The notes under the pieces were generated by a model. That model searched no databases. It saw nothing but the letters and a program-made list of their open reading frames with translations, and had not been told where the DNA came from. Of a DNA stretch of 64,000 nucleotides, positions 1-64,000 are shown in pieces. The position numbers were made by a program, and so were the translations under genes. The first letter of the stretch is position 1, and every line of letters begins with the position of its first letter. Source of the stretch: Candidatus Obscuribacterales bacterium (GTDB taxonomy: Bacteria; Cyanobacteriota; Vampirovibrionia; Obscuribacterales; Obscuribacteraceae); the NCBI GenBank assembly GCA_020050835.1, contig JAGVKB010000148.1, positions 1 to 64,000 of the forward strand. The letters are read 5' to 3'.

Positions 1-2
1 AT

Positions 3-356
3 ACCAGCTATGTACCGCTGGCCTTAGAGGCGCAAAAGGAGTTGGTCGATTCGACCAAACGGCTGGTGGAATCGAGCGCGCGCTTGCTCGAGGAGAGATT
101 TGGCAAAGGCAACGTTCGATTTGAGGTGCTTGAGGGTTACATCAAAGACAAGATTCTGGAGCTAGCTCGAGAATGGCCGGCCGATCTGATTGTTTTGGGC
201 TCGCACGGGCGGCGAGGCTTTACCCGATTTCTGCTGGGCAGCGTATCGGAAGCGGTGGTGTCGCACGCACAGTGCTCGGTGGAGATTGTTAAGCTGCCGC
301 ATCCCGAAGGTCAAAAGAAAGAACCCGGCAAGACGCTGGTTGAAAAGCAGCATTGA
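3..356 (+). CDS. Universal stress protein (UspA family), 5' end outside window
   Basis: The reading frame is open from the left edge, so the start codon lies upstream of the window and only about the last 117 residues are seen. The C-terminal half carries the ATP-binding signature of UspA-type proteins, G-x2-G-x9-G-S, read here as [15 protein letters not shown], followed by the usual hydrophobic helix and a final strand (VEIVK). Family members are small cytoplasmic nucleotide-binding proteins linked to stress survival. A charged tail of about 18 residues (many K and E) follows the domain. Downstream lies a gap of about 450 bases. The family call is secure; the exact role is not predictable. 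Confidence 0.88.
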
Positions 357-428
357 CGGAAAGGCCTGAATCTCCTTAGCCTTCACTCAGTGTCAATTCG
401 TAGCCAAGGTGTAGCCTAGACCAGAAGA

Positions 429-548
429 CTATTCAGCTTCATCGGGCGGCTTTTCGAAAAACGCCTTATACGCTCCGAATGATCCACAAAGTAGAACCCA
501 GCACACCAAGATGGCGCAGAAGACGGCTGGATTTGTTTGGTCTGGCAT
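429..548 (-). CDS. Putative 39-residue single-span membrane protein
   Basis: A short frame on the minus strand begins ATG, with AAAGGGA placed seven bases upstream, and ends TAG. The product has a short polar start (MPDQTNP), one hydrophobic segment of about 20 residues containing three cysteines (VFCAILVCWVLLC), then GAYKAFFEKPPDEAE. That layout (short periplasmic or luminal side, one span, acidic tail) is typical of small membrane-complex subunits, but I do not recognise a family. It is the only convincing content of the gap between 357 and 807. Support is the ribosome binding site plus the membrane span; no homology is claimed. Confidence 0.42.
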   Translation of the reverse strand: MPDQTNPAVFCAILVCWVLLCGSFGAYKAFFEKPPDEAE

Positions 549-807
549 TTTGAGTCCCTTTCAATCCTGTAGAATCCATCGTGCTCGGTTGACAAGCAAG
601 CGTATCGCGGATTCGTTCTTCCCGGGCAAAGCTGGCCGGCACGAAGCAACTTTAAAAATTATAGCTAGAGTTGGACGAGCTGTGTTGTCATACTATGAAA
701 CTTGCTGCCAGAGCTGAAATCTTAACAACCCCTCAGATGCGGAAGTCAAGGTCTGAGCCTGTGTTATAAATTGTCAGGGTGCAAAGATTGTGAATTGGAG
801 TAATTGA

Positions 808-1722
808 GTGATGAAAGCTGCGAATGGGACATCAGTTTTAATAGCTGTGAGCCTGCTTCTTGCGGCGACTACTACGGCTTATGCCGGTCCGCAATCAGTG
901 CTGGATCCGTATCTGTACGTGCAGCCGCCCTCGGCCGCTAACAGTCGAATGGTGAAAGCGAAACCTGCCAAGCGAGTCAGCAAGGCAGCGAAGGCGCCAA
1001 AGCCAGTCAAGGAGCGCAGGCAAGAGCGCGCGGAAAGTGCGCTGGAGCCGGCGCCTGACAGTAGGCCTGCCAGTAAGACGGCGCTACGCAGCGAGCCTGC
1101 CGCCTCAGAAGATGACGGGTTGATGTCTGGTCCGAAAGAAGTTATGCACGGCATTGCCACTACCACTAAGGCTGCTGGTTCAGGGATAGTGAATGGCGGC
1201 AAGCGGGTCGGTGGCGGCATGATGAACGGCACTAAGTTTATGCGAGATGGTATAGCATCTGGTGCGAAGGCTGCCGGCCAGGGATTGAAGTCTGCTGGTG
1301 AAAAGATCAAAGACGGAACCGGAGCGGTCGGTGGGAAGTTAGCCGTCGCTCCAAAGGCGATCGGTCATGGATTGATGAGCACCGGCGAGAAGCTGAAGGA
1401 CGGCACTCAGGCCGTTGGCGGAAAGCTGGCCGAAGTACCGAAGGCAATCGGAGGCGGGCTCAAGGCCACTGGCGGCAAGGTAGTTGAAGGATCGCAAACT
1501 GTGGGCGGTAAGATGTCCGGCTTTCCCAAGGCGATCGGTCATGGACTTGCGGCAACCGCTACCAAGGTAAAAGACGGAACCGGCGGAGTTGGCAAGAAAA
1601 TAGCCGGGGTTCCGATGGCGATGACACGCAAGCTACTGGGACGCGGCGGCGGCGGGACAATTTCGGCCGAGAGCGCCGATGAAGCCGTAAAAGCGACTGC
1701 TCAAGCTGGTTCTCAGCAATAA
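808..1722 (+). CDS. Secreted protein with 29-residue Gly/Lys-rich tandem repeats
   Basis: Not a recognised family. The start is either GTG at 808 or ATG at 811; TTGGAG at 795-800 fits both. The first ~25 residues form a clean signal peptide ending TAYAG, so the product should be exported. Residues ~45-100 are basic and Ala/Pro/Lys-rich. From about residue 110 the protein is built of repeats of the pattern PKAIGHGL..TG.K..DGT..VGGK, three of them exactly 29 residues long, with more diverged copies in front. Spacing of Gly and Lys suggests amphipathic segments similar in style to LEA or apolipoprotein-like repeats. It may bind membranes, polymers or the cell wall, but this is only inferred from composition. 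Confidence 0.75.
   Translation: MMKAANGTSVLIAVSLLLAATTTAYAGPQSVLDPYLYVQPPSAANSRMVKAKPAKRVSKAAKAPKPVKERRQERAESALEPAPDSRPASKTALRSEPAASEDDGLMSGPKEVMHGIATTTKAAGSGIVNGGKRVGGGMMNGTKFMRDGIASGAKAAGQGLKSAGEKIKDGTGAVGGKLAVAPKAIGHGLMSTGEKLKDGTQAVGGKLAEVPKAIGGGLKATGGKVVEGSQTVGGKMSGFPKAIGHGLAATATKVKDGTGGVGKKIAGVPMAMTRKLLGRGGGGTISAESADEAVKATAQAGSQQ
1264..1611 (+). repeat. Four 87-bp coding tandem repeats
   Basis: Within the secreted repeat protein, units begin at 1351, 1438 and 1525, each starting with a CCN-AAG-GC codon run (Pro-Lys-Ala-Ile-Gly). A diverged unit lies at 1264-1350. Period is 87 bp, with no indels between the three good copies. The nucleotide copies differ at many positions, so the array is old or under protein-level selection and not a recent slippage product. 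Confidence 0.75.
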
Positions 1723-1779
1723 AAGCCGCATCCACCGCTGGGATGGGCGGACGACTTGTCTGCTGCGATCTCGGTCGGC

Positions 1780-2139
1780 TTATCGCGTGACGCTCTTTTC
1801 TCTTTCGACGCTTACTCCCACTACGGCCTGGTGTAGAGTGAGATAGCTCTTGCCATCGAATATGGTGGCGTCAAATTCGCGCGAATGAGCCCGCTTGAAA
1901 GCCTCGCTGTGAACCCAGCCTTTGAAGGACTCTTCCGAATCCCAGCGAGTGAGTACTTGATACTCGTTGTCGGTTTGCTCTGGTTTGCCGCCCATTAGCA
2001 TGCGCGTTCCCGGCTTTAGCAGATCCAGGCTGTGGAACCCGGGTTGGTCTTCGACCGCGCGCTCCCGCTCCTGGAACATCCTTTCGAAATCGGTTTCACG
2101 CCCTTTTCTAACCGGTATGTGATTGATTGAGATAAACAT
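1780..2139 (-). CDS. Antibiotic-biosynthesis-monooxygenase / HmoA-like protein
   Basis: A 119-residue protein of the dimeric alpha-beta barrel (ABM) superfamily, close in pattern to IsdG/HmoA heme-degrading monooxygenases. It opens FISINHIPV, with the Asn near residue 6 expected in that family. It continues with a GF.SLDLL strand and then TRWDSEESFKGWVHSEAFKRAH, which holds the conserved Trp and a downstream His. A short tail (VSVEREKSVTR) follows the domain. Such proteins act in the cytoplasm on heme or on aromatic substrates; which one applies here cannot be told. It is followed by the oppositely oriented repeat-protein gene. It lies downstream of speD on the same strand, separated by a strong hairpin, so it is probably transcribed separately. 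Confidence 0.8.
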   Translation of the reverse strand: MFISINHIPVRKGRETDFERMFQERERAVEDQPGFHSLDLLKPGTRMLMGGKPEQTDNEYQVLTRWDSEESFKGWVHSEAFKRAHSREFDATIFDGKSYLTLHQAVVGVSVEREKSVTR

Positions 2140-2169
2140 TGATGTGCAGCCTCTGAATGGGTGAAGTTG

Positions 2170-2203
2170 GAAGCCGTGGTATCACGGATGATACCACGGC
2201 TTC
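2170..2203 (-). terminator. Perfect 15-bp hairpin after speD
   Basis: GAAGCCGTGGTATCA at 2170-2184 pairs perfectly with 2189-2203 across a four-base loop (CGGA on the plus strand). It begins 17 bases after the speD stop codon. No U-tract follows on either side, so it may be a terminator of unusual form or an mRNA-stabilising hairpin. Confidence 0.6.
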
Positions 2204-2220
2204 GCCGGACTCTTAATCGA

Positions 2221-2646
2221 TCACAGAGACGAGGCCAGTTTGAGTCGTTCGGATTCGATGATCCGCCCGGCTCTGCCCGCGCTGCGAGGAAACTCTCTGC
2301 CGCGCATCAACACTTGCTTTTCATAGCTGGTCGGTTCGAAGTTCTCGCTGAAGTATTTGATTGCTTCATCGATATCGAATTCGCGACAAGAGAAGATATC
2401 CAGTGTTACGAACCCTTTATCCGGGAACGTGTGAATGGATATGTGCGACTCGGCGATCAGTACGACACCGCTTACGCCCCAATCATCCGGAACAGCGCCA
2501 TGATACGTGAAAACGTATGGTGGCATGATTTTTGTCATATCCAGCTGTTCGGGATAACTATCCAGAACTTTGCTTAAGAGATTCAAGTCTGCCAATTTGG
2601 CCTTGGGACAGCCGTAGGCTTCTAAAATGAGATGTGGTCCAAACAT
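2221..2646 (-). CDS. speD: S-adenosylmethionine decarboxylase proenzyme
   Basis: Makes decarboxylated SAM, the aminopropyl donor for spermidine. The start ATG at 2646 is set by AAGGGGGAAG just upstream and by family length (141 residues). The open frame continues 39 codons further up but shows no family match there. Hallmarks are the self-cleavage site E66-S67 in AESHISIHTFP, where Ser67 becomes the pyruvoyl cofactor, with His72 and Cys87 (DIFSC) as the processing and catalytic residues. This is the short prokaryotic class (Thermotoga/Bacillus type). No dedicated speE is adjacent; a distant membrane protein at 50942 has only a spermidine-synthase-like domain. A perfect hairpin follows the stop codon. 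Confidence 0.95.
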   Translation of the reverse strand: MFGPHLILEAYGCPKAKLADLNLLSKVLDSYPEQLDMTKIMPPYVFTYHGAVPDDWGVSGVVLIAESHISIHTFPDKGFVTLDIFSCREFDIDEAIKYFSENFEPTSYEKQVLMRGREFPRSAGRAGRIIESERLKLASSL

Positions 2647-3173
2647 GTTTCTTCCCCCTTTCGCGCTCGTTGTTCGGACGAGTGCTTTGTTGTGGTTGCC
2701 GAAGAGATTGACAAAATACGCATGTAGACTGGATTTCAGTAATGTGTATTTTGAGGGGTACACGAAACGCTTACCTTGAGCCCAGTTTTGGACGCAGCCG
2801 TTCTGGAAGTTGGGCGTTGTGTTGGTGCGAACTAAACCTCCTTGTTACTACTTTGAGAATGAGTAATTTTAACAGAGCTGGCAGATATTACACTGTGAGT
2901 CCATTAAACTTACATGGATTGATTATACATGTCCCAGCCAAAGCGTGAAGCACTGCGGAGAGGACACTGTCTGCAAGCCGTGGCGAGCAGTTCAGAAAAC
3001 TTTCTGACGCCGGTTGTCCGGAATTGTTTCCGGTTGAACTTGTGTTGCAGTCTGGTCAGTAACAGACTTGCTTGAAACTATTCTTGGCAGCTGGACTGGT
3101 TGTACAGGCTCAAGCCGAGAGCTTCGTGATGTTTGCGCGGCGAGGCTGGTGCACCGGGAGGTGAGGCTCTCAC
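2647..3173. other. Intergenic region upstream of speD
   Basis: About 530 bases with no convincing gene. It should hold the speD promoter and leader. On the minus strand an AAGGAGG motif near 2840 is followed in the speD frame by an open stretch with no ATG, GTG or TTG until 2763, so it cannot be assigned to a gene. A small inverted repeat, CCGGAA-TTGT-TTCCGG, lies near 3020. Confidence 0.5.
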
Positions 3174-4289
3174 TCAAGGATTGGCATAGGTAATGCGATA
3201 GATGCAACCGGCTTTGTCATCGGAGATAAGCAGCGAACCATCGGGAGCAATCAAGATGTCTACTGGCCGCCCCCAGACTTTGCCTCCCTCCAACCAACCG
3301 TCCGCGAAGACTTCGTACTTAGGCTCTTCGCCCTTGTTTCGACGGACGAGCGAAATCCGATATCCCAGTGGTGTACTCCTATTCCAGGAGCCGTGTTCGC
3401 AGATGAATATCTGATTCTTATAAGCGGGCGGGAACATCTTGCCAGTATAGAATCGCATGCCGAGCGCCGCTACGTGCGGGCCCAGCTCGACGGTTGCCGG
3501 CGTGGTCTTGGCGGCGCCGCCCTTACTGCCGAAATCTGGGTCGACGATGTCCTTACCATGTCGATATGGATAGCCGAAGTGCATACCGGAAGTCGGTGCA
3601 TGGTTCAGCTCGTCGGGCGGCCGATTTTCGCCGAGCCAATCACGACCGTTGTCAGTAAACCAGAGCTCCTTGGTCTGCGGATCCCAGTCGAATCCGACCG
3701 TGTTGCGAATGCCGCGCGCAAATATCTCGGCGCCGGAGCCGTCCGCATTCATTCTGGTCAGGCTGGCGAAAGGATCTCCGTGGTCGCAAATATTGCAAGG
3801 AGCTCCAATTGGAACATATAAAAGATCATCGGGACCAAAGCGAATGTACTTCCAGCCGTGATGCACGCTGGATGGCAGCTTGGTTGTCACTACTACCGGC
3901 TTGGGCGGATTGGCGAGGTCTGCTTCGACATCGTCGAAACGCAGAATCCGATTTACTTCGGCGACATAGAGCGAGCCGTTATGTAAATCCACTCCATTTG
4001 GCATGAACAAGTTGCGGGCAATCGTGATGACTTCGTCTCCACGGTAGTCTTTGTTTCGGTCTGGAATCGCATAAACACTGCCGTTGTCTTCACGTGTCCC
4101 GACGAACAAGGTGCGATTAGGGCTCAATACCATCGAGCGCGCATTTGGAACGTTATCGGCATAGATACTTATATGAAATCCCGGTGGCAGCTTGATCTTG
4201 TCCAGCTGAACCTCTTGCCGCCCTGAACAGCCAGAAGGCAAACATATAGAGGCTGTAGCAAGCAGGATTAAAGTCAAGAGTCTTTTCAT
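3174..4289 (-). CDS. Lipoprotein of the glucose/sorbosone (PQQ-type) dehydrogenase family
   Basis: The 371-residue product begins with a lipoprotein signal: MKRLLTLILLATASICLPSGC, lipobox LPSGC, Cys21. It should be anchored at the outer face of a membrane. The rest is a six-bladed beta-propeller of the soluble glucose dehydrogenase/L-sorbosone dehydrogenase type: LPPGFHISIYADNVPNAR, VHHGWKYIRFGPDDLLYVPIG, FARGIRNTVGFDWDP and the ELWFTDNGRDWLGENRPPDELN stretch near the active site. A CNICDHG pair of cysteines sits close to the putative cofactor pocket. Family members oxidise sugars with PQQ; the substrate here is unknown and some members have lost catalysis. It is transcribed alone. Confidence 0.85.
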   Translation of the reverse strand: MKRLLTLILLATASICLPSGCSGRQEVQLDKIKLPPGFHISIYADNVPNARSMVLSPNRTLFVGTREDNGSVYAIPDRNKDYRGDEVITIARNLFMPNGVDLHNGSLYVAEVNRILRFDDVEADLANPPKPVVVTTKLPSSVHHGWKYIRFGPDDLLYVPIGAPCNICDHGDPFASLTRMNADGSGAEIFARGIRNTVGFDWDPQTKELWFTDNGRDWLGENRPPDELNHAPTSGMHFGYPYRHGKDIVDPDFGSKGGAAKTTPATVELGPHVAALGMRFYTGKMFPPAYKNQIFICEHGSWNRSTPLGYRISLVRRNKGEEPKYEVFADGWLEGGKVWGRPVDILIAPDGSLLISDDKAGCIYRITYANP

Positions 4290-4402
4290 TGTTCAGCCTT
4301 CATGCTTTTAAATGAGCTCGCAAGGATAGTCTGACACAGATAGTTCGGCGCGACTGACAAGAATAGCTCTGAGCAAATTTGTTCAGGTTAGTTTGTCGAT
4401 AT

Positions 4403-7400
4403 CTAAACCGACACTTTGCTGATCAGCACATTGATGCCGGGGCGGAATGCTCCATTGATCGCGGCTACGAGCTCTTCTGATGCCGCAACCCAGTACTGGC
4501 TGCCTACCAGTATCGTCTGGCTTTGATTCCCTTGCGGGAAATGTAGAAGCACCGGGTCATCGCCTTTGTGCGCGTTCAAGATGTCTTTCAGTCGATGCAG
4601 ATCAGAGAAGCTTTGCTCTTCGGTCAGAAAGACATTTACCAGCGAAGCGTCCGCGATCCGGCGGACATTGTTGGCGAGGATTGACATGTCGTCGTCATTC
4701 TTCTTGATCTTTCCTTTGATCAAGAGCAGCGATCTTGGGATGAGCACTTCTTGCGGCAATTTTTCCAGCGTCTCGCTGTAGATGACGATTTCACCCTTGC
4801 CTGTCAGATCCTCGAGATGAACGATGCACAATAGCTTATTCTGCTTGGTAAGCTTCTTCTCGACAGCTGTAGCAAGCCCGCCCAGGATGACATTGGTGCC
4901 GTCGGATGCCTCGCGCACCTCTTTCATGGAGTGGGTAGTCAGCCAGCGAAGCCGATTCGAGACCTTTTTTAGAGGATGGCTGGTTACATAGAAGCCGAGC
5001 AGCTCATGCTCCATGGTTTGAAGCTCGGCTTCCGGAAACTCAGTGGGGTCCCCTTTTAGCTGTTGCAGAACCGGCGCGGTGGCAACGGACAGTCCTGCGA
5101 ACAGGTTCATCTGTCCGGACGCGAGCTCCACCTGCCTGCGGCTTGAGGACTCGACCAGGGAGTCGATGTTTTCCAGCGCTTGTCTGCGAGTAACATTTAG
5201 ACCCAGGCAGGCTCCGCACTTGATCAACGCTTCCAGGGCCCGTTTGTTGACGACTCTCAGGTCGATTCGGGAGATGAAGTCATGCAAAGTCTCGAACTTG
5301 CCGTCCTGTTCGCGCTTGTTCACTATCTCCTGAATAGCTGATTCGCCGACGTTTTTGACGGCCGACAATCCAAAGCGAATGGCGCCACCGTCGGCGGTGA
5401 AGTCCGGTCCTGATACATTTATGTCCGGCGGCAGTATGTCGATGCTCATCGCCTGGCATTCAGCGATGTAGCCTTGCACTTTGTCTTGCTCGCCGCTGAC
5501 GCTGGACAGAAGAGCGGTCATATATTCGACCGGAAAGTGCGTTTTCAGATAGGCGGTCTGATAAGTGACAAATGAATACGCCTGGCTGTGAGATTTATTG
5601 AAGCAGTATTCAGCAAACTGCACCATCATGTCGAAGAGCTGATCGGAGATCTCTTTGCTGATACCGTTCTTGGCGCAGCCGCCTACGAACAGCTCGCGCT
5701 GCTTCTCCATCTCCTCGGGCTTTTTCTTTCCCATCGCTCGGCGCAAGAGGTCGGCTTGGCCCAGGCTATAGCCGGCCAATTGCTGAGCGATCTGCATGAC
5801 CTGTTCTTGATAGACTATCTGTCCGTAAGTATCCTGCAGGATCGGTGCCAGGTGTGGCGTTAGATAGGTAATCTTGGTGGTGCCATGCTTGCAGTCGATG
5901 AATTTGTCGATCATCCCGGTGTCCAGCGGACCGGGGCGATAGAGCGCGATCAAGGCTGAAAGGTCTTCCATGCAGGACGGTTTCATGTCCCGCGCGACCT
6001 GTCTCATCCCGGAAGAAGTTTCTAATTGAAAGATGCCGGCGAGGTCTCCATTGCTTATTGTCTGGTAGACCTTCTCGTCATCAAGAGGCAGTTTGTCTGG
6101 ATTGATCTCGATGCCGCGTGTCTGTTTGATGATTTTGACTGCTTTGTCGACCATCGTCAGGTTGCGCAGTCCGAGAAAGTCCATTTTGACCAACCCGACG
6201 TAGCCGAGATCTTCCATGTAAAACTGCGTGATCACGGCGCCGTCATTGTTGCGCTGCACCGGCACGATCTCTTCGAGCGGCACATCCGAGATGACCACTC
6301 CGGCGGCGTGCATACCGAAGGTTTTGTTGACTCCTTCCAGCCTGCGGGCGAGATCGATTACCTCTTTGGCTTCGGCGCTGGTCTGGTAGACCTTTTTGAA
6401 TTCCGGGTGTTCGGTGGTCATCTCTTCCAACGGCGTTGGTTTGCCGCGCACCACCGGCACCATTTTTGCCAATTTATTGGATTCGGAAAATGGAAATTCC
6501 AAGACACGCGCGACGTCTTTTAGCACGGCTTTACTGGTCATCCGGTTGAAGGTGATGATCTGAGCAACCTTATCCTGCCCGTACTTCTCGTAGCAATATT
6601 TGATGATTTCGTCGCGCCGCTCGATGCAGAAGTCGGTGTCGATATCGGGCATCGATCGACGCTCCGGGTTGAGAAATCGTTCGAACAGCAGGTTGTATCG
6701 AATCGGATCGATGTTTGTAATGCCCAGGCAATATGCCACGATGCTCCCGGCCGCCGATCCCCGACCGGGACCGACTGGAATGCCTCTGCTGCGTGCGAAA
6801 CGAATGAAGTCCCAAGTGATCAAAAAGTACGAAGGAAACTTCATGTCCTCGATCACTTTTAGTTCTTCATGGACGCGCGCTTCGATTTCCGGAGTAATCT
6901 CCGGATACCGCTCTCTCAAGCCATCCCAAACTATTTGATTGAGATAGCTCTCCGGTGTGTGTCCGGCCGGAACGGGAAAATGGGGCAATCTGGGATCACC
7001 GGCGAGTTTGATTGAATCGATGCGGTCGGCTATTTCAAGCGTGCACTTGATGGATTCTTCAATCTGCTCGTTGTCCAGGTGGTCCCGAAACAGATAGGCC
7101 ATCTCGTCGCCATTCTTGACGTATTCCCAACCGCTGAATTTCATGCGATTCGCTTCGGTCACGACCTTACCCATCTGAATGCAAAGCAGCGCATCATGTG
7201 CTCGCCCGTCGCATTTATTCGTAAAGTGGCTGTCGTTGGTGGCGCAAAGCTTGAGCTCCAGCTCCTTGGCAATCTGCACCAGATGCCGATTGACCTTTCT
7301 GTCTTCTGGATAGCCGTGGTCCTGGATTTCGATAAAGTAATTGTCTCCAAGGACCTCTTTGTACCAGGAGGCAGTTTCCTTGGCCTTTTCGTAGTTGTCG

Positions 7401-7849
7401 TTGAGCAGATATTGATTGACTTGCGACCCGAGGCAGCCGGACAGGACGATCAGCCCGTCCCGGTATTGTTCGAGCATGTCTCTGTTGATACGCGGTTTGT
7501 AATAGTAACCATCCAGATGAGCTCTTGAATTCAATCGCACGAGATTCTGATAGCCGGTGCGATTCTGGGCCAGAATCGTCAGGTGATAGAGCGGTTGTTT
7601 AGTCTTTTTGTCCTTAATATCACCGTCGCAGATATATCCTTCGCAACCGATAATTGCCTTTACGCCACCCAGTTCGTGGCAAGTTTTGGTGAGTTCGACC
7701 GCACCATACATGACACCGTGATCTGTAATGGCGACAGCCGGCATATTTTCCGCTTTGGCTTTCTTTACGAGCTCCTTCACACGGGTGGCGCCGTCAAGGA
7801 GGCTATACTCCGTGTGCAGATGTAGCGGCACATATGGCCTTGGACTCAT
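4403..7849 (-). CDS. dnaE: DNA polymerase III alpha subunit
   Basis: Replicative polymerase catalytic subunit, 1148 residues, normal for DnaE1. GGGAGGAATTC sits directly before the ATG at 7849. Order of domains: PHP domain (LHLHTEYSLLDGA, then ITDHGVMYGAVEL) over residues 1-280; palm with catalytic Asp pair in PDIDTDF near residue 400; third Asp in KMDFLGLR near residue 556; finger/helix-hairpin-helix region with YSFVTYQTAYLKTHFP; and a C-terminal OB fold (residues ~985-1065) ending in a tau-binding-like region. The gene stands alone with about 500 bases of non-coding sequence upstream. Confidence 0.97.
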   Translation of the reverse strand: MSPRPYVPLHLHTEYSLLDGATRVKELVKKAKAENMPAVAITDHGVMYGAVELTKTCHELGGVKAIIGCEGYICDGDIKDKKTKQPLYHLTILAQNRTGYQNLVRLNSRAHLDGYYYKPRINRDMLEQYRDGLIVLSGCLGSQVNQYLLNDNYEKAKETASWYKEVLGDNYFIEIQDHGYPEDRKVNRHLVQIAKELELKLCATNDSHFTNKCDGRAHDALLCIQMGKVVTEANRMKFSGWEYVKNGDEMAYLFRDHLDNEQIEESIKCTLEIADRIDSIKLAGDPRLPHFPVPAGHTPESYLNQIVWDGLRERYPEITPEIEARVHEELKVIEDMKFPSYFLITWDFIRFARSRGIPVGPGRGSAAGSIVAYCLGITNIDPIRYNLLFERFLNPERRSMPDIDTDFCIERRDEIIKYCYEKYGQDKVAQIITFNRMTSKAVLKDVARVLEFPFSESNKLAKMVPVVRGKPTPLEEMTTEHPEFKKVYQTSAEAKEVIDLARRLEGVNKTFGMHAAGVVISDVPLEEIVPVQRNNDGAVITQFYMEDLGYVGLVKMDFLGLRNLTMVDKAVKIIKQTRGIEINPDKLPLDDEKVYQTISNGDLAGIFQLETSSGMRQVARDMKPSCMEDLSALIALYRPGPLDTGMIDKFIDCKHGTTKITYLTPHLAPILQDTYGQIVYQEQVMQIAQQLAGYSLGQADLLRRAMGKKKPEEMEKQRELFVGGCAKNGISKEISDQLFDMMVQFAEYCFNKSHSQAYSFVTYQTAYLKTHFPVEYMTALLSSVSGEQDKVQGYIAECQAMSIDILPPDINVSGPDFTADGGAIRFGLSAVKNVGESAIQEIVNKREQDGKFETLHDFISRIDLRVVNKRALEALIKCGACLGLNVTRRQALENIDSLVESSSRRQVELASGQMNLFAGLSVATAPVLQQLKGDPTEFPEAELQTMEHELLGFYVTSHPLKKVSNRLRWLTTHSMKEVREASDGTNVILGGLATAVEKKLTKQNKLLCIVHLEDLTGKGEIVIYSETLEKLPQEVLIPRSLLLIKGKIKKNDDDMSILANNVRRIADASLVNVFLTEEQSFSDLHRLKDILNAHKGDDPVLLHFPQGNQSQTILVGSQYWVAASEELVAAINGAFRPGINVLISKVSV

Positions 7850-8380
7850 GAATTCCTCCCCGCCGCGTCCAGGCTGTAACGGGAGCGGGCAGTAAGCCAG
7901 CGGCGCATTAGCACCGGTCTCCCAGCCGAACGGCAGAATTGACCGTCGCGATAACTAAATTGTATCCGCTTGCCGCTCCAATCTAGGAGACGTGGAACTA
8001 TCTGGAAAAGTTCAAATCTAACCTTTCGCCGGCGCAAGCATCAGCAAAACAAAGACACGAGCAGCCGGTCTGGTCTCGGTGCTTGCCAGCTTGAATGCTC
8101 TGTTAGCATTGTCGGTTTGGAAACTGTGTTTTGCCATCCGTTGAAAGGAGACAAACAGATGGCGTGCTTAGAGCACCGGTATGGTGATCGAAACGATGCT
8201 TTCCAGTCACCTTGATGGGGGAGCGGATCTGTCGCCGACAAATCTTCAAGAGCTTTTAGAACTAAAAGGTAAATCGACTGCGAAGAACTGACCGGCTAAA
8301 GCGGACAGTCTTTCATGCTGAAATCCTTAAGCCGGATCGGACGGGCCGTCCTACTTCTATGTAGGATTGAGCTGAACGAG
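7850..8380. other. Intergenic region upstream of dnaE
   Basis: No clear gene. It includes the dnaE promoter region on the minus strand. On the plus strand an AAAGGAGA motif at 8145-8152 precedes an 18-codon frame at 8159, which overlaps a 36-codon frame at 8181-8291. Neither shows recognisable protein features, so both are left as unproven. Confidence 0.35.
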
Positions 8381-8596
8381 TTATGACTGGGCGACCAGCT
8401 CTTTGTGGTGGGTGGACTGGAGGTTACGTGGAGCTCTCCGGCGAGAAACGATGGAGCGGTGACCATCGGATTCAGTTAGCCCGTGGCGTTTGATTAGCTG
8501 AGTAGTAACCTCGGCTTTTTCAACTTCGGCGATTGCTTGCCGAAACCAAAGTTGCAGGCTGCGTCGCTCTTCTTTTGTCAATACCGGTTCGCTCAT
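8381..8596 (-). CDS. Hypothetical small protein (71 aa)
   Basis: Not recognised. The ATG at 8596 is preceded by AAGGAGAG at an ideal spacing of about seven bases, the best reason to accept it. The first 35 residues are charged and likely helical (LTKEERRSLQLWFRQAIAEV), while the C-terminal half is basic and low in hydrophobic residues (RSIVSRRRAPRNL). It has no signal peptide or membrane span, so it is probably cytoplasmic. It stands alone between the dnaE upstream region and about 280 bases of empty sequence. It may be a small regulator or nucleic-acid-binding protein; this is a guess from charge only. Confidence 0.5.
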   Translation of the reverse strand: MSEPVLTKEERRSLQLWFRQAIAEVEKAEVTTQLIKRHGLTESDGHRSIVSRRRAPRNLQSTHHKELVAQS

Positions 8597-8877
8597 CGCT
8601 CGGCTCTCCTTAATTGGCGGGTTACTGGCACGTTGCCGGCAATTAATATCTTCTTGGCAACATCGTCTTATGCGCGCATTTCACAGCATTTATTAACAAT
8701 CAAACTGTACAGATGTGTTTACCTGCAGATACCCCGGTATCGAAGTGGCTGTAGGTGGTTTTGCGCCTGAGCCGTATTGTAGGTGCTGGCCGGAATTGTG
8801 CGCCACTTGGCAGCGGAAAAAGTAAATTATGTTTGGCTCATCGATTGAAAGAGCAGCCGTCGCCTGATTCTAATCAA

Positions 8878-9549
8878 TCAATAGATACGGGGAATTAAGC
8901 GCCAGGTATCCGCTTTGTACTGATCGAATTGTTCGCCGAACTGTTGCGATAGCAGCCTTTCCTCATCGTCTATTCGCCACTGCAATGCAACGAAAGCACC
9001 TGGTAGAGCCAGCAGGGGAAACCAGCAACCGAAAATGAATGGAATGCCGGCAAGTGCAATGAAGCCACCGAGGTAGCTGGGATGCCGGAGCCACTTGTAA
9101 GGACCTATACGAACAATCTCGTGCTCCGGCTGGATGGTGACGAATCCGCTGTGAAATTTGCCGAGTGCGGCGATCGCCCAGATTCGAACCGCGTATCCCG
9201 AGATAAATAGGAAAAGACCGGCTATTCGCCACCATTCTCCATCGAGATCGCCGAAGTGTATCTTCCGGCATAGTGCGCAGCAGGCAATATAAAGAAAGAA
9301 AAATGCTGCCGTGCCCCAAACCATCCAGCGTTGTTGTTTCACTTCATTAGCTCCGCCCCTGAGGTTGAAACCACAAGCACCGCTTATGCCACCACCAATA
9401 GTGCAGAGTGCGTAGAAAGCAATCTCTTGCCAATGATCCCCCAGATGGTTGAAGCTCTTATGTATCAGCAGAACCGGGGCGACAGCGATCGCGCAGGATA
9501 AGGCTAAGCCTGCCAGGGACCAGACAAGCCTTTCACGCATTCTGTCCAT
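8878..9549 (-). CDS. Isoprenylcysteine carboxyl methyltransferase-like membrane protein
   Basis: A 223-residue membrane protein with about five spans and the C-terminal signature of the ICMT/PEMT family. The relevant parts are ALGKFHSGFVTIQPEHEIVRIGPY, KWLRHPSYLG, and the closing E-E-R-L-L-x-x-x-F-G-E-x-F-x-x-Y motif (SAM binding and membrane-proximal helix). Bacterial members methylate small hydrophobic substrates or lipids; the substrate is unknown here. ATG at 9549 or 9540 are both possible starts. It begins 13 bases after the ruvA stop codon and is very probably cotranscribed with it. Confidence 0.82.
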   Translation of the reverse strand: MDRMRERLVWSLAGLALSCAIAVAPVLLIHKSFNHLGDHWQEIAFYALCTIGGGISGACGFNLRGGANEVKQQRWMVWGTAAFFFLYIACCALCRKIHFGDLDGEWWRIAGLFLFISGYAVRIWAIAALGKFHSGFVTIQPEHEIVRIGPYKWLRHPSYLGGFIALAGIPFIFGCWFPLLALPGAFVALQWRIDDEERLLSQQFGEQFDQYKADTWRLIPRIY

Positions 9550-9562
9550 TCTTTCTGTTGCT

Positions 9563-10189
9563 CTAGCTAGGGACGGTGCCCAGGACTTTTAAGCTGTGCT
9601 TGACCAGAACTTCCACGTCGTCCTCGACGCGCTCGTCCTCTGCCTTTTTCAGGACCATGTTGATTTCGGTCAGGGTATAGCCAAGTCCCGCCAATATCTC
9701 GCGAACCTCTTCGAATGCCGCGCTTCTCCCCTTGCCTGGAGGAGCGATTGAAATCCCCTTGCGAAGTTTCCAATCTTCTATTTTGGCCTTCAGCTCGAGC
9801 ACAAGCCGCTGAGCGACTTTGGCACCGACGCCCGGCGCTTGACTGATAAGCTTGTAATCTTCTGACAAAATGGCATCGGCGAGCTCCTGGGGAGCCAGCG
9901 TTCCGACTAGAGCCAGAGCCAGCTTCGGACCTATGCCGCTGACGGATTGGACGAGATTGAACATCTCCCGTTCGTCAACACTGCTAAATCCAAAGATGGT
10001 CCATTCGTTTTCTCTGATGATTAAGGCGGTGTTAACCGTGACTGAATCGCCAGCTTGACCGAGAGACAAGAAAGTTCGATGCGAAACTTGCAGTTCGAAT
10101 CCGACTCCCGCAACTTCTAAAACGAGGCGATCGACTGCTCCACCGGTTAGCTGTTTGAATTGAATAGTGCCACGCAAATATGCAAGCAT
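9563..10189 (-). CDS. ruvA: Holliday junction branch migration protein RuvA
   Basis: DNA-binding subunit of the RuvAB branch migration complex. The true start is ATG at 10189 (MLAYLRGTIQFKQ); the longer open frame only runs through a tRNA gene. The 208-residue product has an N-terminal OB fold and a helix-hairpin-helix region with FNLVQSVSGIGPKLALALVG and ISQAPGVGAKVAQRLVLELK. A C-terminal RuvB-binding domain (FEEVREILAGLGYTLTEI) follows. Its partner ruvB lies about 25 kb away at 35298. The ICMT-like gene follows 13 bases downstream. Confidence 0.96.
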   Translation of the reverse strand: MLAYLRGTIQFKQLTGGAVDRLVLEVAGVGFELQVSHRTFLSLGQAGDSVTVNTALIIRENEWTIFGFSSVDEREMFNLVQSVSGIGPKLALALVGTLAPQELADAILSEDYKLISQAPGVGAKVAQRLVLELKAKIEDWKLRKGISIAPPGKGRSAAFEEVREILAGLGYTLTEINMVLKKAEDERVEDDVEVLVKHSLKVLGTVPS

Positions 10190-10277
10190 CTGATTGCCCC
10201 ATATTAATCGACTCGAATATAACCCGAGGACCCGAGCGCGAGGGAGATTACTGCCCGACTGCGCAAAGTAAATGACC

Positions 10278-10351
10278 TCGGGGCGAGAGGATTTGAACCT
10301 CCGGCCTTCCGCACCCGAAACGGACGCTCTACCAAGCTGAGCCACGCCCCG
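10278..10351 (-). tRNA. tRNA-Pro (CGG)
   Basis: Full cloverleaf by eye. The acceptor stem CGGGGCG pairs with CGCCCCG, discriminator A. D-arm is GCTC/GAGC. The anticodon stem TCCGT/GCGGA encloses the loop TTCGGGT, giving anticodon CGG (Pro). The T-arm is GGAGG/CCTCT with loop TTCAAAT. No CCA is encoded. It lies 88 bases upstream of ruvA on the same strand. Confidence 0.95.
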
Positions 10352-10487
10352 ACGCAGAATATCTTAGCACGTAAGTTCCGGACCGTTGGAAATCCGGCTG
10401 CAAATTTCTCCGCAACGCGCGCTTCCCTGCAACAAAGTAAATAGTCAGATTGTTGTAACCGTACTGCAACATACTAATCGACAAATG

Positions 10488-11450
10488 CTAATGAGCCATT
10501 AGCGTTATATTTCCGCCCTGTTCGTGAGCCTGGGATAGAGCTTCGCGGGCATGTGACATGAGGATTTTGCCTTCAGTGTCCATTCCCGGCACGTGTTGGC
10601 AGATGCCCAGGCTGATGGTCAGCTTTACAGTGTGCTCGCCAACGGTGAAAGTGCTGTCAGCAACCGTATTGCGAGTTCTTTCGGCTACTTCAATCGCCCC
10701 TTCCCTGGTGGTGTGCGGCAGAACAACGGCGAATTCGAAACTGCCCACTCTGGCAAGAATGTCAGACTGCCTGCTCTGACGGCTCATCACTGCTGCCATC
10801 TGTGCAACCAGAGAGTCGGCTGCCTTCGTTCCATAGATTTTGAGCAGCTCTTTGTTCCGGTCCAGCTCGAGCACGACGATTGAAAGTGCAACTCCATAAC
10901 GATCGCATTGAGAGACTTCCGCTTTCAGGAATTCGTTAAGAAAACGGGTGTTGCGCAGAGAAGTTAAGGGGTCGACCAGGGACAGCTCCTTGATCTGACC
11001 TTCCTTTTTCTTTATCTCGTCCTTTAACGATTTGACTCGCAAAGCCGTTTTGACACGCGCTAAAAGTTCGCTTGGCTGCACCGGCTTGTTGATGAAGTCT
11101 TCGCCCTGCAAGGTTTTCTGAATCTTCTCATCATTTTCGTCCTGCGGCTGGCTCAGGAAGATAACTGGGATGTCTTGCGTTTTCTCTTCGTTGCGAAGGC
11201 GGTTGTAAACATCGACACCGCTGAGCATCGGCATATGGGTGTCAAGCAAGATCAAGTCCGGCATGCGCACTTTGCAGGAGGCGATCGCCTTGAAACCGTC
11301 TGCGGCAGTAACTACCGTATAACCGGAGCTACGCAGAATCTCGGCAGTCAAAATGGCGCTTGCCTGGTCGTCATCGACGATCAAAATACTGGTCGATTGT
11401 TTCACTGCTGCATGCCGGTATCGTTCGGACGGAAACCGCCATTCCAGCAT
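10488..11450 (-). CDS. Response regulator with degenerate GGDEF output domain
   Basis: The start is taken at ATG 11450; a TTG at 11516 would add 22 residues. It has an N-terminal receiver domain (ILIVDDDQASAILTAEIL, phosphoacceptor Asp in DLILLDTHMPMLSG, Lys in FINKPVQPSE) and a coiled linker (KSLKDEIKKKEGQIKELSLVD). A GGDEF-fold domain follows, starting DPLTSLRNTRFLNEFL. The signature loop reads GSFEF instead of GGDEF and the first metal ligand is Glu (LELD), so cyclase activity is doubtful. The inhibitory I-site RxxD is kept (RQSD, five residues before the loop), so it could still bind c-di-GMP. The cognate kinase is not in the neighbourhood. Confidence 0.88.
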   Translation of the reverse strand: MLEWRFPSERYRHAAVKQSTSILIVDDDQASAILTAEILRSSGYTVVTAADGFKAIASCKVRMPDLILLDTHMPMLSGVDVYNRLRNEEKTQDIPVIFLSQPQDENDEKIQKTLQGEDFINKPVQPSELLARVKTALRVKSLKDEIKKKEGQIKELSLVDPLTSLRNTRFLNEFLKAEVSQCDRYGVALSIVVLELDRNKELLKIYGTKAADSLVAQMAAVMSRQSRQSDILARVGSFEFAVVLPHTTREGAIEVAERTRNTVADSTFTVGEHTVKLTISLGICQHVPGMDTEGKILMSHAREALSQAHEQGGNITLMAH

Positions 11451-11586
11451 GCCGATCGTCGAGTTTGGATCAGATCTGGAGCTGGATGGTCCTGGCTTTG
11501 ATAATAGCCGGTACAAGAAGTTTGAACAACCGCGCTTACCAGAGCATCAACTTTATTTGCCACTCAGCTAACAATTCGTAAAAAAA

Positions 11587-12000
11587 TTAAACAGAGCGCT
11601 CTGCTGCTTCAATCTTTGGAATTGCATATTCAATCGGAGCATCGTCGGCTGTGGTTGACAGCAGCGCCAGCGTCGCTGCAACCGTTGAGGCTAGCTCGGT
11701 AGTCTCGAGTGAAAGGTAACTCGGTTGAAACGGCAATATGCGTGCCAGCCCGCGTTGGAAGAGCTTGCGCGCTCCAGCTCGATTGCTACGCAAGAGGTGA
11801 TAGTATCCGACGGCAATCTGAATCACACCCTGGGTAAACTGCCTGTCCGGCTCCGGTTGGCCATGCCATAGCTCTTCCAATGTCTCGTGACATTCGAAGA
11901 ATTCTTGCCGATTGAACTCTGCGATGCCCTTTAGCAGTTCCGGCGGGAGATGTCTTTCGTTCTGCATATCGAATATTCCATTCAGCCCGGCAAGCTGCAC
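11587..12000 (-). CDS. DUF309 family protein
   Basis: A 137-residue helical protein with the DUF309 core (FNRQEFFECHETLEELWHGQ, then FTQGVIQIAVGYYHLLRSN). The His/Glu pair HETLEELW is characteristic and may bind metal; no biochemical role is established. GTG at 12000 is preferred because AAAGGGG lies about six bases before it; an ATG 11 codons later is an alternative. It is divergently oriented from the membrane glycosyltransferase gene that starts at 12137. Confidence 0.8.
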   Translation of the reverse strand: MQLAGLNGIFDMQNERHLPPELLKGIAEFNRQEFFECHETLEELWHGQPEPDRQFTQGVIQIAVGYYHLLRSNRAGARKLFQRGLARILPFQPSYLSLETTELASTVAATLALLSTTADDAPIEYAIPKIEAAERSV

Positions 12001-12136
12001 GAAATCCCCTTTGGCTCGGTCGAATCGTACCTCAGTAGAATCTCTACCATATTCGCCCTCGAACCAACAGCACTTTCGTCTATAGTTGTATTAGTTTCCC
12101 TGCTCGTTCAACGAATACACCTGACAATTTCGGTTG

Positions 12137-13435
12137 ATGAAGCATCTCGATAAATATCGCAACCTGGCAGCGTTCGGCTATATCTGTTTCCTCGTTCTTT
12201 GGCTTGCCGGGTCGCTTTTGCTGCTGGCAAGAATTGCCGCGGCCAATGAGCTGCTCGTTTCGTTTCATGACCAAACGCTTGTTTTCAGCGACTTTGTAAA
12301 CTGCTATTGGTCTGGTCAACTGACCATGTCTAATCTGCGTCATGAAATCTACAATGCCACGGTTCAGCTGGATTCTTTCAACCGGCTGATTGCACCGGCC
12401 CATGTCGACAAGGTCTGTGTTATCCAGTATCCACCAATGTTCTTCTTGTTCATGGCACCGATGACGGTGCTGCCGATCAATCTGGCCTTTTTGGCGTGGT
12501 GTGCTGTTTCGATTGGGCTGGGCATTTGGGGGCTATCGACCATCTTGCACGATACCGGCCGGTATTCAATGCGGCAGATTGCCCTTTTTCTCCTGGCTGT
12601 CTGCGTCTTCTTGCCGGCGTGGATGACCATAAGAATGGGGCAATTAGCCTGGTGGGTAGTGGCACTCGCCGCGGCTTTTTGCCTGGCGTGGAAGCGGCGG
12701 CGCGATGTTATCTGCGGTGCGATCCTGGCCATCAGCACGGTCAAGCCGCAGTACACTCCTTTTCTCGCTCTGCCGGTGCTCGGCGCCCAACGTTGGAAGG
12801 TCTTAATTGCGGCAGCCTTCTTTGAAGCTGTTCTGCTTGGAGCCTGCATTTTGATTTATGGCTTGGATAATGTAGTCGGCTACCCGTCTTTCTTAATGCA
12901 CGCCGAATCGAGTAGTGTCTATGCCGGTGTTCACCCCGAGAAAATGGTCAGCCTGAGGGGGTTGCTGAGCTCCTTCTTGCCCCAGTCCGTCGTTCTGCCG
13001 GTGAGCTTTGTGGCACTGGCTGCTAGCCTCTCCTTGCTTTGGGTCTGGCATGCCGCTTCCAAGGGCGACAAGCAGTTGCTGCCGTGGGCAATGGGTTTGA
13101 CGGTCGTGTTCGCTCTGGTTGTCAATCCGCATGTGCATTTCTACGACTGCTTGCTGTTGTCCGTCGCAGCTGGCCTAACGCTGCCGACTGTCAATCTCTT
13201 TGCTGCCGTCAAGTTGCAGCCGGTAAGCCTTAGAGTCTGGACAAGCCTGCTTCTTTTATATCCAATCTTGAGCTGCGGATTATTTGTCTATTGGGATGTC
13301 TTTCGGCAATGGAGCGAGTCATCTATTAATCCGTTCGCCTTTCTAAATCTGTTCTTGCTTTTGTCCGGCTTTTACTACTTCCGCTCGCTCCAAAAATCAA
13401 GTGTGGTTGGAAAAGGCATTGATGCGGCAGTCTAG
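12137..13435 (+). CDS. GT87 (DUF2029)-type polytopic membrane glycosyltransferase
   Basis: About 432 residues with roughly ten membrane spans and the pattern of the GT87/DUF2029 family of polyprenyl-phosphate-sugar-dependent mannosyltransferase-like enzymes. Key elements are an acidic residue in the first outer loop (LVFSDFVNCYW), the IQYPPMFFLFMAPM stretch, ISTVKPQYTPFLALPV, and SLRGLLSSFLPQS. The predicted job is adding a sugar from a lipid carrier on the outer face of the membrane to a lipid or wall polymer. A paralogue with the same landmarks lies at 55421-56689. It converges on the alpha/beta hydrolase gene 6 bases downstream. Confidence 0.78.
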   Translation: MKHLDKYRNLAAFGYICFLVLWLAGSLLLLARIAAANELLVSFHDQTLVFSDFVNCYWSGQLTMSNLRHEIYNATVQLDSFNRLIAPAHVDKVCVIQYPPMFFLFMAPMTVLPINLAFLAWCAVSIGLGIWGLSTILHDTGRYSMRQIALFLLAVCVFLPAWMTIRMGQLAWWVVALAAAFCLAWKRRRDVICGAILAISTVKPQYTPFLALPVLGAQRWKVLIAAAFFEAVLLGACILIYGLDNVVGYPSFLMHAESSSVYAGVHPEKMVSLRGLLSSFLPQSVVLPVSFVALAASLSLLWVWHAASKGDKQLLPWAMGLTVVFALVVNPHVHFYDCLLLSVAAGLTLPTVNLFAAVKLQPVSLRVWTSLLLLYPILSCGLFVYWDVFRQWSESSINPFAFLNLFLLLSGFYYFRSLQKSSVVGKGIDAAV

Positions 13436-13441
13436 CGGGCA

Positions 13442-14425
13442 TTACTTAAGCGAGGCGATGTACATTCTCAGTGACTGCAAATACTGTTTGGAATCTACGC
13501 TGTAGATGTCGTTGTGTCCGGCATTCGGCAGCAACGTCATTGTCTTCGGCTCGGCAGACTGGTCTAGCAGCTGGAGAGAATGAGCGATCGGAACAATCTT
13601 ATCTTGCTTGCCGTGAACCAGCAGTAGTGGCGGATGCGGCTGCCGCATGACCGCTAAGTTGTCTAGTCTGGTCGCTGGAAACAGCCAGTCGGGATAGACT
13701 TGCAAAAGCTTCAGCTTTTCTTTGGCGATTGTCGGTAAGTCTGTGAAAGGTGATTGCAAGATGATGCCGCCGTACATTTTTTCTGATGCAATCGCGCAGG
13801 TAGCGCCTGTGCCGATTGACTCACCAAACAGCACAATGTCGGCTGGTTTGACTGACAGGTGCTCCACCATGTACTCGTATGCGGCCATTCCGTCCGAGCA
13901 GATGCCTTCTAGAGATGGACTGCCTTGGCTCTTTCCGAATCCCTGATAGTCGTAAATTAAAACAGAAGCCCCGGCCTTGAGGAGCAGGCTCACCAAGCCG
14001 ATCCGATCCGTCAGGTTGCCTGCATTGCCGTGAGAAAGAAGGATGGTTTTTTTCGCGCCGGGTTGCTTGAAATACCAGGCGTGAAGTTTTGTGCCATGAG
14101 GAGCGGGGAAGGAAAGATTCTGGCAGGGCACACCATCAATAGTGGCGATATCGAAACTACCGGCTGCAAAAGGGTGAAAGAGAAGAGTGTTATAGAGTGG
14201 CATGGCTACTGCTGGCGCCAGCAAAATATAGTAAAGAGCTAACCTCGGGATGGAGGCTATGAATGATTTGAGGACTCCGCTGACTCCGAGCTGCTGAATG
14301 TCTTTGAACTCGTCTTTCCAGCCGGTCGGCGTGAACGGCTTGGCTATCCATTGGAGAGAATCGTCTATAAAAATGCCGATGGATTTATTCATGAGATCAA
14401 GCAATCTGAGTGTACTTACTGTCAT
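13442..14425 (-). CDS. Membrane-anchored alpha/beta hydrolase
   Basis: The start ATG at 14425 is fixed by GGAGGTG five bases upstream. The 327-residue protein has an N-terminal hydrophobic segment (LALYYILLAPAVAMPLYNTL) and then a serine hydrolase domain. Oxyanion motif is LLSHGNAGN, nucleophile elbow is GESIG, acid is in LLVHGKQDKIVP, and base is in LPNAGHNDIY. This matches the Bem46/YfhR-like esterase group, whose substrates are poorly known. It follows the TPR-matrixin gene by about 115 bases on the same strand and may be cotranscribed with it. Confidence 0.85.
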   Translation of the reverse strand: MTVSTLRLLDLMNKSIGIFIDDSLQWIAKPFTPTGWKDEFKDIQQLGVSGVLKSFIASIPRLALYYILLAPAVAMPLYNTLLFHPFAAGSFDIATIDGVPCQNLSFPAPHGTKLHAWYFKQPGAKKTILLSHGNAGNLTDRIGLVSLLLKAGASVLIYDYQGFGKSQGSPSLEGICSDGMAAYEYMVEHLSVKPADIVLFGESIGTGATCAIASEKMYGGIILQSPFTDLPTIAKEKLKLLQVYPDWLFPATRLDNLAVMRQPHPPLLLVHGKQDKIVPIAHSLQLLDQSAEPKTMTLLPNAGHNDIYSVDSKQYLQSLRMYIASLK

Positions 14426-14539
14426 AACACACCTCCGAAGCAGGCAGCCGAAAGTCGAGCTCTCGGGTGAGCCCATCTTAAGAGTGCTTTGGGAAAGCTC
14501 CCGGTGCTTCTATACAGTTGCTGAAGTGTCTAGTGCTGG

Positions 14540-16432
14540 TTATCTCGCCGGCGGTGGTACGAAGATGGGGCGATCGGTCGGCTTGGTGCCGGCGGCTGGC
14601 TTGCTTCCGCTCTTGTCGTCAGGCGACGGAGTGAAGATGGGAATACCCGGTACGCCTGGTTTCGAGTCTCCGGTCGGAGCTGTCTTGATTGGCGGCGGGG
14701 TGAAGGTTGGAGGCTGTAGTTTCTCCCCTTTCGGATGGACCGGAGGCGGTATGAACAGTGGCGGCTCCAGCTTTTCGTTGCTAGGTGGTTTGGGCGGCAT
14801 GAAGGTTGGCGGAGGCAAGAACGTAATCGGAGTTGAGGGACTTGCGGTTTCCTTGCTTGGTGTGAATTGGACTTGCGGATAAGCTGCATACAGCCGGGCG
14901 ATCGTCGCTCGGTCTCGCTTGGATGGCAGCCCGTTTTGCTGTGAGTTATTGCGAAAGTACATAACGTCATTGATGACTTTGGAGTGTCCCAATCCGAGAG
15001 CATGACCAACTTCGTGCACGCAGGTTGATGCAACTTCTCCCAATTCCATTCCATCTTTAGGATTGAATGGGTCTACCGTGCGAATTTGAATTGTTGCGTC
15101 CGCGATTTGACCGTATGTGTCTGACTCGAATTGAGTGAGTCCAACCGGTTGAGCGTTTGGATGTGATGAAGTCGCATCGAGCGGATGGTTCGTCCATTCT
15201 ACGCGGATGTCTGCTTTCGCTTTGTCCCTGGTCAGGGTGTAACTGAGCTTTCTTCCGGAAGCTTCGCACCAGGCGTCGAGCGATCGAGGGATGCAAGCCG
15301 GAAAGCTTGAAAGATAGCCGGGAACACCTTTCCCGGACTCGATAAATACTTTAAGCGGTAGTTTCTTTCGCGGCCACTTCTGTCCACCTTCCAGGTCGAG
15401 ATAATCAGGAAGCTTGTTGACCGGATCGTTGAATTGAGCTTTGTCGTCTTCGATTCCTTTTATGCGGGAGCTTGCGTCGGCTCGTTGCTGGGGAGCGGAT
15501 TCCATGGCGATGTAGCGCTTTATCCATTGAATCGCCTCATCGAATCTGGTTAAGTCTTCATAGGCTATACCAATGTTGTAGATCGTTTCTTTCTGGTCTG
15601 GCTCCAATTGCAAGGCTCTCTTGCCTTCTTCAATGGCTGCTTGCGGATTACCGGTATGGCGTAATACGAACGAAAGGTTGGCATGGATGCTTGCTGAATA
15701 GGGTGTGGGATCGAGCGCAGCTGCGCGGTCCAGAAAGCGGCGTGCATCCTGGTTGTGTCCTGACTGCAGGCACTTGATGCCAGCTGTCAGGCTGTTATAT
15801 GCAGCGGTTTCTCGAATGAACTTTTGAGTGCTTGAATCCGCGCCACTTTGGCTGGAAGCTCTGGCATACTGCTTAAGGTAGGAAAGTGCCTGACTGTACT
15901 TGTCCAGATCAAAGTAAATTTGAGCCATACAATAGAGAGCATCCGAGTAATTCGGGTTGAACCGGAGTGACGTCTCTGCTTCTGCAATTGCCTGGTTATA
16001 GTTCTTCAGCGCCTTGTAACACCTGGCGAGTTGCAGGTGAACGTAGGATGAATACGATGTTCGGTCGTTTTGAGCCGCCTTAAGCAGAACATCTCGAGCT
16101 TGTGCGAATGCGCCTGAGTTCAGGAGTGAATCCGCTTGATTGCAGAGTCTGAAGGTATTTGTTTCTACTTCGAAGCTTTTGAATAGCCTGGCAGCTTGTC
16201 CGAATGGACCTCCCTGGCAAGCTGCCGGCAAGCCCAATCCTAGAAAGCTCGTATAGGCAAGGATTGCGGCGATCGGAAGAAGGCTTCGATGCAATCTGCC
16301 TGTGCGCGTAACTCGGTGGGCGGCTGCCAGAGCCGCCCCTACAAATGTTTTCACACAATTGGACTGAGTTGCTCTTGCCGGCATTCGATTACTGTACTTG
16401 GGCAATCTTGCGAACCAGAAACGATATTCCAC
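14540..16432 (-). CDS. TPR-repeat matrixin-like metalloprotease with proline-rich tail
   Basis: 630 residues if read from GTG at 16432; an ATG 16 codons later is an alternative. A basic start and hydrophobic segment (LLPIAAILAYTSFLGLGLPA, residues ~50-72) point to export. Residues ~80-330 hold at least five TPR units. Then comes a zincin domain with the matrixin signature HEVGHALGLGHS (zinc ligands His473, His477, His483) and a Met-turn (DVMYF). Residues ~521-630 are a proline-rich tail with repeated PPTFxPP/PPLFIPPP motifs. TPRs probably recruit a partner while the protease acts outside the cytoplasm. I know of no characterised protein with this exact order. Confidence 0.88.
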   Translation of the reverse strand: MEYRFWFARLPKYSNRMPARATQSNCVKTFVGAALAAAHRVTRTGRLHRSLLPIAAILAYTSFLGLGLPAACQGGPFGQAARLFKSFEVETNTFRLCNQADSLLNSGAFAQARDVLLKAAQNDRTSYSSYVHLQLARCYKALKNYNQAIAEAETSLRFNPNYSDALYCMAQIYFDLDKYSQALSYLKQYARASSQSGADSSTQKFIRETAAYNSLTAGIKCLQSGHNQDARRFLDRAAALDPTPYSASIHANLSFVLRHTGNPQAAIEEGKRALQLEPDQKETIYNIGIAYEDLTRFDEAIQWIKRYIAMESAPQQRADASSRIKGIEDDKAQFNDPVNKLPDYLDLEGGQKWPRKKLPLKVFIESGKGVPGYLSSFPACIPRSLDAWCEASGRKLSYTLTRDKAKADIRVEWTNHPLDATSSHPNAQPVGLTQFESDTYGQIADATIQIRTVDPFNPKDGMELGEVASTCVHEVGHALGLGHSKVINDVMYFRNNSQQNGLPSKRDRATIARLYAAYPQVQFTPSKETASPSTPITFLPPPTFMPPKPPSNEKLEPPLFIPPPVHPKGEKLQPPTFTPPPIKTAPTGDSKPGVPGIPIFTPSPDDKSGSKPAAGTKPTDRPIFVPPPAR

Positions 16433-16619
16433 TCGTTTAAGATCTCTAACTTCTTCTATGCTTACTTGCCTGATTGGTTGGTTGCTAAGTCGGCAAATTA
16501 GCAGCTGCTTTGTACTTAGATAGATACGAGCAGAGGGGGACTAGAAATTATTCCCGTGGGGAACAATCTCAGGAAGCTGGATGGACTTCGATGCATTCCA
16601 GGTAAATGTTTAGGAGCAA

Positions 16620-17282
16620 GTGCTTGAGATGACGCAGAAACCGCTCGCCCAGAAAGACAACAGCATTGTCCGAGCCTTCATTGATCTCTTGGTAGTTGGT
16701 CTCTTAATGATCGGTTCGGGATTTGGCGGCTACTACTGGGGGGTGCATCAAAAAATGGCCCCGGTGCTAACTGTTCCGCCTGGAACTCCTGGTGCACTCC
16801 CTCCACCAATTGGCGCTGCCGATCCGTCTCCTGCCAGGCACACACCAACTACAACTGCTGTTGTCACCAAACAAAAGACTGAAGATCCACCGGTTGCTTC
16901 TGCAAGCGAAAGCGGGTCAAAGAAGGAGAAGAAGGGCAAGACTAAGTATTGGATTTCCTCTTCGGGGTCCGATTATGTCGGCTACAACATTACTGTTCGA
17001 GTCAATGGTGAGGCGGTAGACAGCTTCTTCGGTCCAGGCAAGAACGTTGATATCTCTCGCTTCGTTAAACAAGGCGATAACACGGTCTCCTTCGATGCGA
17101 AGGCGCTTGGCGAGCAATACAACAAGCACACCGGTGATGCGGCGGCTATCTTGACTGTGCAGATTGTAAAAGGACCTCATGTGCAGGACGAGTACAAGCC
17201 ATCCGATGTACTTGTGACTTACAAACGAACCGCCGTAGAGAATCAGGATTTCAACGATTCAATGCAATTCACCGGTGATTGA
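16620..17282 (+). CDS. Membrane-anchored protein with unknown beta-rich outer domain
   Basis: Not recognised. The start is GTG 16620 or ATG 16629; TAGGAG at 16611-16616 is rather close to the first and rather far from the second. After a short cytoplasmic stretch comes one membrane span (AFIDLLVVGLLMIGSGFGGYYWG). A low-complexity Pro/Thr/Ala linker (~residues 50-100) and a basic KKEKKGKTK segment follow. The final ~110 residues look like a beta sandwich (YNITVRVNGEAVDSFFGPG, ISRFVKQGDNTVSFDAKAL), as in carbohydrate-binding or Ig-like modules. Its stop overlaps the possible TTG start of the next gene, so the two are likely coupled. Confidence 0.68.
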   Translation: MLEMTQKPLAQKDNSIVRAFIDLLVVGLLMIGSGFGGYYWGVHQKMAPVLTVPPGTPGALPPPIGAADPSPARHTPTTTAVVTKQKTEDPPVASASESGSKKEKKGKTKYWISSSGSDYVGYNITVRVNGEAVDSFFGPGKNVDISRFVKQGDNTVSFDAKALGEQYNKHTGDAAAILTVQIVKGPHVQDEYKPSDVLVTYKRTAVENQDFNDSMQFTGD

Positions 17283-17284
17283 CT

Positions 17285-17632
17285 GTGAAAGCCGAGGGGA
17301 TTTTTATTTCTACGCTTTTAGTAGTCGATACCTTTTTGGTGTCCTTTTACTTCGGATTCAACAGTCGTCACGTATTGGTCGTCGATCCTTCATTGCCGTC
17401 GGTGCTCAAGGCCCATACCGAGCAGATTCCAAACGAGAATGGCGCGTCAAAAAGGGGCGTTCCGGCAGGAAGGGCGGCAGAAAAGCCGGCGGCTAAACCA
17501 ATCAGTGCGATTGGTAAATCACATCATAAAACAGGCGAAAGTAAAGCGATTTCCGAGAAGACCGATAAAACCAAGAGCAGTCGAAAGAGCAAAGTCGATG
17601 GCCGAGTATCTTCACCAATAGATAGCCGCTGA
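17285..17632 (+). CDS. Small single-pass membrane protein with basic tail
   Basis: Not recognised. GTG at 17285 (MKAEGIFIST) is chosen; a TTG at 17279 overlaps the previous stop codon as TTGA and would imply translational coupling. One membrane segment (IFISTLLVVDTFLVSFYFGF) is followed by about 85 residues rich in Lys, Ser, Glu and Ala, probably disordered. Together with the preceding membrane-anchored gene it forms a two-gene unit. A strong promoter 80 bases downstream starts the next operon separately. Confidence 0.5.
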   Translation: MKAEGIFISTLLVVDTFLVSFYFGFNSRHVLVVDPSLPSVLKAHTEQIPNENGASKRGVPAGRAAEKPAAKPISAIGKSHHKTGESKAISEKTDKTKSSRKSKVDGRVSSPIDSR

Positions 17633-17710
17633 AGTTCTATCGGAATCGTACAAATAACGCTTAGTGGCGCCAAAATCTGAACTGCTGAACATCGTGTCAA
17701 TAGATCTTGG

Positions 17711-17739
17711 TTGACAGATACACTGTTTGTGTTTAAGAT
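17711..17739 (+). promoter_or_regulatory. Sigma-70-type promoter of the J-domain/VWA/PurA-like operon
   Basis: TTGACA at 17711-17716, exactly 17 bases, then TAAGAT at 17734-17739. This is a near-consensus housekeeping promoter and the best one I see in the window. It lies about 220 bases before the J-domain gene; the leader between 17740 and 17957 has no gene of its own that I can support. Confidence 0.7.
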
Positions 17740-17957
17740 AGTAAACGTAAGGATAACGATTAAAGGTTGAGGGTAAAAGCGTTGATAGAACGCATGCGAT
17801 TCGTAGTCGCTAACCAACCAGGCAGCAACCGGAACGGGCCCGGCGGATAGGCGTTCGGTACATATCGTCAATTTGCTGGGCACTGCTGCTGGTGTCATAG
17901 CCGGGTGCAACCGGTTACTCGCTTGACCGTCCCTGTCGTGGGCGGTGGAGGTGTGAA

Positions 17958-19031
17958 ATGCGTGTGTTGGATCAATTAACGGCAGACAGGCTCTTGGCGG
18001 TAGCCTCACCGGAGTCACTGTTCACTTGCTCGCTCCATGAGGCTAAGGCGGAGTACCGTCAGTTGGTTCGAATCTGGCATCCGGATTCCAATCATCAATC
18101 TATTGCTCCGAAAGTGTTCTCGCATATTGTTGATCTCTACGATCGAGCAAGGCGAAAGCTGCTTGATGGCAGTTGGAAAGAGCCTGCTGAGAAGATTGAG
18201 CAAGAGCTGCCTGGACTCAAGAGATTTCGTTGTGTCGATGGTTCCATCAAATCGATCGTCTTCGAAAGGTCCAGGGTGTTCGAACTTGGTCGCAGCTACA
18301 TCAGCGATCACTACGTAGTCTATGAAGTTTTAAGCGAGTACCAAGATCTATTCAGGGTCGGTCGTTTGCGTACTCAAAATTTGCGATTTCTAGACGGGCA
18401 AATGGCGGTCGAAATGGCTTCCTCCCTTCCTCAAATCGTCGATGTATTCAAGACCGCTGATTCCAGTGTGCTAGTCGTTAGAAAAACACCCGATCAGCTT
18501 TTACTGGCGGATGTGCTTGTACATTGTCGAGGACGAATTGTGCCGATCGAGCATGTCGGCTGGATTTTGAATGTTCTGTACAATTTAAGTTGCTATTTTG
18601 AATGGTTAGGAATTGCGCACAATGCAATCTCGGTGGATACTGTTTTTGTCTCGCCGCTCAGGCACTCGGGAATGCTGCTGGGAGGCTGGTGGTATGCGGC
18701 TCCGATTGGCGCCGAGCTGGTGGCGCTCAACGACCAGTCCTTGGCGGTGATTCCGGAAGACATCGTCCGGGCAAGGCGGGCAGATGGGCGCGCAGATCTT
18801 GAATCAATCAAAGCAGTCGGACGCGAGTTGTTGGGCGATCTCGCCGGCGCCAGCTTGTTGCTGGACGAAAGTCTGCCTAGAGTCTTAGCGGAGTGGTTGT
18901 ACTTGCCGTCAAGCGGCAGCGCTACTCGAGATTATGCCGATTGGAAATATGAAGTTCTCGAGTCGGCTTTCGGTCAACCTAGTTTTGTCAACTGGAATTT
19001 GGACAGAAAAGCTCTATACAAGGAGGGTTAA
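17958..19031 (+). CDS. J-domain protein fused to a pseudokinase-like domain
   Basis: The start is fixed by GGAGGTG five bases upstream. Residues ~18-70 form a J domain: helix II AEYRQLVRIW, the HPD motif at 41-43, then VFSHIVDLYDRARRKLL. It should recruit and activate an Hsp70. Residues ~95-350 read like a protein kinase fold without catalytic residues. The catalytic loop position is HNAISVDTVFV (221-231) with Ala where the catalytic Asp should be. The DFG position reads GGW (242-244), and the C-lobe has DLESIKAVGRELL and a DYADWKYEVLESAFG closing helix. First gene of a three-gene operon; its own end carries the ribosome binding site of the VWA gene. The J domain is firm, the kinase fold is a pattern-level inference. 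Confidence 0.7.
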   Translation: MRVLDQLTADRLLAVASPESLFTCSLHEAKAEYRQLVRIWHPDSNHQSIAPKVFSHIVDLYDRARRKLLDGSWKEPAEKIEQELPGLKRFRCVDGSIKSIVFERSRVFELGRSYISDHYVVYEVLSEYQDLFRVGRLRTQNLRFLDGQMAVEMASSLPQIVDVFKTADSSVLVVRKTPDQLLLADVLVHCRGRIVPIEHVGWILNVLYNLSCYFEWLGIAHNAISVDTVFVSPLRHSGMLLGGWWYAAPIGAELVALNDQSLAVIPEDIVRARRADGRADLESIKAVGRELLGDLAGASLLLDESLPRVLAEWLYLPSSGSATRDYADWKYEVLESAFGQPSFVNWNLDRKALYKEG

Positions 19032-19033
19032 TC

Positions 19034-19951
19034 ATGGGTACTTCGAGATGGAGCCCGGCAGACTGGGCCGCTTATGTCGCCTCGACAGGAAGCAAGTCTG
19101 CAGCAGAGCTGTTTCGCGGCTCGTCCATTCACAAAGATCTCAATCCCAAGCAGATCAAAGTTCGAGAGTCTTGTGATTCGGATTTCAATCCGCTTTCAAC
19201 GCCGATAATCGTGGCGGTCGATGAAACCGGCTCGATGGGAATGCTGGCTGATACATTGATCCGGCATGGATTGGGAATTCTGATTGAAGAGATCTACGAT
19301 CGCAAACCGGTCACGGATCCTCATCTCATGTGTATGGCCTTCGGCGACGCTTGGTTTGACACGGCGCCTCTGCAGGTAACTCAATTCGAGACCGATATTA
19401 GGCTGGTCGATCAGCTGAGCAAGTTCTACATCGAGGGCAATGGTGGAGGAAACTCCTTTGAGAGTTACAACCTGCCCTGGTATTTCGCTGCGACCCGTAC
19501 CAGATGCGATGCGATGTTGAAGCGCAACAAGAAGGGTTACCTGTTTACAGTCGGTGACGAGCCACCACCACCAATGCTCTTGGCCAGGCATGTGCAGAAG
19601 TTTCTCGGTGGTGGCTTGCAAGAGGATATTTCAACTGCTGATCTCCTGGCGATGACGACTAAGTCGTGGGAAGTCTTTCACATAATGATCGAGGAAGGCT
19701 GCCACTACCGGTCCTTTCCGAAGCAAACCTCGGAGGCCTGGAGAAAGTTATTAGGACAACGGGCGATGTTGTTGAGCGATCACACCAAACTGGCGGAATT
19801 GATAGTTTCGACAGTTGAGGTCAATCAGGGCGCTGACGTAGCTCGTGTCGCCAGCAGTTGGTCCGGCGACACCGCGCTGGTGGTTAGGAAATCGTTGAAG
19901 GCCATGTCGCCAGTAGTTGTTGCCGGTGGCAGAGGTGTAACTCGTCTCTAG
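19034..19951 (+). CDS. VWA-domain protein
   Basis: 305 residues, with AAGGAGG in the end of the previous gene and the ATG two bases after that gene's stop, so translation is coupled. The metal-ion-dependent adhesion site reads D63-E-T-G-S67-M-G (canonical DxSxS with Thr in the middle position). Further metal-site elements are GGGNSFESY and the TVGDEPPPP strand end. It lacks a signal peptide, so it acts in the cytoplasm. Cytoplasmic VWA proteins usually act as metal-dependent adaptors for ATPases or chaperones. Here the partner is plausibly the J-domain/pseudokinase protein or the PurA-like enzyme encoded next to it. Confidence 0.8.
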   Translation: MGTSRWSPADWAAYVASTGSKSAAELFRGSSIHKDLNPKQIKVRESCDSDFNPLSTPIIVAVDETGSMGMLADTLIRHGLGILIEEIYDRKPVTDPHLMCMAFGDAWFDTAPLQVTQFETDIRLVDQLSKFYIEGNGGGNSFESYNLPWYFAATRTRCDAMLKRNKKGYLFTVGDEPPPPMLLARHVQKFLGGGLQEDISTADLLAMTTKSWEVFHIMIEEGCHYRSFPKQTSEAWRKLLGQRAMLLSDHTKLAELIVSTVEVNQGADVARVASSWSGDTALVVRKSLKAMSPVVVAGGRGVTRL

Positions 19952-20030
19952 CGGACAAGAACTGCCGACTACTTAGTTTTAGTTCGTTGGTTGGAGAGTC
20001 GCGAAAGTATCAATTTGGAGGTGAGCGATC

Positions 20031-21170
20031 ATGAGAACTGGCGCAGTCATCATCGGTGCCAATTACGGTGACGAGGGTAAGGGCCTGATGACGGATTATC
20101 TCGCCAGCAACAATCCAACGGATTCTCTGGTGGTCAGATTCAATGGCGGCGCTCAAGCCGGGCATACGGTTGTGCTTCCGGATGGGCGTCGCCATATTTT
20201 TAGCCATATCGGTTCGGGAGCGTTTGCCGGCTGTCCCACCTTCTTGAGCCGGTTCTTTATCGTCAATCCGCTCTTGTTTATGCGCGAATACAAGCAACTC
20301 CGCGCTCTGGGACTTGTTCCGGTGTTGACGGTAGACGCCGAAGCGTTTGTCACCACTCCCTATGATATGTTCATCAATCAACTTGTGGAAAGCAGGCGAG
20401 GCAAAGGACGACACGGCAGTTGCGGTGCCGGAATCAATGAGACAGTCGTGCGTTGTCTGCGTTCCGATTCGATAAGTACAGTGACCGGAGATACGACGAA
20501 CGCGAGTCAATTTCTAGTCCGACTGAGTGAGATTGAGCGAAATTGGTTCCCGGCGCGCTTGCGAGAGCACGGCATCGATCCCGAATCGCTCGAAGTTCGA
20601 TCTTTCTTGGAAAGTTCTGGACAGATTCGCGCGGCTTTCATGCGCGATGTCGATGATTTCTTGGCGGTCTCGACAGTCTCCTGCCGCTATCCGGAAGCCG
20701 AGCGCGTCATCTTCGAGGGTGCGCAGGGATTGATGCTTGACCAGGGTCGTATCGATCTATGGCCTCATTTGACGCGCTCCAGCACCGGTCTAGCCAATGT
20801 AGTCTATCTTGCTCCGCGCTTCGGACTGGATGCTCTGAGAGTAACCTATGTCAGCCGAACATATATCACCAGGCATGGTGCTGGCCCGCTACCGGGCGAA
20901 AATGATTGGTCCTTTGCAGATGGAACCAATGTGCGCAACGAATTCCAAGGAAAACTGCGTTTTGCGCCATTGGATTGGCATATGATGCGGCGGTCAATCG
21001 CTTTAGATCTGGCGCAGGCAAGATTTTCGTTTCCCGGAATCGACGCGACGCTCGCGCTGACCTGCGCGGATCAGCTGGATGTCCCCAGTGTGGTGCGGGT
21101 TGGTATTCCGCTCAGTCATGTAAGCTACGGACCGACCAGATTGGACGTGAAAACAATCTGCCGTGTATGA
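20031..21170 (+). CDS. Short adenylosuccinate-synthetase-like enzyme
   Basis: A PurA-fold ligase of 379 residues, shorter than housekeeping bacterial PurA (about 430). GGAGGTG precedes the ATG at ideal spacing. Residues needed for GTP/IMP chemistry are kept: GDEGKG (Asp14, Lys17), the AGHT loop with His45, GSCGAGINET (129-138), FEGAQGLMLD (228-237) and RHGAGPLP (281-288). The usual aspartate-loop TGRxRRCGWxD is replaced by FQGKLRFAPLD, and WPHLTRSSTGLANV replaces the usual YPYVTSSNTTAGG. Because Asp14 is kept it does not look like phage PurZ. It is likely a specialised paralogue acting with the VWA and J-domain proteins, not the purine pathway enzyme; this needs a check for a second purA in the genome. 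Confidence 0.82.
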   Translation: MRTGAVIIGANYGDEGKGLMTDYLASNNPTDSLVVRFNGGAQAGHTVVLPDGRRHIFSHIGSGAFAGCPTFLSRFFIVNPLLFMREYKQLRALGLVPVLTVDAEAFVTTPYDMFINQLVESRRGKGRHGSCGAGINETVVRCLRSDSISTVTGDTTNASQFLVRLSEIERNWFPARLREHGIDPESLEVRSFLESSGQIRAAFMRDVDDFLAVSTVSCRYPEAERVIFEGAQGLMLDQGRIDLWPHLTRSSTGLANVVYLAPRFGLDALRVTYVSRTYITRHGAGPLPGENDWSFADGTNVRNEFQGKLRFAPLDWHMMRRSIALDLAQARFSFPGIDATLALTCADQLDVPSVVRVGIPLSHVSYGPTRLDVKTICRV

Positions 21171-21267
21171 GATCGATCTACTTGCTAAATCGAGCGCTGA
21201 CTGGCTCAACCATTGTCTTCTGCGAGTCTCCCGGTAGTTGAGGATGACTGACGAAAGGACACAACGA

Positions 21268-22020
21268 CTACATTGCCAACAACTCTTCCCGGAGCTGTTC
21301 CATTGGAGTTGTCAGAGATTTTTCGAAGATCTCGTAGCGTAATCGACCCATTCCCAGAAGATCGATCCGAAATACGTCCCAATCAGAATTTCCAATATCG
21401 CCAAATTTTAGAGTGGCACCAACAGCAGTGCTAGCCCGTTGCGCTATCTTTTCGGTCGAAGTCGCATTGTAGACGTTTTTTAGAAGCTCTTGCGAATTAG
21501 GTCCCTCACATATCTTGTCGATGATTGCAAAGCAGCCGGCGAAAAATTCGTCCAGCCATCGGGCAGTGTCTGTTTTGACCTGATTTTGCTCGAGGTCAGT
21601 CATGTAAATGTGCGCGCAGGCAAGCTGCTTTATGGCAGTGTTGGCAGCCTCGGGAGCAAGCTTGACTCTGGCGCTTTGCTGGACGGTAGCACCAAATTCG
21701 CCGGACCGACAGCGATGGAAGTGGCGAAACAGGTACTCCCGGCTCAGAAATCTAATTGCATGTGCGAAGTAAATCGCGCGCCACTGGAATGCATCAGAGC
21801 CTTCGGGCTGGGAGTCGCGAGTGTCGAACACTGGCGGAGCCTGAATTTCCAACGGTTTGGCAAATAAGTCTTCGGCCGTTCCGAAGACCGAACTTATGCC
21901 ACTGGAGGTGCCGCTCTTAAGATTCTGGAGATATAGCTTGTATCCCTTCGCTCCGGCGTCGAAGACAAAGAGATGATCAGGCGACGAGTTCTTCGGATTG
22001 TTGTGTTCTTCCTCGACCAT
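21268..22020 (-). CDS. Hypothetical protein (250 aa)
   Basis: Not recognised. ATG at 22020 is chosen; a TTG 10 codons upstream overlaps a -10-like TATAC region and is less likely. There is no signal peptide or membrane span. Residues 10-40 contain HLFVFDAGAKGYKLYLQNL, a plausible beta hairpin. The middle is helical and rich in Ala, Arg and His (FLSREYLFRHFHRCRSGEF), and the C-terminal third is again mixed. It converges on the PurA-like gene across about 100 bases. Whether it belongs to the same system is not shown, since it is on the other strand. Confidence 0.6.
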   Translation of the reverse strand: MVEEEHNNPKNSSPDHLFVFDAGAKGYKLYLQNLKSGTSSGISSVFGTAEDLFAKPLEIQAPPVFDTRDSQPEGSDAFQWRAIYFAHAIRFLSREYLFRHFHRCRSGEFGATVQQSARVKLAPEAANTAIKQLACAHIYMTDLEQNQVKTDTARWLDEFFAGCFAIIDKICEGPNSQELLKNVYNATSTEKIAQRASTAVGATLKFGDIGNSDWDVFRIDLLGMGRLRYEIFEKSLTTPMEQLREELLAM

Positions 22021-22224
22021 CGACTGGCTTCTACCGTGGCGATTCAACAATGTATAATCCAGTATATACCCGGCACAAGCGATCTCCGTGACCCGAACTT
22101 GCCATACTTGCGGCCCAGTTTTGACCGGGATCAGGGCTAGTATGGACTGTAGCAGGTACGTACCGAGTCCAGTCGCCCTTCAGGTTAGTATGGTTCGGCG
22201 ACATTAACTAGGAGGATGGTCATT

Positions 22225-22680
22225 ATGGTGGATAGTTACAACGCAGCTTTGCAATTCCGTGACAGCCTGGCAAAGGACCCGGACAAATCGGCTGGTCATG
22301 TCGAACAGAAGGCCGCTTACTTGTTGCTTGAAAGCGGTTTCAACGACGCTCAAAAACGCGATTTTTACCAAAGCCTTGCGAAGGTAGACTCTCAATTCAA
22401 AGTCCAGTATGGTTTTGGCGAGATGAAGGTTTCGTATACCGGACCCGACGGCAAGACCGCCAATTTTGGACAGGAGACCGAAGACAAGCTCGCAGATTTG
22501 AAGCAAGAGAAGGAAAACCAGCGACAGAGGGGCGAAGCCGCCAGAGAGCATGTATTGAAGTCGGAGCAAAAGGGTGGTTTGCTCGATCAGATTGGCAAAG
22601 GCTTGAACACTCTAAATCCGCTTGGCACTTGGGACAATAGCGAGTACGAAAATCCCTTTGGAGAGGGCGGCAAAAGGTAA
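22225..22680 (+). CDS. Hypothetical charged protein (151 aa)
   Basis: Not recognised. GGAGG at 22211-22215 fits ATG 22225 (MVDSYNAALQF) better than ATG 22216. The product is soluble with no signal peptide. The N-terminal half is mixed alpha/beta (AAYLLLESGFNDAQKRDFYQ, then FGEMKVSYTGPDGK). A Lys/Glu/Gln-rich helix, probably coiled coil (~residues 85-115), follows, with a Gly/Asn-rich end. It is divergent from the unknown gene at 21268-22020 and convergent with the hydantoinase-like gene. Confidence 0.6.
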   Translation: MVDSYNAALQFRDSLAKDPDKSAGHVEQKAAYLLLESGFNDAQKRDFYQSLAKVDSQFKVQYGFGEMKVSYTGPDGKTANFGQETEDKLADLKQEKENQRQRGEAAREHVLKSEQKGGLLDQIGKGLNTLNPLGTWDNSEYENPFGEGGKR

Positions 22681-22787
22681 AGGACGGTTCTCTGGAGTCG
22701 TCTCGTGAGTCGCGTTCCGGCTGGCACCGCGGGGGCTGTGTCAATCCTGCTCGGTACTGTAATCTACAAGGGTTGACCTTCCAAATA

Positions 22788-24929
22788 TCAGTTCAAGCTG
22801 GCAAGCACGATTGTCTGGGCGTCGCGAGGAAGAGTCTCCAGTTCGATTTTGGCGACAGCTAGTACCTGCGTCAGATCCGGCAGTCCGGAAAGGTCGATTA
22901 TCCGCGGTCCGGCCAGCAAAATGATGGAAGGAATGATGCGACCGGCATCGCCGTATTCCGAATAGTCTTCGACTAGAAAGGCGATCGTCTTTTCGACCGA
23001 GCCTGCCGTAGTCGGCCGGGCGTCGCCGTGTTTCATCTGTAGCCTGATTACTCCGGTTTCATCGAGAATTCTCAAAGACCGGTGACGAGATTTCAACAGA
23101 CCGCCCAGATGCGAAGCGATTGTTGCTGCCTCGAACACTTGAAAGTGCTCGGTTTCGCAGGTGAATTTGACGGTGCCGGTCTCTACTCGCATTGATTCTG
23201 ATACGAGCTGCCTGCGTTGCTCCGGCGATAGCCTTTCTTTCAAGTCGGCTGGATTAGTCAGGCGTGTGGCACCGCAGGCGGTGGCGCGTACGATATTGGT
23301 TTTGCTGTCGACCTCGACTTGTATCTCGATCGTTGCCGGATCAGCACCCATCCTCTGCACTGCTGCATGTGCTTCCTGTCTGACTCGCAAGATCGCCTCG
23401 CTGTCCGGATTGATTATCTGGCGTTCGACCGTCTCTCTGAGCAGCGCGAGCGCCACTCCGATCGCCGAAATGACGTCGGCATTGTTGGCTAGAGAATGTT
23501 TCATCTGGTGGTGCTGGGCCAGAAATGGCACCAACGCTGCCGCGCCGCCGCCTCCGCCCACTAAGGTGGTAAGCTCGGGGTCCAGTTTGTAGTCCTTCAT
23601 CAGATCTCTTACTACCGGCCAGCACTTGCCGGTGGATACGGTAAGGACTTCAGCGGCAGTCTGTTCGGCTGACTTCCCCTGGCAGATAGCCTTGAAGCCG
23701 GTTGCTATCGACTCGGCATCTCCTTGCGCGCAGTCGCCGTCCGGTACAAGTTTTAAGAGATTGGCCGCGCAAGTCGGTGTCAAACAAACCGAAGGCGCGG
23801 ATGCACCGTCTGATAGCGCCAGGTAATCTGATGGATCTCCTGGTTTGGGCTGAATTGTGTGCACTTGGGGGTTAGCCAGCGGAGCTGAAAAGGAGACATA
23901 ACTCATCCCGGCGATATGAGCGCTGCGCGGGCCCACGTCGACCAGGCTCTGATCGCGCATCCGTAGCATCGAACCGCCGGCGATACCGACTGTACGCACA
24001 TCGAGAGTGCGCAAATAGACCTTATGCCCGCCAATCTCGGCTGACTTTACCAATGCCTTTCCGTTGCGAATTGCCGAGATGTCGGTCGAGGTGCCGCCGA
24101 TTTCCAAGAATATGCCGTCTGATATGCGCAGATACATCATCGCTGCCGCTACTCCGGCCGCCGGCCCCGACAAGATGGTCAGAATCGGACGTTTCCTCAT
24201 TGAGTCGATGTCCATAACTCCGCCGTCCGAGCGCATAATCATCACCGGCGCCTTGATGCCTGCTTCTCTGACGCTTCGCTCCGTCATATCGGCACTTTCG
24301 ATCATCTTTGGAAGCATCGAAGCGTTAATGACTGCGGTTCGAGTGCGAATCTTCAAGCCGTACAGCTGGCTGACCTGCGAGCCTGCGGTGGCATAAAGGC
24401 CCATCTCTTGGGCGATTGCCAGCGCTCTCAGCTCGTTGTCCGGCTCGTCGACGCTGAACGCTTCGCTGATAGCGATAGCTGAGGCTCCGTCTTTCAAAAG
24501 CCCGTCAATCGCCTTCTTTATTTCGTCGTCGGTTAGCGGCTTGGAAGTATTGAGGAAGCGATGGTACGTGGTGAGGAATTTGCCGGGCGCCAGCTCAATC
24601 TTACCGACATTGGTTGACATGTTGCTAAGCCAGGCTCCGCTTCCATTACCCATGCCGATTACACCGACTGAAGCGACATCTCCTTCGAGCAAGGCGTTGG
24701 TAGCTTGAGTCGTACTGTGAGCGATGAAACCGACGTCATCGGGAGAGATTTGAGCAGTTGAAAGCAGCCGTTGGAGCGAGTTTACGATGCCGAGCGCCAC
24801 CCCTTCCTTAGCGCTGTGAGTAGTCGGCACCTTCGCTTTGCCGACCAGTGATAGGGTTTCACCATCGACGGCGACGGCATGAGTAAAGGTGCCGCCTACG
24901 TCTATCCCAATCCGGATCTGCTTCACCAT
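22788..24929 (-). CDS. Hydantoinase/5-oxoprolinase (HyuA-type) family protein
   Basis: About 713 residues from ATG 24929 (MVKQIRIGIDVGGTFTHAV). The larger open frame upstream is only the out-of-frame end of the transporter gene. It has the actin-like ATPase fold of HyuA: phosphate-1 loop DVGGTFTH, GGTSTDISAIRNGK, and the glycine-rich GGGGGAAALVPFLAQHH. ATP-dependent ring-opening of hydantoins or 5-oxoproline is the family activity. No hyuB partner is adjacent, and a C-terminal extension of roughly 150 residues is present. The start overlaps the stop of the upstream transporter gene by 7 bases (ATGGTGA), so the two are coupled and the transporter probably supplies the substrate. Confidence 0.88.
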   Translation of the reverse strand: MVKQIRIGIDVGGTFTHAVAVDGETLSLVGKAKVPTTHSAKEGVALGIVNSLQRLLSTAQISPDDVGFIAHSTTQATNALLEGDVASVGVIGMGNGSGAWLSNMSTNVGKIELAPGKFLTTYHRFLNTSKPLTDDEIKKAIDGLLKDGASAIAISEAFSVDEPDNELRALAIAQEMGLYATAGSQVSQLYGLKIRTRTAVINASMLPKMIESADMTERSVREAGIKAPVMIMRSDGGVMDIDSMRKRPILTILSGPAAGVAAAMMYLRISDGIFLEIGGTSTDISAIRNGKALVKSAEIGGHKVYLRTLDVRTVGIAGGSMLRMRDQSLVDVGPRSAHIAGMSYVSFSAPLANPQVHTIQPKPGDPSDYLALSDGASAPSVCLTPTCAANLLKLVPDGDCAQGDAESIATGFKAICQGKSAEQTAAEVLTVSTGKCWPVVRDLMKDYKLDPELTTLVGGGGGAAALVPFLAQHHQMKHSLANNADVISAIGVALALLRETVERQIINPDSEAILRVRQEAHAAVQRMGADPATIEIQVEVDSKTNIVRATACGATRLTNPADLKERLSPEQRRQLVSESMRVETGTVKFTCETEHFQVFEAATIASHLGGLLKSRHRSLRILDETGVIRLQMKHGDARPTTAGSVEKTIAFLVEDYSEYGDAGRIIPSIILLAGPRIIDLSGLPDLTQVLAVAKIELETLPRDAQTIVLASLN

Positions 24930-26341
24930 GGAACAGCACCCAGTGATACGGCCAGGCACAATCCGGTAACCACGCCAACCCAAACATAGGGTATCGTTCT
25001 AACCAGAATTGTTTTCGTATCGATGCCGAGATAGGTGGCTACCCAAATGTTTTGCGTATTGGTCGGGTCGCAGACTGTTTGAATCTGGCCGACCGACATG
25101 AGCATGGCATAAATCGCCGGCGGGCTCAGGCTGGTTGCCTTCTTGATCAGTGTCGCCAGCCCGCTGCCCATGCCCCAGATATTGAGAGGTCCGCGATAAA
25201 GAGAGAGCGGAGCCGCCAACGTAAAAAATATTATGTAAGGCAGAGCATGAGTGGGGATGACCGTAAGCAACAGCGGTGCCATCGCTTGTTTAATTTGATC
25301 TGCCGTCACCGCGACATAAAGCATGCCGATGCCCATCATGACTATAACTGCGGGTACCACATTAGTTGCCCCCTCGATGATGCAGCGAGTAAAGGAGTTG
25401 ATGGAATTGCGTTGCCAGGTAATCAATGTCCCGAACATAAGACCGGCCAGGAAGGCCGGAATGATGTCCCAGTGAAAAATTAGGACATATGCCAGCGGCA
25501 AAAATGGCGTTAGCAACGCAAGTCCGGGCAAAGAGGTACAGTTTTGCTTGTGTCGAACAAAAGCATAGAGCAATAATCCCGCAAAAAGCGCTCCGCTGGC
25601 CCAGATAGAGGAGAGGTCGGCTTTCGGAGTTGTCGCTCCAGCCGCCGAGCCAGCTGTGCTGTATATCAAAAAATATATCCCCGCCATTAACGCCAGTGCT
25701 CCGGCTATGTACGGAAGATTCGACAACTTCTTCAGCTCGAATCCCAGGAAGACCAAAACAAGCGCGCTCATGATGCCAGCGAATGGAATGATGAAGTTGA
25801 CTATTGCTGCTTGGGAAACACCGAGCAAGTCCATGTAGACTTGCCAATTCGAAAGTGTGAACATCCCGCCGATTCCGATCCCGAACAAAAGCAGGCTGCC
25901 GGCGGTAACGCTGTTGAGCCCAATCGACAGCATCACCGGCAGTACTATCGTTCCCACCATAATGACGGCACCCAGTCCGCCCAAAGTCGAAAAGAGAAGT
26001 CCTGTGACTGCCGTAAGTAAGATGCTCAAGATGAACGGATTGTCGCCGCCGAATTCGGCAACCCAGCGTACAACCGCTTTTGCAATGCCCTGCTTATTCA
26101 TCAGTTCAGCCAGCATCGCGCCGATCATGGTGGTTGTGTAGGCGACATTCAGTTGCACTACGCCTTTGCCAATGACTTTTGAAAGAATATCCTCGGGCGG
26201 TATTCCGCCAATCACTGCAATGAGTATTGCCATCAAAGGCAGTGCTAGCAAAGTCGAGAGCTTGCGCGCATACATCAGCCCCGCCATGGCGAGGAAGACA
26301 AGGAGGCATGCTATTCCTACAAACATCGGCTGCCAGTCCAT
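24923..26341 (-). CDS. Ion-transporter-superfamily permease (CitM/GntP-like)
   Basis: About 472 residues and 11-12 membrane spans. Start ATG 26341 is preferred to a TTG at 26365 that sits in a -10-like TATTATAC element. Two-fold repeat character is visible: a conserved GLLFSTLGGLGAVIMVGTIVLPVML region in the first half, and GPLNIWGMGSGL followed by SVGQIQTVCDPTNTQN in the second. Such loops are typical of the IT superfamily, which moves carboxylates. Given coupling to the HyuA-like gene, 5-oxoproline, a hydantoin or a similar cyclic amide is a reasonable guess for the substrate. It is divergent from the acyl-CoA synthetase gene across 70 bases. Confidence 0.78.
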   Translation of the reverse strand: MDWQPMFVGIACLLVFLAMAGLMYARKLSTLLALPLMAILIAVIGGIPPEDILSKVIGKGVVQLNVAYTTTMIGAMLAELMNKQGIAKAVVRWVAEFGGDNPFILSILLTAVTGLLFSTLGGLGAVIMVGTIVLPVMLSIGLNSVTAGSLLLFGIGIGGMFTLSNWQVYMDLLGVSQAAIVNFIIPFAGIMSALVLVFLGFELKKLSNLPYIAGALALMAGIYFLIYSTAGSAAGATTPKADLSSIWASGALFAGLLLYAFVRHKQNCTSLPGLALLTPFLPLAYVLIFHWDIIPAFLAGLMFGTLITWQRNSINSFTRCIIEGATNVVPAVIVMMGIGMLYVAVTADQIKQAMAPLLLTVIPTHALPYIIFFTLAAPLSLYRGPLNIWGMGSGLATLIKKATSLSPPAIYAMLMSVGQIQTVCDPTNTQNIWVATYLGIDTKTILVRTIPYVWVGVVTGLCLAVSLGAVPW

Positions 26342-26411
26342 GATCCCGAGTTCATCCAGGCTCAAGTATAATAACTTTTCCCCTACCTATACAGCCTTGA
26401 CGAGTGACATT

Positions 26412-28379
26412 ATGAGCTTAACCATGACGGATGTAATCTGGCAGCCGACCGGTGAATACCTGAACTGCCGTGTGACCGATTTCATGAAGAAGAACGGTAT
26501 TAAGGACTGGCAAGAGCTGGTGGCCAAGTCGACCGGCGATATCGAATGGTTTTGGCAGGCAGCGCTGGATTACATGGGGTTTGTCTGGGATAGACCGTAC
26601 GACAAACTGGTCGATCAGTCCAAAGGCTTTGAGTGGACAAACTGGTTTTTGGGCGGGCAGCTGAACATTTTCAAGAACTGCCTCGATTGGCAGCTTGCAA
26701 CCGGTCGTGCTGTTGGCAACCGCACTAGTGTCGGTCGAGATCACCTGGCAATCATCTGGGAAGGAGATGACGGTTCGAGCCGAAGGCTTACTTATGGTGA
26801 GCTGCATGAGCTTTCGTCGCGTGTAGCTGCGCTTTTGGTCAAGCTGGGTATCGGCGCTGGTGATTCGGTCGGCATTTATATGCCGATGGTGCCGGAAGTG
26901 GTCGCTGTCCTGTTCGGATGCTTGAAGGTAGGCGCCGTTGCCGTTCCGATTTTTAGCGGCTTTGGTGATGCGCCCTTGGTTGCTCGCCTGTCCGACGCTG
27001 AGACAAAGGTGCTGTTTACCGCCGACGTCGGATTTCGCAGCGGTAAGGAGATTGCCATAAAGCCTAACGCGGACAAGGCTGCCGAGTCATTGCCTCAGCT
27101 GGAGCACATCGTGGTGCTCAAACGCTCTAATCGTCAAACGAATTGGGTCGAAGGTCGAGATCTCGACTGGCAAGAAGCGATTGAGTCCGTGACCGAAATT
27201 CCGGAGACTGCCGTGCTGGAAGCCGAGCATCCGTCTATGTATCTCTATACATCCGGGACGACTGGTAAGCCGAAAGGGACGGTGCACACGCACGGCGGCG
27301 CTTTGGCTCAAATTGCCAAGGAGCTTGGATTTGCTTTTGATGTCAGGAGTGATGATGTTTTCTTCTGGGTGACTGACATCGGTTGGATGATGGGCCCCTG
27401 GGAGATGATCGGCGTTACATTCTGGGGCGGCACAATGGTTGTCTTCGAGGGGGCGCCGAGCTATCCGCAGCCGAATCGAATTTGGGAGATAGTCGAGCGG
27501 TACAAGGTGAACACGCTCGGTATCAGTCCAACTGTCGTCCGGGTGCTGAGACCATTAGGCGATGAGTGGACGGACAAGAACAGTCTCTCCAGTTTGCGCT
27601 TGCTGGGTTCGACCGGCGAACCCTGGGACCCTGACAGTTACATGTGGTTTTTCAACAAAGTCGGACAGAGACGCTGCCCGGTCATCAATATCTCCGGTGG
27701 CACGGAGATTGTCGGTTGCTTGTTGCAGCCACTGCCGGTGATGCCACTTAAGCCGTGCAGTCTGGGTGCGCCTGGACTCGGGATGGATGTGGATGTCTTT
27801 GATGAAGAGGGCAAACCGCTCCGAGATGCGATCGGCCATCTGGTTTGCAAGAAACCTGGACCGTCCATGACCAAGGGATTCCTGAAAGATCCCGACCGCT
27901 ATTTAGACACATACTTCAGTCGCTTTCCTAATGTCTGGTATCACGGTGACTGGGCGAAAGTTGACAAGGACGGCAATTGGTTTCTCTTTGGTCGGTCAGA
28001 CGACACCATCAAGGTAGCCGGCAAAAGAGTCGGGCCGGGTGAGGTAGAGGCGATTTTGATCGAACACCCGGCAGTCGCCGAGTCTGCAGTAATCGGCGTG
28101 CCGCACGAAGTCAAAGGCGAGACGATCGTCTGCTTCGTGGTGCCGGTGCCGGTAGCCCAGCCATCCGCTGAGCTGTCGGCAGAGCTGCTCGACAAAGTGG
28201 CTAAGAGTCTGGGTGGACCGTTGCGCCCTGATAAGGTGTACTTTGTGAAGGCTTTACCGAAAACGCGCTCCGGAAAGATTCTCCGGAGCAGCATTCGCAA
28301 GAAGTATCTGGGCGAGCCATTAGGAGATCTCTCCAGTGTGGAGAATCCGGATGCCTTTGAGTCTATTCAATCTATCTGA
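26412..28379 (+). CDS. Acyl-CoA synthetase, AMP-forming (acetyl-CoA-synthetase-like)
   Basis: ATG 26412 gives 655 residues, the usual Acs length; the frame further upstream is antisense to the transporter gene. It contains an ACAS N-terminal domain, the P-loop-like A3 motif YTSGTTGKPKGTVHTHGG, A5 (ISGGTEIVG), and A7/A8 (WYHGDWAKVD, then GRSDDTIKVAGKRVGPGEVE). The A10 motif LPKTRSGKILR carries the catalytic Lys that is often regulated by acetylation. It activates a short carboxylic acid to its CoA ester. Tryptophans near the acyl pocket (GWMMGPWEMIG) resemble acetate/propionate enzymes, but substrate choice is uncertain. Shares a divergent promoter region with the HyuA-transporter pair. Confidence 0.92.
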   Translation: MSLTMTDVIWQPTGEYLNCRVTDFMKKNGIKDWQELVAKSTGDIEWFWQAALDYMGFVWDRPYDKLVDQSKGFEWTNWFLGGQLNIFKNCLDWQLATGRAVGNRTSVGRDHLAIIWEGDDGSSRRLTYGELHELSSRVAALLVKLGIGAGDSVGIYMPMVPEVVAVLFGCLKVGAVAVPIFSGFGDAPLVARLSDAETKVLFTADVGFRSGKEIAIKPNADKAAESLPQLEHIVVLKRSNRQTNWVEGRDLDWQEAIESVTEIPETAVLEAEHPSMYLYTSGTTGKPKGTVHTHGGALAQIAKELGFAFDVRSDDVFFWVTDIGWMMGPWEMIGVTFWGGTMVVFEGAPSYPQPNRIWEIVERYKVNTLGISPTVVRVLRPLGDEWTDKNSLSSLRLLGSTGEPWDPDSYMWFFNKVGQRRCPVINISGGTEIVGCLLQPLPVMPLKPCSLGAPGLGMDVDVFDEEGKPLRDAIGHLVCKKPGPSMTKGFLKDPDRYLDTYFSRFPNVWYHGDWAKVDKDGNWFLFGRSDDTIKVAGKRVGPGEVEAILIEHPAVAESAVIGVPHEVKGETIVCFVVPVPVAQPSAELSAELLDKVAKSLGGPLRPDKVYFVKALPKTRSGKILRSSIRKKYLGEPLGDLSSVENPDAFESIQSI

Positions 28380-28409
28380 TTGAGCCGGGAAGGTGGAATC
28401 CCAAGATTC

Positions 28410-28775
28410 TTACTTGCAATGCTCTCGCTTGGCAAGTTTGATGCCGCTTTCACTTTCGGCCTTGTCGATGGCTGCCGGCTCGACGAGCGTTCCTTGCCTT
28501 TCGTAGCACTTCCAAATTTCCGACCATTTTACGATTGCAAAACTGACCGACGAGTATTTCCTTGCCAGGCGAGTAATGACGGCGTTGCCGGCCGGCAGCA
28601 TTTCCAGCTTGTCTAGCTGCGAGCAGGTGCGGCAGTAAGCTTCTTTATCATCGTTTTCTTCGCGCAACTTTACTATTTCGCCGATATCCAATCGGCGATC
28701 GCAATTGTGGCAACGAGACGGACTGCTGAGCGCATAGACTACTTTGTCCTTCTCGGCCTTGCGTTCACTCATCAT
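28410..28775 (-). CDS. Small zinc-ribbon protein (DUF2293-like)
   Basis: 121 residues; CGGAG lies just before tandem ATGs at 28775 and 28772. Residues ~15-60 have the pair CHNCDRRLDIG and YCRTCSQLD, a CxxC-CxxC zinc ribbon. The second part (MLPAGNAVITRLARKYSS, then KCYERQGTLVEPAAIDKAE) resembles the segment found in DUF2293-type proteins, which I recognise only by pattern. It probably binds nucleic acid or protein. It starts 14 bases after ftsY and is the last gene of the nusB-ftsY operon. Confidence 0.68.
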   Translation of the reverse strand: MMSERKAEKDKVVYALSSPSRCHNCDRRLDIGEIVKLREENDDKEAYCRTCSQLDKLEMLPAGNAVITRLARKYSSVSFAIVKWSEIWKCYERQGTLVEPAAIDKAESESGIKLAKREHCK

Positions 28776-28789
28776 GCAACTCCGTTTGC

Positions 28790-29839
28790 TTAGAACAGAG
28801 CCTCGACAAACAGCTCCGGTTCGAAGTCTCTGAGATCATCGATCTTCTCGCCCAGTCCGATCAGCTTGACCGGAATCTTCAAGTCTCGCGCAATACTGAA
28901 CACTATGCCACCTTTGGCGGTGCCATCCAGTTTCGTCAAGATTACGCCGGTCAACGGACAAATCTCGGTGAAAACCTTCGCTTGCTGCATGCCGTTCTGT
29001 CCGGTCGATGCATCGATTACCAGCAATGATTCCAGTTCATGACTGGCGGCATGTTTGTCCAGAACGGACCGTATTTTTTTCAATTCGGCCATCAAATTGG
29101 ATTTATTGTGCAAACGTCCGGCCGTATCGATCACCAGGACATCATAGCTGCCGTCCTTTGCCTTTTGCACCGCTTGAAACACGACGGCGCCCGGGTCGGA
29201 CCCGTCCGGCAAACGCACTATATCCACACCGGCTCGCTCGGCCCAAATTTCCAATTGAGATTCCGCTGCGGCGCGAAAAGTGTCGCCTGCTGCCATTAGA
29301 ACGCGCTTGCCTTCGCTTTTGAGGCGCCAGCAAAGTTTGCCGATGCTGGTAGTCTTGCCGGTTCCATTCACTCCTACCACCAGGATGATGTTGAGCTGAC
29401 CTTCTTTGTATTTGAGTGCTGGAGCCGGCGCAGCCGAAAGGATAGCTCTGAATTCGGTTTTGAGAAATGCTTCTACGTCGTGTGAATTCCAACCCTTGGA
29501 TTTTGCGTCTCGACGCAAATCCTTTACGAGCAACTCTGCCGTTGATAAGCCAAGATCGGCTTTAATTAGCTTCTCTTCCAGCTCTTCGAGGTAGTCTTCG
29601 TCTATTTCACGGGGCGGCGGTAGAGGCGCTACCGGTATCACCGATTCTTGAAGGGCGACTGCTCCGGAAGATTCTTGCGGGTTTCTTGGCAGATCGGCGT
29701 ATGGCTCGACAGGAGGTGTCTCGGTGTGGTCGACGATTGAATCGACGACCGCCTCCTTTGTTCGAGAAAGCGCTGATTTCAACTTGGATAGTGTGCTACC
29801 CCACCAGCCTGGACGTTGTGATTGTTCGTTGTCTGCCAT
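28790..29839 (-). CDS. ftsY: Signal recognition particle receptor FtsY
   Basis: 349 residues. A short acidic/Pro-rich N-terminal tail replaces the long A domain of enteric FtsY. It is followed by the N domain (EELEEKLIKADLGLSTAELL) and the GTPase G domain. The motifs are GVNGTGKTTSIGKL, AGDTFRAAAESQL (insertion box, receptor type), VIDTAGR, TKLDGTAKGG and the closing GLGEKIDDLRDFEPELF. It docks SRP-ribosome complexes at the membrane. It lies 7 bases downstream of nusB and 14 bases upstream of the zinc-ribbon gene, all on one strand. Confidence 0.97.
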   Translation of the reverse strand: MADNEQSQRPGWWGSTLSKLKSALSRTKEAVVDSIVDHTETPPVEPYADLPRNPQESSGAVALQESVIPVAPLPPPREIDEDYLEELEEKLIKADLGLSTAELLVKDLRRDAKSKGWNSHDVEAFLKTEFRAILSAAPAPALKYKEGQLNIILVVGVNGTGKTTSIGKLCWRLKSEGKRVLMAAGDTFRAAAESQLEIWAERAGVDIVRLPDGSDPGAVVFQAVQKAKDGSYDVLVIDTAGRLHNKSNLMAELKKIRSVLDKHAASHELESLLVIDASTGQNGMQQAKVFTEICPLTGVILTKLDGTAKGGIVFSIARDLKIPVKLIGLGEKIDDLRDFEPELFVEALF

Positions 29840-29846
29840 CGCTTGC

Positions 29847-30629
29847 TTACTTCGGTTGAATTTCGGGCATTGGTTGTGTTGCTTCCAAATTGGTCAGGAC
29901 ACCGGAGCGCCTGAAACTCGAAGCAACCTCTGCCAGATCGCCCAAAATGCCGTTGATGAATTTGGCGGCTCGCTCGTCAGCGAATCGATGAGACAGAGCG
30001 ACCGCTTCACTAATGCAGACGTTGACCGGGATGTCCGGCATGTAGAATGCTTCGGCACAAGCCAGTCGCACGATGTCGCGATCGATGCTGACCATGCGCT
30101 CGATCTTCCATTTCGCTCGCGCTTGCTTGATAAACTCATCAATCTGCTCGCGATTATCGAAGTAAGTTTCCACCAACCGGTAGAGAAACTCTTTGACTTC
30201 GCTGGGGTTCGAATGCTCGATGTGATGTTCAGCAGTCGTCTTGCATTTCTTGCAGGTGGTATTGACAGTCGTCTGGCCGACTTGAACCAGAGTTTCAGGG
30301 ATATCTAGCGCTTCTGAGACGAAGTAGAGCGTGCGCTCGATCAAGTCTAACTGTTGCCGCAACTGTCCGGTGGTGACTGGGACAGCAACCAGCTCGTCAA
30401 TGTTTTCAGAATTTAGCGGATGTTCTGATTCGATTTCGGCTAGCGATTCCGAAGCCTTGAGCAAAAGGGCGTTGGCATCCAATAAATTCTGCTTGGCATA
30501 ATCGCAAAGCATCGCCACGGCTTTCACAACCAGGGAAGAGATCTCCCCTTTCTCTAGCTTCTGTCTGTCTTTCGGCAGTTGCGGGAAGACTATAACCGCT
30601 AGCTCTCTGGCTATGCTTCTAGCTGTCAT
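29847..30629 (-). CDS. nusB: Transcription antitermination protein NusB, long form
   Basis: 260 residues, compared with about 140 in E. coli. The N-terminus (TARSIARELAVIVFPQLPK) is like cyanobacterial NusB. The C-terminal NusB fold is clear (EQIDEFIKQARAKWKIERMVSIDRDIVRLA, then PVNVCISEAVALSHRFADERAAKFINGIL). Between them lies an insertion with CKKC (Cys126, Cys129) and HH..H (135, 136, 139), a possible metal site not seen in model NusB proteins. NusB acts with NusE in rRNA antitermination. First gene of the nusB-ftsY-zinc ribbon operon, divergent from rsmD. Confidence 0.92.
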   Translation of the reverse strand: MTARSIARELAVIVFPQLPKDRQKLEKGEISSLVVKAVAMLCDYAKQNLLDANALLLKASESLAEIESEHPLNSENIDELVAVPVTTGQLRQQLDLIERTLYFVSEALDIPETLVQVGQTTVNTTCKKCKTTAEHHIEHSNPSEVKEFLYRLVETYFDNREQIDEFIKQARAKWKIERMVSIDRDIVRLACAEAFYMPDIPVNVCISEAVALSHRFADERAAKFINGILGDLAEVASSFRRSGVLTNLEATQPMPEIQPK

Positions 30630-30862
30630 GTATTTGTCTTAGAATCTCGTGATCTGTAGAAAACAACGACTTCCCATGTTAGCATGCCGCCGTCCGTTGC
30701 CTCTCGCTCGGATTGCGGGTCGACCTTGCCGCTTTCGAAGCAGGCGCTCGAGCGTTTGTCCGTTTGGCGCTGGTCCGCGCGGCTGCTTTCAATTGTGAAC
30801 AATCGACCTTCTCTGGCTCGTTTGGCGGCTGCGCGGTTATACTTTTGGTCGAGGGAAAGACG

Positions 30863-31411
30863 ATGCGGATAACAGGCGGGAGCGCACGCGGGCGAGTGAT
30901 CGACGGACCGAGCGGTCTGGAAGCCAGACCGACCGCATCTAAGATTCGGCAGGCTTTCTTTAACATTCTGCGCAATATTGTCCCGCAGGCGCGATTCCTC
31001 GATCTTTTTGCCGGAACCGGCTTAATGGGAATAGAAGCGTTAAGCCGCGGAGCTGTTTCATTAATAGCTGTTGAGGAGAGCCGGAAACTGGCAAAGGGGA
31101 TAGAGTCAGACCTTAGACGCCTGGGCTTCGAAGGGGAGGTGATCTGCGCCGATGTGCGTAAAGTCTTTCCGTTGCTGGCGGCCGGTGAGTTTGAAATTAT
31201 TTACGCAGATCCTCCCTACAAAAGCCGCCTGACGCTCGCTGTCCTGCAAAGTGTCCAGAAGCACAATCTACTGGCGCCTGATGGTGTACTGGCGGTCGAG
31301 CATTCCCGGGCTGATGTTCTACCGGAAGAGCATGAGGAGTTGATCAGCTTTGACAGGCGCGAATACGGGCAGACGGCCGTAACCTTCTATCGCCGCCGTC
31401 CAGCTGATTAG
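30863..31411 (+). CDS. rsmD: 16S rRNA (guanine966-N2)-methyltransferase
   Basis: The start is ATG 30863, with GAGGG at 30851 and a family-typical opening MRITGGSARGR; the longer upstream frame is not conserved-looking. The 182-residue protein has SAM motif I (FLDLFAGTGLMGIEALSRGA), the PTASKIRQAFFNIL region, and the catalytic DPPY motif (IIYADPPYK). It methylates G966 of 16S rRNA. The 230-base gap to nusB holds the divergent promoters. Confidence 0.95.
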   Translation: MRITGGSARGRVIDGPSGLEARPTASKIRQAFFNILRNIVPQARFLDLFAGTGLMGIEALSRGAVSLIAVEESRKLAKGIESDLRRLGFEGEVICADVRKVFPLLAAGEFEIIYADPPYKSRLTLAVLQSVQKHNLLAPDGVLAVEHSRADVLPEEHEELISFDRREYGQTAVTFYRRRPAD

Positions 31412-31447
31412 CCTGCTCTTAGCTGGCTGCCGGTGTGACGGCAAAGC

Positions 31448-31590
31448 TTAATTGCTGCCGTCGGGCTTAAAGACGAACTGAAAGATGGCGTTTCCGACTG
31501 GAATTCGCAAAATAGCCTTTTGAAACTTGGTGGCGGCGAAGTTAAGCGTCCCGTTAGCAGATCCGCCCGGATTGCATCTTTCAATTTCAT
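31448..31590 (-). pseudogene. Out-of-frame coding remnant after the 7TM-HD gene
   Basis: Two overlapping frames follow the HD gene. One starts ATG at 31590, overlapping the HD stop as ATGA, but gives an unconvincing peptide. The other frame, ending TAA at 31448, reads like real protein (NGTLNFAATKFQKAILRIPV, then FQFVFKPDGSN) with typical codon use, yet has no normal start codon. A decayed or frameshifted small gene is the simplest reading. Confidence 0.3.
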
Positions 31591-33998
31591 TCTTGAACCT
31601 TTTGAATCGGCTGGCTCGAAGCCGGCGCTTTTGGCGGTTGTTCGGGTGGAACAGGCATTCGTCCGGTGGTAGTGGATGGATACTTCAAGCGCTCGTGGTG
31701 TAGAGTTCGCCAGACTCGCGCGAAGGCTTTTTTGACGCGCTCGAGCTCGTCTTTACTCAGGCCGGATTCACTGAACTGTCCGTCGTCGTGTCGGGCCTTA
31801 AAGACGTTGCTCATGGTGGCTTCGACCTCGTCCTGGGTCGGATCGTTCATGCTATGCGTGACGGCCTCGGAGACATCGGCGAGCATTACGATCGCTGCCT
31901 CCCGGGACTGTGGTTTCGGACCGGGATAGCGATAGAAGCTGGCATCGACGTTTTCGGCGCCGTCCCTCAAGCAGGCTTTGTGATAAAAGTAAGCCATGAG
32001 TGTGGTGCCTTGATGCTGGGGAATGAAGTCCTGCACTGCCCGTGGTAGCCCGAATTTCTGGGCGAGCGCCAGTCCATCGGTGACATGAGCCAGGACCCGG
32101 TCGCGACTTTCCTCGGGCGGTATGGCGTCATGCGGGTTAGTGTCTCCGAGTTGATTCTCTATGAAATAACGCGGTCTGACCATCTTGCCGATATCGTGAT
32201 AGAGCGAGCCGGCGCGCACCAGGTTAACGTCGGCGCCGACAGCTCTTGCTCCGGCTTCCGCCAGATTTGCCACGGCCAGGCTGTGTTGATATGTTCCCGG
32301 TGCGTTCTCTTCCAGTCTTCTCAAGAGCGGTTGGTCGGAAGCAGTCAGCTCGGTGACGCGAAAAGGCGTAACCATGCCGAAGATGTCTTCGAGGAATGGC
32401 AGGCTGCCGATCGCTACTATGCAAGAAGACAGCCCTCCCAACACCTGCAGCAATACTTGCTGCCCCAGTGCCGTCGCAGACGAGATGGAATGAGACAGGA
32501 GAGACGCGCAGAGGAATCCTCCCGCTTGCATCACTCCAATTAAGATGCCTCTGAACATCAAGTCGTGGCGCCGTTTGATGTTCGCTCCCAGCCCCATGCA
32601 GGAAGCGGTGGCAAGAGCGATCAGCTGATTGTTGTCGATCAGATTGTCAACTCGCAAGAACACCAGCAACAAGATGACAATGCCTGTGGCAACTCTCGGT
32701 CCGAAGAATATCGTGCAGATCAAAGCAGCGGCGGGCACCGGCACGAACTGCGGAAAGATTTGTCCGGCAAATGCCGCCACGCCGCAAGTTACTACTGAAA
32801 CGGTAAACATCAGACCGCAAGCCGACGGTGAATACAGGTGTTTCGGCGAGTAGATGTTTAAGAACAGAGCGAAGCAGGTGCAGGCAGCTATTAGTGAAAA
32901 GGTCAGGCTGAGAATCAGCGACCAATTTGTGGCCCGATGAATGCCCAGTACGTTGATCAGATTTGCCGCCTGTGGAGAGATAATCGTGCCTTTGGCAACC
33001 AATACCTGCCCTTGCTTGATAGCTCGCGACACAGGCTGGACTGCTGCTGCTGCTGCGTCGGCTTTCCGTTTGGTGGCTGCGGCATCGACTATGACATTAG
33101 GCTCGAGGGTTGAAGCGACAACTTTTGCGCAAGTCCAGCGGATTTTGTCGCTCCAGCTGTCTGGCAAGAATTCAAGCACGGTGCGCTCCCAATCTGAGCG
33201 CGGTGTATCTGGAAAGAGCGGGCCGAGCTTGAGCAATCGCATAGTCGCTTGCTCGATTGTCGAGCCTCTGGCGGCCCAATCCCTGGGACTTACTGTCACG
33301 GCCAGATAGAGCAGATCGTGCTTGCCGGCGGCCTCTAAATTCTGGTAGAAAGCTCGTGCCGATCTTACTAAGCCAAGCGAATCGGAGATAGTTGTCTTCG
33401 AATCGTTGCCAGCGACCTTATGATTGTGGCTTGTTTCCGAAGACTTGAGTTTAGCTACTATGCTGGCTTCCAGCGCCGGACGGATCTGTTGCTGCTCGGC
33501 AACGAGCATGCTTGGTGGCGCCGCTGTTTGTGATTGTTCGCCGGTCTTTTGGTTGACGACGCACTCAATCCGCTCCCAGATACTGTCGGAGGAGGCAATC
33601 AGATAAACCTTTTCGTCGGCAGTCAGATTCAACCGTTCGGCAAACGGCAAACTTGCTCCGCTTTGCAGCGCGGTTACGGCACTGAGCTGTTTCAGGAGCT
33701 TTTGTCTGATCAGCGGGTCGATGCTCGCATCGCGTTTGAAGACCTGCAAAACCTGCTGGCGAGCAGTGTCTCGAGCGAGCTGAGTGGCCTGCTCGTCGGC
33801 GATCGCCAGCTGGGCGGGCGCAACGATATCGACCCCGGCAATATCGCCGGATTGCATCGGTCCGCCCAGAAACTGTGGGGCAGTGAGCGTCCACAAAAGG
33901 GCCCAGAATCCTGCGCTCGCTACCGCCAACCACCAGAAGAAAGCAGCTCCCGGATGTGGATGAACCGGTTTGACGTTTGCACTTGAGTCGGGCGCCAT
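31587..33998 (-). CDS. 7TM-HD phosphodiesterase (PgpH family)
   Basis: 803 residues in the order known for PgpH: an N-terminal membrane anchor (AAFFWWLAVASAGFWALLWTL), a large outer 7TMR-HDED domain (~50-370), seven membrane spans (~375-540) and a cytoplasmic HD domain. The HD core is YQHSLAVANLAEAGARAV, LYHDIGKM (HD near residue 600) and QHQGTTLMAYFYHKA, and includes the family's NPHDAIPPEESRDRVLAHV. PgpH proteins degrade c-di-AMP to pApA. The C-terminal ~30 residues are Pro-rich. It lies 139 bases downstream of the GT2 gene. Confidence 0.92.
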   Translation of the reverse strand: MAPDSSANVKPVHPHPGAAFFWWLAVASAGFWALLWTLTAPQFLGGPMQSGDIAGVDIVAPAQLAIADEQATQLARDTARQQVLQVFKRDASIDPLIRQKLLKQLSAVTALQSGASLPFAERLNLTADEKVYLIASSDSIWERIECVVNQKTGEQSQTAAPPSMLVAEQQQIRPALEASIVAKLKSSETSHNHKVAGNDSKTTISDSLGLVRSARAFYQNLEAAGKHDLLYLAVTVSPRDWAARGSTIEQATMRLLKLGPLFPDTPRSDWERTVLEFLPDSWSDKIRWTCAKVVASTLEPNVIVDAAATKRKADAAAAAVQPVSRAIKQGQVLVAKGTIISPQAANLINVLGIHRATNWSLILSLTFSLIAACTCFALFLNIYSPKHLYSPSACGLMFTVSVVTCGVAAFAGQIFPQFVPVPAAALICTIFFGPRVATGIVILLLVFLRVDNLIDNNQLIALATASCMGLGANIKRRHDLMFRGILIGVMQAGGFLCASLLSHSISSATALGQQVLLQVLGGLSSCIVAIGSLPFLEDIFGMVTPFRVTELTASDQPLLRRLEENAPGTYQHSLAVANLAEAGARAVGADVNLVRAGSLYHDIGKMVRPRYFIENQLGDTNPHDAIPPEESRDRVLAHVTDGLALAQKFGLPRAVQDFIPQHQGTTLMAYFYHKACLRDGAENVDASFYRYPGPKPQSREAAIVMLADVSEAVTHSMNDPTQDEVEATMSNVFKARHDDGQFSESGLSKDELERVKKAFARVWRTLHHERLKYPSTTTGRMPVPPEQPPKAPASSQPIQKVQE

Positions 33999-34137
33999 GA
34001 ATGTTTGTCGAGTTCGTTTCGATTTAGAAAGTCTTAGTTGCTTGAGAAGCTGCGGCTGATAAATTTCCAGCGGCCCATTACCCTTTCATATTAGCGCTTT
34101 AATCGCCTGCGGCACCGGTCGAACTGGTAGCGCCCAC

Positions 34138-35172
34138 CTAATCAGGGTCGACATTGAGCGCTGTCTTGACGATATATATCCGCTTGCCCTGCGATTCGTG
34201 ATAGGTCCTCATGACGAGTTCGGCAAGCAGCCCCATCAAAATAAACTGCATGCCCAGCATGAGGAACATTGCAGTAAGTACGGGCAGCGGTGTCTGAATA
34301 AATGTCGTGGCGTAGAAGTACTTCAAGATCACCATCCAGACGAAACTCGCGAAAGCTCCCACGAATGACCACAACCCGGCTGCGCCAAAAACGTAGATTG
34401 GTTTGGTTGCGTACTCGGAGAGAAACTTTACGGTCATCAAATCAAGCACGACTTTAAAGGTGCGCGAGATTCCGTATTTTGACTTGCCAAATTGACGGGC
34501 ATGGTGACTGACCGGGATCTCAGCAACCTTTGCTCCCATCCAGGTTGCGTAGATCGGTACGAACCGATGCATTTCGCCATACAATCGGACGTCCTTAATC
34601 ACTTCGCGGCGATAAGCCTTCAATGAGCAGCCGTAATCGTGCAGCCGCACTCCGCTGATTACCGAGATAATCTTATTGGCGATCCAAGACGGGATCAGTC
34701 GGGTGAAAAGTTCGTCTTGGCGGTCCTTTCGCCAACCGCTGACGACATCGAAGCCTTCGGTCAACTTCGCTAGAAGCAGTCCGATGTCGGCTGGATCATT
34801 CTGCAGGTCGGCGTCCATTGGGATGATTACTTCGCCGCTGGCATAATCAATCCCGGCTGCAAGCCCGGCTGTCTGCCCGTAGTTGCGTGCAAACCGGATG
34901 ACTTTGACGCTCGGGTTACCGGCGGCGATCGCCTCGAGATGACGGAAGGAGTCGTCCGATGAGCCGTCGTCTATAAAAATCAATTCGAAGGATTTGCCCA
35001 GCTTGACGAGCGATTCGGTCAGGCGCTCGTAAAGTCGGTCGATATTCTCTTCTTCGTTATAAACCGGAACCACTACCGACAGGTCCGGCTTGTTGTCTCT
35101 ACCCGACAAGCTTCTACTCCCCTGCGCAGCGCTCAGGAATTGCCGCTCGGACGGTGGCGCATAGTAAGTCAT
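34138..35172 (-). CDS. GT2 family glycosyltransferase (dolichol-phosphate mannosyltransferase-like)
   Basis: 344 residues. The catalytic domain runs from SVVVPVYNEEENIDRLYERL (UDP-sugar binding) through DDGSSDDS to the metal-binding MDADLQNDP, with the acceptor-site signature SGWRKDRQDELFTRLIPS. HARQFGKSKYG lies near the membrane. Two or three membrane spans occupy residues ~245-320. This matches DPM/ArnC/GtrB-type enzymes that load a sugar onto a polyprenyl phosphate at the inner face. Its product could feed lipid-linked-sugar-dependent transferases such as the two GT87-like proteins in this window; that link is inference. Confidence 0.9.
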   Translation of the reverse strand: MTYYAPPSERQFLSAAQGSRSLSGRDNKPDLSVVVPVYNEEENIDRLYERLTESLVKLGKSFELIFIDDGSSDDSFRHLEAIAAGNPSVKVIRFARNYGQTAGLAAGIDYASGEVIIPMDADLQNDPADIGLLLAKLTEGFDVVSGWRKDRQDELFTRLIPSWIANKIISVISGVRLHDYGCSLKAYRREVIKDVRLYGEMHRFVPIYATWMGAKVAEIPVSHHARQFGKSKYGISRTFKVVLDLMTVKFLSEYATKPIYVFGAAGLWSFVGAFASFVWMVILKYFYATTFIQTPLPVLTAMFLMLGMQFILMGLLAELVMRTYHESQGKRIYIVKTALNVDPD

Positions 35173-35297
35173 CTTTCAATTATAAGCTCGGCCTGTTGGC
35201 AAGACCTTGACAAATTTTAATCGTCCAGTCCTAAAGTTTCTCGACTGACCGATGCTGATTTGTAAAGAACCTGCTGACCTTAGGTAATAATAGGACG

Positions 35298-36440
35298 ATG
35301 ACAATCATTCCGAGCCAGTCTGGCAATTCCAAAACTAGCGGTGAGACTGGCGGCGGGCGAGCTGAACGGAGGCCAGCCGCCGGCGGTCCAGGCAAAGTCC
35401 TTCGCTCCGAAGTCTTGTCGGCCCGAGAGTCTGCGTCCGATCAACGCGTGGACCTGTCTTTGAGACCGATTAATCTGGTCGACTATATCGGGCAGAGCCG
35501 GCTGAAATCGATGCTGGAGATGTCTATCTCTGCCGCCAAGTCTCGAGCGGAGGCGCTCGATCACGTGCTCTTTTACGGCCCGCCCGGGCTGGGCAAGACG
35601 ACGCTGGCACACGTGATTGCCAATGAGATGGGCACGAAACTTCATTTGACGACCGGACCGAGCCTCGAGCGGCCGAGAGATATCGTCGGACTGGTACATC
35701 AGCTCGAAGAAGGCGACGTCCTCTTTATCGATGAGATTCATCGGCTGAGCCGGGTCGCTGAAGAGCTGCTTTATCCAGCGATCGAAGATTTCGTAATCGA
35801 CCTGACCTCAGGCAAGGGGCATGCTACCCGTTCGATGCGCCTGCCGATTCCACGCTTCACTTTGATTGGTGCCACCACCAAGGCCGGCATGCTGTCCAAT
35901 GCTTTGCGCGATCGTTTCGGCTTTGTCTGCCGGCTGGAGTTTTACAGTCTCGAAGAGCTCAGCAAGATAGTGCGCCGGACGGCGTCGATTTTGAGTGTCG
36001 AGATGACCGACACCGGTATCGAAGTAATCGCAATGCGCGGCCGCGGTACGCCGCGCATTGCCAACAGATTGGTCCGGTTGGTGAGAGACTTCGCGCAGTA
36101 CAAGCAGCGCTCGCCGGTCGATGCGCAGCTGGCAGCAGAAGCGCTCGAGACCTATCAAGTCGATGCTTCCGGCTTGGATCCGACCGACAGGCGGCTGCTG
36201 GAGGTGTTGATTGACAATTATGGCGGCGGACCGGTGGGCATCGATACGCTCGCAGCTACCATCGGTGAGGACAGCGATACCGTCGAAGATGTTTATGAGC
36301 CGTTCTTGATTCAGCGCGGATTTATTCAAAGAACCCCGCGCGGACGAATGGCTACTCCGGCTGCATACCGGCATCTCCAACGGCAGGCGCCGCTTACGCA
36401 GCTGTCGCTCGAATCGCTTAAGGCGGAAGAGGATATGTAA
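35298..36440 (+). CDS. ruvB: Holliday junction DNA helicase RuvB
   Basis: 380 residues, with about 45 extra low-complexity residues (Gly/Ala/Arg-rich) before the conserved LRPINLVDYIGQ. Walker A is GPPGLGKTT, Walker B is LFIDEIHRL, sensor 1 is TLIGATTKAGML and the arginine finger region is LRDRFGFVCRLEFY. The C-terminal winged helix has GGGPVGIDTLAATIGED and PFLIQRGFIQRTPRGR. It is the motor of RuvAB branch migration. The yibE/F gene starts two bases after its stop, so they form an operon with cdsA. Confidence 0.97.
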   Translation: MTIIPSQSGNSKTSGETGGGRAERRPAAGGPGKVLRSEVLSARESASDQRVDLSLRPINLVDYIGQSRLKSMLEMSISAAKSRAEALDHVLFYGPPGLGKTTLAHVIANEMGTKLHLTTGPSLERPRDIVGLVHQLEEGDVLFIDEIHRLSRVAEELLYPAIEDFVIDLTSGKGHATRSMRLPIPRFTLIGATTKAGMLSNALRDRFGFVCRLEFYSLEELSKIVRRTASILSVEMTDTGIEVIAMRGRGTPRIANRLVRLVRDFAQYKQRSPVDAQLAAEALETYQVDASGLDPTDRRLLEVLIDNYGGGPVGIDTLAATIGEDSDTVEDVYEPFLIQRGFIQRTPRGRMATPAAYRHLQRQAPLTQLSLESLKAEEDM

Positions 36441-36442
36441 TC

Positions 36443-37744
36443 ATGGAATCGTTGGTGACGAAGCCTCGTCTTGGCCCGGTCATTTTTAGTTTGCTCCTGA
36501 CTCTGCTGATTCTGGCTGTCTCGCCGTTCTCGAACGCTTGTTTGGAGTCACCGTCCGCTTGTCGCGCCAGTGATACAACTGATGGTGGCAGGGACGACAG
36601 GGCCGGAGCGATAGTCGATGAAGAGTTCGTGGTCGGAAAGGTGCGTGCCGTCACGACCGCCTCCGTCGATCAGGAGTTGTTGCGTAAGACCGGTATGGTA
36701 AGCCGGCATCAAATGGCCGAAGTGGAAGTGCTCGAAGGGCGATTCCGCGGCTCGACGTTCATTACCCCCAACGAGATAACCGACAATCCTGCCTACAACG
36801 TAACAGTCAAGCCCGGACAGGAAGTGATTCTTTGTATTGTCACCACCAATGGTGGCAGCCCGGAGGTCAACATCTCTGACTATCGGCGGGAGCATGTCTT
36901 GCTCTGGTTGCTAGTCGCTTTCCTGGTCGCTTTCCTCGTTTTCGGTGGCAAGCAAGGGTTGAAAGCGCTCACCGGGCTGGTGGTGTGCATCGGGCTTATC
37001 TCCTTCGTGCTACTGCCGCTTAGTTTGAAAGGCGTCAATCCGCTTTTTACGGCAACCCTGATCTGTTTTGGCTCGACCGTCGCGACGATGCTTTTCTCGG
37101 CTGGCTTTTCTCGCAAAGCAATTGCTGGCATTGTCGGTACGGTCGGTGGCGTACTGGTAGCCGGAGTCTCGGCGCAAGTTGTGATTCAAGCCGGTCCGCT
37201 GATCGGTCTTGCCAGTGAAGAGGCGCAGATCTTGAGAAGCAGTATGATCGCCCAGCCGCTGTCGTTTTATAGCGGTCTGCTGGCCGCCGGAATGTTGATC
37301 GGCGCGCTCGGCGTAATTATGGATGTCGGCATCTCGATTGCATCGTCGGTCTGGGAAGTTAGCCGAACGGACCGGAATCTCTCTGTCAAGGCTCTTTATC
37401 AGTCCGGGATGAATGTCGGCCGGGATATTATGGGCACGATGACAACTACACTGGTGCTGGCATATACCGGCTCGGCTCTGCCGCTCTTGCTGTTGGCAGC
37501 CCAGATGCCTTCGACCAAACTGTTGAATTTGGACCTGGTCGCCACGGAGATTTGCGCAGCCTTGACTGGCAGTCTCGGCTTAGTGTGCACAATTCCCTTG
37601 ACTGCATTCGTATCGGCCAGATTGATGGCAAGAAGACAGCGTCCCAAGCCGACCATCAATCAACCGATGGACGACGCCTCAAAGGAAGAAGGGTCGGGCG
37701 CCAGAAGCGAGCTTAGCCGGACGGGCAGTTCCGAGAAAGTCTGA
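36443..37744 (+). CDS. YibE/F family membrane protein
   Basis: 433 residues: an N-terminal hydrophobic segment or signal, an outer beta domain (~50-145; VEVLEGRFRGSTFI, VKPGQEVILCIV) and seven or eight membrane spans. The YibE/F family core is visible in HVLLWLLVAFLVAFLVFGGKQG and in GALGVIMDVGISIASSVWEV, followed by GRDIMGTMTTTLVLAYTGSALPLLLL. The family is widespread in Firmicutes and others, but its function is unknown; transport has been suggested. It is tightly coupled to ruvB (2 bases) and followed by cdsA after 40 bases. Confidence 0.88.
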   Translation: MESLVTKPRLGPVIFSLLLTLLILAVSPFSNACLESPSACRASDTTDGGRDDRAGAIVDEEFVVGKVRAVTTASVDQELLRKTGMVSRHQMAEVEVLEGRFRGSTFITPNEITDNPAYNVTVKPGQEVILCIVTTNGGSPEVNISDYRREHVLLWLLVAFLVAFLVFGGKQGLKALTGLVVCIGLISFVLLPLSLKGVNPLFTATLICFGSTVATMLFSAGFSRKAIAGIVGTVGGVLVAGVSAQVVIQAGPLIGLASEEAQILRSSMIAQPLSFYSGLLAAGMLIGALGVIMDVGISIASSVWEVSRTDRNLSVKALYQSGMNVGRDIMGTMTTTLVLAYTGSALPLLLLAAQMPSTKLLNLDLVATEICAALTGSLGLVCTIPLTAFVSARLMARRQRPKPTINQPMDDASKEEGSGARSELSRTGSSEKV

Positions 37745-37784
37745 GCCTTTATAATTTAGAAGTGCTCGACTGGAGTAGCATGAT

Positions 37785-38678
37785 TTGAGAGTCCTTTATG
37801 GATGGCTGCTTTTTGGCGCCGGAATGATAAGCATTATGATGGGTGGTCCGATTCTGGCCCTTGCCCTCGGCACTGCCGCTTATCTGGCCGGCGAAGAGTA
37901 CATAGCGATGGCTCGAGCCAAGGGCATTCATCCTTCGCCGCGCATCATCAGGGGCATGATCATCGCCTATTTCGTCATGGCCGCTCTGCCGGAGCTGCCA
38001 GGGCTGAACCTTCCGCCTGGTTTTTCAGAAGATCATTTCCCTTTGCTTCTAACGATCGGCGTTTGCATCTCGTTTATTCGCTTGCTATTTCGATCTGAGA
38101 ACCCGCCAGCCACGATTGCTGATATCGCTACAACTGTGCTCGGGTTTATTTATGTCGGATGGATGCCAAGCTGTTTGGTTCTCTTGCGCAATCTCAAACC
38201 GCTGGGAAGTGAGCATATTGCCAATCCACTCTTGCAGCCCGGTTTGGCATACGTATGGGCGAGTCTTTTTATTGTCTGGGCTACGGACGTCTTTGCTTAT
38301 TACGCAGGAAAGAAGTTCGGAAAGCACCTGCTCTATCCGCAGGTAAGTCCCAAGAAGACCGTCGAAGGCGCTCTGGTCGGATTCTTCTGTGCGATCGCCT
38401 GGACATTGCTTGTCTTTTATGTCTCAGATAACTTTCTCTTCCCCGGCCATCCGTTTCAGTCCAAGCTTTGGCAGGCACCATTGATGGCATCGCTCGGCAG
38501 CGTGGCCGCCCAGCTTGGCGACTTAAGCGAGTCGCTTTTGAAGCGGGATGCCGGCTTGAAGGATTCGGGTCAGCTGATTCCGGGCCATGGTGGATTCCTG
38601 GATCGCGGTGACAGTCTAATCTTCGCCAGTCCAATCTGTTATTACTGGGTGAAGTTGGTGATCCTGGGAATTTTCTAG
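37785..38678 (+). CDS. cdsA: Phosphatidate cytidylyltransferase (CDP-diacylglycerol synthase)
   Basis: Makes CDP-diacylglycerol for phospholipid synthesis. It has 297 residues and about eight membrane spans. The family signature is complete: SLLKRDAGLKDSGQLIPGHG followed by GFLDR, with YAGKKFGKH and SPKKTVEGALVG upstream. The start is TTG 37785, with GGAG about ten bases before it; an ATG five bases earlier is followed at once by a stop. Third gene after ruvB and yibE/F on the same strand. Confidence 0.94.
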   Translation: MRVLYGWLLFGAGMISIMMGGPILALALGTAAYLAGEEYIAMARAKGIHPSPRIIRGMIIAYFVMAALPELPGLNLPPGFSEDHFPLLLTIGVCISFIRLLFRSENPPATIADIATTVLGFIYVGWMPSCLVLLRNLKPLGSEHIANPLLQPGLAYVWASLFIVWATDVFAYYAGKKFGKHLLYPQVSPKKTVEGALVGFFCAIAWTLLVFYVSDNFLFPGHPFQSKLWQAPLMASLGSVAAQLGDLSESLLKRDAGLKDSGQLIPGHGGFLDRGDSLIFASPICYYWVKLVILGIF

Positions 38679-38746
38679 TCCCCAGGCTCATCAGGACTTC
38701 AGGCGGCGAGGCGACCGGGTATGATATATTTTGGTTCTCCTTGCGT

Positions 38747-38836
38747 GGAGAGGTGGCTGAGTGGTCGAAAGCGGCTTCCTGCTAAGAAGTTGTACGGTCA
38801 AAAGCTGTACCGTGGGTTCGAATCCCACCCTCTCCG
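38747..38836 (+). tRNA. tRNA-Ser (GCT)
   Basis: A class II tRNA of 90 bases. The acceptor stem GGAGAGG pairs with CCTCTCC, discriminator G. The anticodon stem GCTTC/GAAGT encloses CTGCTAA, giving anticodon GCT. The variable arm (GTACGGTC..GCTGTAC region) is long and the T-arm is GTGGG/CCCAC around TTCGAAT. CCA is not encoded. It lies alone between cdsA and the M50-like gene. Confidence 0.96.
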
Positions 38837-38961
38837 AGTTTTTCCTGACAATCGATGCCGGCCGACGCTGACTCTCCAGGAGAGAGGCAGAAGATCTCTT
38901 CGACGCCTACACTGGAAGAAGGTCAATCGTCATAGAATGGAAATCAGTTGGTAAGGGGAGC

Positions 38962-39768
38962 ATGCCTGTGGCTGACTTTTCTAAAATCAGCAATATTACA
39001 GCCAGCTCTAGTTCAGGGCCGGCAAGCCGTTACAGCTCTTTGATCTGGTTGCTGGTCTTGTCTGCTCTCAGCATCGCTCTCTGGGATGTGCCCTGGGCCA
39101 AGGGCATTCTCTTTCCGGTGCGAACTTTCGTGACGGCCGTTCATGAAATCGGTCATGCCGTGGCCTGCTTGGCCACCGGCGGTGCTGTGCATGGGATGAC
39201 GATTGTCTCTGATGGTAATGGTCACGGCGGGCTGACCTTTTGCTCCGGTGGCATGCCGTTCATCTACACTCAAGCCGGCTATCTGGGCACGGCGCTTTTC
39301 GGCTGCGTTCTGATCTTTCTGGGTCGCTATCCCAAGGCGGCCAAGGCAGTTCTAATCCTAATGGGAGCGGCTATCAGCCTGGCCAGCGTGTTTTTTGTCA
39401 GCCAGACTTTCGGGGATTTCAGCCGGCTTTTGCAAGCCGTGGGCAGCTTCATCTGGGCAGCGGCGATTGGCGGCGGTTTAATCTGGTCCGGGCTGAAGCT
39501 GAAACCGGCGCTGGCAAACTTTGTATTGCTGTTTCTGGCCGTGCAGACTTCGCTCAATGCGCTGACCGATGTCGTGATTGTTGTCAAACTTTCGCTGGGT
39601 ATGTACGGCTTTGGCGTGGATACTTCATCGGATGCTGGAAGCATGGCAGCCATGACCTTTCTGCCGGCGGCTTTCTGGAGTTTGCTCTGGGGCGCGGCCT
39701 CGGTCTTAATGCTTGCCTTCACGCTCTGGTACTGTTACGGACCGAAGAGCAAGACGAAGCTCATTTGA
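38962..39768 (+). CDS. M50B-like membrane metalloprotease family protein
   Basis: 268 residues with about eight membrane spans. The zinc motif VHEIGHAVACLATGG lies near residue 60, at the end of the second span, as in the M50B (YugF/YwhC-neighbour) group. AAGGGGAG at 38953-38960 favours GTG 38968 over ATG 38962, a difference of two residues. M50 proteases cut other membrane proteins within the bilayer. The second metal ligand (NPDG in S2P enzymes) is not evident; LNALTDVVIVVK near residue 195 is the possible counterpart, so catalysis is plausible but not proven. Confidence 0.78.
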   Translation: MPVADFSKISNITASSSSGPASRYSSLIWLLVLSALSIALWDVPWAKGILFPVRTFVTAVHEIGHAVACLATGGAVHGMTIVSDGNGHGGLTFCSGGMPFIYTQAGYLGTALFGCVLIFLGRYPKAAKAVLILMGAAISLASVFFVSQTFGDFSRLLQAVGSFIWAAAIGGGLIWSGLKLKPALANFVLLFLAVQTSLNALTDVVIVVKLSLGMYGFGVDTSSDAGSMAAMTFLPAAFWSLLWGAASVLMLAFTLWYCYGPKSKTKLI

Positions 39769-39900
39769 AGCGTCACACCGATTGGATCGGTAGCTCGCCT
39801 GCACCTGAAACAGCAGCCGCAGTCTATCCTTCCGGTTTACGGTAAGATAGCCGGAGCAAGAATTTCGTGTTAATGAAAACATTTGCCAAGGGAGGAGCTG

Positions 39901-41568
39901 ATGCGGCTTGTCGAGTGTGTTCCCAATTTCAGCGAAGGTCGCAACCAGAAGGTTTTGGATGCGATTGCCGAGTCCATCCGCAGCGTCGAAGGCGTAGAGT
40001 TGCTCGATGTTGATCCCGGCAAAGCAACCAATCGCACCGTCATGACTTTTGTCGGCGAGCCTGAGGCTGCGGTGGAAGCGGCATTCAAAGCGATCGCCAA
40101 GGCAGCCGAGTTAATCGACATGCGTGTTCATCAAGGGGCGCATCCGAGAATGGGAGCGACTGATGTTTGCCCGTTCGTTCCGGTATCTGCTATGTCGATG
40201 CAAGATTGCGCCGAGCTTGCCAAGCGATTGGGTGCGCGCGTGGGAGCCGAACTCGGTATTCCGGTCTATCTCTATGCCGAAGCGGCCCAGAGCCCCGAGC
40301 GTCGCAATCTCGCCGAGGTCCGCAAGGGAGAGTATGAGGGGCTGTCCGAGCGCATGAAAGAAGACGGCTTCAAGCCCGATTTCGGTCCGGGTCAGTTCAA
40401 TGCAGCAAGCGGTGCTACCGTCATTGGTGCCCGCCCTTTCTTGATCGCTTATAACGTCAATCTCAATACCAAGTCTCAAAAACTCGCCAACGAAGTTGCG
40501 CTCAGCATTAGAGAGGGCGGCCGAGCCAAGCGCGACCAGCAGGGCAAGATAGTCAAAGATGCCAGCGGTGCGACCGTGATGGTCCCCGGAGCGCTCAAGG
40601 CATGCAAAGCCGTCGGTTGGTACATTGACGAGTATCAGCGTGCGCAAGTTTCAATCAATCTGGTTGATTACAAAATCACTGCGATTCACGATGCCTTCGA
40701 TCAGTGTTGCCTGGAGGCGGAGCGGCTGGGTATGCGCGTAACCGGCAGCGAGCTGGTCGGGCTGACTCCGCTTGAGCCGATGCTGGAAGCCGGGCGGCAT
40801 TATCTGGCTAAACAAGGGCGATCGACCGGTGTGCCTGATGCCGAGCTGATTCAAATCGCCGTGCAATCGCTTGGTCTGGGTGAGCTCTCGCCGTTCAGCG
40901 CCGAAAGAAAGATTATTGAGTTTCGCGTCGCAAAGGAGAGCAAGCGACTGAAGAACTTGACTGTATCCGATTTTGTAGACGAGCTTTCAACCGACTCGCC
41001 AGCACCGGGGGGCGGCAGCGTGGCAGCCTTGTCGGCCGGCTTGTCGGCCGGACTGAGCGCGATGGTGGCAAATCTCACACACGCTAAAAAGGAGTTTGAA
41101 TCATCAAAAACCTTTATGGATCAAACTGCTGTGCGCGCTCAAAGACTAAAATCGCAATGTCTGGAAGCGGTCGATGCTGACACTGATGCGTTCAATCAGA
41201 TCATCGCAGCGAGACGGCTGCCCAAGGATACCGAAAAGAACCAAGCCGATAGGCTAGCGGCAATCTTGGCTGCCAATAAGCAGGCTACGCTAGTGCCACT
41301 TTCAGTGATGGCGAGCTCTCTGGAGGCGGTCGAACTGGCTGAACTGATGGTCGAAAGAGGAAATCCCAACTCCGTAAGCGATGCCGGCGTGGCTGGCTTG
41401 ATGGCCAGAGCTTCGGCCGATGGGGCTTATTACAATGTGCTCATCAATCTTCAGGGACTGGAAGATGAAATCTTCTGTGCCCAAAGCCTAAGCGAAGCGC
41501 AGGAGCTTCATGAAAAGGTTCGGCTTAGAGCCGATGCGCTCCACGAAAAGGTAATTGCCAAACTGTAA
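39901..41568 (+). CDS. Bifunctional glutamate formiminotransferase / formimino-THF cyclodeaminase
   Basis: The start ATG 39901 is set by AAGGGAGGAG and by the family opening MRLVECVPNFSEGRN. Of the 555 residues, ~1-300 are the formiminotransferase domain (VDPGKATNRTVMTFVGEPE, then MRVHQGAHPRMGATDVCPFV, with catalytic His). Residues ~355-555 are the cyclodeaminase domain, starting LTVSDFVDELSTDSPAPGGG. The enzyme moves the formimino group from formiminoglutamate to tetrahydrofolate and releases ammonia, the last step of one histidine degradation route. The fused form is as in animals and some bacteria. A GDH-like gene follows, which could handle the glutamate produced. Confidence 0.95.
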   Translation: MRLVECVPNFSEGRNQKVLDAIAESIRSVEGVELLDVDPGKATNRTVMTFVGEPEAAVEAAFKAIAKAAELIDMRVHQGAHPRMGATDVCPFVPVSAMSMQDCAELAKRLGARVGAELGIPVYLYAEAAQSPERRNLAEVRKGEYEGLSERMKEDGFKPDFGPGQFNAASGATVIGARPFLIAYNVNLNTKSQKLANEVALSIREGGRAKRDQQGKIVKDASGATVMVPGALKACKAVGWYIDEYQRAQVSINLVDYKITAIHDAFDQCCLEAERLGMRVTGSELVGLTPLEPMLEAGRHYLAKQGRSTGVPDAELIQIAVQSLGLGELSPFSAERKIIEFRVAKESKRLKNLTVSDFVDELSTDSPAPGGGSVAALSAGLSAGLSAMVANLTHAKKEFESSKTFMDQTAVRAQRLKSQCLEAVDADTDAFNQIIAARRLPKDTEKNQADRLAAILAANKQATLVPLSVMASSLEAVELAELMVERGNPNSVSDAGVAGLMARASADGAYYNVLINLQGLEDEIFCAQSLSEAQELHEKVRLRADALHEKVIAKL

Positions 41569-41852
41569 GCAGGGATTCGGCTAAGACGTCCAATCATGCC
41601 AGTCGAAACACTACAAAGCCGTAAATCGCGTTATGATCTTTTGGTTGGAATCGCAAGTGTCGTTTCATTGAAATGTTCGATTTGCTCTTTCGTAGATGCC
41701 GTTGGTACTGTCAGGCCGATGAATTGGATTGACCGAGCTCGAACGGTTTTTCTCGGCGCGGCTCAGGCAGCCGCGTCCAGAGTTGGGTCAGCGCTAGTCC
41801 CCTGAATCGGGGCGATCGCCGGCAACCGGGAATTTTTAACAGCAGAGGGGCG

Positions 41853-43208
41853 ATGTCGCAATTGGGAGATAACAGCAAGACCCGCAATCAAGCGGGCAAG
41901 GTATCGAAAGAGGGTGGTTCTCAGGAGCCGTCGGATGCGCTCTTCGAGGGCAACGGCAATGAATGGGAGACGTCAGAATTCTTGATGATGCAGCGGCGTC
42001 TCGAGAAAGTCGCTGAAACTATCAAGCTCGATGCCAATCAGTTAGCTCCACTGCGTCACCCGAAACGAGCGTTCATGGTTGTAGTGCCGGCCAGAATGGA
42101 CGATGGTTCGGTCAGAACATTCACCGGCTATCGAGTGCATTACGATCTTACCCTCGGACCAGGCAAGGGCGGACTGCGTTATCACGGTCAGGTGACATTG
42201 GGTGAAGTCGCGGCTGTCGCAATGCTGATGACTTGGAAATGTTCCTTGATGAATCTGCCCTTCGGTGGAGCGCACGGCGGAATTCAGCTGGATCCCCAGC
42301 AGTTAAGCCAGGGTGAAATTGAACGTGTCACCAGACGATATGCTTCAGAAATCATCGAGTTAATCGGACCGAATCAAGACATTCCTGGTCCCGATCTGAA
42401 CACTAACGAACAGACGATGTCTTGGATCATGGACACATACAGCGTCAATGTCGGGCATACGGTACCGTCAGTGGTCACCGGCAAACCACAGTCAATCGGT
42501 GGCTCGCTCGCCTTCAACGAAGCGGTCGGTCACGGTGTATCCTTCTGCGCAAAACGAGCGATTAAGCATGTAGCCTGGTCTGGTCAGGCACCGTCCGTGG
42601 TGATTCAAGGTTTGGGCAACGTCGGTTCGGTAGTGGCTAAGAGTCTGCACAATGCAGGCTTTAATGTAATTGCGGTGTCCGATGTCACCGGCGGTGTGCA
42701 TAACGACAAGGGGCTCGACCTCTTGGCTCTGCAAGAGCACATTGCCAAGCACGGCAGCGTAAAGGGCTACCAGGAAGGCGAGTCGGTTACCAATGAAGAG
42801 CTGCTTGAGCTGAAATGCGATCTCCTTGCTCCATGCGCTGTCGCCAATCAAATCAACGCCTCAAATGCCGATAAGATCAAAGCCCGGATCGTAGTCGAAG
42901 GAGCGAATGCTCCCACCACTCCCGATGCGGATGACATATTGGACGAGCGTGGTATTACAGTACTGCCCGATGTTCTGGCTGCTGCCTCTGGTGTCACCGT
43001 CGGTTATTTCGAATGGGTGCAGGGCTTGATGCGGCTGTTTTGGAGTGACGACGAGGTTTACGCGCGCCTCGATGAATTGGTCAACCGAGCTTGCGACAGG
43101 GTATTCGAGACAGCTGCGCTCGAGAAGGTGAGTTTACGTACTGCTGCCTGGAAGCTGGCGCTGGATCGCGTGGTCGAGGCACGCCGCTTGCGCGGGCTTT
43201 ATCCTTGA
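41853..43208 (+). CDS. Glutamate dehydrogenase family protein with a substituted catalytic lysine
   Basis: 451 residues of the Glu/Leu/Phe/Val dehydrogenase family. It has an extra 35-residue polar N-terminus, GPGKGGLRYH (Lys105), MTWK (Lys129), and IPGPDLNTNEQTM (Asp181). The Rossmann domain shows VVIQGLGNVGS. Spacing to the catalytic set of Clostridium symbiosum GDH (Lys89, Lys113, Lys125, Asp165) is exactly kept, but the Lys125 position is His141 (GGAHGG instead of GGAKGG). That lysine is the acid/base residue, so the protein may be inactive, regulatory, or altered in substrate. GAGGGG stands very close to the ATG. It converges with a secreted-protein gene 9 bases away. Confidence 0.92.
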   Translation: MSQLGDNSKTRNQAGKVSKEGGSQEPSDALFEGNGNEWETSEFLMMQRRLEKVAETIKLDANQLAPLRHPKRAFMVVVPARMDDGSVRTFTGYRVHYDLTLGPGKGGLRYHGQVTLGEVAAVAMLMTWKCSLMNLPFGGAHGGIQLDPQQLSQGEIERVTRRYASEIIELIGPNQDIPGPDLNTNEQTMSWIMDTYSVNVGHTVPSVVTGKPQSIGGSLAFNEAVGHGVSFCAKRAIKHVAWSGQAPSVVIQGLGNVGSVVAKSLHNAGFNVIAVSDVTGGVHNDKGLDLLALQEHIAKHGSVKGYQEGESVTNEELLELKCDLLAPCAVANQINASNADKIKARIVVEGANAPTTPDADDILDERGITVLPDVLAAASGVTVGYFEWVQGLMRLFWSDDEVYARLDELVNRACDRVFETAALEKVSLRTAAWKLALDRVVEARRLRGLYP

Positions 43209-43217
43209 TCGACCTGA

Positions 43218-43748
43218 TTAGCGCCGATAGCGCTTCAAACCATCCTCAATCTGTTTGGTCACGTCCATGCCTTGCTTGAGGACCGTGCCGGCACCGTAGT
43301 AGACATAGCGCAGATCGATCAAGGCGTTGAGTTTCTCATTGCGGGCTGTATCGGTTGTCGCATGCCATAGCATCTCGGGTTGATCGTAGTTGGTGCAGCG
43401 CCCGTAGCATGGTCCAAACAATTTATCTCGAGCGGTTACGCCATCGTAGTAATCGAATGTTGCCTTTTGAACCGCCTCAGCAGATTTGCCGCTATCACTA
43501 CAACTCTTCAGCGCCTTAAACCCTTCGTTCAAATAGGAGTAATACTCCTGTTCGATCTCCGGTTTGACCGGCTGGCAAGGCGTTGCTGAAGAGCAAGTTG
43601 CAGCCGGACCATTGAAGTAACCTAACTTCAGGCTGAGAGCCTTTGGTAAGCTTTCAGCGGCGCTGACGCTCATTGCCCAGTTGATTGGTGCAGTCAAAGC
43701 AATCAAAAAGATGGATTTAGTCAGATTGCTCGGCATGCCGGCACGCAT
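43218..43748 (-). CDS. Secreted cysteine-containing hypothetical protein
   Basis: Not recognised. AGGAGGTG precedes the ATG at 43748. The 176-residue product has a signal peptide (SIFLIALTAPINWAMSVSAAE). The mature part has five or six cysteines, including CSSATPCQP, LKSCSD and GPCYGRCTNYDQPE, suggesting disulfides in an oxidising compartment. The C-terminal half is predicted helical (NEKLNALIDLRYVYYGAG). It is transcribed away from the gdh-like gene's direction and 30 bases upstream of the next minus-strand gene's end. Confidence 0.68.
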   Translation of the reverse strand: MRAGMPSNLTKSIFLIALTAPINWAMSVSAAESLPKALSLKLGYFNGPAATCSSATPCQPVKPEIEQEYYSYLNEGFKALKSCSDSGKSAEAVQKATFDYYDGVTARDKLFGPCYGRCTNYDQPEMLWHATTDTARNEKLNALIDLRYVYYGAGTVLKQGMDVTKQIEDGLKRYRR

Positions 43749-43778
43749 TACCCACCTCCTGGGCGAAGCGCTAAGCCG

Positions 43779-44540
43779 TTAGTCTATCGCAAGCAGGTGT
43801 CTCAGGACCGGAATGTTTGCCCGCAAGGCCGAAAAAGAAGGATGACCGGCCACGGCTGGCGCAGATGACTCAGCTTGGTCCAGCAAGATGCTGGCCTTTT
43901 CAATTAGTTGCGCTTTCTGCGAGGAACCGGCCGACTGCACCAGTTTAAGTAAGATCTTTACGGCTCGGACTCTCAGCGTGACGCCAGCGTCATTGATAGT
44001 CTGGCAGAATTGCAACCGATTGCGAATTTCATCGAGTTTCAATTTGACGCTTGGGTCCCACTTTTTCGCTGCCAGCTCCAGCTCCAACTCTAGTTCGGCT
44101 TGACTGAATCGGGCAATTCTAAATTCGAGATAATTGCTGAGCGCGGTCGCCGGAATTAGCGCCATCGTCTCCAGGGCCAGGCTGAAAGCTTCGAGCGCTT
44201 CCAGAAATAACTTCGTCCCCAGTTGCCGGCTGGAGGATCCTTCCGGCAATGAATAGGGCATGTCGGCGCTGCGCTCGCATATGCAGCCTTGCTCGTAGAA
44301 CCGTTCGAACAGGTTGATCAACTTTTCAATCGTAGCATCAGCGGAGCTTGCATCCAGGAAGATGGTGCGCAAGTCGTTGGGAGCCAGTCGATCGCTTTCC
44401 TGGATCTGCCTCAGTTGAAAGCAAGCGATCCTGAACATGTCGTTGTAAGTGGTCCATGGTGCCACCAGCGCCAGATCTTTTTTATGGTTGATTAAACTAA
44501 GTGGCTGTGCTGAGCCGGACGAGTGACTGCGCGTATCCAT
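43779..44540 (-). CDS. Hypothetical helical protein (253 aa)
   Basis: Not recognised. The start ATG 44540 (MDTRSHSSGSAQPL) avoids the overlap with the guanine deaminase gene that the longest frame would need; GGAG lies 11 bases upstream. It is soluble, with no signal peptide, and strongly helical (TKLFLEALEAFSLALETMAL, then SQAELELELELAAKKWDPSV). The pattern is reminiscent of helical-repeat scaffolds, without a clear TPR signature. It lies 116 bases downstream of guanine deaminase on the same strand. Confidence 0.55.
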   Translation of the reverse strand: MDTRSHSSGSAQPLSLINHKKDLALVAPWTTYNDMFRIACFQLRQIQESDRLAPNDLRTIFLDASSADATIEKLINLFERFYEQGCICERSADMPYSLPEGSSSRQLGTKLFLEALEAFSLALETMALIPATALSNYLEFRIARFSQAELELELELAAKKWDPSVKLKLDEIRNRLQFCQTINDAGVTLRVRAVKILLKLVQSAGSSQKAQLIEKASILLDQAESSAPAVAGHPSFSALRANIPVLRHLLAID

Positions 44541-44656
44541 CGTCGCGTGATCTCCTGATTGAGTTGCTGCTGAATCAACTCTATAGAAAAGTTGTGTGAA
44601 ACTTGTGACGCGTTCGTGAAAGTTTTGTGTCAGGCCCGGCGATCTGTCAGGCAGAT

Positions 44657-46081
44657 TTAGTGCTGACTGGGTACTGATGCCGGTTCTGCCAGCAGCCGGC
44701 GACTTTCGTTTCTTTCGCATCGATAAGCGGTTTGGCCATCGATCAGCACCGCTTTGATTGCTTGTCTGCTTCCCAAAACTGCCAGTAAAAACAACCGCTC
44801 GGACGGACAGCTCGTAGTTTTCAAACGAATCTCGAGGTAGGGGTCTAGCTGTGGATCGATAATTACCAAGTCAGCCTTTCTGCCTGGCAAGAGCGAGCCG
44901 ATCTCGGCTTGCATCCCGAGCGCCTCGGCTCCGGCCAATGTCGCTAGATAGAGCAGTTTGATACCGGTCAATTTCACGGACAGATTAGGACTGTTCATCG
45001 CGAACATCAACATCGATTGGATGTTGTAGGCAGTGCTCATCTCTTTCAGCATGCCAAAACCTGTTCCGCCTCCGACGTCCGTTCCGAGCGCAACCTTAAG
45101 ACCTTTCTGGATGTATTTCTTGAGCGGGAACAATCCGCTTCCCAGAAACATATTGCTCGAAGGGCAGTGAACTATCCGGCTTTCGGTACTTGCTAAAAGG
45201 TCGATCTCGGCATCGCCGGAGTAAATTGAATGGTGAAAGAACGAGCGCGGGCCCAGCAATCCGAACTGGTAGTAGACGTCCAGATAGTCTTTCGCGTTGG
45301 GAAAGACTTCGCCGATGCGCTCAATCTCTCGGTGGTTCTCATTGAGGTGAGTCTGAAAGTAGACGCTCGGGAACTCATCCAAAAGGCGCTTGCAGACGGA
45401 AAACATCTCTGGCGAGCAGGTTAGCGCGAATCGTGGCGTCACTATATAGCGGAGCTTGCCTTTCTCGTGCCATCGCTCGATCAGCCGCTTGGAGAGTGTA
45501 TATGCAGTCTCCGGAGTCACGGCTAGTTCAGCCGGAAGGTCCTTGTCTTCCAGCGTCAAACCGAGCACTGCACGAAAGTTGCGCCGCTCAGCCTCTGCAA
45601 AGGCTATTTCAATCGCTTCTTCGAAGTGAGGGCCGAAGATTACCGCTGTCGTAGTTCCATGTGAAATCTCTTGATCGAAGAAGATTTTGCAGGCGTTGTA
45701 AGCATAATCAGGATGTTTGTACTTTGCTTCTTCCGGGCGCGTATGCCTGGTAAGCCAATCTAGAAGCTCCTCGCCGAAGGCGCCGATCATCAACGCTTGG
45801 GGCAGATGAATGTGACAGTCGACGAAGCCGGGCAGCGCAATTGAGCCGCTGTGATCGACTACTCTGGCTTCCGGGCAGCCGGCCAATACCTGTTTGAATT
45901 CTCCCAGCTGGAGAATACGACCGGCGTTGTCGAAGAGCAGCCCGCCATCCGGGTAGGATTCGAGCGCCCCCGAGTCGTCCGGCGTTTTAAACGGGTCAGC
46001 AATTAGATGGCAGAAGTTTGCCCGCACAATCGTTTTGGCGCAGGCGTCCGGACTATCGCTCGGCTTTGAAAGGTTTGGCAT
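44657..46081 (-). CDS. guaD: Guanine deaminase-like amidohydrolase
   Basis: Hydrolyses guanine to xanthine and ammonia. About 474 residues from ATG 46081; the longer frame would start upstream of a TATAAT element. Metal-dependent amidohydrolase motifs: PGFVDCHIHLPQ (HxH), TPRFALTCS, FQTHLNEN, HHSIYS, and GTDVGGGTGF with the final Asp, closing with LPGRKADLVIIDP. These match the GuaD branch (TDVGGG, and the PR-F-A substrate-recognition strand) better than chlorohydrolases. Gives ammonia for reuse, consistent with neighbouring nitrogen genes. A helical unknown gene follows downstream. Confidence 0.88.
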   Translation of the reverse strand: MPNLSKPSDSPDACAKTIVRANFCHLIADPFKTPDDSGALESYPDGGLLFDNAGRILQLGEFKQVLAGCPEARVVDHSGSIALPGFVDCHIHLPQALMIGAFGEELLDWLTRHTRPEEAKYKHPDYAYNACKIFFDQEISHGTTTAVIFGPHFEEAIEIAFAEAERRNFRAVLGLTLEDKDLPAELAVTPETAYTLSKRLIERWHEKGKLRYIVTPRFALTCSPEMFSVCKRLLDEFPSVYFQTHLNENHREIERIGEVFPNAKDYLDVYYQFGLLGPRSFFHHSIYSGDAEIDLLASTESRIVHCPSSNMFLGSGLFPLKKYIQKGLKVALGTDVGGGTGFGMLKEMSTAYNIQSMLMFAMNSPNLSVKLTGIKLLYLATLAGAEALGMQAEIGSLLPGRKADLVIIDPQLDPYLEIRLKTTSCPSERLFLLAVLGSRQAIKAVLIDGQTAYRCERNESRRLLAEPASVPSQH

Positions 46082-46126
46082 TAACAGGCTCGTGACTTCC
46101 TCGGCAGATTTTGAGAAAGGAAGGTC

Positions 46127-46132
46127 ATTATA
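46127..46132 (-). promoter_or_regulatory. -10 element of the guanine deaminase gene
   Basis: A perfect TATAAT on the minus strand, about 45 bases before the ATG at 46081. No good -35 hexamer is seen 17 bases upstream, so it may rely on an activator. It supports the downstream start codon. Confidence 0.45.
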
Positions 46133-46207
46133 GCGTCGCTTGCGACCGGCGTGGTTTGAGCGGCAGACGATCACCTACAATAGTCGCCAATGGCGAGAGG
46201 TTCTATC

Positions 46208-46876
46208 ATGTCGAGCACGATGCGCATCGGTCTTATCTCAGCAGCGATTGCGGCTTTGATCTCGGTGCCCGCTGCCAGTTTGGCGGCCGAGCCGGTCCCA
46301 GCGCTTGACAGCGGCTCCGGCAGTGCCCCCAGCTCCGGTCCGGGTGCAAGCACGACACCGGCCCAAGCTGCGCCCCATATAGCGGCCCCGGGCTACTCCA
46401 AGCAGGACGTCCAGAACTTGCTGGCGGAGGCTCTCAACGTCCTTGCGAAAGCAAAGGACGTTCTTAGAATAACCAGTTCGAAGTTGCCGGACCTGGTTAC
46501 GGACAATCGAGAGTTTCGGCGTTTTGACCGCGAAGTGGAGCTTTGTCGCGACGAGACCTATCCGGCCGTGTCCTCGGCCGGTAAGTTGAAGGAGAGCCCG
46601 CACCTGCTGCGTGATGCGGTCCGAATGTATATTACGATGAGAATTTGCGAGCAGCGCTGCCTCCGGCTGTCGGACCATCTTTCGAGCGTGCAAGCGCAAG
46701 GAGCCAGCCAGTTGTCCGCTCAGGTGTTCGACGTTGCAAACCGGTTGGGAAGAGTCAATCTGAAGCTGCAGCCTTACTTTATCCGCTTGATCGACACCTA
46801 TCAGGCGGAAGCGCCGGCCGGCAGAGTCGAAGATGACCTCTGGCAAGGCACGCAGGTTCAAGGACCGGTTTTGTAG
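46208..46876 (+). CDS. Secreted hypothetical protein (222 aa)
   Basis: Not recognised. ATG 46208 follows GAGAGG at a good distance. The signal peptide (MRIGLISAAIAALISVPAASLAAEP) is followed by a Ser/Pro/Gly/Ala linker of ~30 residues. The helical mature domain (SKQDVQNLLAEALNVLAKAK, then LLRDAVRMYITMRICEQRCL) contains three cysteines. It is likely periplasmic or surface exposed. It shares a short divergent region with guanine deaminase. Confidence 0.68.
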   Translation: MSSTMRIGLISAAIAALISVPAASLAAEPVPALDSGSGSAPSSGPGASTTPAQAAPHIAAPGYSKQDVQNLLAEALNVLAKAKDVLRITSSKLPDLVTDNREFRRFDREVELCRDETYPAVSSAGKLKESPHLLRDAVRMYITMRICEQRCLRLSDHLSSVQAQGASQLSAQVFDVANRLGRVNLKLQPYFIRLIDTYQAEAPAGRVEDDLWQGTQVQGPVL

Positions 46877-47021
46877 CCGGAATCCGGTTGCTGACAAGTC
46901 AGTCTGGAGCCCAAAGCAGAACGTCCAGGGCCAGCAAGGAGTGGGATTGGTTCTGCCAATGCCGGATCTCCCGGCCGCAAGAATGCGGCTTCGGCTTCAG
47001 GATTTCTCTTAGAGCGTGTGT

Positions 47022-47261
47022 CTATTTAGACTTGGCGCTAACTGCTCGCGTACGGGTATTGGAAGTCGAAACCGTTTTGGATGCCGAAGCTATTTCAGAC
47101 TCGAGCTTCTGCCTGAGGCGTCGTTCAAGTTGAGCCGGTGAGAATGGATATGGGCACCAACCGGCCCCATTCACCGGGCAATTTGCCAGCGCTGCGACTT
47201 TAGGTTTCTTGGATCGTTTACGAACCGGACGCGACGAGACTTCTGTAATTTGTGCTTGCAT
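47022..47261 (-). CDS. Hypothetical small basic protein (79 aa)
   Basis: Not recognised. A strong AGGAGG lies five bases before the ATG at 47261. The product is basic at both ends (RPVRKRSKKPKV; TRTRAVSAKSK), with a centre reading NCPVNGAGWCPYPFSPAQLE followed by a charged helix (RRLRQKLESEIASASK). The two cysteines in CPVNGAGWC could pair or bind metal. It has no signal peptide. It could bind nucleic acid; the ribosome binding site is the main evidence that it is a gene. Confidence 0.55.
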   Translation of the reverse strand: MQAQITEVSSRPVRKRSKKPKVAALANCPVNGAGWCPYPFSPAQLERRLRQKLESEIASASKTVSTSNTRTRAVSAKSK

Positions 47262-47479
47262 AAAGCCTCCTCCCTATCCTTGTTATACCCCCATTTCTAC
47301 AAACAAGCGAGCAAAAATTCATAGATTGTATTCTGGCAACAACTTCGCAATGCGGCATGGCAAGCATTTTGCGCATCAATTAAAGCTTTTCGGATTTTTG
47401 CAGAATCGGCCAGTGAGCGCTTGATATGAGGTTCTGTCTGGATGCGCTCAAGATGTCCTGTCGCTTCTGATTAATCAAA

Positions 47480-47514
47480 CAAAGCGAGGCTGCCTACAGC
47501 AAAGCCTCGCTTTG
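47480..47514 (-). terminator. Terminator after the secreted protein gene at 47538
   Basis: CAAAGCGAGGC (47480-47490) pairs perfectly with 47504-47514 over a 13-base loop. It lies 24 bases past the stop codon and is followed on the minus strand by TTTGATTAAT. Confidence 0.7.
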
Positions 47515-47537
47515 AACTAAATTGTTTGGCTGAATCG

Positions 47538-48167
47538 TTACTTGGCAGAGCCGGCCTTGTTGGTGACTCCTCCGCCGGCAGCCTTGTCCGAACTGCCCGG
47601 CTGATTGACTGGCGTGCCTGGAGTAGCTGCAATGATTAAATTGCCCAAGTTGTCTCGGGCAACGGTGATCAGGCTGTTAAACCCGGGATACTTGATGTTT
47701 TGTGGTTTGCCCATGAAGGCTTGACCGACTGCTTCCGAAAACGCCTTGAATTCAGCCTCGGTCTTGGCCTTGTCTTTCGGCATCGGTTTACCGATCGACT
47801 CGTAAGCAAAGGCAAAGCCGTGGGCGGTTGCCATCGCTGCTCCCACCATCTGATTGCTCCCGGTTCTGATTGCCATAGACTGCCCGCTGATTTTACCGTT
47901 AACGACGGTGATTGTTAGTCCAGCGGCATAGCCTGATGAGGCATTCTCTTGCTCGGGGGCTACTTTGAGTGTAAAACGATAATTCGAGCCGCGAGCGTTT
48001 GTGTCTTCTGCAGCGGGAGTCCAGGACTGGACTACTTTACTCTTGTATGTCTGATAGCTTTCGCCGAGCTTTGCTTCTGCGCCGTCGGGCATTCCGCCGC
48101 CGAGTGCCAGTGCAAGCAATCCAAACAAACTGGCTTTGAATGTCATTAATAGATGGCGCTTTCTCAT
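47538..48167 (-). CDS. Secreted hypothetical protein (209 aa)
   Basis: Not recognised. The signal peptide (LMTFKASLFGLLALALGGGM, cleavage after GAEA) is followed by a ~150-residue domain of alternating strands. One stretch is YQTYKSKVVQSWTPA and others are FTLKVAP and GLTITVVNGKISGQSMAIR. The domain resembles in outline small periplasmic PASTA/NTF2-like folds, and a Gly/Pro/Ser-rich tail follows. It begins 13 bases after the IF-2B-family gene and is very probably cotranscribed with it. A terminator hairpin follows the stop codon. Confidence 0.68.
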   Translation of the reverse strand: MRKRHLLMTFKASLFGLLALALGGGMPDGAEAKLGESYQTYKSKVVQSWTPAAEDTNARGSNYRFTLKVAPEQENASSGYAAGLTITVVNGKISGQSMAIRTGSNQMVGAAMATAHGFAFAYESIGKPMPKDKAKTEAEFKAFSEAVGQAFMGKPQNIKYPGFNSLITVARDNLGNLIIAATPGTPVNQPGSSDKAAGGGVTNKAGSAK

Positions 48168-48180
48168 TCTCGTCCTGATT

Positions 48181-49119
48181 TTAGAGAAACGCTGAGCTTT
48201 CTAGCTTGAGCGCTTCATGAACTTCCAGCTTGGAAACATAGCTGCCGATGTCCTTTTCGGTAAGAATGCCATTTTCAGTGACGATTCCGGAGAGCCAGGA
48301 CAAAGGTATCAACTCGAATTGCCGATTTAGTATGCGCACGCCTTTGGGTGCGTTTTCCCAGACCTCTTCTCCCGGGCGGTCATGCTTTTCGAACTCGAAG
48401 ACGCGCTCATCGTCTACAAACTTTTCTGTTCCACAGAGCGCATAAATCGGTATGTTCAGCTCCTTGCAGGCCATGGCGAGCGGCCATGAGCCGACTTTAT
48501 TGACCACGCCGGGACGCCCCAGGCAGTCCAGGCCCATAAATGCAGCTCGGCATTGCGGCAAGACGAGCCCGAGTGCATTGTCGAAAGTATGCATCACTTC
48601 AATGCCGCCGGCGGCAAGCATTGTTGCAAACTTCCGTCCTTCGAGGGCCGGGCGAGCCTCGGTGCAAACGACTCTGAAAAAGCGACCCTTCGAGCGTGCA
48701 TTGACCAGGGCGCTTACCACTGTCGAACTGAAAGAGTACGCGAAAATCAATTCGCCGGGCGGGATGAGATCAAAGGCTAGATCTGCGATCGCTTCGGCGC
48801 TTTCACAAAGCTGCTTCTCGAATTTCATGAGCGCATCCTGGCATCGTTCATGAATTTCGACTACCGATTTTGCTCCCTTCACGGCGAGCAAGACTTTGTT
48901 GCTCAAGTGAAAGAGTGGAGCCATCGCGGGCTGCGCTTCGGTCAAGGCGTGAGCGGTGCTTATCAAGCGCTGCTCGACCTCCTTTACGCTCATCTGCTCG
49001 GTGCCCTGCAGCATCGTCTGAAAGGCTGTGATTGCTCTCAGGGCGATTTCAGCGGCACCCGACAGCAGGTCATCGCGAATCGGTGCCACCAGTTGTTCCA
49101 GTTCATGAAGCTTTTCCAT
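48181..49119 (-). CDS. IF-2B / ribose-1,5-bisphosphate isomerase family protein
   Basis: 312 residues; AGGAGTTG precedes ATG 49119. The helical N-terminal domain (~1-130) and C-terminal Rossmann-like domain match the eIF2B alpha/beta/delta superfamily. Landmarks are LIFAYSFSSTVVSALVNA, FRVVCTEARPALEGRKFATML, AAFMGLDCLGRPGVVNKVGS and IPIYALCGTEKFVD. Prokaryotic members include methylthioribose-1-phosphate isomerase and ribose-1,5-bisphosphate isomerase; which activity applies is unclear, since the isomerase Cys/Asp pair cannot be placed with confidence. First gene of a pair with the secreted protein at 47538. Confidence 0.82.
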   Translation of the reverse strand: MEKLHELEQLVAPIRDDLLSGAAEIALRAITAFQTMLQGTEQMSVKEVEQRLISTAHALTEAQPAMAPLFHLSNKVLLAVKGAKSVVEIHERCQDALMKFEKQLCESAEAIADLAFDLIPPGELIFAYSFSSTVVSALVNARSKGRFFRVVCTEARPALEGRKFATMLAAGGIEVMHTFDNALGLVLPQCRAAFMGLDCLGRPGVVNKVGSWPLAMACKELNIPIYALCGTEKFVDDERVFEFEKHDRPGEEVWENAPKGVRILNRQFELIPLSWLSGIVTENGILTEKDIGSYVSKLEVHEALKLESSAFL

Positions 49120-49258
49120 GCACAACTCCTGTCGGCAGTTTGGATGTAAGTAGCTGAGCGCCCGAAGCGGCCAAGCGAAGTTCTTACCTGGAAGCAATTA
49201 TTTCATAGATTCATTTTCCGGTTAATGCTTGAGCGAAAGGCGGCTTATGCGCCTGGCT

Positions 49259-50875
49259 CTATCCGTCCGGTTTACCAATTGACAGCTTTTCGGCGGTCTC
49301 GCTATGTCTAACCAACATTGCGGCTTTCGGCTCGTCGACCAGATGAGACCAGGGCAAAGTCTCGTCATAAGGGATATTGCGAAAGACGTAGAAGTCTTCG
49401 TCTGGACAGCCCTCCGGCCGATTGCGCAGAGCTGCGCGCCAGGCGCCTAAATTGCCCTTGCCCTCGGCCACGGACAGAAGCATCGGCGCCAGCCGCCGGT
49501 CTCCGCGCGAAAGCAGCGCTTGAACATCGCTCCAGTTATGACTTTCCGGACGCATGGCGATGCCGGCCTTACAAACATGTTTGCGCAGGTACTCCAGCTT
49601 CGCTGCCGACTGCCGGTCGCGACCAGACCATTGAAACGGTGTTTGGGCTTTCGGAACAAATGAGCTGCAACCGAAAACGAAGCGCAGTCTCTTGTGTGCT
49701 TTCTTGAGCTTCAATAACAAGCGCACGGTCTCTTCCAGGTCTTCGGCTGATTCGCCCGGCAGACCTACGATGCCGTAAAACTTCAAACCGGACATCCCGC
49801 TTTTTTCGATTAAGTCGACGGCGTGCTCGATCTGCTCTTCGGTCAAGTTCTTCTTCATAATTGTGCGAAGACGTTCCGAGCCTGATTCAATTGCAATCGT
49901 AACTGTCTTGTGTCCGAGCTTGTGAAGCATTTCTAGAATGAGCGGATTGAGCGAATCGGCTCGCACGGATGCGATTGAGATTTCGGTTTGAGGACGCCTC
50001 AGCAGTTCGTGTGCAAGCTGATCGAACTGCGGATGCTCGGTAACCGAGGGGCCGAGCAGCCCGATCTTCTTGGTGTGCTTCAGTCCGATGTCGATCTTTT
50101 CCATGATTGTCTCGACCCGCGCCGCGCGAAACGGGCGGCTGAGGTAGCTTGCCAGGCAAAATCGACATTCTTGCGGGCAGGAACGCGCTACTTCGACCAG
50201 AAACATGTCACCCCAGGTGGTATCAGGGGCGAGCATCAAGGAATGTGCGACATAATCCGGTGGTGGAGTGAAAACCCGCCTGGTAAGGCGGGTTGGTACA
50301 TTGTCCTCCGCCGGCTCGATCGAATCGATCGCTTTGCCGTCGCCGGTTAGTTTATATCTATAGAGCGATGGCACATAAATGCCATCAATCTTGGACAGCT
50401 CGATCAGTTGAAGCCGGCGATCGGACAAATGACGCACCCTTTTCCAGGTCTCGATGAACGCCGGCACTATCGCTTCGGCATCGCCTAACAGCACAACATC
50501 GAAGAAATCGGCGAACGGCTCGGGATTTGCCGACAGCGCCGGCCCCCCGCCAAAGACGAGCGGGCTGCCGGCCTGTCTATCCTTGCTGCTGGCCGGAATG
50601 CCTAATTGCTTGAGCAGGCGAATAACATTGACGTAGTCGAGTTCCCAGGAAAGTGTAAAACCGACCAGTTCGCTGTCAGTCCAGCCGGTCTCTTGACAGT
50701 CGGTAAATATTCGTTTGACTTGAATCTCGGCGTCCTGCTCTAAAAGCCACCAGACGAGCTGGAAGCCGAGGCTTGTCATCCCGACCTCATAGGCGTTCGG
50801 AAATGCCCAACCGACATTGAACAAAGAGTCAACTTTGGCCAGGCGATTGACGGTAAAGATTTCAGTTCCAAGCAT
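49259..50875 (-). CDS. Radical SAM protein with N-terminal B12-binding-like domain (TIGR03960-like)
   Basis: 538 residues. The N-terminal part (FPNAYEVGMTSLGFQLVWWL, then PLVFGGGPALSANPEPFADF) is the cobalamin-binding-like region of the TIGR03960 group. The radical SAM cluster motif is CPQECRFC near residue 235, followed by GLLGPSVTEHPQFDQLAHEL and the IAIESGSERLR strand. The group occurs widely in cyanobacteria and clostridia, often near ribosomal genes; its reaction is not established. It is divergent from the spermidine-synthase-like membrane gene across 66 bases. Confidence 0.88.
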   Translation of the reverse strand: MLGTEIFTVNRLAKVDSLFNVGWAFPNAYEVGMTSLGFQLVWWLLEQDAEIQVKRIFTDCQETGWTDSELVGFTLSWELDYVNVIRLLKQLGIPASSKDRQAGSPLVFGGGPALSANPEPFADFFDVVLLGDAEAIVPAFIETWKRVRHLSDRRLQLIELSKIDGIYVPSLYRYKLTGDGKAIDSIEPAEDNVPTRLTRRVFTPPPDYVAHSLMLAPDTTWGDMFLVEVARSCPQECRFCLASYLSRPFRAARVETIMEKIDIGLKHTKKIGLLGPSVTEHPQFDQLAHELLRRPQTEISIASVRADSLNPLILEMLHKLGHKTVTIAIESGSERLRTIMKKNLTEEQIEHAVDLIEKSGMSGLKFYGIVGLPGESAEDLEETVRLLLKLKKAHKRLRFVFGCSSFVPKAQTPFQWSGRDRQSAAKLEYLRKHVCKAGIAMRPESHNWSDVQALLSRGDRRLAPMLLSVAEGKGNLGAWRAALRNRPEGCPDEDFYVFRNIPYDETLPWSHLVDEPKAAMLVRHSETAEKLSIGKPDG

Positions 50876-50941
50876 GATAACGTAAAGAGATTGACAGTTT
50901 CCCCTATTGTCTCGCGTAAACGGTAATTCTTTCCAGCGATT

Positions 50942-53155
50942 ATGAATTTGAGCAAGCGTACGCTACTTGAGCTTTTCGCTCTCAGTGTCGTCTCCCTCTT
51001 CTTCGAGCTTCTTGCTATACGCTGGCTGTCGGCGGATTTCCGAGCGTTTGCCGTCTTTCGCACCTTTCCGCTCGTCACCTGTTTTGTCGGTTTGGGAGCT
51101 GGATTCGCTCTTAACAGAGATGCGGTCTTTCGCTACACGCCCTGGGCTTTGGTCTTCTTTGTCGGCGTGGCCAAACTGGCGGAATTCTTCAAAGTCGGCT
51201 TCTGGGGATTCCCCTCGGCCTCCGTCTTCAACTGGCAAAGTCTGCCGGTCGAAGGGATGCCGGGAGCGGTTTATCTCGTCATGTTCTCCTTTGTCTTGCT
51301 CCTGCTTTTAGCCGGTCCGTTTCTGGTTTCGGCGTGCATAGGCGCACGGTTGGGCGTGCTTTTCAATCAAGCGGCCTCCTTGCAGTCTTATGCCGTCAAC
51401 CTGGCCGGAGCGTTGCTCGGCAGTTGTCTTTTCACTTTGCTCTCGTTCTTGGGCTCTCCGCCCTGGCAGCTACTGTTGGTGACGGCCGGAGCGCTGGCGC
51501 TTTTTGCGCCAGGACGGAAGCGCCTGGTCTGGCTGGCAGCTGCTTGTCTAGTGGCCGTGCTGGCTGCTTTGCCTTGCCCGGTGAGTTCAATGGCGTTGAG
51601 CGAAGCCTTCACCGTCTATCAAGAGAAAGCGGCAAAAACCTTCTGGTCTCCATATCAGAGATTAGACCTCAGGCTTTATAGAGATAAAGCTGAATCCGGT
51701 CAAGAGACCGGACGCTTTCTGGGTCTGGAGCTCGGTGTCAATCGTCTCTTCTATCAATACTTCTTTTCCCCCGAGCTCGCCTTGAGCTCCTTTCCGGCGG
51801 ATTTAAGAGGCTTCGTCCAGATCAGGCGCGATCAATATTCCTTGCCGGAGAAGATAAAGCCCAGTCCAGAATGGGGTCCTACGGTGACGTTCGATCGGGG
51901 CGATCAGAGTTCCTTGCCGGCTGAGGTCAAGCCTGGCCGCTCCGTGCTGGTGCTGGCGGCTGGTACCGGGCAGGATGTTGCGGCAGCGGTTCAGCACGGG
52001 GCAACTGAGGTTGACGCGGTTGATATCGACCCGGTTATTCTGGAGCTGGGCCGGAGGTACAATCCGATCTACAGCCAACCTTCGGTGCACCTGTTCTGCG
52101 ACGATGCTCGGCATTACATCGGTCGTTGCAAGAAAAAATATGACTTGATCGTATATAGCTTCCTCGATTCGCATGCCGTGCTTGGTCAAGGCTCTTCCGT
52201 GCGTTTGGATAGTTATCCTTACACGCAAGAAGGAATTGTAAGTGGGCTTAACCTGCTCCAACCGGATGGACTTATGGTGGTCTCATTTTCGGCGGTTACG
52301 CCCTGGCTGGAACGCCGGCTGTATAAAACGATCAGCGAAGCGGTCGGATATGAGCCGCTGTTGATTGAAGGTAAAGAAGGATTCGGTCATCTCTTTTTTG
52401 TGCTGGGGCAGGCTGTACGTGACCGGGCAGTTCAGCCGCCAGCGGGTTGGAAGCTAAAAGACAAACCGCAGATCGACCCGGGCGAGCGCTCTTTGACTGA
52501 TGACTGGCCTTATCTCTATGTACGCCCCGATGTGCTGGACGTGCCTTACTTGTTGATCATTTTCCAGATAGTGCTGGCAAGCTTCCTGGCCGCCCGCCGG
52601 GTGCTGGTAGGTAAAGGCAATCTGCTCCACTGGCAGATGTTCTTTTTGGGTGCGGCATTTTTGTTGCTTGAGCTGCATTCAATCTCCTTCCTCTCTCTGC
52701 TCTATGGATCGACCTGGCTGACGTCGGCTGTCGCTATTAACGGCATCTTGTTGATGATCTTCTGCTCCAACCTTTTGGTAATGAAGTTCGGTCGCTTCTT
52801 TGTCGGCAAAGAATGGCTGATTTACCTGTTGCTTTTGCTGTCCATCGCCGGTGACTATCTGTTGCCGGTCACAGCCTTGGCCGGTGAACCGGAAGTGCTG
52901 CGCTATTCGTTGCTTACACTGGTGACGCTTCTGCCCTTGTGTGTGGCTGGCTTCTTGTTCTCCGCACTCTTCTCGCGGGTAGATAATGCTGCTCAAGCGC
53001 TGGCGTTCAATTTGTTCGGCTCGGTGGTCGGTGGCATGCTCGAGTATCTCTCCAATTTCTGGGGGGTGAAGGCGCTGTGCCTGGTCGCCGCCTGGTTCTA
53101 CTTGATGGCATTGCTTTGTTTGCTCAAAGGCGGGCGAGCTGACCGGACTGCTTGA
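50942..53155 (+). CDS. Polytopic membrane protein with spermidine-synthase-like domain
   Basis: 737 residues: about six membrane spans (1-200), a cytoplasmic Rossmann methyltransferase-like domain (~240-500), then about six more spans (530-735). The middle domain has the SAM-type motif VLVLAAGTGQDVAAAVQHGA near residue 335, AVDIDPVILELGRRYNP, and FCDDARHYI, as in spermidine synthases. However, the catalytic strand that normally reads D-S-x-D-P is YSFLDS here, so the first Asp is missing. Putrescine aminopropyl transfer is therefore doubtful, and similar fused proteins are known only as predicted. speD is 48 kb away. Confidence 0.8.
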   Translation: MNLSKRTLLELFALSVVSLFFELLAIRWLSADFRAFAVFRTFPLVTCFVGLGAGFALNRDAVFRYTPWALVFFVGVAKLAEFFKVGFWGFPSASVFNWQSLPVEGMPGAVYLVMFSFVLLLLLAGPFLVSACIGARLGVLFNQAASLQSYAVNLAGALLGSCLFTLLSFLGSPPWQLLLVTAGALALFAPGRKRLVWLAAACLVAVLAALPCPVSSMALSEAFTVYQEKAAKTFWSPYQRLDLRLYRDKAESGQETGRFLGLELGVNRLFYQYFFSPELALSSFPADLRGFVQIRRDQYSLPEKIKPSPEWGPTVTFDRGDQSSLPAEVKPGRSVLVLAAGTGQDVAAAVQHGATEVDAVDIDPVILELGRRYNPIYSQPSVHLFCDDARHYIGRCKKKYDLIVYSFLDSHAVLGQGSSVRLDSYPYTQEGIVSGLNLLQPDGLMVVSFSAVTPWLERRLYKTISEAVGYEPLLIEGKEGFGHLFFVLGQAVRDRAVQPPAGWKLKDKPQIDPGERSLTDDWPYLYVRPDVLDVPYLLIIFQIVLASFLAARRVLVGKGNLLHWQMFFLGAAFLLLELHSISFLSLLYGSTWLTSAVAINGILLMIFCSNLLVMKFGRFFVGKEWLIYLLLLLSIAGDYLLPVTALAGEPEVLRYSLLTLVTLLPLCVAGFLFSALFSRVDNAAQALAFNLFGSVVGGMLEYLSNFWGVKALCLVAAWFYLMALLCLLKGGRADRTA

Positions 53156-53187
53156 GCGGGGAGTGTGAATCGCCATGAGCTCACGCC

Positions 53188-53233
53188 CGAAAGCAAATTG
53201 CCTGCTCCGAACGGCGCAGGCAATTTGCTTTCG
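53188..53233. terminator. 18-bp perfect hairpin between convergent genes
   Basis: CGAAAGCAAATTGCCTGC (53188-53205) pairs perfectly with 53216-53233 over a 10-base loop. It sits in the 95 bases between two convergent genes and can serve both directions as a terminator, though no long U-tract follows. Confidence 0.7.
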
Positions 53234-53250
53234 AGATCACTTGACTGCCG

Positions 53251-53625
53251 CTAGCTGCCGGTGGAACGACCGGTTCTTGGTAAGTGCTTGGACCAATCGG
53301 GTCCGAGTCCGGAGAAAAACTCGTGGGCTGCCAGTACGTCGTCGTATGTGATCGCCGGCTGATTGGCGAACTTTTCGTTGTCGCGCTTGCTCCAGTCGAA
53401 CGGAGACTTCTGCTTCGTCTGGCCGGTCTTCGGTCCGGTGCCAACGATCGCTACGCCCAATGGGCGCCCGCATACCGAGCATCCGACGCGTACCACCAGA
53501 ATTCCTGGTTCCTCCCTCAGAAGCTCAATGCCTTCCGAAGTAAAGGGATTGCTGCAAAATCGGCAAAATTTCTGTTGGAAGTATTCCTGGATAGCCTGGA
53601 AATTTCCCCCGTAGAACTTGCCCAT
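53251..53625 (-). CDS. Zinc-ribbon hypothetical protein (124 aa)
   Basis: Not recognised as a named family. ATG 53625. Two CxxC pairs (CRFCSNPF near residue 20 and CSVCGRPLG near residue 50) form a zinc ribbon around a beta strand region (EPGILVVRVG). The C-terminal half (SPFDWSKRDNEKFANQPAIT, then YDDVLAAHEFFSGLGPDWSK) is conserved-looking and repeats a D-W-S-K element. No signal peptide. It is transcribed alone and ends at the bidirectional hairpin. Confidence 0.66.
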   Translation of the reverse strand: MGKFYGGNFQAIQEYFQQKFCRFCSNPFTSEGIELLREEPGILVVRVGCSVCGRPLGVAIVGTGPKTGQTKQKSPFDWSKRDNEKFANQPAITYDDVLAAHEFFSGLGPDWSKHLPRTGRSTGS

Positions 53626-55340
<1,715 letters not shown>

Positions 55341-55420
55341 TCGAAACTGGGTTTCAGTCCTGTTTGCCTACCTTAATCAGGGTCTAGGAGGTCGGGGAAA
55401 CGCGTAAGCGGTACGAGCGA

Positions 55421-56689
55421 TTGCTCCTTTTCGGGTATGCGGTTCTGTTGAGCGTGCTACTGTGCGGGCTCCTCTATGAATCGCGGGTCTGGCTCGGCGT
55501 CGAGCAGCAGCCGGTGCAAGCCAGGAGCCGCTTCCCGGACTTCATGATGTATTACATGGCCGGCGAGCTGGTGCGCTCGTCGGCTCGTGAAAGCATCTAC
55601 AGCCCTGAGCAGCAGTTGCAAGTTTTCAATCGATTACTTGCTCCGACCCGGGCAGCCAAGTGTCATTTCCTTCAGTATCCACCGTTCTTTTTCGTGATGC
55701 TGGCACCACTTTCGGTCTGGCCGTATCAGGTTGCCGAAAGAGTTTGGCAGTTTTCGCTGACCTTTTTGGGAATCACCGCCCTGGTCGTCTTCATGTCCCG
55801 CCGAATGCGCGCTGCTCCCCGGCAGATCGCTTTTACCGTCCTTGCCGGTTTGTGCTCCGCACCGATGTGGATTGCCATCGTCGTCGGTCAAGCGAGCTGG
55901 TTGATTCTCGCCTTGTTTTCCATGTTTTTTCTATTTCTGCTTGAGAGAAAGGCCCCGGCTGCCGGTGCCTTTCTCTCCTTGAGCACCATCAAGCCTCAAT
56001 ATGCTGCCTTGCTTGCCACCGCTGCGTTATCCGGTCGCCGATTCAAGCTGGTGGCATTTGCTGCCTTGTTCGAGCTGGGATTGTTGGTTTTGTCTTGCTG
56101 CGTTGTCGGTTGGCAGAATGTGCTCACCTATCCCAGCATCCTGTTTCATGCTGAGACGACTGCCGACTATTCCGGGGTCTACCCGCAGTACATGATCGGT
56201 GTAAGGGGGCTGCTGAGCTCATTTTTAGAGCCAAGGCTTGCGCTGGTGTCAAGCACCGTCTTGATGCTGCCGGCCCTGGCGGCGATCTATTGCCTTTGGA
56301 AGGTCTCCTTGAAAGCTAAAGATCAGGAAGTTGACAATTGGGTGGTGGCGTTGACGGTGCTATTGTGTTTGATCTTCTCGCCACATATACATATCTATGA
56401 TGATACGTTATTGCTGCTGCCGGCAGCGCTTACGCTCGTGAAGATTGAGCCGGCTGGCACTAGCGATGGTGCCATAGCACGCACGGCGCCTTACCTGCTT
56501 TGGAAGGGTATTCTGATTATATTTCCGTTACTGAGCTGGGTGCTTCTTACTCTGGATTCTTCGAGCGCAATCAGGCGGATCCCTTTTCTGGTCGTGAACT
56601 TGCTGCTTCTGGCAAGTGGAACGCTATGCTTGCGAACGCTCGTGAAAGCTAAAGCAGGCGAGTTAACCGCCGATGTGAGCTCGCGCTAA
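55421..56689 (+). CDS. GT87 (DUF2029)-type membrane glycosyltransferase, second copy
   Basis: Paralogue of the protein at 12137: FPDFMMYYMAGEL, LQYPPFFFVMLAPL, LSTIKPQYAALLATAAL and GVRGLLSSFLEPRLA match it position by position, as do about ten membrane spans. The coordinate used is TTG 55421, but that codon has no ribosome site. TAGGAGG at 55385-55391 instead points to ACG at 55400, and the paralogue's N-terminus also extends that far (KRYERLLLFGY against DKYRNLAAFGY). An unusual ACG start is possible. It should transfer a lipid-linked sugar on the outer face of the membrane. Confidence 0.78.
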   Translation: MLLFGYAVLLSVLLCGLLYESRVWLGVEQQPVQARSRFPDFMMYYMAGELVRSSARESIYSPEQQLQVFNRLLAPTRAAKCHFLQYPPFFFVMLAPLSVWPYQVAERVWQFSLTFLGITALVVFMSRRMRAAPRQIAFTVLAGLCSAPMWIAIVVGQASWLILALFSMFFLFLLERKAPAAGAFLSLSTIKPQYAALLATAALSGRRFKLVAFAALFELGLLVLSCCVVGWQNVLTYPSILFHAETTADYSGVYPQYMIGVRGLLSSFLEPRLALVSSTVLMLPALAAIYCLWKVSLKAKDQEVDNWVVALTVLLCLIFSPHIHIYDDTLLLLPAALTLVKIEPAGTSDGAIARTAPYLLWKGILIIFPLLSWVLLTLDSSSAIRRIPFLVVNLLLLASGTLCLRTLVKAKAGELTADVSSR

Positions 56690-56696
56690 AGTGACG

Positions 56697-57308
56697 TCAG
56701 TTGGCTAATGCGCCAAGAGTCGTTTGAGTCTCGGTCTTGTATAGGATCGATTTCGTGCGATACCGTCCGAGATACTGTCCGTTCTTGTACTGATCGACAT
56801 AGCTCTGGCCGATAATCTTCCATTTATCGACTTGGGTGAAACGATCTCTTGAGCGTGCACCCCAGGTTCCATCCGCATTCTCGCCAAAATAGTAGTCGGT
56901 GCGATCGATTTGAGCCTCGGTTGGACTCCAGGCTGTAATGGCGGCGGCAGCCTCCCGCCAGCCCGATTGATTCCATTGCGCCGAGACTTTCCCATCGGCC
57001 GAGCGTTGAAATTGAATCTCAGAGATCATTTCGTTGCCGCGTTCGACCGTATCGAGCGTCGAATCGGTCACGATGGTCACGCATCGCCAGCGGCCTTCGA
57101 ACGCTTGCGGGAATGAATTTAGGTCTGCTGGCATTTGCCAGAAAGTAGAACTTGAATCTTGGGTTTTGCCTGGAGTCGGTGGCTGTGATTGCTCTTGTGA
57201 GCGGTTGACGTAGCCCCTCAACAAGGTTGCCTGGCTGGGCGCGACTGCGACAGAGCAGAATGTCAGGATTAGACTCAAAGTCACTCTAGCCTTCAGAGAT
57301 TCCAACAT
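56697..57308 (-). CDS. Secreted hypothetical protein (203 aa)
   Basis: Not recognised. AAGGA lies close to the ATG at 57308. The signal peptide (LSLILTFCSVAVAPSQA) is followed by a Gln/Ser/Pro-rich linker and a lipocalin-like or beta-barrel-looking domain. Its strands include FEGRWRCVTIVTDS, MISEIQFQRSADGKVSAQW, TDYYFGENADGTWGARSR and YKNGQYLGRYRTKSILYKTE. The alternating strand pattern suggests ligand binding outside the cytoplasm. It converges with the GT87-like gene 7 bases away. Confidence 0.68.
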   Translation of the reverse strand: MLESLKARVTLSLILTFCSVAVAPSQATLLRGYVNRSQEQSQPPTPGKTQDSSSTFWQMPADLNSFPQAFEGRWRCVTIVTDSTLDTVERGNEMISEIQFQRSADGKVSAQWNQSGWREAAAAITAWSPTEAQIDRTDYYFGENADGTWGARSRDRFTQVDKWKIIGQSYVDQYKNGQYLGRYRTKSILYKTETQTTLGALAN

Positions 57309-57593
57309 GATTCCTTGCCTCTTGCGAGACTCGCCTTAGTCTTGGACTGAGCGAGTCGTGCGTTTGCAGATCAGACTGCTTCTGCTTACTCGTGAGGTCA
57401 GCGGGACACATCCCTGCTGATTGCAATGTGCCCTTGAAAACTATCTTTTAACTCGATTCTCGATTCGCCTGATTTTTTTAAGAATCGATCTGAACTCTGC
57501 TTAAACTAGCATCGCCGCCCTGGTTGTGGATAGGTCGGTTAGCTGGCGACAGTGGGAATTATACGTGTTGTCAAGTGCTTAAATTTTGCTGCT

Positions 57594-57651
57594 GCCGGAA
57601 GGAGTCCTTCCCGGCGCTGAATGCGGGCGACCGAGAAGGTTTCGGTCAGCC
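57594..57651 (+). promoter_or_regulatory. Two consecutive hairpins in the ahcY leader
   Basis: In the ~420-base gap before ahcY. Hairpin 1: GCCGGAAGG (57594-57602) with 57606-57615, one bulged base. Hairpin 2: GGCGACCGA (57626-57634) with 57642-57651, one bulged base. They end 80 bases before the start codon. Position suggests a metabolite-sensing leader, but I cannot match the SAH or SAM riboswitch consensus. The rest of the gap shows nothing clear. Confidence 0.35.
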
Positions 57652-57719
57652 GGAGATATCAAGTGGCGATTATCGAGGTGATACCATTTGAGCTTCAGTC
57701 CAATTGATCATCTATATAA

Positions 57720-59006
<1,287 letters not shown>

Positions 59007-59020
59007 GTTCGTTCAACAAA

Positions 59021-59061
59021 GAAGAAAGGGCCGGGATTGAATACATCCCGGCCCTTTCTTC
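59021..59061. terminator. Bidirectional intrinsic terminator after ahcY
   Basis: GAAGAAAGGGCCGGGA (59021-59036) pairs perfectly (16 bp) with 59046-59061 over a nine-base loop. The right arm is T-rich (CCCTTTCTTC), and the A-rich left arm gives a U-rich tail in the other direction, serving the convergent response regulator gene as well. Confidence 0.85.
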
Positions 59062-59086
59062 TCTATCAGGCGATCTCTTGGTTGGA

Positions 59087-59848
59087 TTAGGAGATCTTTT
59101 GGAACATGTAGCCGATTCCGCGGGCTGTCAAGATCAGATCCGGATTGGAAGAATCTTCTTCCAGTTTTGATCTCAACCGGCTGATATGGACGTCGACGAC
59201 CCGTGTATCGATCCGGTGGTCAGGCGGGTATGCCCAGACCTGCTGCAAAATTTCGCTGCGTGAAAATGGCTTACCGCTATTGGTTACCAAAAGCTCGAGC
59301 AGGCTGAACTCCATACCGGTCAGTCTGATGCGCTCGTTCTTTCGGGTGACCTGGCGCTTGTTGAGGTCGATTTTTAAATTGCCGACCGTAATGACGTTAG
59401 AACTTTTGCTTTGGCTGGTGTCTTGATGCTTCTCGACAGTGCGCCGCAGAACCGCTTTGATCCTGGCCTCGAGTTCGCTCGGGCTGAACGGTTTAACAAC
59501 ATAGTCGTCGGCTCCAATCTCGAGCCCTTGAATGCGATTGGACACGTCTGCAACGGCTGTGAGCATAATGATCGGCGTATCGGAAGTCTTGCGGATCTCC
59601 CGGCAGACTTCATAGCCGTCGAGCTTCGGCAGCATCACATCCAGAATCACCAGATCCGGCTGGAAGCTGTTGAAGAGCTCCAAAGCCTCTTGTCCATCGG
59701 CGGCTGTCGCCACGCTGTATCCGGCCAGCTTCAGGCGGGTCTCCAGGATTCGGCGAATCGAAGCCTCGTCGTCGACAACCAGTATCTTTTCTTGATCGCT
59801 GTTGTTCTCAACCACTGCGTCGCTCTCTCGTTGGGAAGGTATGTTCAT
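59087..59848 (-). CDS. OmpR-type response regulator, RpaB/Ycf27-like
   Basis: ATG 59848 gives 253 residues; a TTG four codons upstream is an alternative. It has a receiver domain with KILVVDDEASIRRILETRLK, phosphoacceptor in DLVILDVMLPKLDGYEVC, then LTA and VVKPFSPSELEARI, followed by an OmpR winged helix. The winged helix includes GNLKIDLNKRQVTRKNERIR, GMEFSLLELLVTNSGKPFSR and RVVDVHISRLRSKLEEDSSN. The wording is very close to cyanobacterial RpaB, supporting kinship with cyanobacteria. Without phycobilisomes here, its role is probably general stress control. No histidine kinase is adjacent. An inverted repeat lies just upstream. Confidence 0.93.
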   Translation of the reverse strand: MNIPSQRESDAVVENNSDQEKILVVDDEASIRRILETRLKLAGYSVATAADGQEALELFNSFQPDLVILDVMLPKLDGYEVCREIRKTSDTPIIMLTAVADVSNRIQGLEIGADDYVVKPFSPSELEARIKAVLRRTVEKHQDTSQSKSSNVITVGNLKIDLNKRQVTRKNERIRLTGMEFSLLELLVTNSGKPFSRSEILQQVWAYPPDHRIDTRVVDVHISRLRSKLEEDSSNPDLILTARGIGYMFQKIS

Positions 59849-59873
59849 TTTAACTGCCAATTCACTCTAATAC

Positions 59874-59901
59874 CTACGAGCTATTCAATTGCAGCTCGTA
59901 G
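59874..59901 (-). promoter_or_regulatory. Inverted repeat upstream of the RpaB-like gene
   Basis: CTACGAGCT (59874-59882) is repeated inverted as AGCTCGTAG (59893-59901), 10 bases apart, 26-54 bases before the start codon. It may be an operator, possibly autoregulatory, or a leader hairpin. Confidence 0.35.
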
Positions 59902-60557
59902 CTAAGGTATAGATATCTATTTGAATATACCATGCAGCCGTCAATCTTCGATAACAGCGGTTTGTCTCTCGGCGCTTTATCTGAGGCTCCAGATTCAACC
60001 GCTCGCGGGGTGACTGACCGATAATCGAGCGAGCTGAGGGATCTTTCCTAATTTGTATTGATGCTGCATTGAATCGAATCAGATCGCCAAAACGGTAAGT
60101 TAAGCGTTCTGTTTGCAACCGTCCAGTCGATCCAAAAATTAAGCAGACAGTAGGTTTGAGATCCAGCTGAATATGCGTCTGATTGATGCAAAGTGGTGCT
60201 GGCAATTCCGCGCTCATTGTCAGGTGCCCCAACGAAAAGATCTGTGAAGCAATTGCAGCTGTTTGCAACTGAATTTGATACTTTCTAAAGACGAAAAGCT
60301 GGTGGTCGATCGCTTTATAGCTGATCGAAACCCGCATGAAAACTAGCTGAATGACCTGCTCGTGCGTAACGTTCCGGATTGAAAGTTACGCAGTGGAAGT
60401 TGCATTTTTCTCAGTGTATTCCACTTATATGCATGCGACCTCGTTGGCGTCGTAGCCGATAATCAAGAGCGAAGTCTGATAACCGTCTGAATGTTAGAAC
60501 CTAGATAAAATCTGGCTTTCGCACATACTACTTTGCTGTTAGAATCCGGGCACCAAA

Positions 60558-60576
60558 GTGAAGGATCATCCTTCAC
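60558..60576 (+). promoter_or_regulatory. 19-bp palindromic operator candidate
   Basis: GTGAAGGAT-C-ATCCTTCAC, perfect over nine bases each side, directly ahead of a -35-like TTGACA. The odd-length palindrome with a single central base is the form expected for a dimeric repressor site. Confidence 0.4.
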
Positions 60577-60578
60577 GC

Positions 60579-60607
60579 TTGACAATGAAGATGCTCTTAA
60601 CTAAACA
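60579..60607 (+). promoter_or_regulatory. Candidate promoter of the secretin genes
   Basis: TTGACA at 60579-60584 and, 17 bases on, a weak -10 TAAACA at 60602-60607. It lies about 320 bases before the first secretin gene and two bases after a perfect palindrome. Confidence 0.38.
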
Positions 60608-60925
60608 GTGTCACCAAATGTGGTTGTCATAAATTGGTGTCGATGTAGAATGAAGGGCGCCTCAAAAGGGCAATCTGAATTTACTAACAACGGCTTCCCA
60701 AGAGGATTTTAGCGTACTGAATAAGCATCGTGAATGGTCTGGATATCCATGCGTAGTAACCAAGTGGCCTCTAGTTGTGATTGCATGATGATTCCGGGAG
60801 TGATTCAAGAGGATGGGGTTGAAAAGATCCGTGCTATTCGAACAAAGTCGTGATAATCTTCTTTGGGTAACTGCAAAGGTTTCGAGTTACGTCGGAGATA
60901 GAGGCTAGAAAAGAGGAAGATTTGT

Positions 60926-63451
60926 ATGAAAAAGCCGCGGTTGTGCTTAGCCCTGAGTGCTTCTTTAGCACTTCTGCAGGCCAACTTACTACCGGTGTTC
61001 TCAGAACCAGCCTCGCCGTCCATTTGGCAAAAGCTTGCTGGATCAACTGACAGTAAGCCTGCTCACATAACGGCATCGCATCCGGTCGCCAAGACGAAGG
61101 GGGCGGTGCGCGTAAATCATGTCGCGAGCGCTGTCAATAAGAGGTCGGTAGCCGTCACGGCTCATGGTGTCGCCACTAGTGGCGCGGCCGGGCAAGCCAT
61201 GTTGTTCTTGAGGACCAAGGATGCAGGGTCCGGCTCTCAGTCGCCGGCAGCAGCTCTCACGATTCATCCATCATTGCCGGTGGCTGGTGCGCCGTCCAAG
61301 GAAGCACCAGTTCTGGTGGCAATGAACGACGTGCCTGTGTCTTCGATGATTAAGGCGTCTCCGAATAAGCAAGTTGTCGCTCAGTTGGCGCCCGATCAAA
61401 TCGTTGCGCAGGCATCGGATCAAACCGGTGGCACCACGTCCACGCCAATACCGCCGGTGGTGAGTGGCGCGGTAGACCTCGAAGAATTCAAGTCGAGCAA
61501 CGTGATCGATCTGAAAATCTCTCAGTCGCGCACGTTCAAAATGAAGAACAAAATTCTTCGCACATCTATTAGCGATCCTTCGATCGCCGAGCCGGTCGTT
61601 GTGTCCGAAAATCAATTGGTATTGCTTGGCAAGGCTCCCGGTGGCGCCACCCTGGTGCTCTGGGATGATGCCGGTAATTCCGTCGCGGTCGACTTGAAGG
61701 TAAGCCGTGATTTCTCGAAATTGCAATCGATGCTGCGCCAGATCGACCCCCGAATTGTCGTGCAACCGTTTAGCGTGGGCGGTTCGGACCGAGTCCTTCT
61801 GCGCGGAGATGTCGACCATCCGGAATCGGTTATCCGTGGCTTTGCCGTGGCTAATGCCTTCATGGATGATCGCGGCATGAAGATCATCGCGGCCGAAAGT
61901 CGCTTGGTCGACTCCCGGATCGGGGAGCAGGGCGTCGGTGGCGGTGGCGCCGGTGGTGGTGGCCAAACCGGTCGTTTGTCCGCTATATCGCAAGTCGACA
62001 AGTATCTTTATTTCAGCAACCGCAACAACAACATCAGCCGGGCTCAGTCCATCGTTAGCGATGGTGGCAGAGTGGCCAGCTTGATTCGAGTCAGAAAGGT
62101 TCCGCTGATTGTTCTGCACGTCACCTTCATGGAGATGAATACCGCTGCTGTCCGAGAATTAGGCGTCCAGCTCGGTCTCAACTTTACGAGTCAGAGCTTC
62201 GCGTTCGGCGTCGGCGGTCAAAATGGGGTTGGTCAGCCAAGCGGAAGCGGCTTCTTCCTGACTTCCCTGCCCGGTACCAATGGCACGCAAGGCAGCGCTC
62301 CATTCCCGTTCGGAGCAGGTTCGGTGACGCCGGTGCTCGGTCAACCGATTGGATCGTCTGCAAACATAACGCCGCCGACTTTCAATGACACGGTCTTGAG
62401 CGGTAGCACGATCACCTCGACCGCGACCCCAACCCTGACTCCTGGCATCCCCAATATCATCGGCTTCCTGCAGCAGGCTCTCAATAAGTCCGCTCAGTAC
62501 GGTGCGGTCAGCTCGCCGGTGCAGTTTACTGCCGCCAGCGTGATCCCGCAGCTGTTAGGCAACCAGGTGATCAACCAGCCGATCTCTCAAGTTGGACAAG
62601 CTGTCTTCAACCAGGTGCCAGCCTTGCTCGGACAAGCGTTCCTGCTGGGAGCTCCAGGCGGAGCGACCTTCGCGCCGGCCGGTTTGGGTAACGTCTACAC
62701 CTCTACTGCCAACTTCAACTCCGGCGCCACGTCTCGCTGGTCTATCAATCCCAGCGTGCAAGGTGTAATCAGCCACTCGCGAGCGAGAGTACTGGCTGAG
62801 CCTACGCTCGTCACCATCTCTGGCGAAAGAGCGGCGTTCTTGGCCGGCGGTGAGATTCCAATTCCCCAAAACGTAGCGACTGCCGGACAATCACTGTCTT
62901 CAGTATCATTCGAGCCGTTCGGACTACGGTTGAATATGATTCCGACCTTGTTGGAAAATGGAACTATCAATTTGCAGGTCTCTCCTGAAGAGAGATTGAT
63001 TTCACTGGCTGGTGCATTCAACCTGCCCGGCACTTTGACCAATGTTCCGGCATTCACCACCAGGAAAACGCAGACCATTGTTGAGCTGAAGCCTGGTCAG
63101 GAGCTCTTTATCTCCGGATTGGTATCGGCCAACAGCGGACGTGAGTTGAACAAGACTCCAATCCTTGGTGAAGTTCCGGTGCTTGGTGCTCTCTATCGAT
63201 CCAAAGCGTTCAATAAGAACGAAAGCGAATTGGTGGTAGCGGTAAGGCCGGAAGTGATCTTGCCAGGCAACCCCGGTCAGCTGAAGTTGCCTGAAGAAAT
63301 CAGCAAGGTAGAAGGACCGCGCGATGTCAACATGTTGCAAGTCGAGCCGACAGTTATTGATGAGCGTTACATGAGTTCGGGACGTGCTGAGCATAACCAG
63401 AAACTTCCTGGTGTGTTGCCGCCTGGCTCCCCGATTCCTGACAGTCAGTAA
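60926..63451 (+). CDS. cpaC: CpaC-type secretin (Tad pilus / type II-like secretion)
   Basis: 841 residues. A signal peptide (LCLALSASLALLQANLLPVFSEP) is followed by a long Ala/Ser/Pro-rich region to ~190. Then come a pilus-formation N-terminal domain (~193-265; LGKAPGGATLVLWDDAGNSV) and a BON-like domain (~268-335). After a Gly/Ser/Thr-rich insert (~430-560) comes the secretin core with RARVLAEPTLVTISGERAAF, LAGGEIPIPQ, NLQVSPEERL, TTRKTQTIVELKPGQELFIS, and the closing PVLGALYRS with SELVVAVRPEVILP. It forms the outer-membrane ring of a Tad-like pilus. GAGGAAG precedes the ATG. A homologous gene follows directly; no other tad genes are in view. Confidence 0.9.
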   Translation: MKKPRLCLALSASLALLQANLLPVFSEPASPSIWQKLAGSTDSKPAHITASHPVAKTKGAVRVNHVASAVNKRSVAVTAHGVATSGAAGQAMLFLRTKDAGSGSQSPAAALTIHPSLPVAGAPSKEAPVLVAMNDVPVSSMIKASPNKQVVAQLAPDQIVAQASDQTGGTTSTPIPPVVSGAVDLEEFKSSNVIDLKISQSRTFKMKNKILRTSISDPSIAEPVVVSENQLVLLGKAPGGATLVLWDDAGNSVAVDLKVSRDFSKLQSMLRQIDPRIVVQPFSVGGSDRVLLRGDVDHPESVIRGFAVANAFMDDRGMKIIAAESRLVDSRIGEQGVGGGGAGGGGQTGRLSAISQVDKYLYFSNRNNNISRAQSIVSDGGRVASLIRVRKVPLIVLHVTFMEMNTAAVRELGVQLGLNFTSQSFAFGVGGQNGVGQPSGSGFFLTSLPGTNGTQGSAPFPFGAGSVTPVLGQPIGSSANITPPTFNDTVLSGSTITSTATPTLTPGIPNIIGFLQQALNKSAQYGAVSSPVQFTAASVIPQLLGNQVINQPISQVGQAVFNQVPALLGQAFLLGAPGGATFAPAGLGNVYTSTANFNSGATSRWSINPSVQGVISHSRARVLAEPTLVTISGERAAFLAGGEIPIPQNVATAGQSLSSVSFEPFGLRLNMIPTLLENGTINLQVSPEERLISLAGAFNLPGTLTNVPAFTTRKTQTIVELKPGQELFISGLVSANSGRELNKTPILGEVPVLGALYRSKAFNKNESELVVAVRPEVILPGNPGQLKLPEEISKVEGPRDVNMLQVEPTVIDERYMSSGRAEHNQKLPGVLPPGSPIPDSQ

Positions 63452-63508
63452 GGTATTCGGGAGAGCTGAGACATGAATTTAAAGAGGCTAGAAATGAGGA
63501 TGGTTTCA

Positions 63509-64000
63509 ATGAAAAAGCCGCAGTTGTACTTAGCCGTCAGTGTGTCAATCGCACTGATGCAGGCCAACATGCTACCGGCGCTCTCCGACCCGGCTACCCA
63601 GGCTATCTGGCAGAAGCTAGCTGGAGCTACGACGTCGGCGAAGGCAGCCCCGGCTGCAAGCCGGGCGAAGTTGGCGGCGGCTCCGGTCAGACATGCCGTT
63701 GCGGTATCCGGAAAGAGATCAGTGCCACCAAGCGCGCTGTCAGTCAGCGCCCAGGGCCTCGCCGCTCGCGGCTCCGGTGGACAAGTGATGCTGTTTTTCA
63801 AGTCGAACGACAACAACGGCAGCGCTCAAGCGCATGCGCCAGCGGCCGCACTTACTATTCATCCAGCATTGCCTGAAAACAGCAGCGTTTCGGAGACGGC
63901 AGTCGAGCCGGCAAAGCAGTCACCGACCCTGGTGGCTATGAGTGAAATTCCGCCGGGCTCTCTCAGGTCAGAACCGCAGGTTGAGGCGGTCAGCCCGGTG
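63509..64000 (+). CDS. Second CpaC-like protein, 3' end outside window
   Basis: The frame is open to the right edge (164 codons visible). ATG 63509 is chosen by alignment with the first copy (MKKPQLYLAVSVSIALMQAN against MKKPRLCLALSASLALLQAN); in-frame ATGs at 63473, 63494 and 63500 also exist. The signal peptide, the IWQKLAGAT motif, the VMLFFKSND and AAALTIHPALPE stretches, and PTLVAMSEIP all match the N-terminal region of the preceding gene. Even the leader DNA AGAGGCTAGAAA just upstream is shared. It is a tandem duplicate, 57 bases after the first gene. Whether it continues into a full secretin cannot be seen. Confidence 0.82.
   Translation, partial: MKKPQLYLAVSVSIALMQANMLPALSDPATQAIWQKLAGATTSAKAAPAASRAKLAAAPVRHAVAVSGKRSVPPSALSVSAQGLAARGSGGQVMLFFKSNDNNGSAQAHAPAAALTIHPALPENSSVSETAVEPAKQSPTLVAMSEIPPGSLRSEPQVEAVSPV

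Follow-up and report, generated by a model that had tools for sequence, protein, structure and literature searches.

PurZ is the 2-aminoadenylosuccinate synthetase of Z-genome phages, and TerY-P triads consist of a vWA protein, a PP2C phosphatase and a kinase. Passages of Iyer et al. (2022, PMC9503650) describe ARG-centred NAD/ADPr conflict systems that combine Nudix or WYL regulators with vWA chaperones. The locus compared here with these systems and with PurA lies in a window (the whole stretch of DNA analysed, 64 000 nt) from a Candidatus Obscuribacterales bacterium. At 17958-21170, all on the + strand, it has a three-gene set encoding a J-domain/pseudokinase (gene 1), a VWA protein (gene 2) and a short PurA-like ligase (gene 3). 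Bacteria and phages share this module. At its core are a VWA protein and a PurA-like ligase that are almost always found together, and in many loci the J-pseudokinase accompanies them.

Gene 3 is like PurA in sequence family, in its GDEGKG and AGHT catalytic motifs and in the nucleotide-site Gln and Thr. It differs in having a shorter Q-G-x-x-R for the TTGRxRR aspartate loop, TRHG for TRVG and T-C/H-x-D for TKxD, in a shorter C-terminal region, and in missing the NCBIfam equivalog cut-offs. PurZ is likewise a phage-borne PurA relative, and PHROGs labels the gene 3 family (phrog_1211) '2-aminooxy adenylosuccinate synthetase', but gene 3 is paired with a VWA gene, and its family is found in bacterial chromosomes too. 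Gene 3 was rejected as a PurZ or Z-genome enzyme on the score of the PurZ model NF038379 (45 bits versus a cut-off of 300) and on its different context.

The TerY-P triad resembles the cassette in that a single operon encodes both a vWA protein and a protein with a kinase fold; in the cassette, however, the latter is a J-fused pseudokinase, and the remaining gene specifies a PurA-like ligase. ARG-centred systems, in the passages cited above, share with the cassette a Nudix-HTH regulator, a vWA protein and a proposed NAD/ADPr theme. No ADP-ribosylglycohydrolase gene lies beside the trio in the window, both matches in the genome being on other contigs, and none of seven records with the trio or the pair has one over the cut-off; in one record a match narrowly misses the cut-off and lies about 97 kb away from the trio. 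PurA, adenylosuccinate and DnaJ do not occur in the main text of PMC9503650. The original prediction knew of no described system with this set, and we found no paper in the open-licence literature that names it, yet VWA relatives are common and the ligase gene stands beside nearly all of the 160 examined.

The locus and its three products

Gene 1 and gene 2 are separated by 2 nt from stop to ATG, and gene 2 and gene 3 by 79 nt; upstream of each gene is a GGAGG-type ribosome site. The original prediction of a three-gene operon on one strand, with strong ribosome sites and its first two genes coupled, is thus confirmed as an observation, while its interpretation overall is partly supported. The near-consensus promoter that it also named exists as a string, TTGACA-17-TAAGAT (17711-17739, + strand, 10 of 12 consensus bases), ending 218 nt before the start codon of gene 1, but such matches occur at chance frequency (3 found versus 3.3 expected). 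The ORFs of the collected loci contain no fusions among the three proteins.

Residue conservation was counted over 163 VWA, 155 PurA-like and 97 J-pseudokinase rows, which are related rather than independent; identical and short rows were left out. Of the rows selected for the Pfam and PDB scans, 4 of 70 (A4) and 7 of 60 (A6) were dropped from the alignments.

Gene 1 (17958-19031, + strand) encodes 357 aa, with a J domain at residues about 9-70 and a pseudokinase at about 85-349. The Pfam DnaJ match of the window copy (E 3.5e-4) is below the curated cut-off, and 53 of 71 family members match DnaJ at E <= 0.01. The HPD motif (residues 41-43; 18078-18086, + strand) is near-invariant (H 93, P 89 and D 93 of 95 readable members) and is flanked in the predicted model by helices 26-40 and 50-70. 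This AlphaFold model (pLDDT 96) supports a bilobal kinase fold, matching the mycobacterial PknA/PknB entry 6b2q_C with Z 20.3 and rmsd 3.4 over 222 residues, a score that many other kinases tie. At the place of DFG in active kinases is GGW (residues 242-244; 18681-18689, + strand; G in 87/94 readable members, G in 93/97, W in 92/97). With positions assigned by eye, 1 of 94 readable members has an Asp where DFG would begin, and 13 of 97 have one at the HRD site; the family as a whole lacks the HRD Asp and DFG Asp of an active kinase. A J domain fused to a kinase fold lacking catalytic residues had been proposed, and the HPD motif, the kinase-like model and GGW bear it out; Hsp70 recruitment by the product would be consistent with the conserved motifs.

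Gene 2 (19034-19951, + strand, 305 aa) belongs to phrog_2971. Pfam VWA models match none of 67 family members; the predicted model (pLDDT 90), however, supports a VWA fold, matching integrin beta I domains with Z 16.2 and rmsd 2.8 over 190 residues. The MIDAS motif D63-x-T65-G-S67 (19220-19234, + strand) is conserved (D 162, T 161 and S 163 of 163), and together with the model upholds the earlier description of a MIDAS-bearing VWA protein. The residue after the start, Gly2 (19037-19039, + strand), is glycine in 159 of 159 readable members, in an N-terminus that is otherwise variable. Four of the 163 rows are without the N-terminus, and one member's start is unsure because its start codon, alone among 158, reads ACG.

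Gene 3 (20031-21170, + strand, 379 aa), which is assigned from its sequence, has a Pfam adenylosuccinate synthetase match of 143.5 bits, and the PDB matches are also to adenylosuccinate synthetase. GDEGKG (residues 13-18; 20067-20084, + strand) keeps the catalytic Asp14 and Lys17 in 154 of 154 readable members, and catalytic His45 of AGHT is kept in 153 of 154; the roles of Asp14 and His45 are presumably those of the equivalent E. coli PurA residues. Score and motifs argue for the PurA-family nucleotide ligase that had been predicted, and a nucleotide-type substrate would be consistent with the motifs. Where the canonical PurA of the host has Val (TRVG), His282 (TRHG; 20874-20876, + strand) is present in 155 of 155 members. 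The shortened loop Q306-G-x-x-R310 (20946-20960, + strand; Q in 154/155, R in 151/155) stands in place of TTGRPRRC of the host PurA. No member of 155 has an aspartate loop TTGR/K; it is missing from the window copy, and present in the PurA of the same host. Its loss could also reflect another mode of aspartate binding, or an inactive enzyme, although decay is disfavoured by the strict conservation of the remaining residues.

A second, full-length canonical purA was looked for and found elsewhere in the genome, so the gene 3 copy is non-housekeeping; each of seven relatives carrying the VWA protein likewise has two PF00709 matches. The Pfam and PDB matches would suit an ordinary adenylosuccinate synthetase isozyme that happens to lie next to two unrelated genes. 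This reading is very improbable, given the separate purA, a best NCBIfam equivalog score of 115.9 bits versus a cut-off of 402, the lost aspartate loop and the conserved neighbours; the first three of these led us to reject a housekeeping PurA identity.

Distribution and mobility

VWA relatives were found in at least 556 stretches of a one-genome-per-species collection and in 352 stretches of viral contigs, which are predicted to be viral and may include some prophage or host DNA. The 160 loci studied are the best 80 bacterial of at least 556 and the best 80 viral of 352, ranked by VWA similarity. The search patterns were of the VWA protein only, and six of their seven seed sequences came from loci chosen for both genes or for a PurA-like match. 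A PurA-like gene lies downstream of the VWA gene, on the same strand and within 2.6 kb, in 155 of the 160 (78/80 bacterial, 77/80 viral). The J-pseudokinase gene is present in 99 (58/80 bacterial, 41/80 viral) and was not found in 22 bacterial and 39 viral loci, so the module can do without chaperone recruitment. The genes of the trio are thus neighbours in many other genomes, and this, with the separate purA, sustains the earlier claim of a non-housekeeping system.

Pairwise similarities of the parts are correlated: r is 0.76 for VWA and PurA-like proteins (n 134), 0.80 for VWA and J-kinase (n 79) and 0.87 for PurA-like and J-kinase (n 83), and none of 999 permutations reached the observed r for any of the three pairs; shared descent alone can suffice for this. 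When the neighbours in 168 neighbourhoods were clustered, no recurrent defence-island neighbour appeared beyond the trio and a Nudix gene. None of the three proteins matched a PADLOC model at E <= 1.

Many phage and predicted viral contigs carry the module, including Vibrio, Rhizobium and Mycobacterium phages, and a tree forces at least six changes between host and virus labels. The module could therefore serve either the host or the virus, and the 'phage defence' reading of the original prediction is not supported. Within its own family it occurs in 8 of 36 genomes (this one included), and in none of 24 beyond the family; over the extent of the loci, no flanking genes are shared with six relatives. 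Knowledge of the ligase reaction would turn the 'PurA-like' and 'kinase' annotations of mycobacteriophage genes into testable statements.

Such carriage invites the view that the module helps large phages with virion assembly or takeover and has been domesticated by bacteria; the VWA protein and J domain would then be peptide chaperones for proteins of the phage or the host, with the ligase in an ancillary role. Two near-identical contigs (L092, L093) have T4-type neck and sheath-stabiliser genes after the VWA gene and before the PurA-like gene, and a passage of a jumbo-phage review (PMC7824862) suggests that DnaJ proteins and a MoxR-vWA pair serve as chaperones during assembly. A few loci also retain the VWA gene without the ligase: L166, among the 160, has no PurA-like gene within the stretch examined; L010 and L011, from a first viral scan outside the 160, have no PurA-like match (the VWA gene of L011 being split over two frames); and the Rhodovulum plasmid L183, also outside the 160, has J-pseudokinase, VWA and NrtR genes and no PurA-like match in the stretch examined. 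Strict conservation of the ligase active site, however, makes this view unlikely, as do the regulator that many bacterial copies have of their own and the lack of any recurrent phage gene standing out beside bacterial copies in neighbour clustering.

Regulation and proposed activity

An NrtR-type Nudix regulator gene is alongside 52 of 80 bacterial loci, on the opposite strand in 44 and on the same strand in eight. It is the fourth gene of the operon in Tsukamurella and Rhodococcus plasmids. A neighbour gene in one locus (L034) matches Pfam NrtR_WHD (PF21906) with 62.2 bits (cut-off 27; E 5.2e-17) and NUDIX with 32.2 bits (cut-off 21.1). The counts come from a home-built profile run over all reading frames of the loci, adopted because a neighbour cluster of six loci (cluster 8) overlaps NrtR in antisense in two Massilia loci (L038, L040); that cluster was rejected as a further neighbour. 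The same profile detects no NrtR in 28 of 80 bacterial loci, in the 80 viral loci or in the window.

We give a probability of about one half to the reading that the set is a mobile accessory PurA-type module that joins a purine nucleotide to a non-aspartate amine, in many bacteria under NAD/ADP-ribose-linked control. The ligase would retain the first half-reaction of PurA, in which an NTP is used to phosphorylate a purine nucleotide on its 6-oxygen, and, because the aspartate-binding loop is gone, its second step would employ another amine or acceptor. The VWA protein may be dedicated to the ligase as its partner, whether by presenting or binding the acceptor or by being the acceptor itself. 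The J-pseudokinase would bring DnaK to assemble or remodel the VWA-ligase pair and would not itself phosphorylate. In many bacteria the operon would be switched by an NrtR-type sensor of ADP-ribose-like ligands, and so respond to NAD/ADP-ribose status, a step not directly applicable in this genome since no NrtR gene adjoins the operon. A central purine enzyme appears to have been recruited, to have lost its amino-acid loop and to have become linked with a VWA protein and, in many cases, with an NAD-type regulator. Its reaction, once known, would reveal a nucleotide, a protein modification or a phage-host lever that is new.

PurA chemistry acts on free nucleotides, and it is possible, if less probable, that the enzyme uses ammonia or a free amino acid to form a small product, an N6-modified purine nucleotide or NAD-like dinucleotide serving as a signal, antimetabolite or repair product, with the VWA protein and J-pseudokinase as assembly chaperones only. 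The NrtR link to NAD metabolism would fit, as would genes of NadM-Nudix, NAMPT or NADAR-like type, which lie no more than about 8 kb away in 10 of 80 viral loci, a raw count uncorrected for how common NAD genes are in large phages. Such a product leaves unexplained, however, why the VWA protein is as constant as the enzyme and why its Gly2 is invariant.

A bolder form of the non-aspartate-amine reading, which we regard as doubtful, makes the PurA-like enzyme a protein ligase: it would activate a 6-oxopurine nucleotide at its C6 oxygen (a deaminated derivative of NAD or ADP-ribose is one candidate) and join it to the free N-terminal glycine of the VWA protein, the tail being presented by the J-pseudokinase and DnaK. 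If true, the VWA protein would carry a nucleotide through the purine N6, and nucleotide-protein conjugation of this type would be novel.

To the original prediction the analysis adds the NrtR/Nudix link, the loss of the aspartate loop and the invariance of the VWA glycine. An NrtR-family factor is reported to regulate L-arabinose use as well (PMC4666351), which counts against the favoured reading, as do the loci with no NrtR gene and those with the VWA gene but no PurA-like match. In a comparison for an NrtR operator, several Rhizobiales loci have repeats resembling ACTTGCAAA...TTTGCAAGT between regulator and operon, taken as the raw best repeat per locus; no operator is proposed for the window, and the repeats of other groups in this position differ from those of the Rhizobiales.

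Gene order and predicted folds

The operon comprises three forward-strand genes, encoding a J-domain pseudokinase (protein 1, 17958-19031), a VWA protein (protein 2, 19034-19951) and a 379-aa PurA relative matching the PurA family (protein 3, 20031-21170). Each has a GGAGG-type ribosome site and a gap of 2 nt separates the first two, in line with the original prediction of three same-strand genes with strong ribosome sites, the first two coupled. The promoter proposed for them, TTGACA-17-TAAGAT, is present as a string, but such strings occur in the window at the chance rate.

Pfam gives protein 1 a weak match to DnaJ; its AlphaFold model (pLDDT 96), built on 69 aligned sequences, has the helices of a J domain and, after them, a kinase fold. 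Among the 97 family members, 95 were readable at the HPD motif, with H in 93, P in 89 and D in 93, while Asp occupies the HRD position in 13 of 97 and the DFG position in one of the 94 readable there. Retention of HPD and the general loss of both Asp residues mark protein 1 as a J-domain pseudokinase, as had been foreseen in a J domain fused to a kinase-like fold lacking catalytic residues; an active kinase was rejected on these defining Asp positions. Pfam VWA models matched neither protein 2 nor 66 relatives. The VWA identity first proposed is nonetheless supported by the predicted model (pLDDT 90, from 62 aligned sequences), which resembles integrin beta I domains (Z 16.2).

Two minus-strand frames flank the operon in the window. 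One (14540-16432) encodes a TPR protein that contains a matrixin (M10) metallopeptidase domain; the other (21268-22050, 260 aa) is oriented convergently to the operon and has no Pfam match.

The conserved unit and its mobility

Genomes and viral contigs were scanned with an alignment of the VWA protein, yielding at least 556 and at least 352 relatives, respectively, of which the best 80 of each were kept. A PurA-like gene lies 3′ of the VWA gene, on the same strand and within 2.6 kb, in 155 of these 160 loci, so the adjacency extends beyond this genome as predicted. Among the five exceptions, the sequence ends about 50 bases or less from the VWA gene in three (L025, L037, L124), the start of the PurA-like frame is present at the cut end of L092, and L166 has no PurA-like gene within 3.3 kb. 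Outside the 160, no PurA-like match was found in L010 or L011, from an earlier viral scan, or in the Rhodovulum plasmid L183, where the J-pseudokinase, VWA and NrtR genes are present. Since the J-pseudokinase is present in 58/80 bacterial and 41/80 viral loci, the core is the VWA-ligase pair, which the J-pseudokinase often accompanies. Across loci, the three proteins co-vary in their pairwise similarities. The analysis thus far shows the module's anatomy, predicted folds, conservation and linkage.

Among the named phages carrying the module are Vibrio phage Va1, Rhizobium phage RHph_Y65 and Mycobacterium phage MoMoMixon (genes 256, 257 and 259 being J-kinase, VWA and PurA-like), and all three genes occur on plasmids of Allorhizobium, Acetobacter, Tsukamurella and Rhodococcus. 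Mycobacteriophage records name single module genes 'PurA-like' or 'kinase'; a search within the open-licence literature found no paper naming the set. PADLOC models did not match the trio proteins, and the defining features of an ARG-centred ADPr system were not found.

The VWA protein was found in 8 of 60 relatives' genomes (8/36 in the same family, 0/24 outside it) and in 2 of 292 genomes of a phylum sample, own genome included in both. Apart from the trio, six related loci (L012-L016, L025) have no neighbour gene in common with the window over the length that these loci cover. In a tree built from 152 PurA-like proteins by a quick method, with SH-aLRT as branch support, at least 13 changes of host/virus label are needed and six are forced by well-supported branches, most viral rows being predicted viral contigs and a few labels possibly wrong. 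The module seems to have been transferred between cells and viruses several times.

Other arrangements were seen. A conserved Met-rich protein of ~220-300 aa is encoded directly 5′ of the VWA gene (L003, 6252-6962; L004, 5753-6541; L157, 7267-7977; and others), in some phage loci that lack the J-pseudokinase, namely 7 of 39 in the viral set together with L003 and L004, and, by eye, in L008 and L185; it had no PHROG match (two tested) and no Pfam match (one tested). In L185 (gut relative G174, 4455-7226) this gene precedes the VWA gene and a PurA-like frame without the usual N-terminal motif, near macro-like and anaerobic reductase-like genes (all by eye), and the contig looks phage-derived. 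A relative's genome (G010) holds a divergent second version of the trio (L184, 13-4062), in which a J/pseudokinase accompanies a VWA protein of 475 aa, extended at its C-terminus, and a PurA-like protein of 465 aa whose loop contains WQGQFR. On an Allorhizobium plasmid (L006, 10408-16906), genes for an AAA ATPase, DUF5682 and DUF4132 come after the trio and may be a system of their own. Thg1-like (L104, L105, L151, L152, L165), TROVE/Ro60-like (L003, L123, L131, L160, L161) and RNA-ligase genes (L106, L108, L111, L148) in viral neighbourhoods of the module, assigned as clusters with one example of each confirmed, hint that large phages have a region for RNA repair there.

The PurA-like ligase and its candidate acceptor

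A non-housekeeping role had been proposed, and the genome indeed has a second, full-length purA, on contig C52 (589.5 bits versus 142.8 for the window copy). Two PF00709 matches were found in 7/7 relatives with the VWA protein, both being fragments near contig ends in G034. In comparison with this full-length PurA, the copy in the window retains GDEGKG and AGHT; a short Q-G-K-L-R replaces TTGRPRRC, the aspartate-binding loop of PurA, and TRHG replaces TRVG. Among 155 family members, five residues are nearly invariant (Asp14 in 154/154 and His45 in 153/154 readable, His282 in 155, Gln306 in 154, Arg310 in 151), and none has the TTGR/K loop motif. This is the pattern of an enzyme that is active but whose pocket on the amine side has changed. 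PurA itself was rejected, the aspartate loop being missing and the equivalog cut-off not reached, as was PurZ, whose required model score the window copy does not attain. In the IMG/VR contig L141 the PurA-like frame (3403-5922) reaches 840 aa, with what appears by eye to be an intein-like insertion directly after the GH of AGHT.

Gly2 of the VWA protein is found in all 159 members with a readable N-terminus, and the next position conserved at ≥85% is Pro38; the first such position is residue 7 in the PurA-like family and 13 in the J-kinase family. VWA genes start with ATG in 154 of 158 checked, with a Shine-Dalgarno-like string in 152. Removal of Met by bacterial methionine aminopeptidase would expose this glycine. 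That this lone invariant glycine occurs next to a PurA-type enzyme without the amino-acid loop suggests the Gly2 amine as a candidate acceptor of the ligase reaction.

Most likely, the module activates a purine and transfers it to a non-aspartate amine, each catalytic step being one that we infer. The PurA-like enzyme would use NTP to activate a 6-oxopurine nucleotide and pass it to some amine that is not free aspartate. The VWA protein would be its partner and the J-pseudokinase an adaptor to DnaK, and an ADP-ribose-type signal would act on the operon in many bacteria. The product may be a metabolite, or a nucleotide attached to the N-terminus of the VWA protein.

NrtR and NAD-related neighbours

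A gene for an NrtR-like protein, which combines a Nudix domain with the NrtR winged helix, adjoins the operon in 52 of the 80 bacterial loci (of all 80, eight have less than 2.6 kb of upstream sequence); it lies on the opposite strand in 44 and on the same strand in eight, and is the fourth operon gene in Tsukamurella and Rhodococcus. One example was confirmed by Pfam, and the remainder were called with a profile made here. The linkage spans Pseudomonadota, Bacillota, Acidobacteriota, Actinomycetota and Thermodesulfobacteriota; the profile found no such gene in the 80 viral loci, the window or the nearest relatives (L012-L016, L025), and the genome's sole NrtR_WHD match is on contig C17. NadM-Nudix, NAMPT (one example of each confirmed) or NADAR-like genes (assigned by eye) lie within ~8 kb in 10 of 80 viral loci, as a raw count. 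NrtR proteins are said, in a passage of PMC9503650, to sense ADP-ribose, but PMC4666351 reports a factor of the NrtR family that regulates L-arabinose use. In several Rhizobiales loci (L066, L077-L081, L083), the intergenic region separating the NrtR gene from the operon contains inverted repeats resembling ACTTGCAAA...TTTGCAAGT, a candidate operator.
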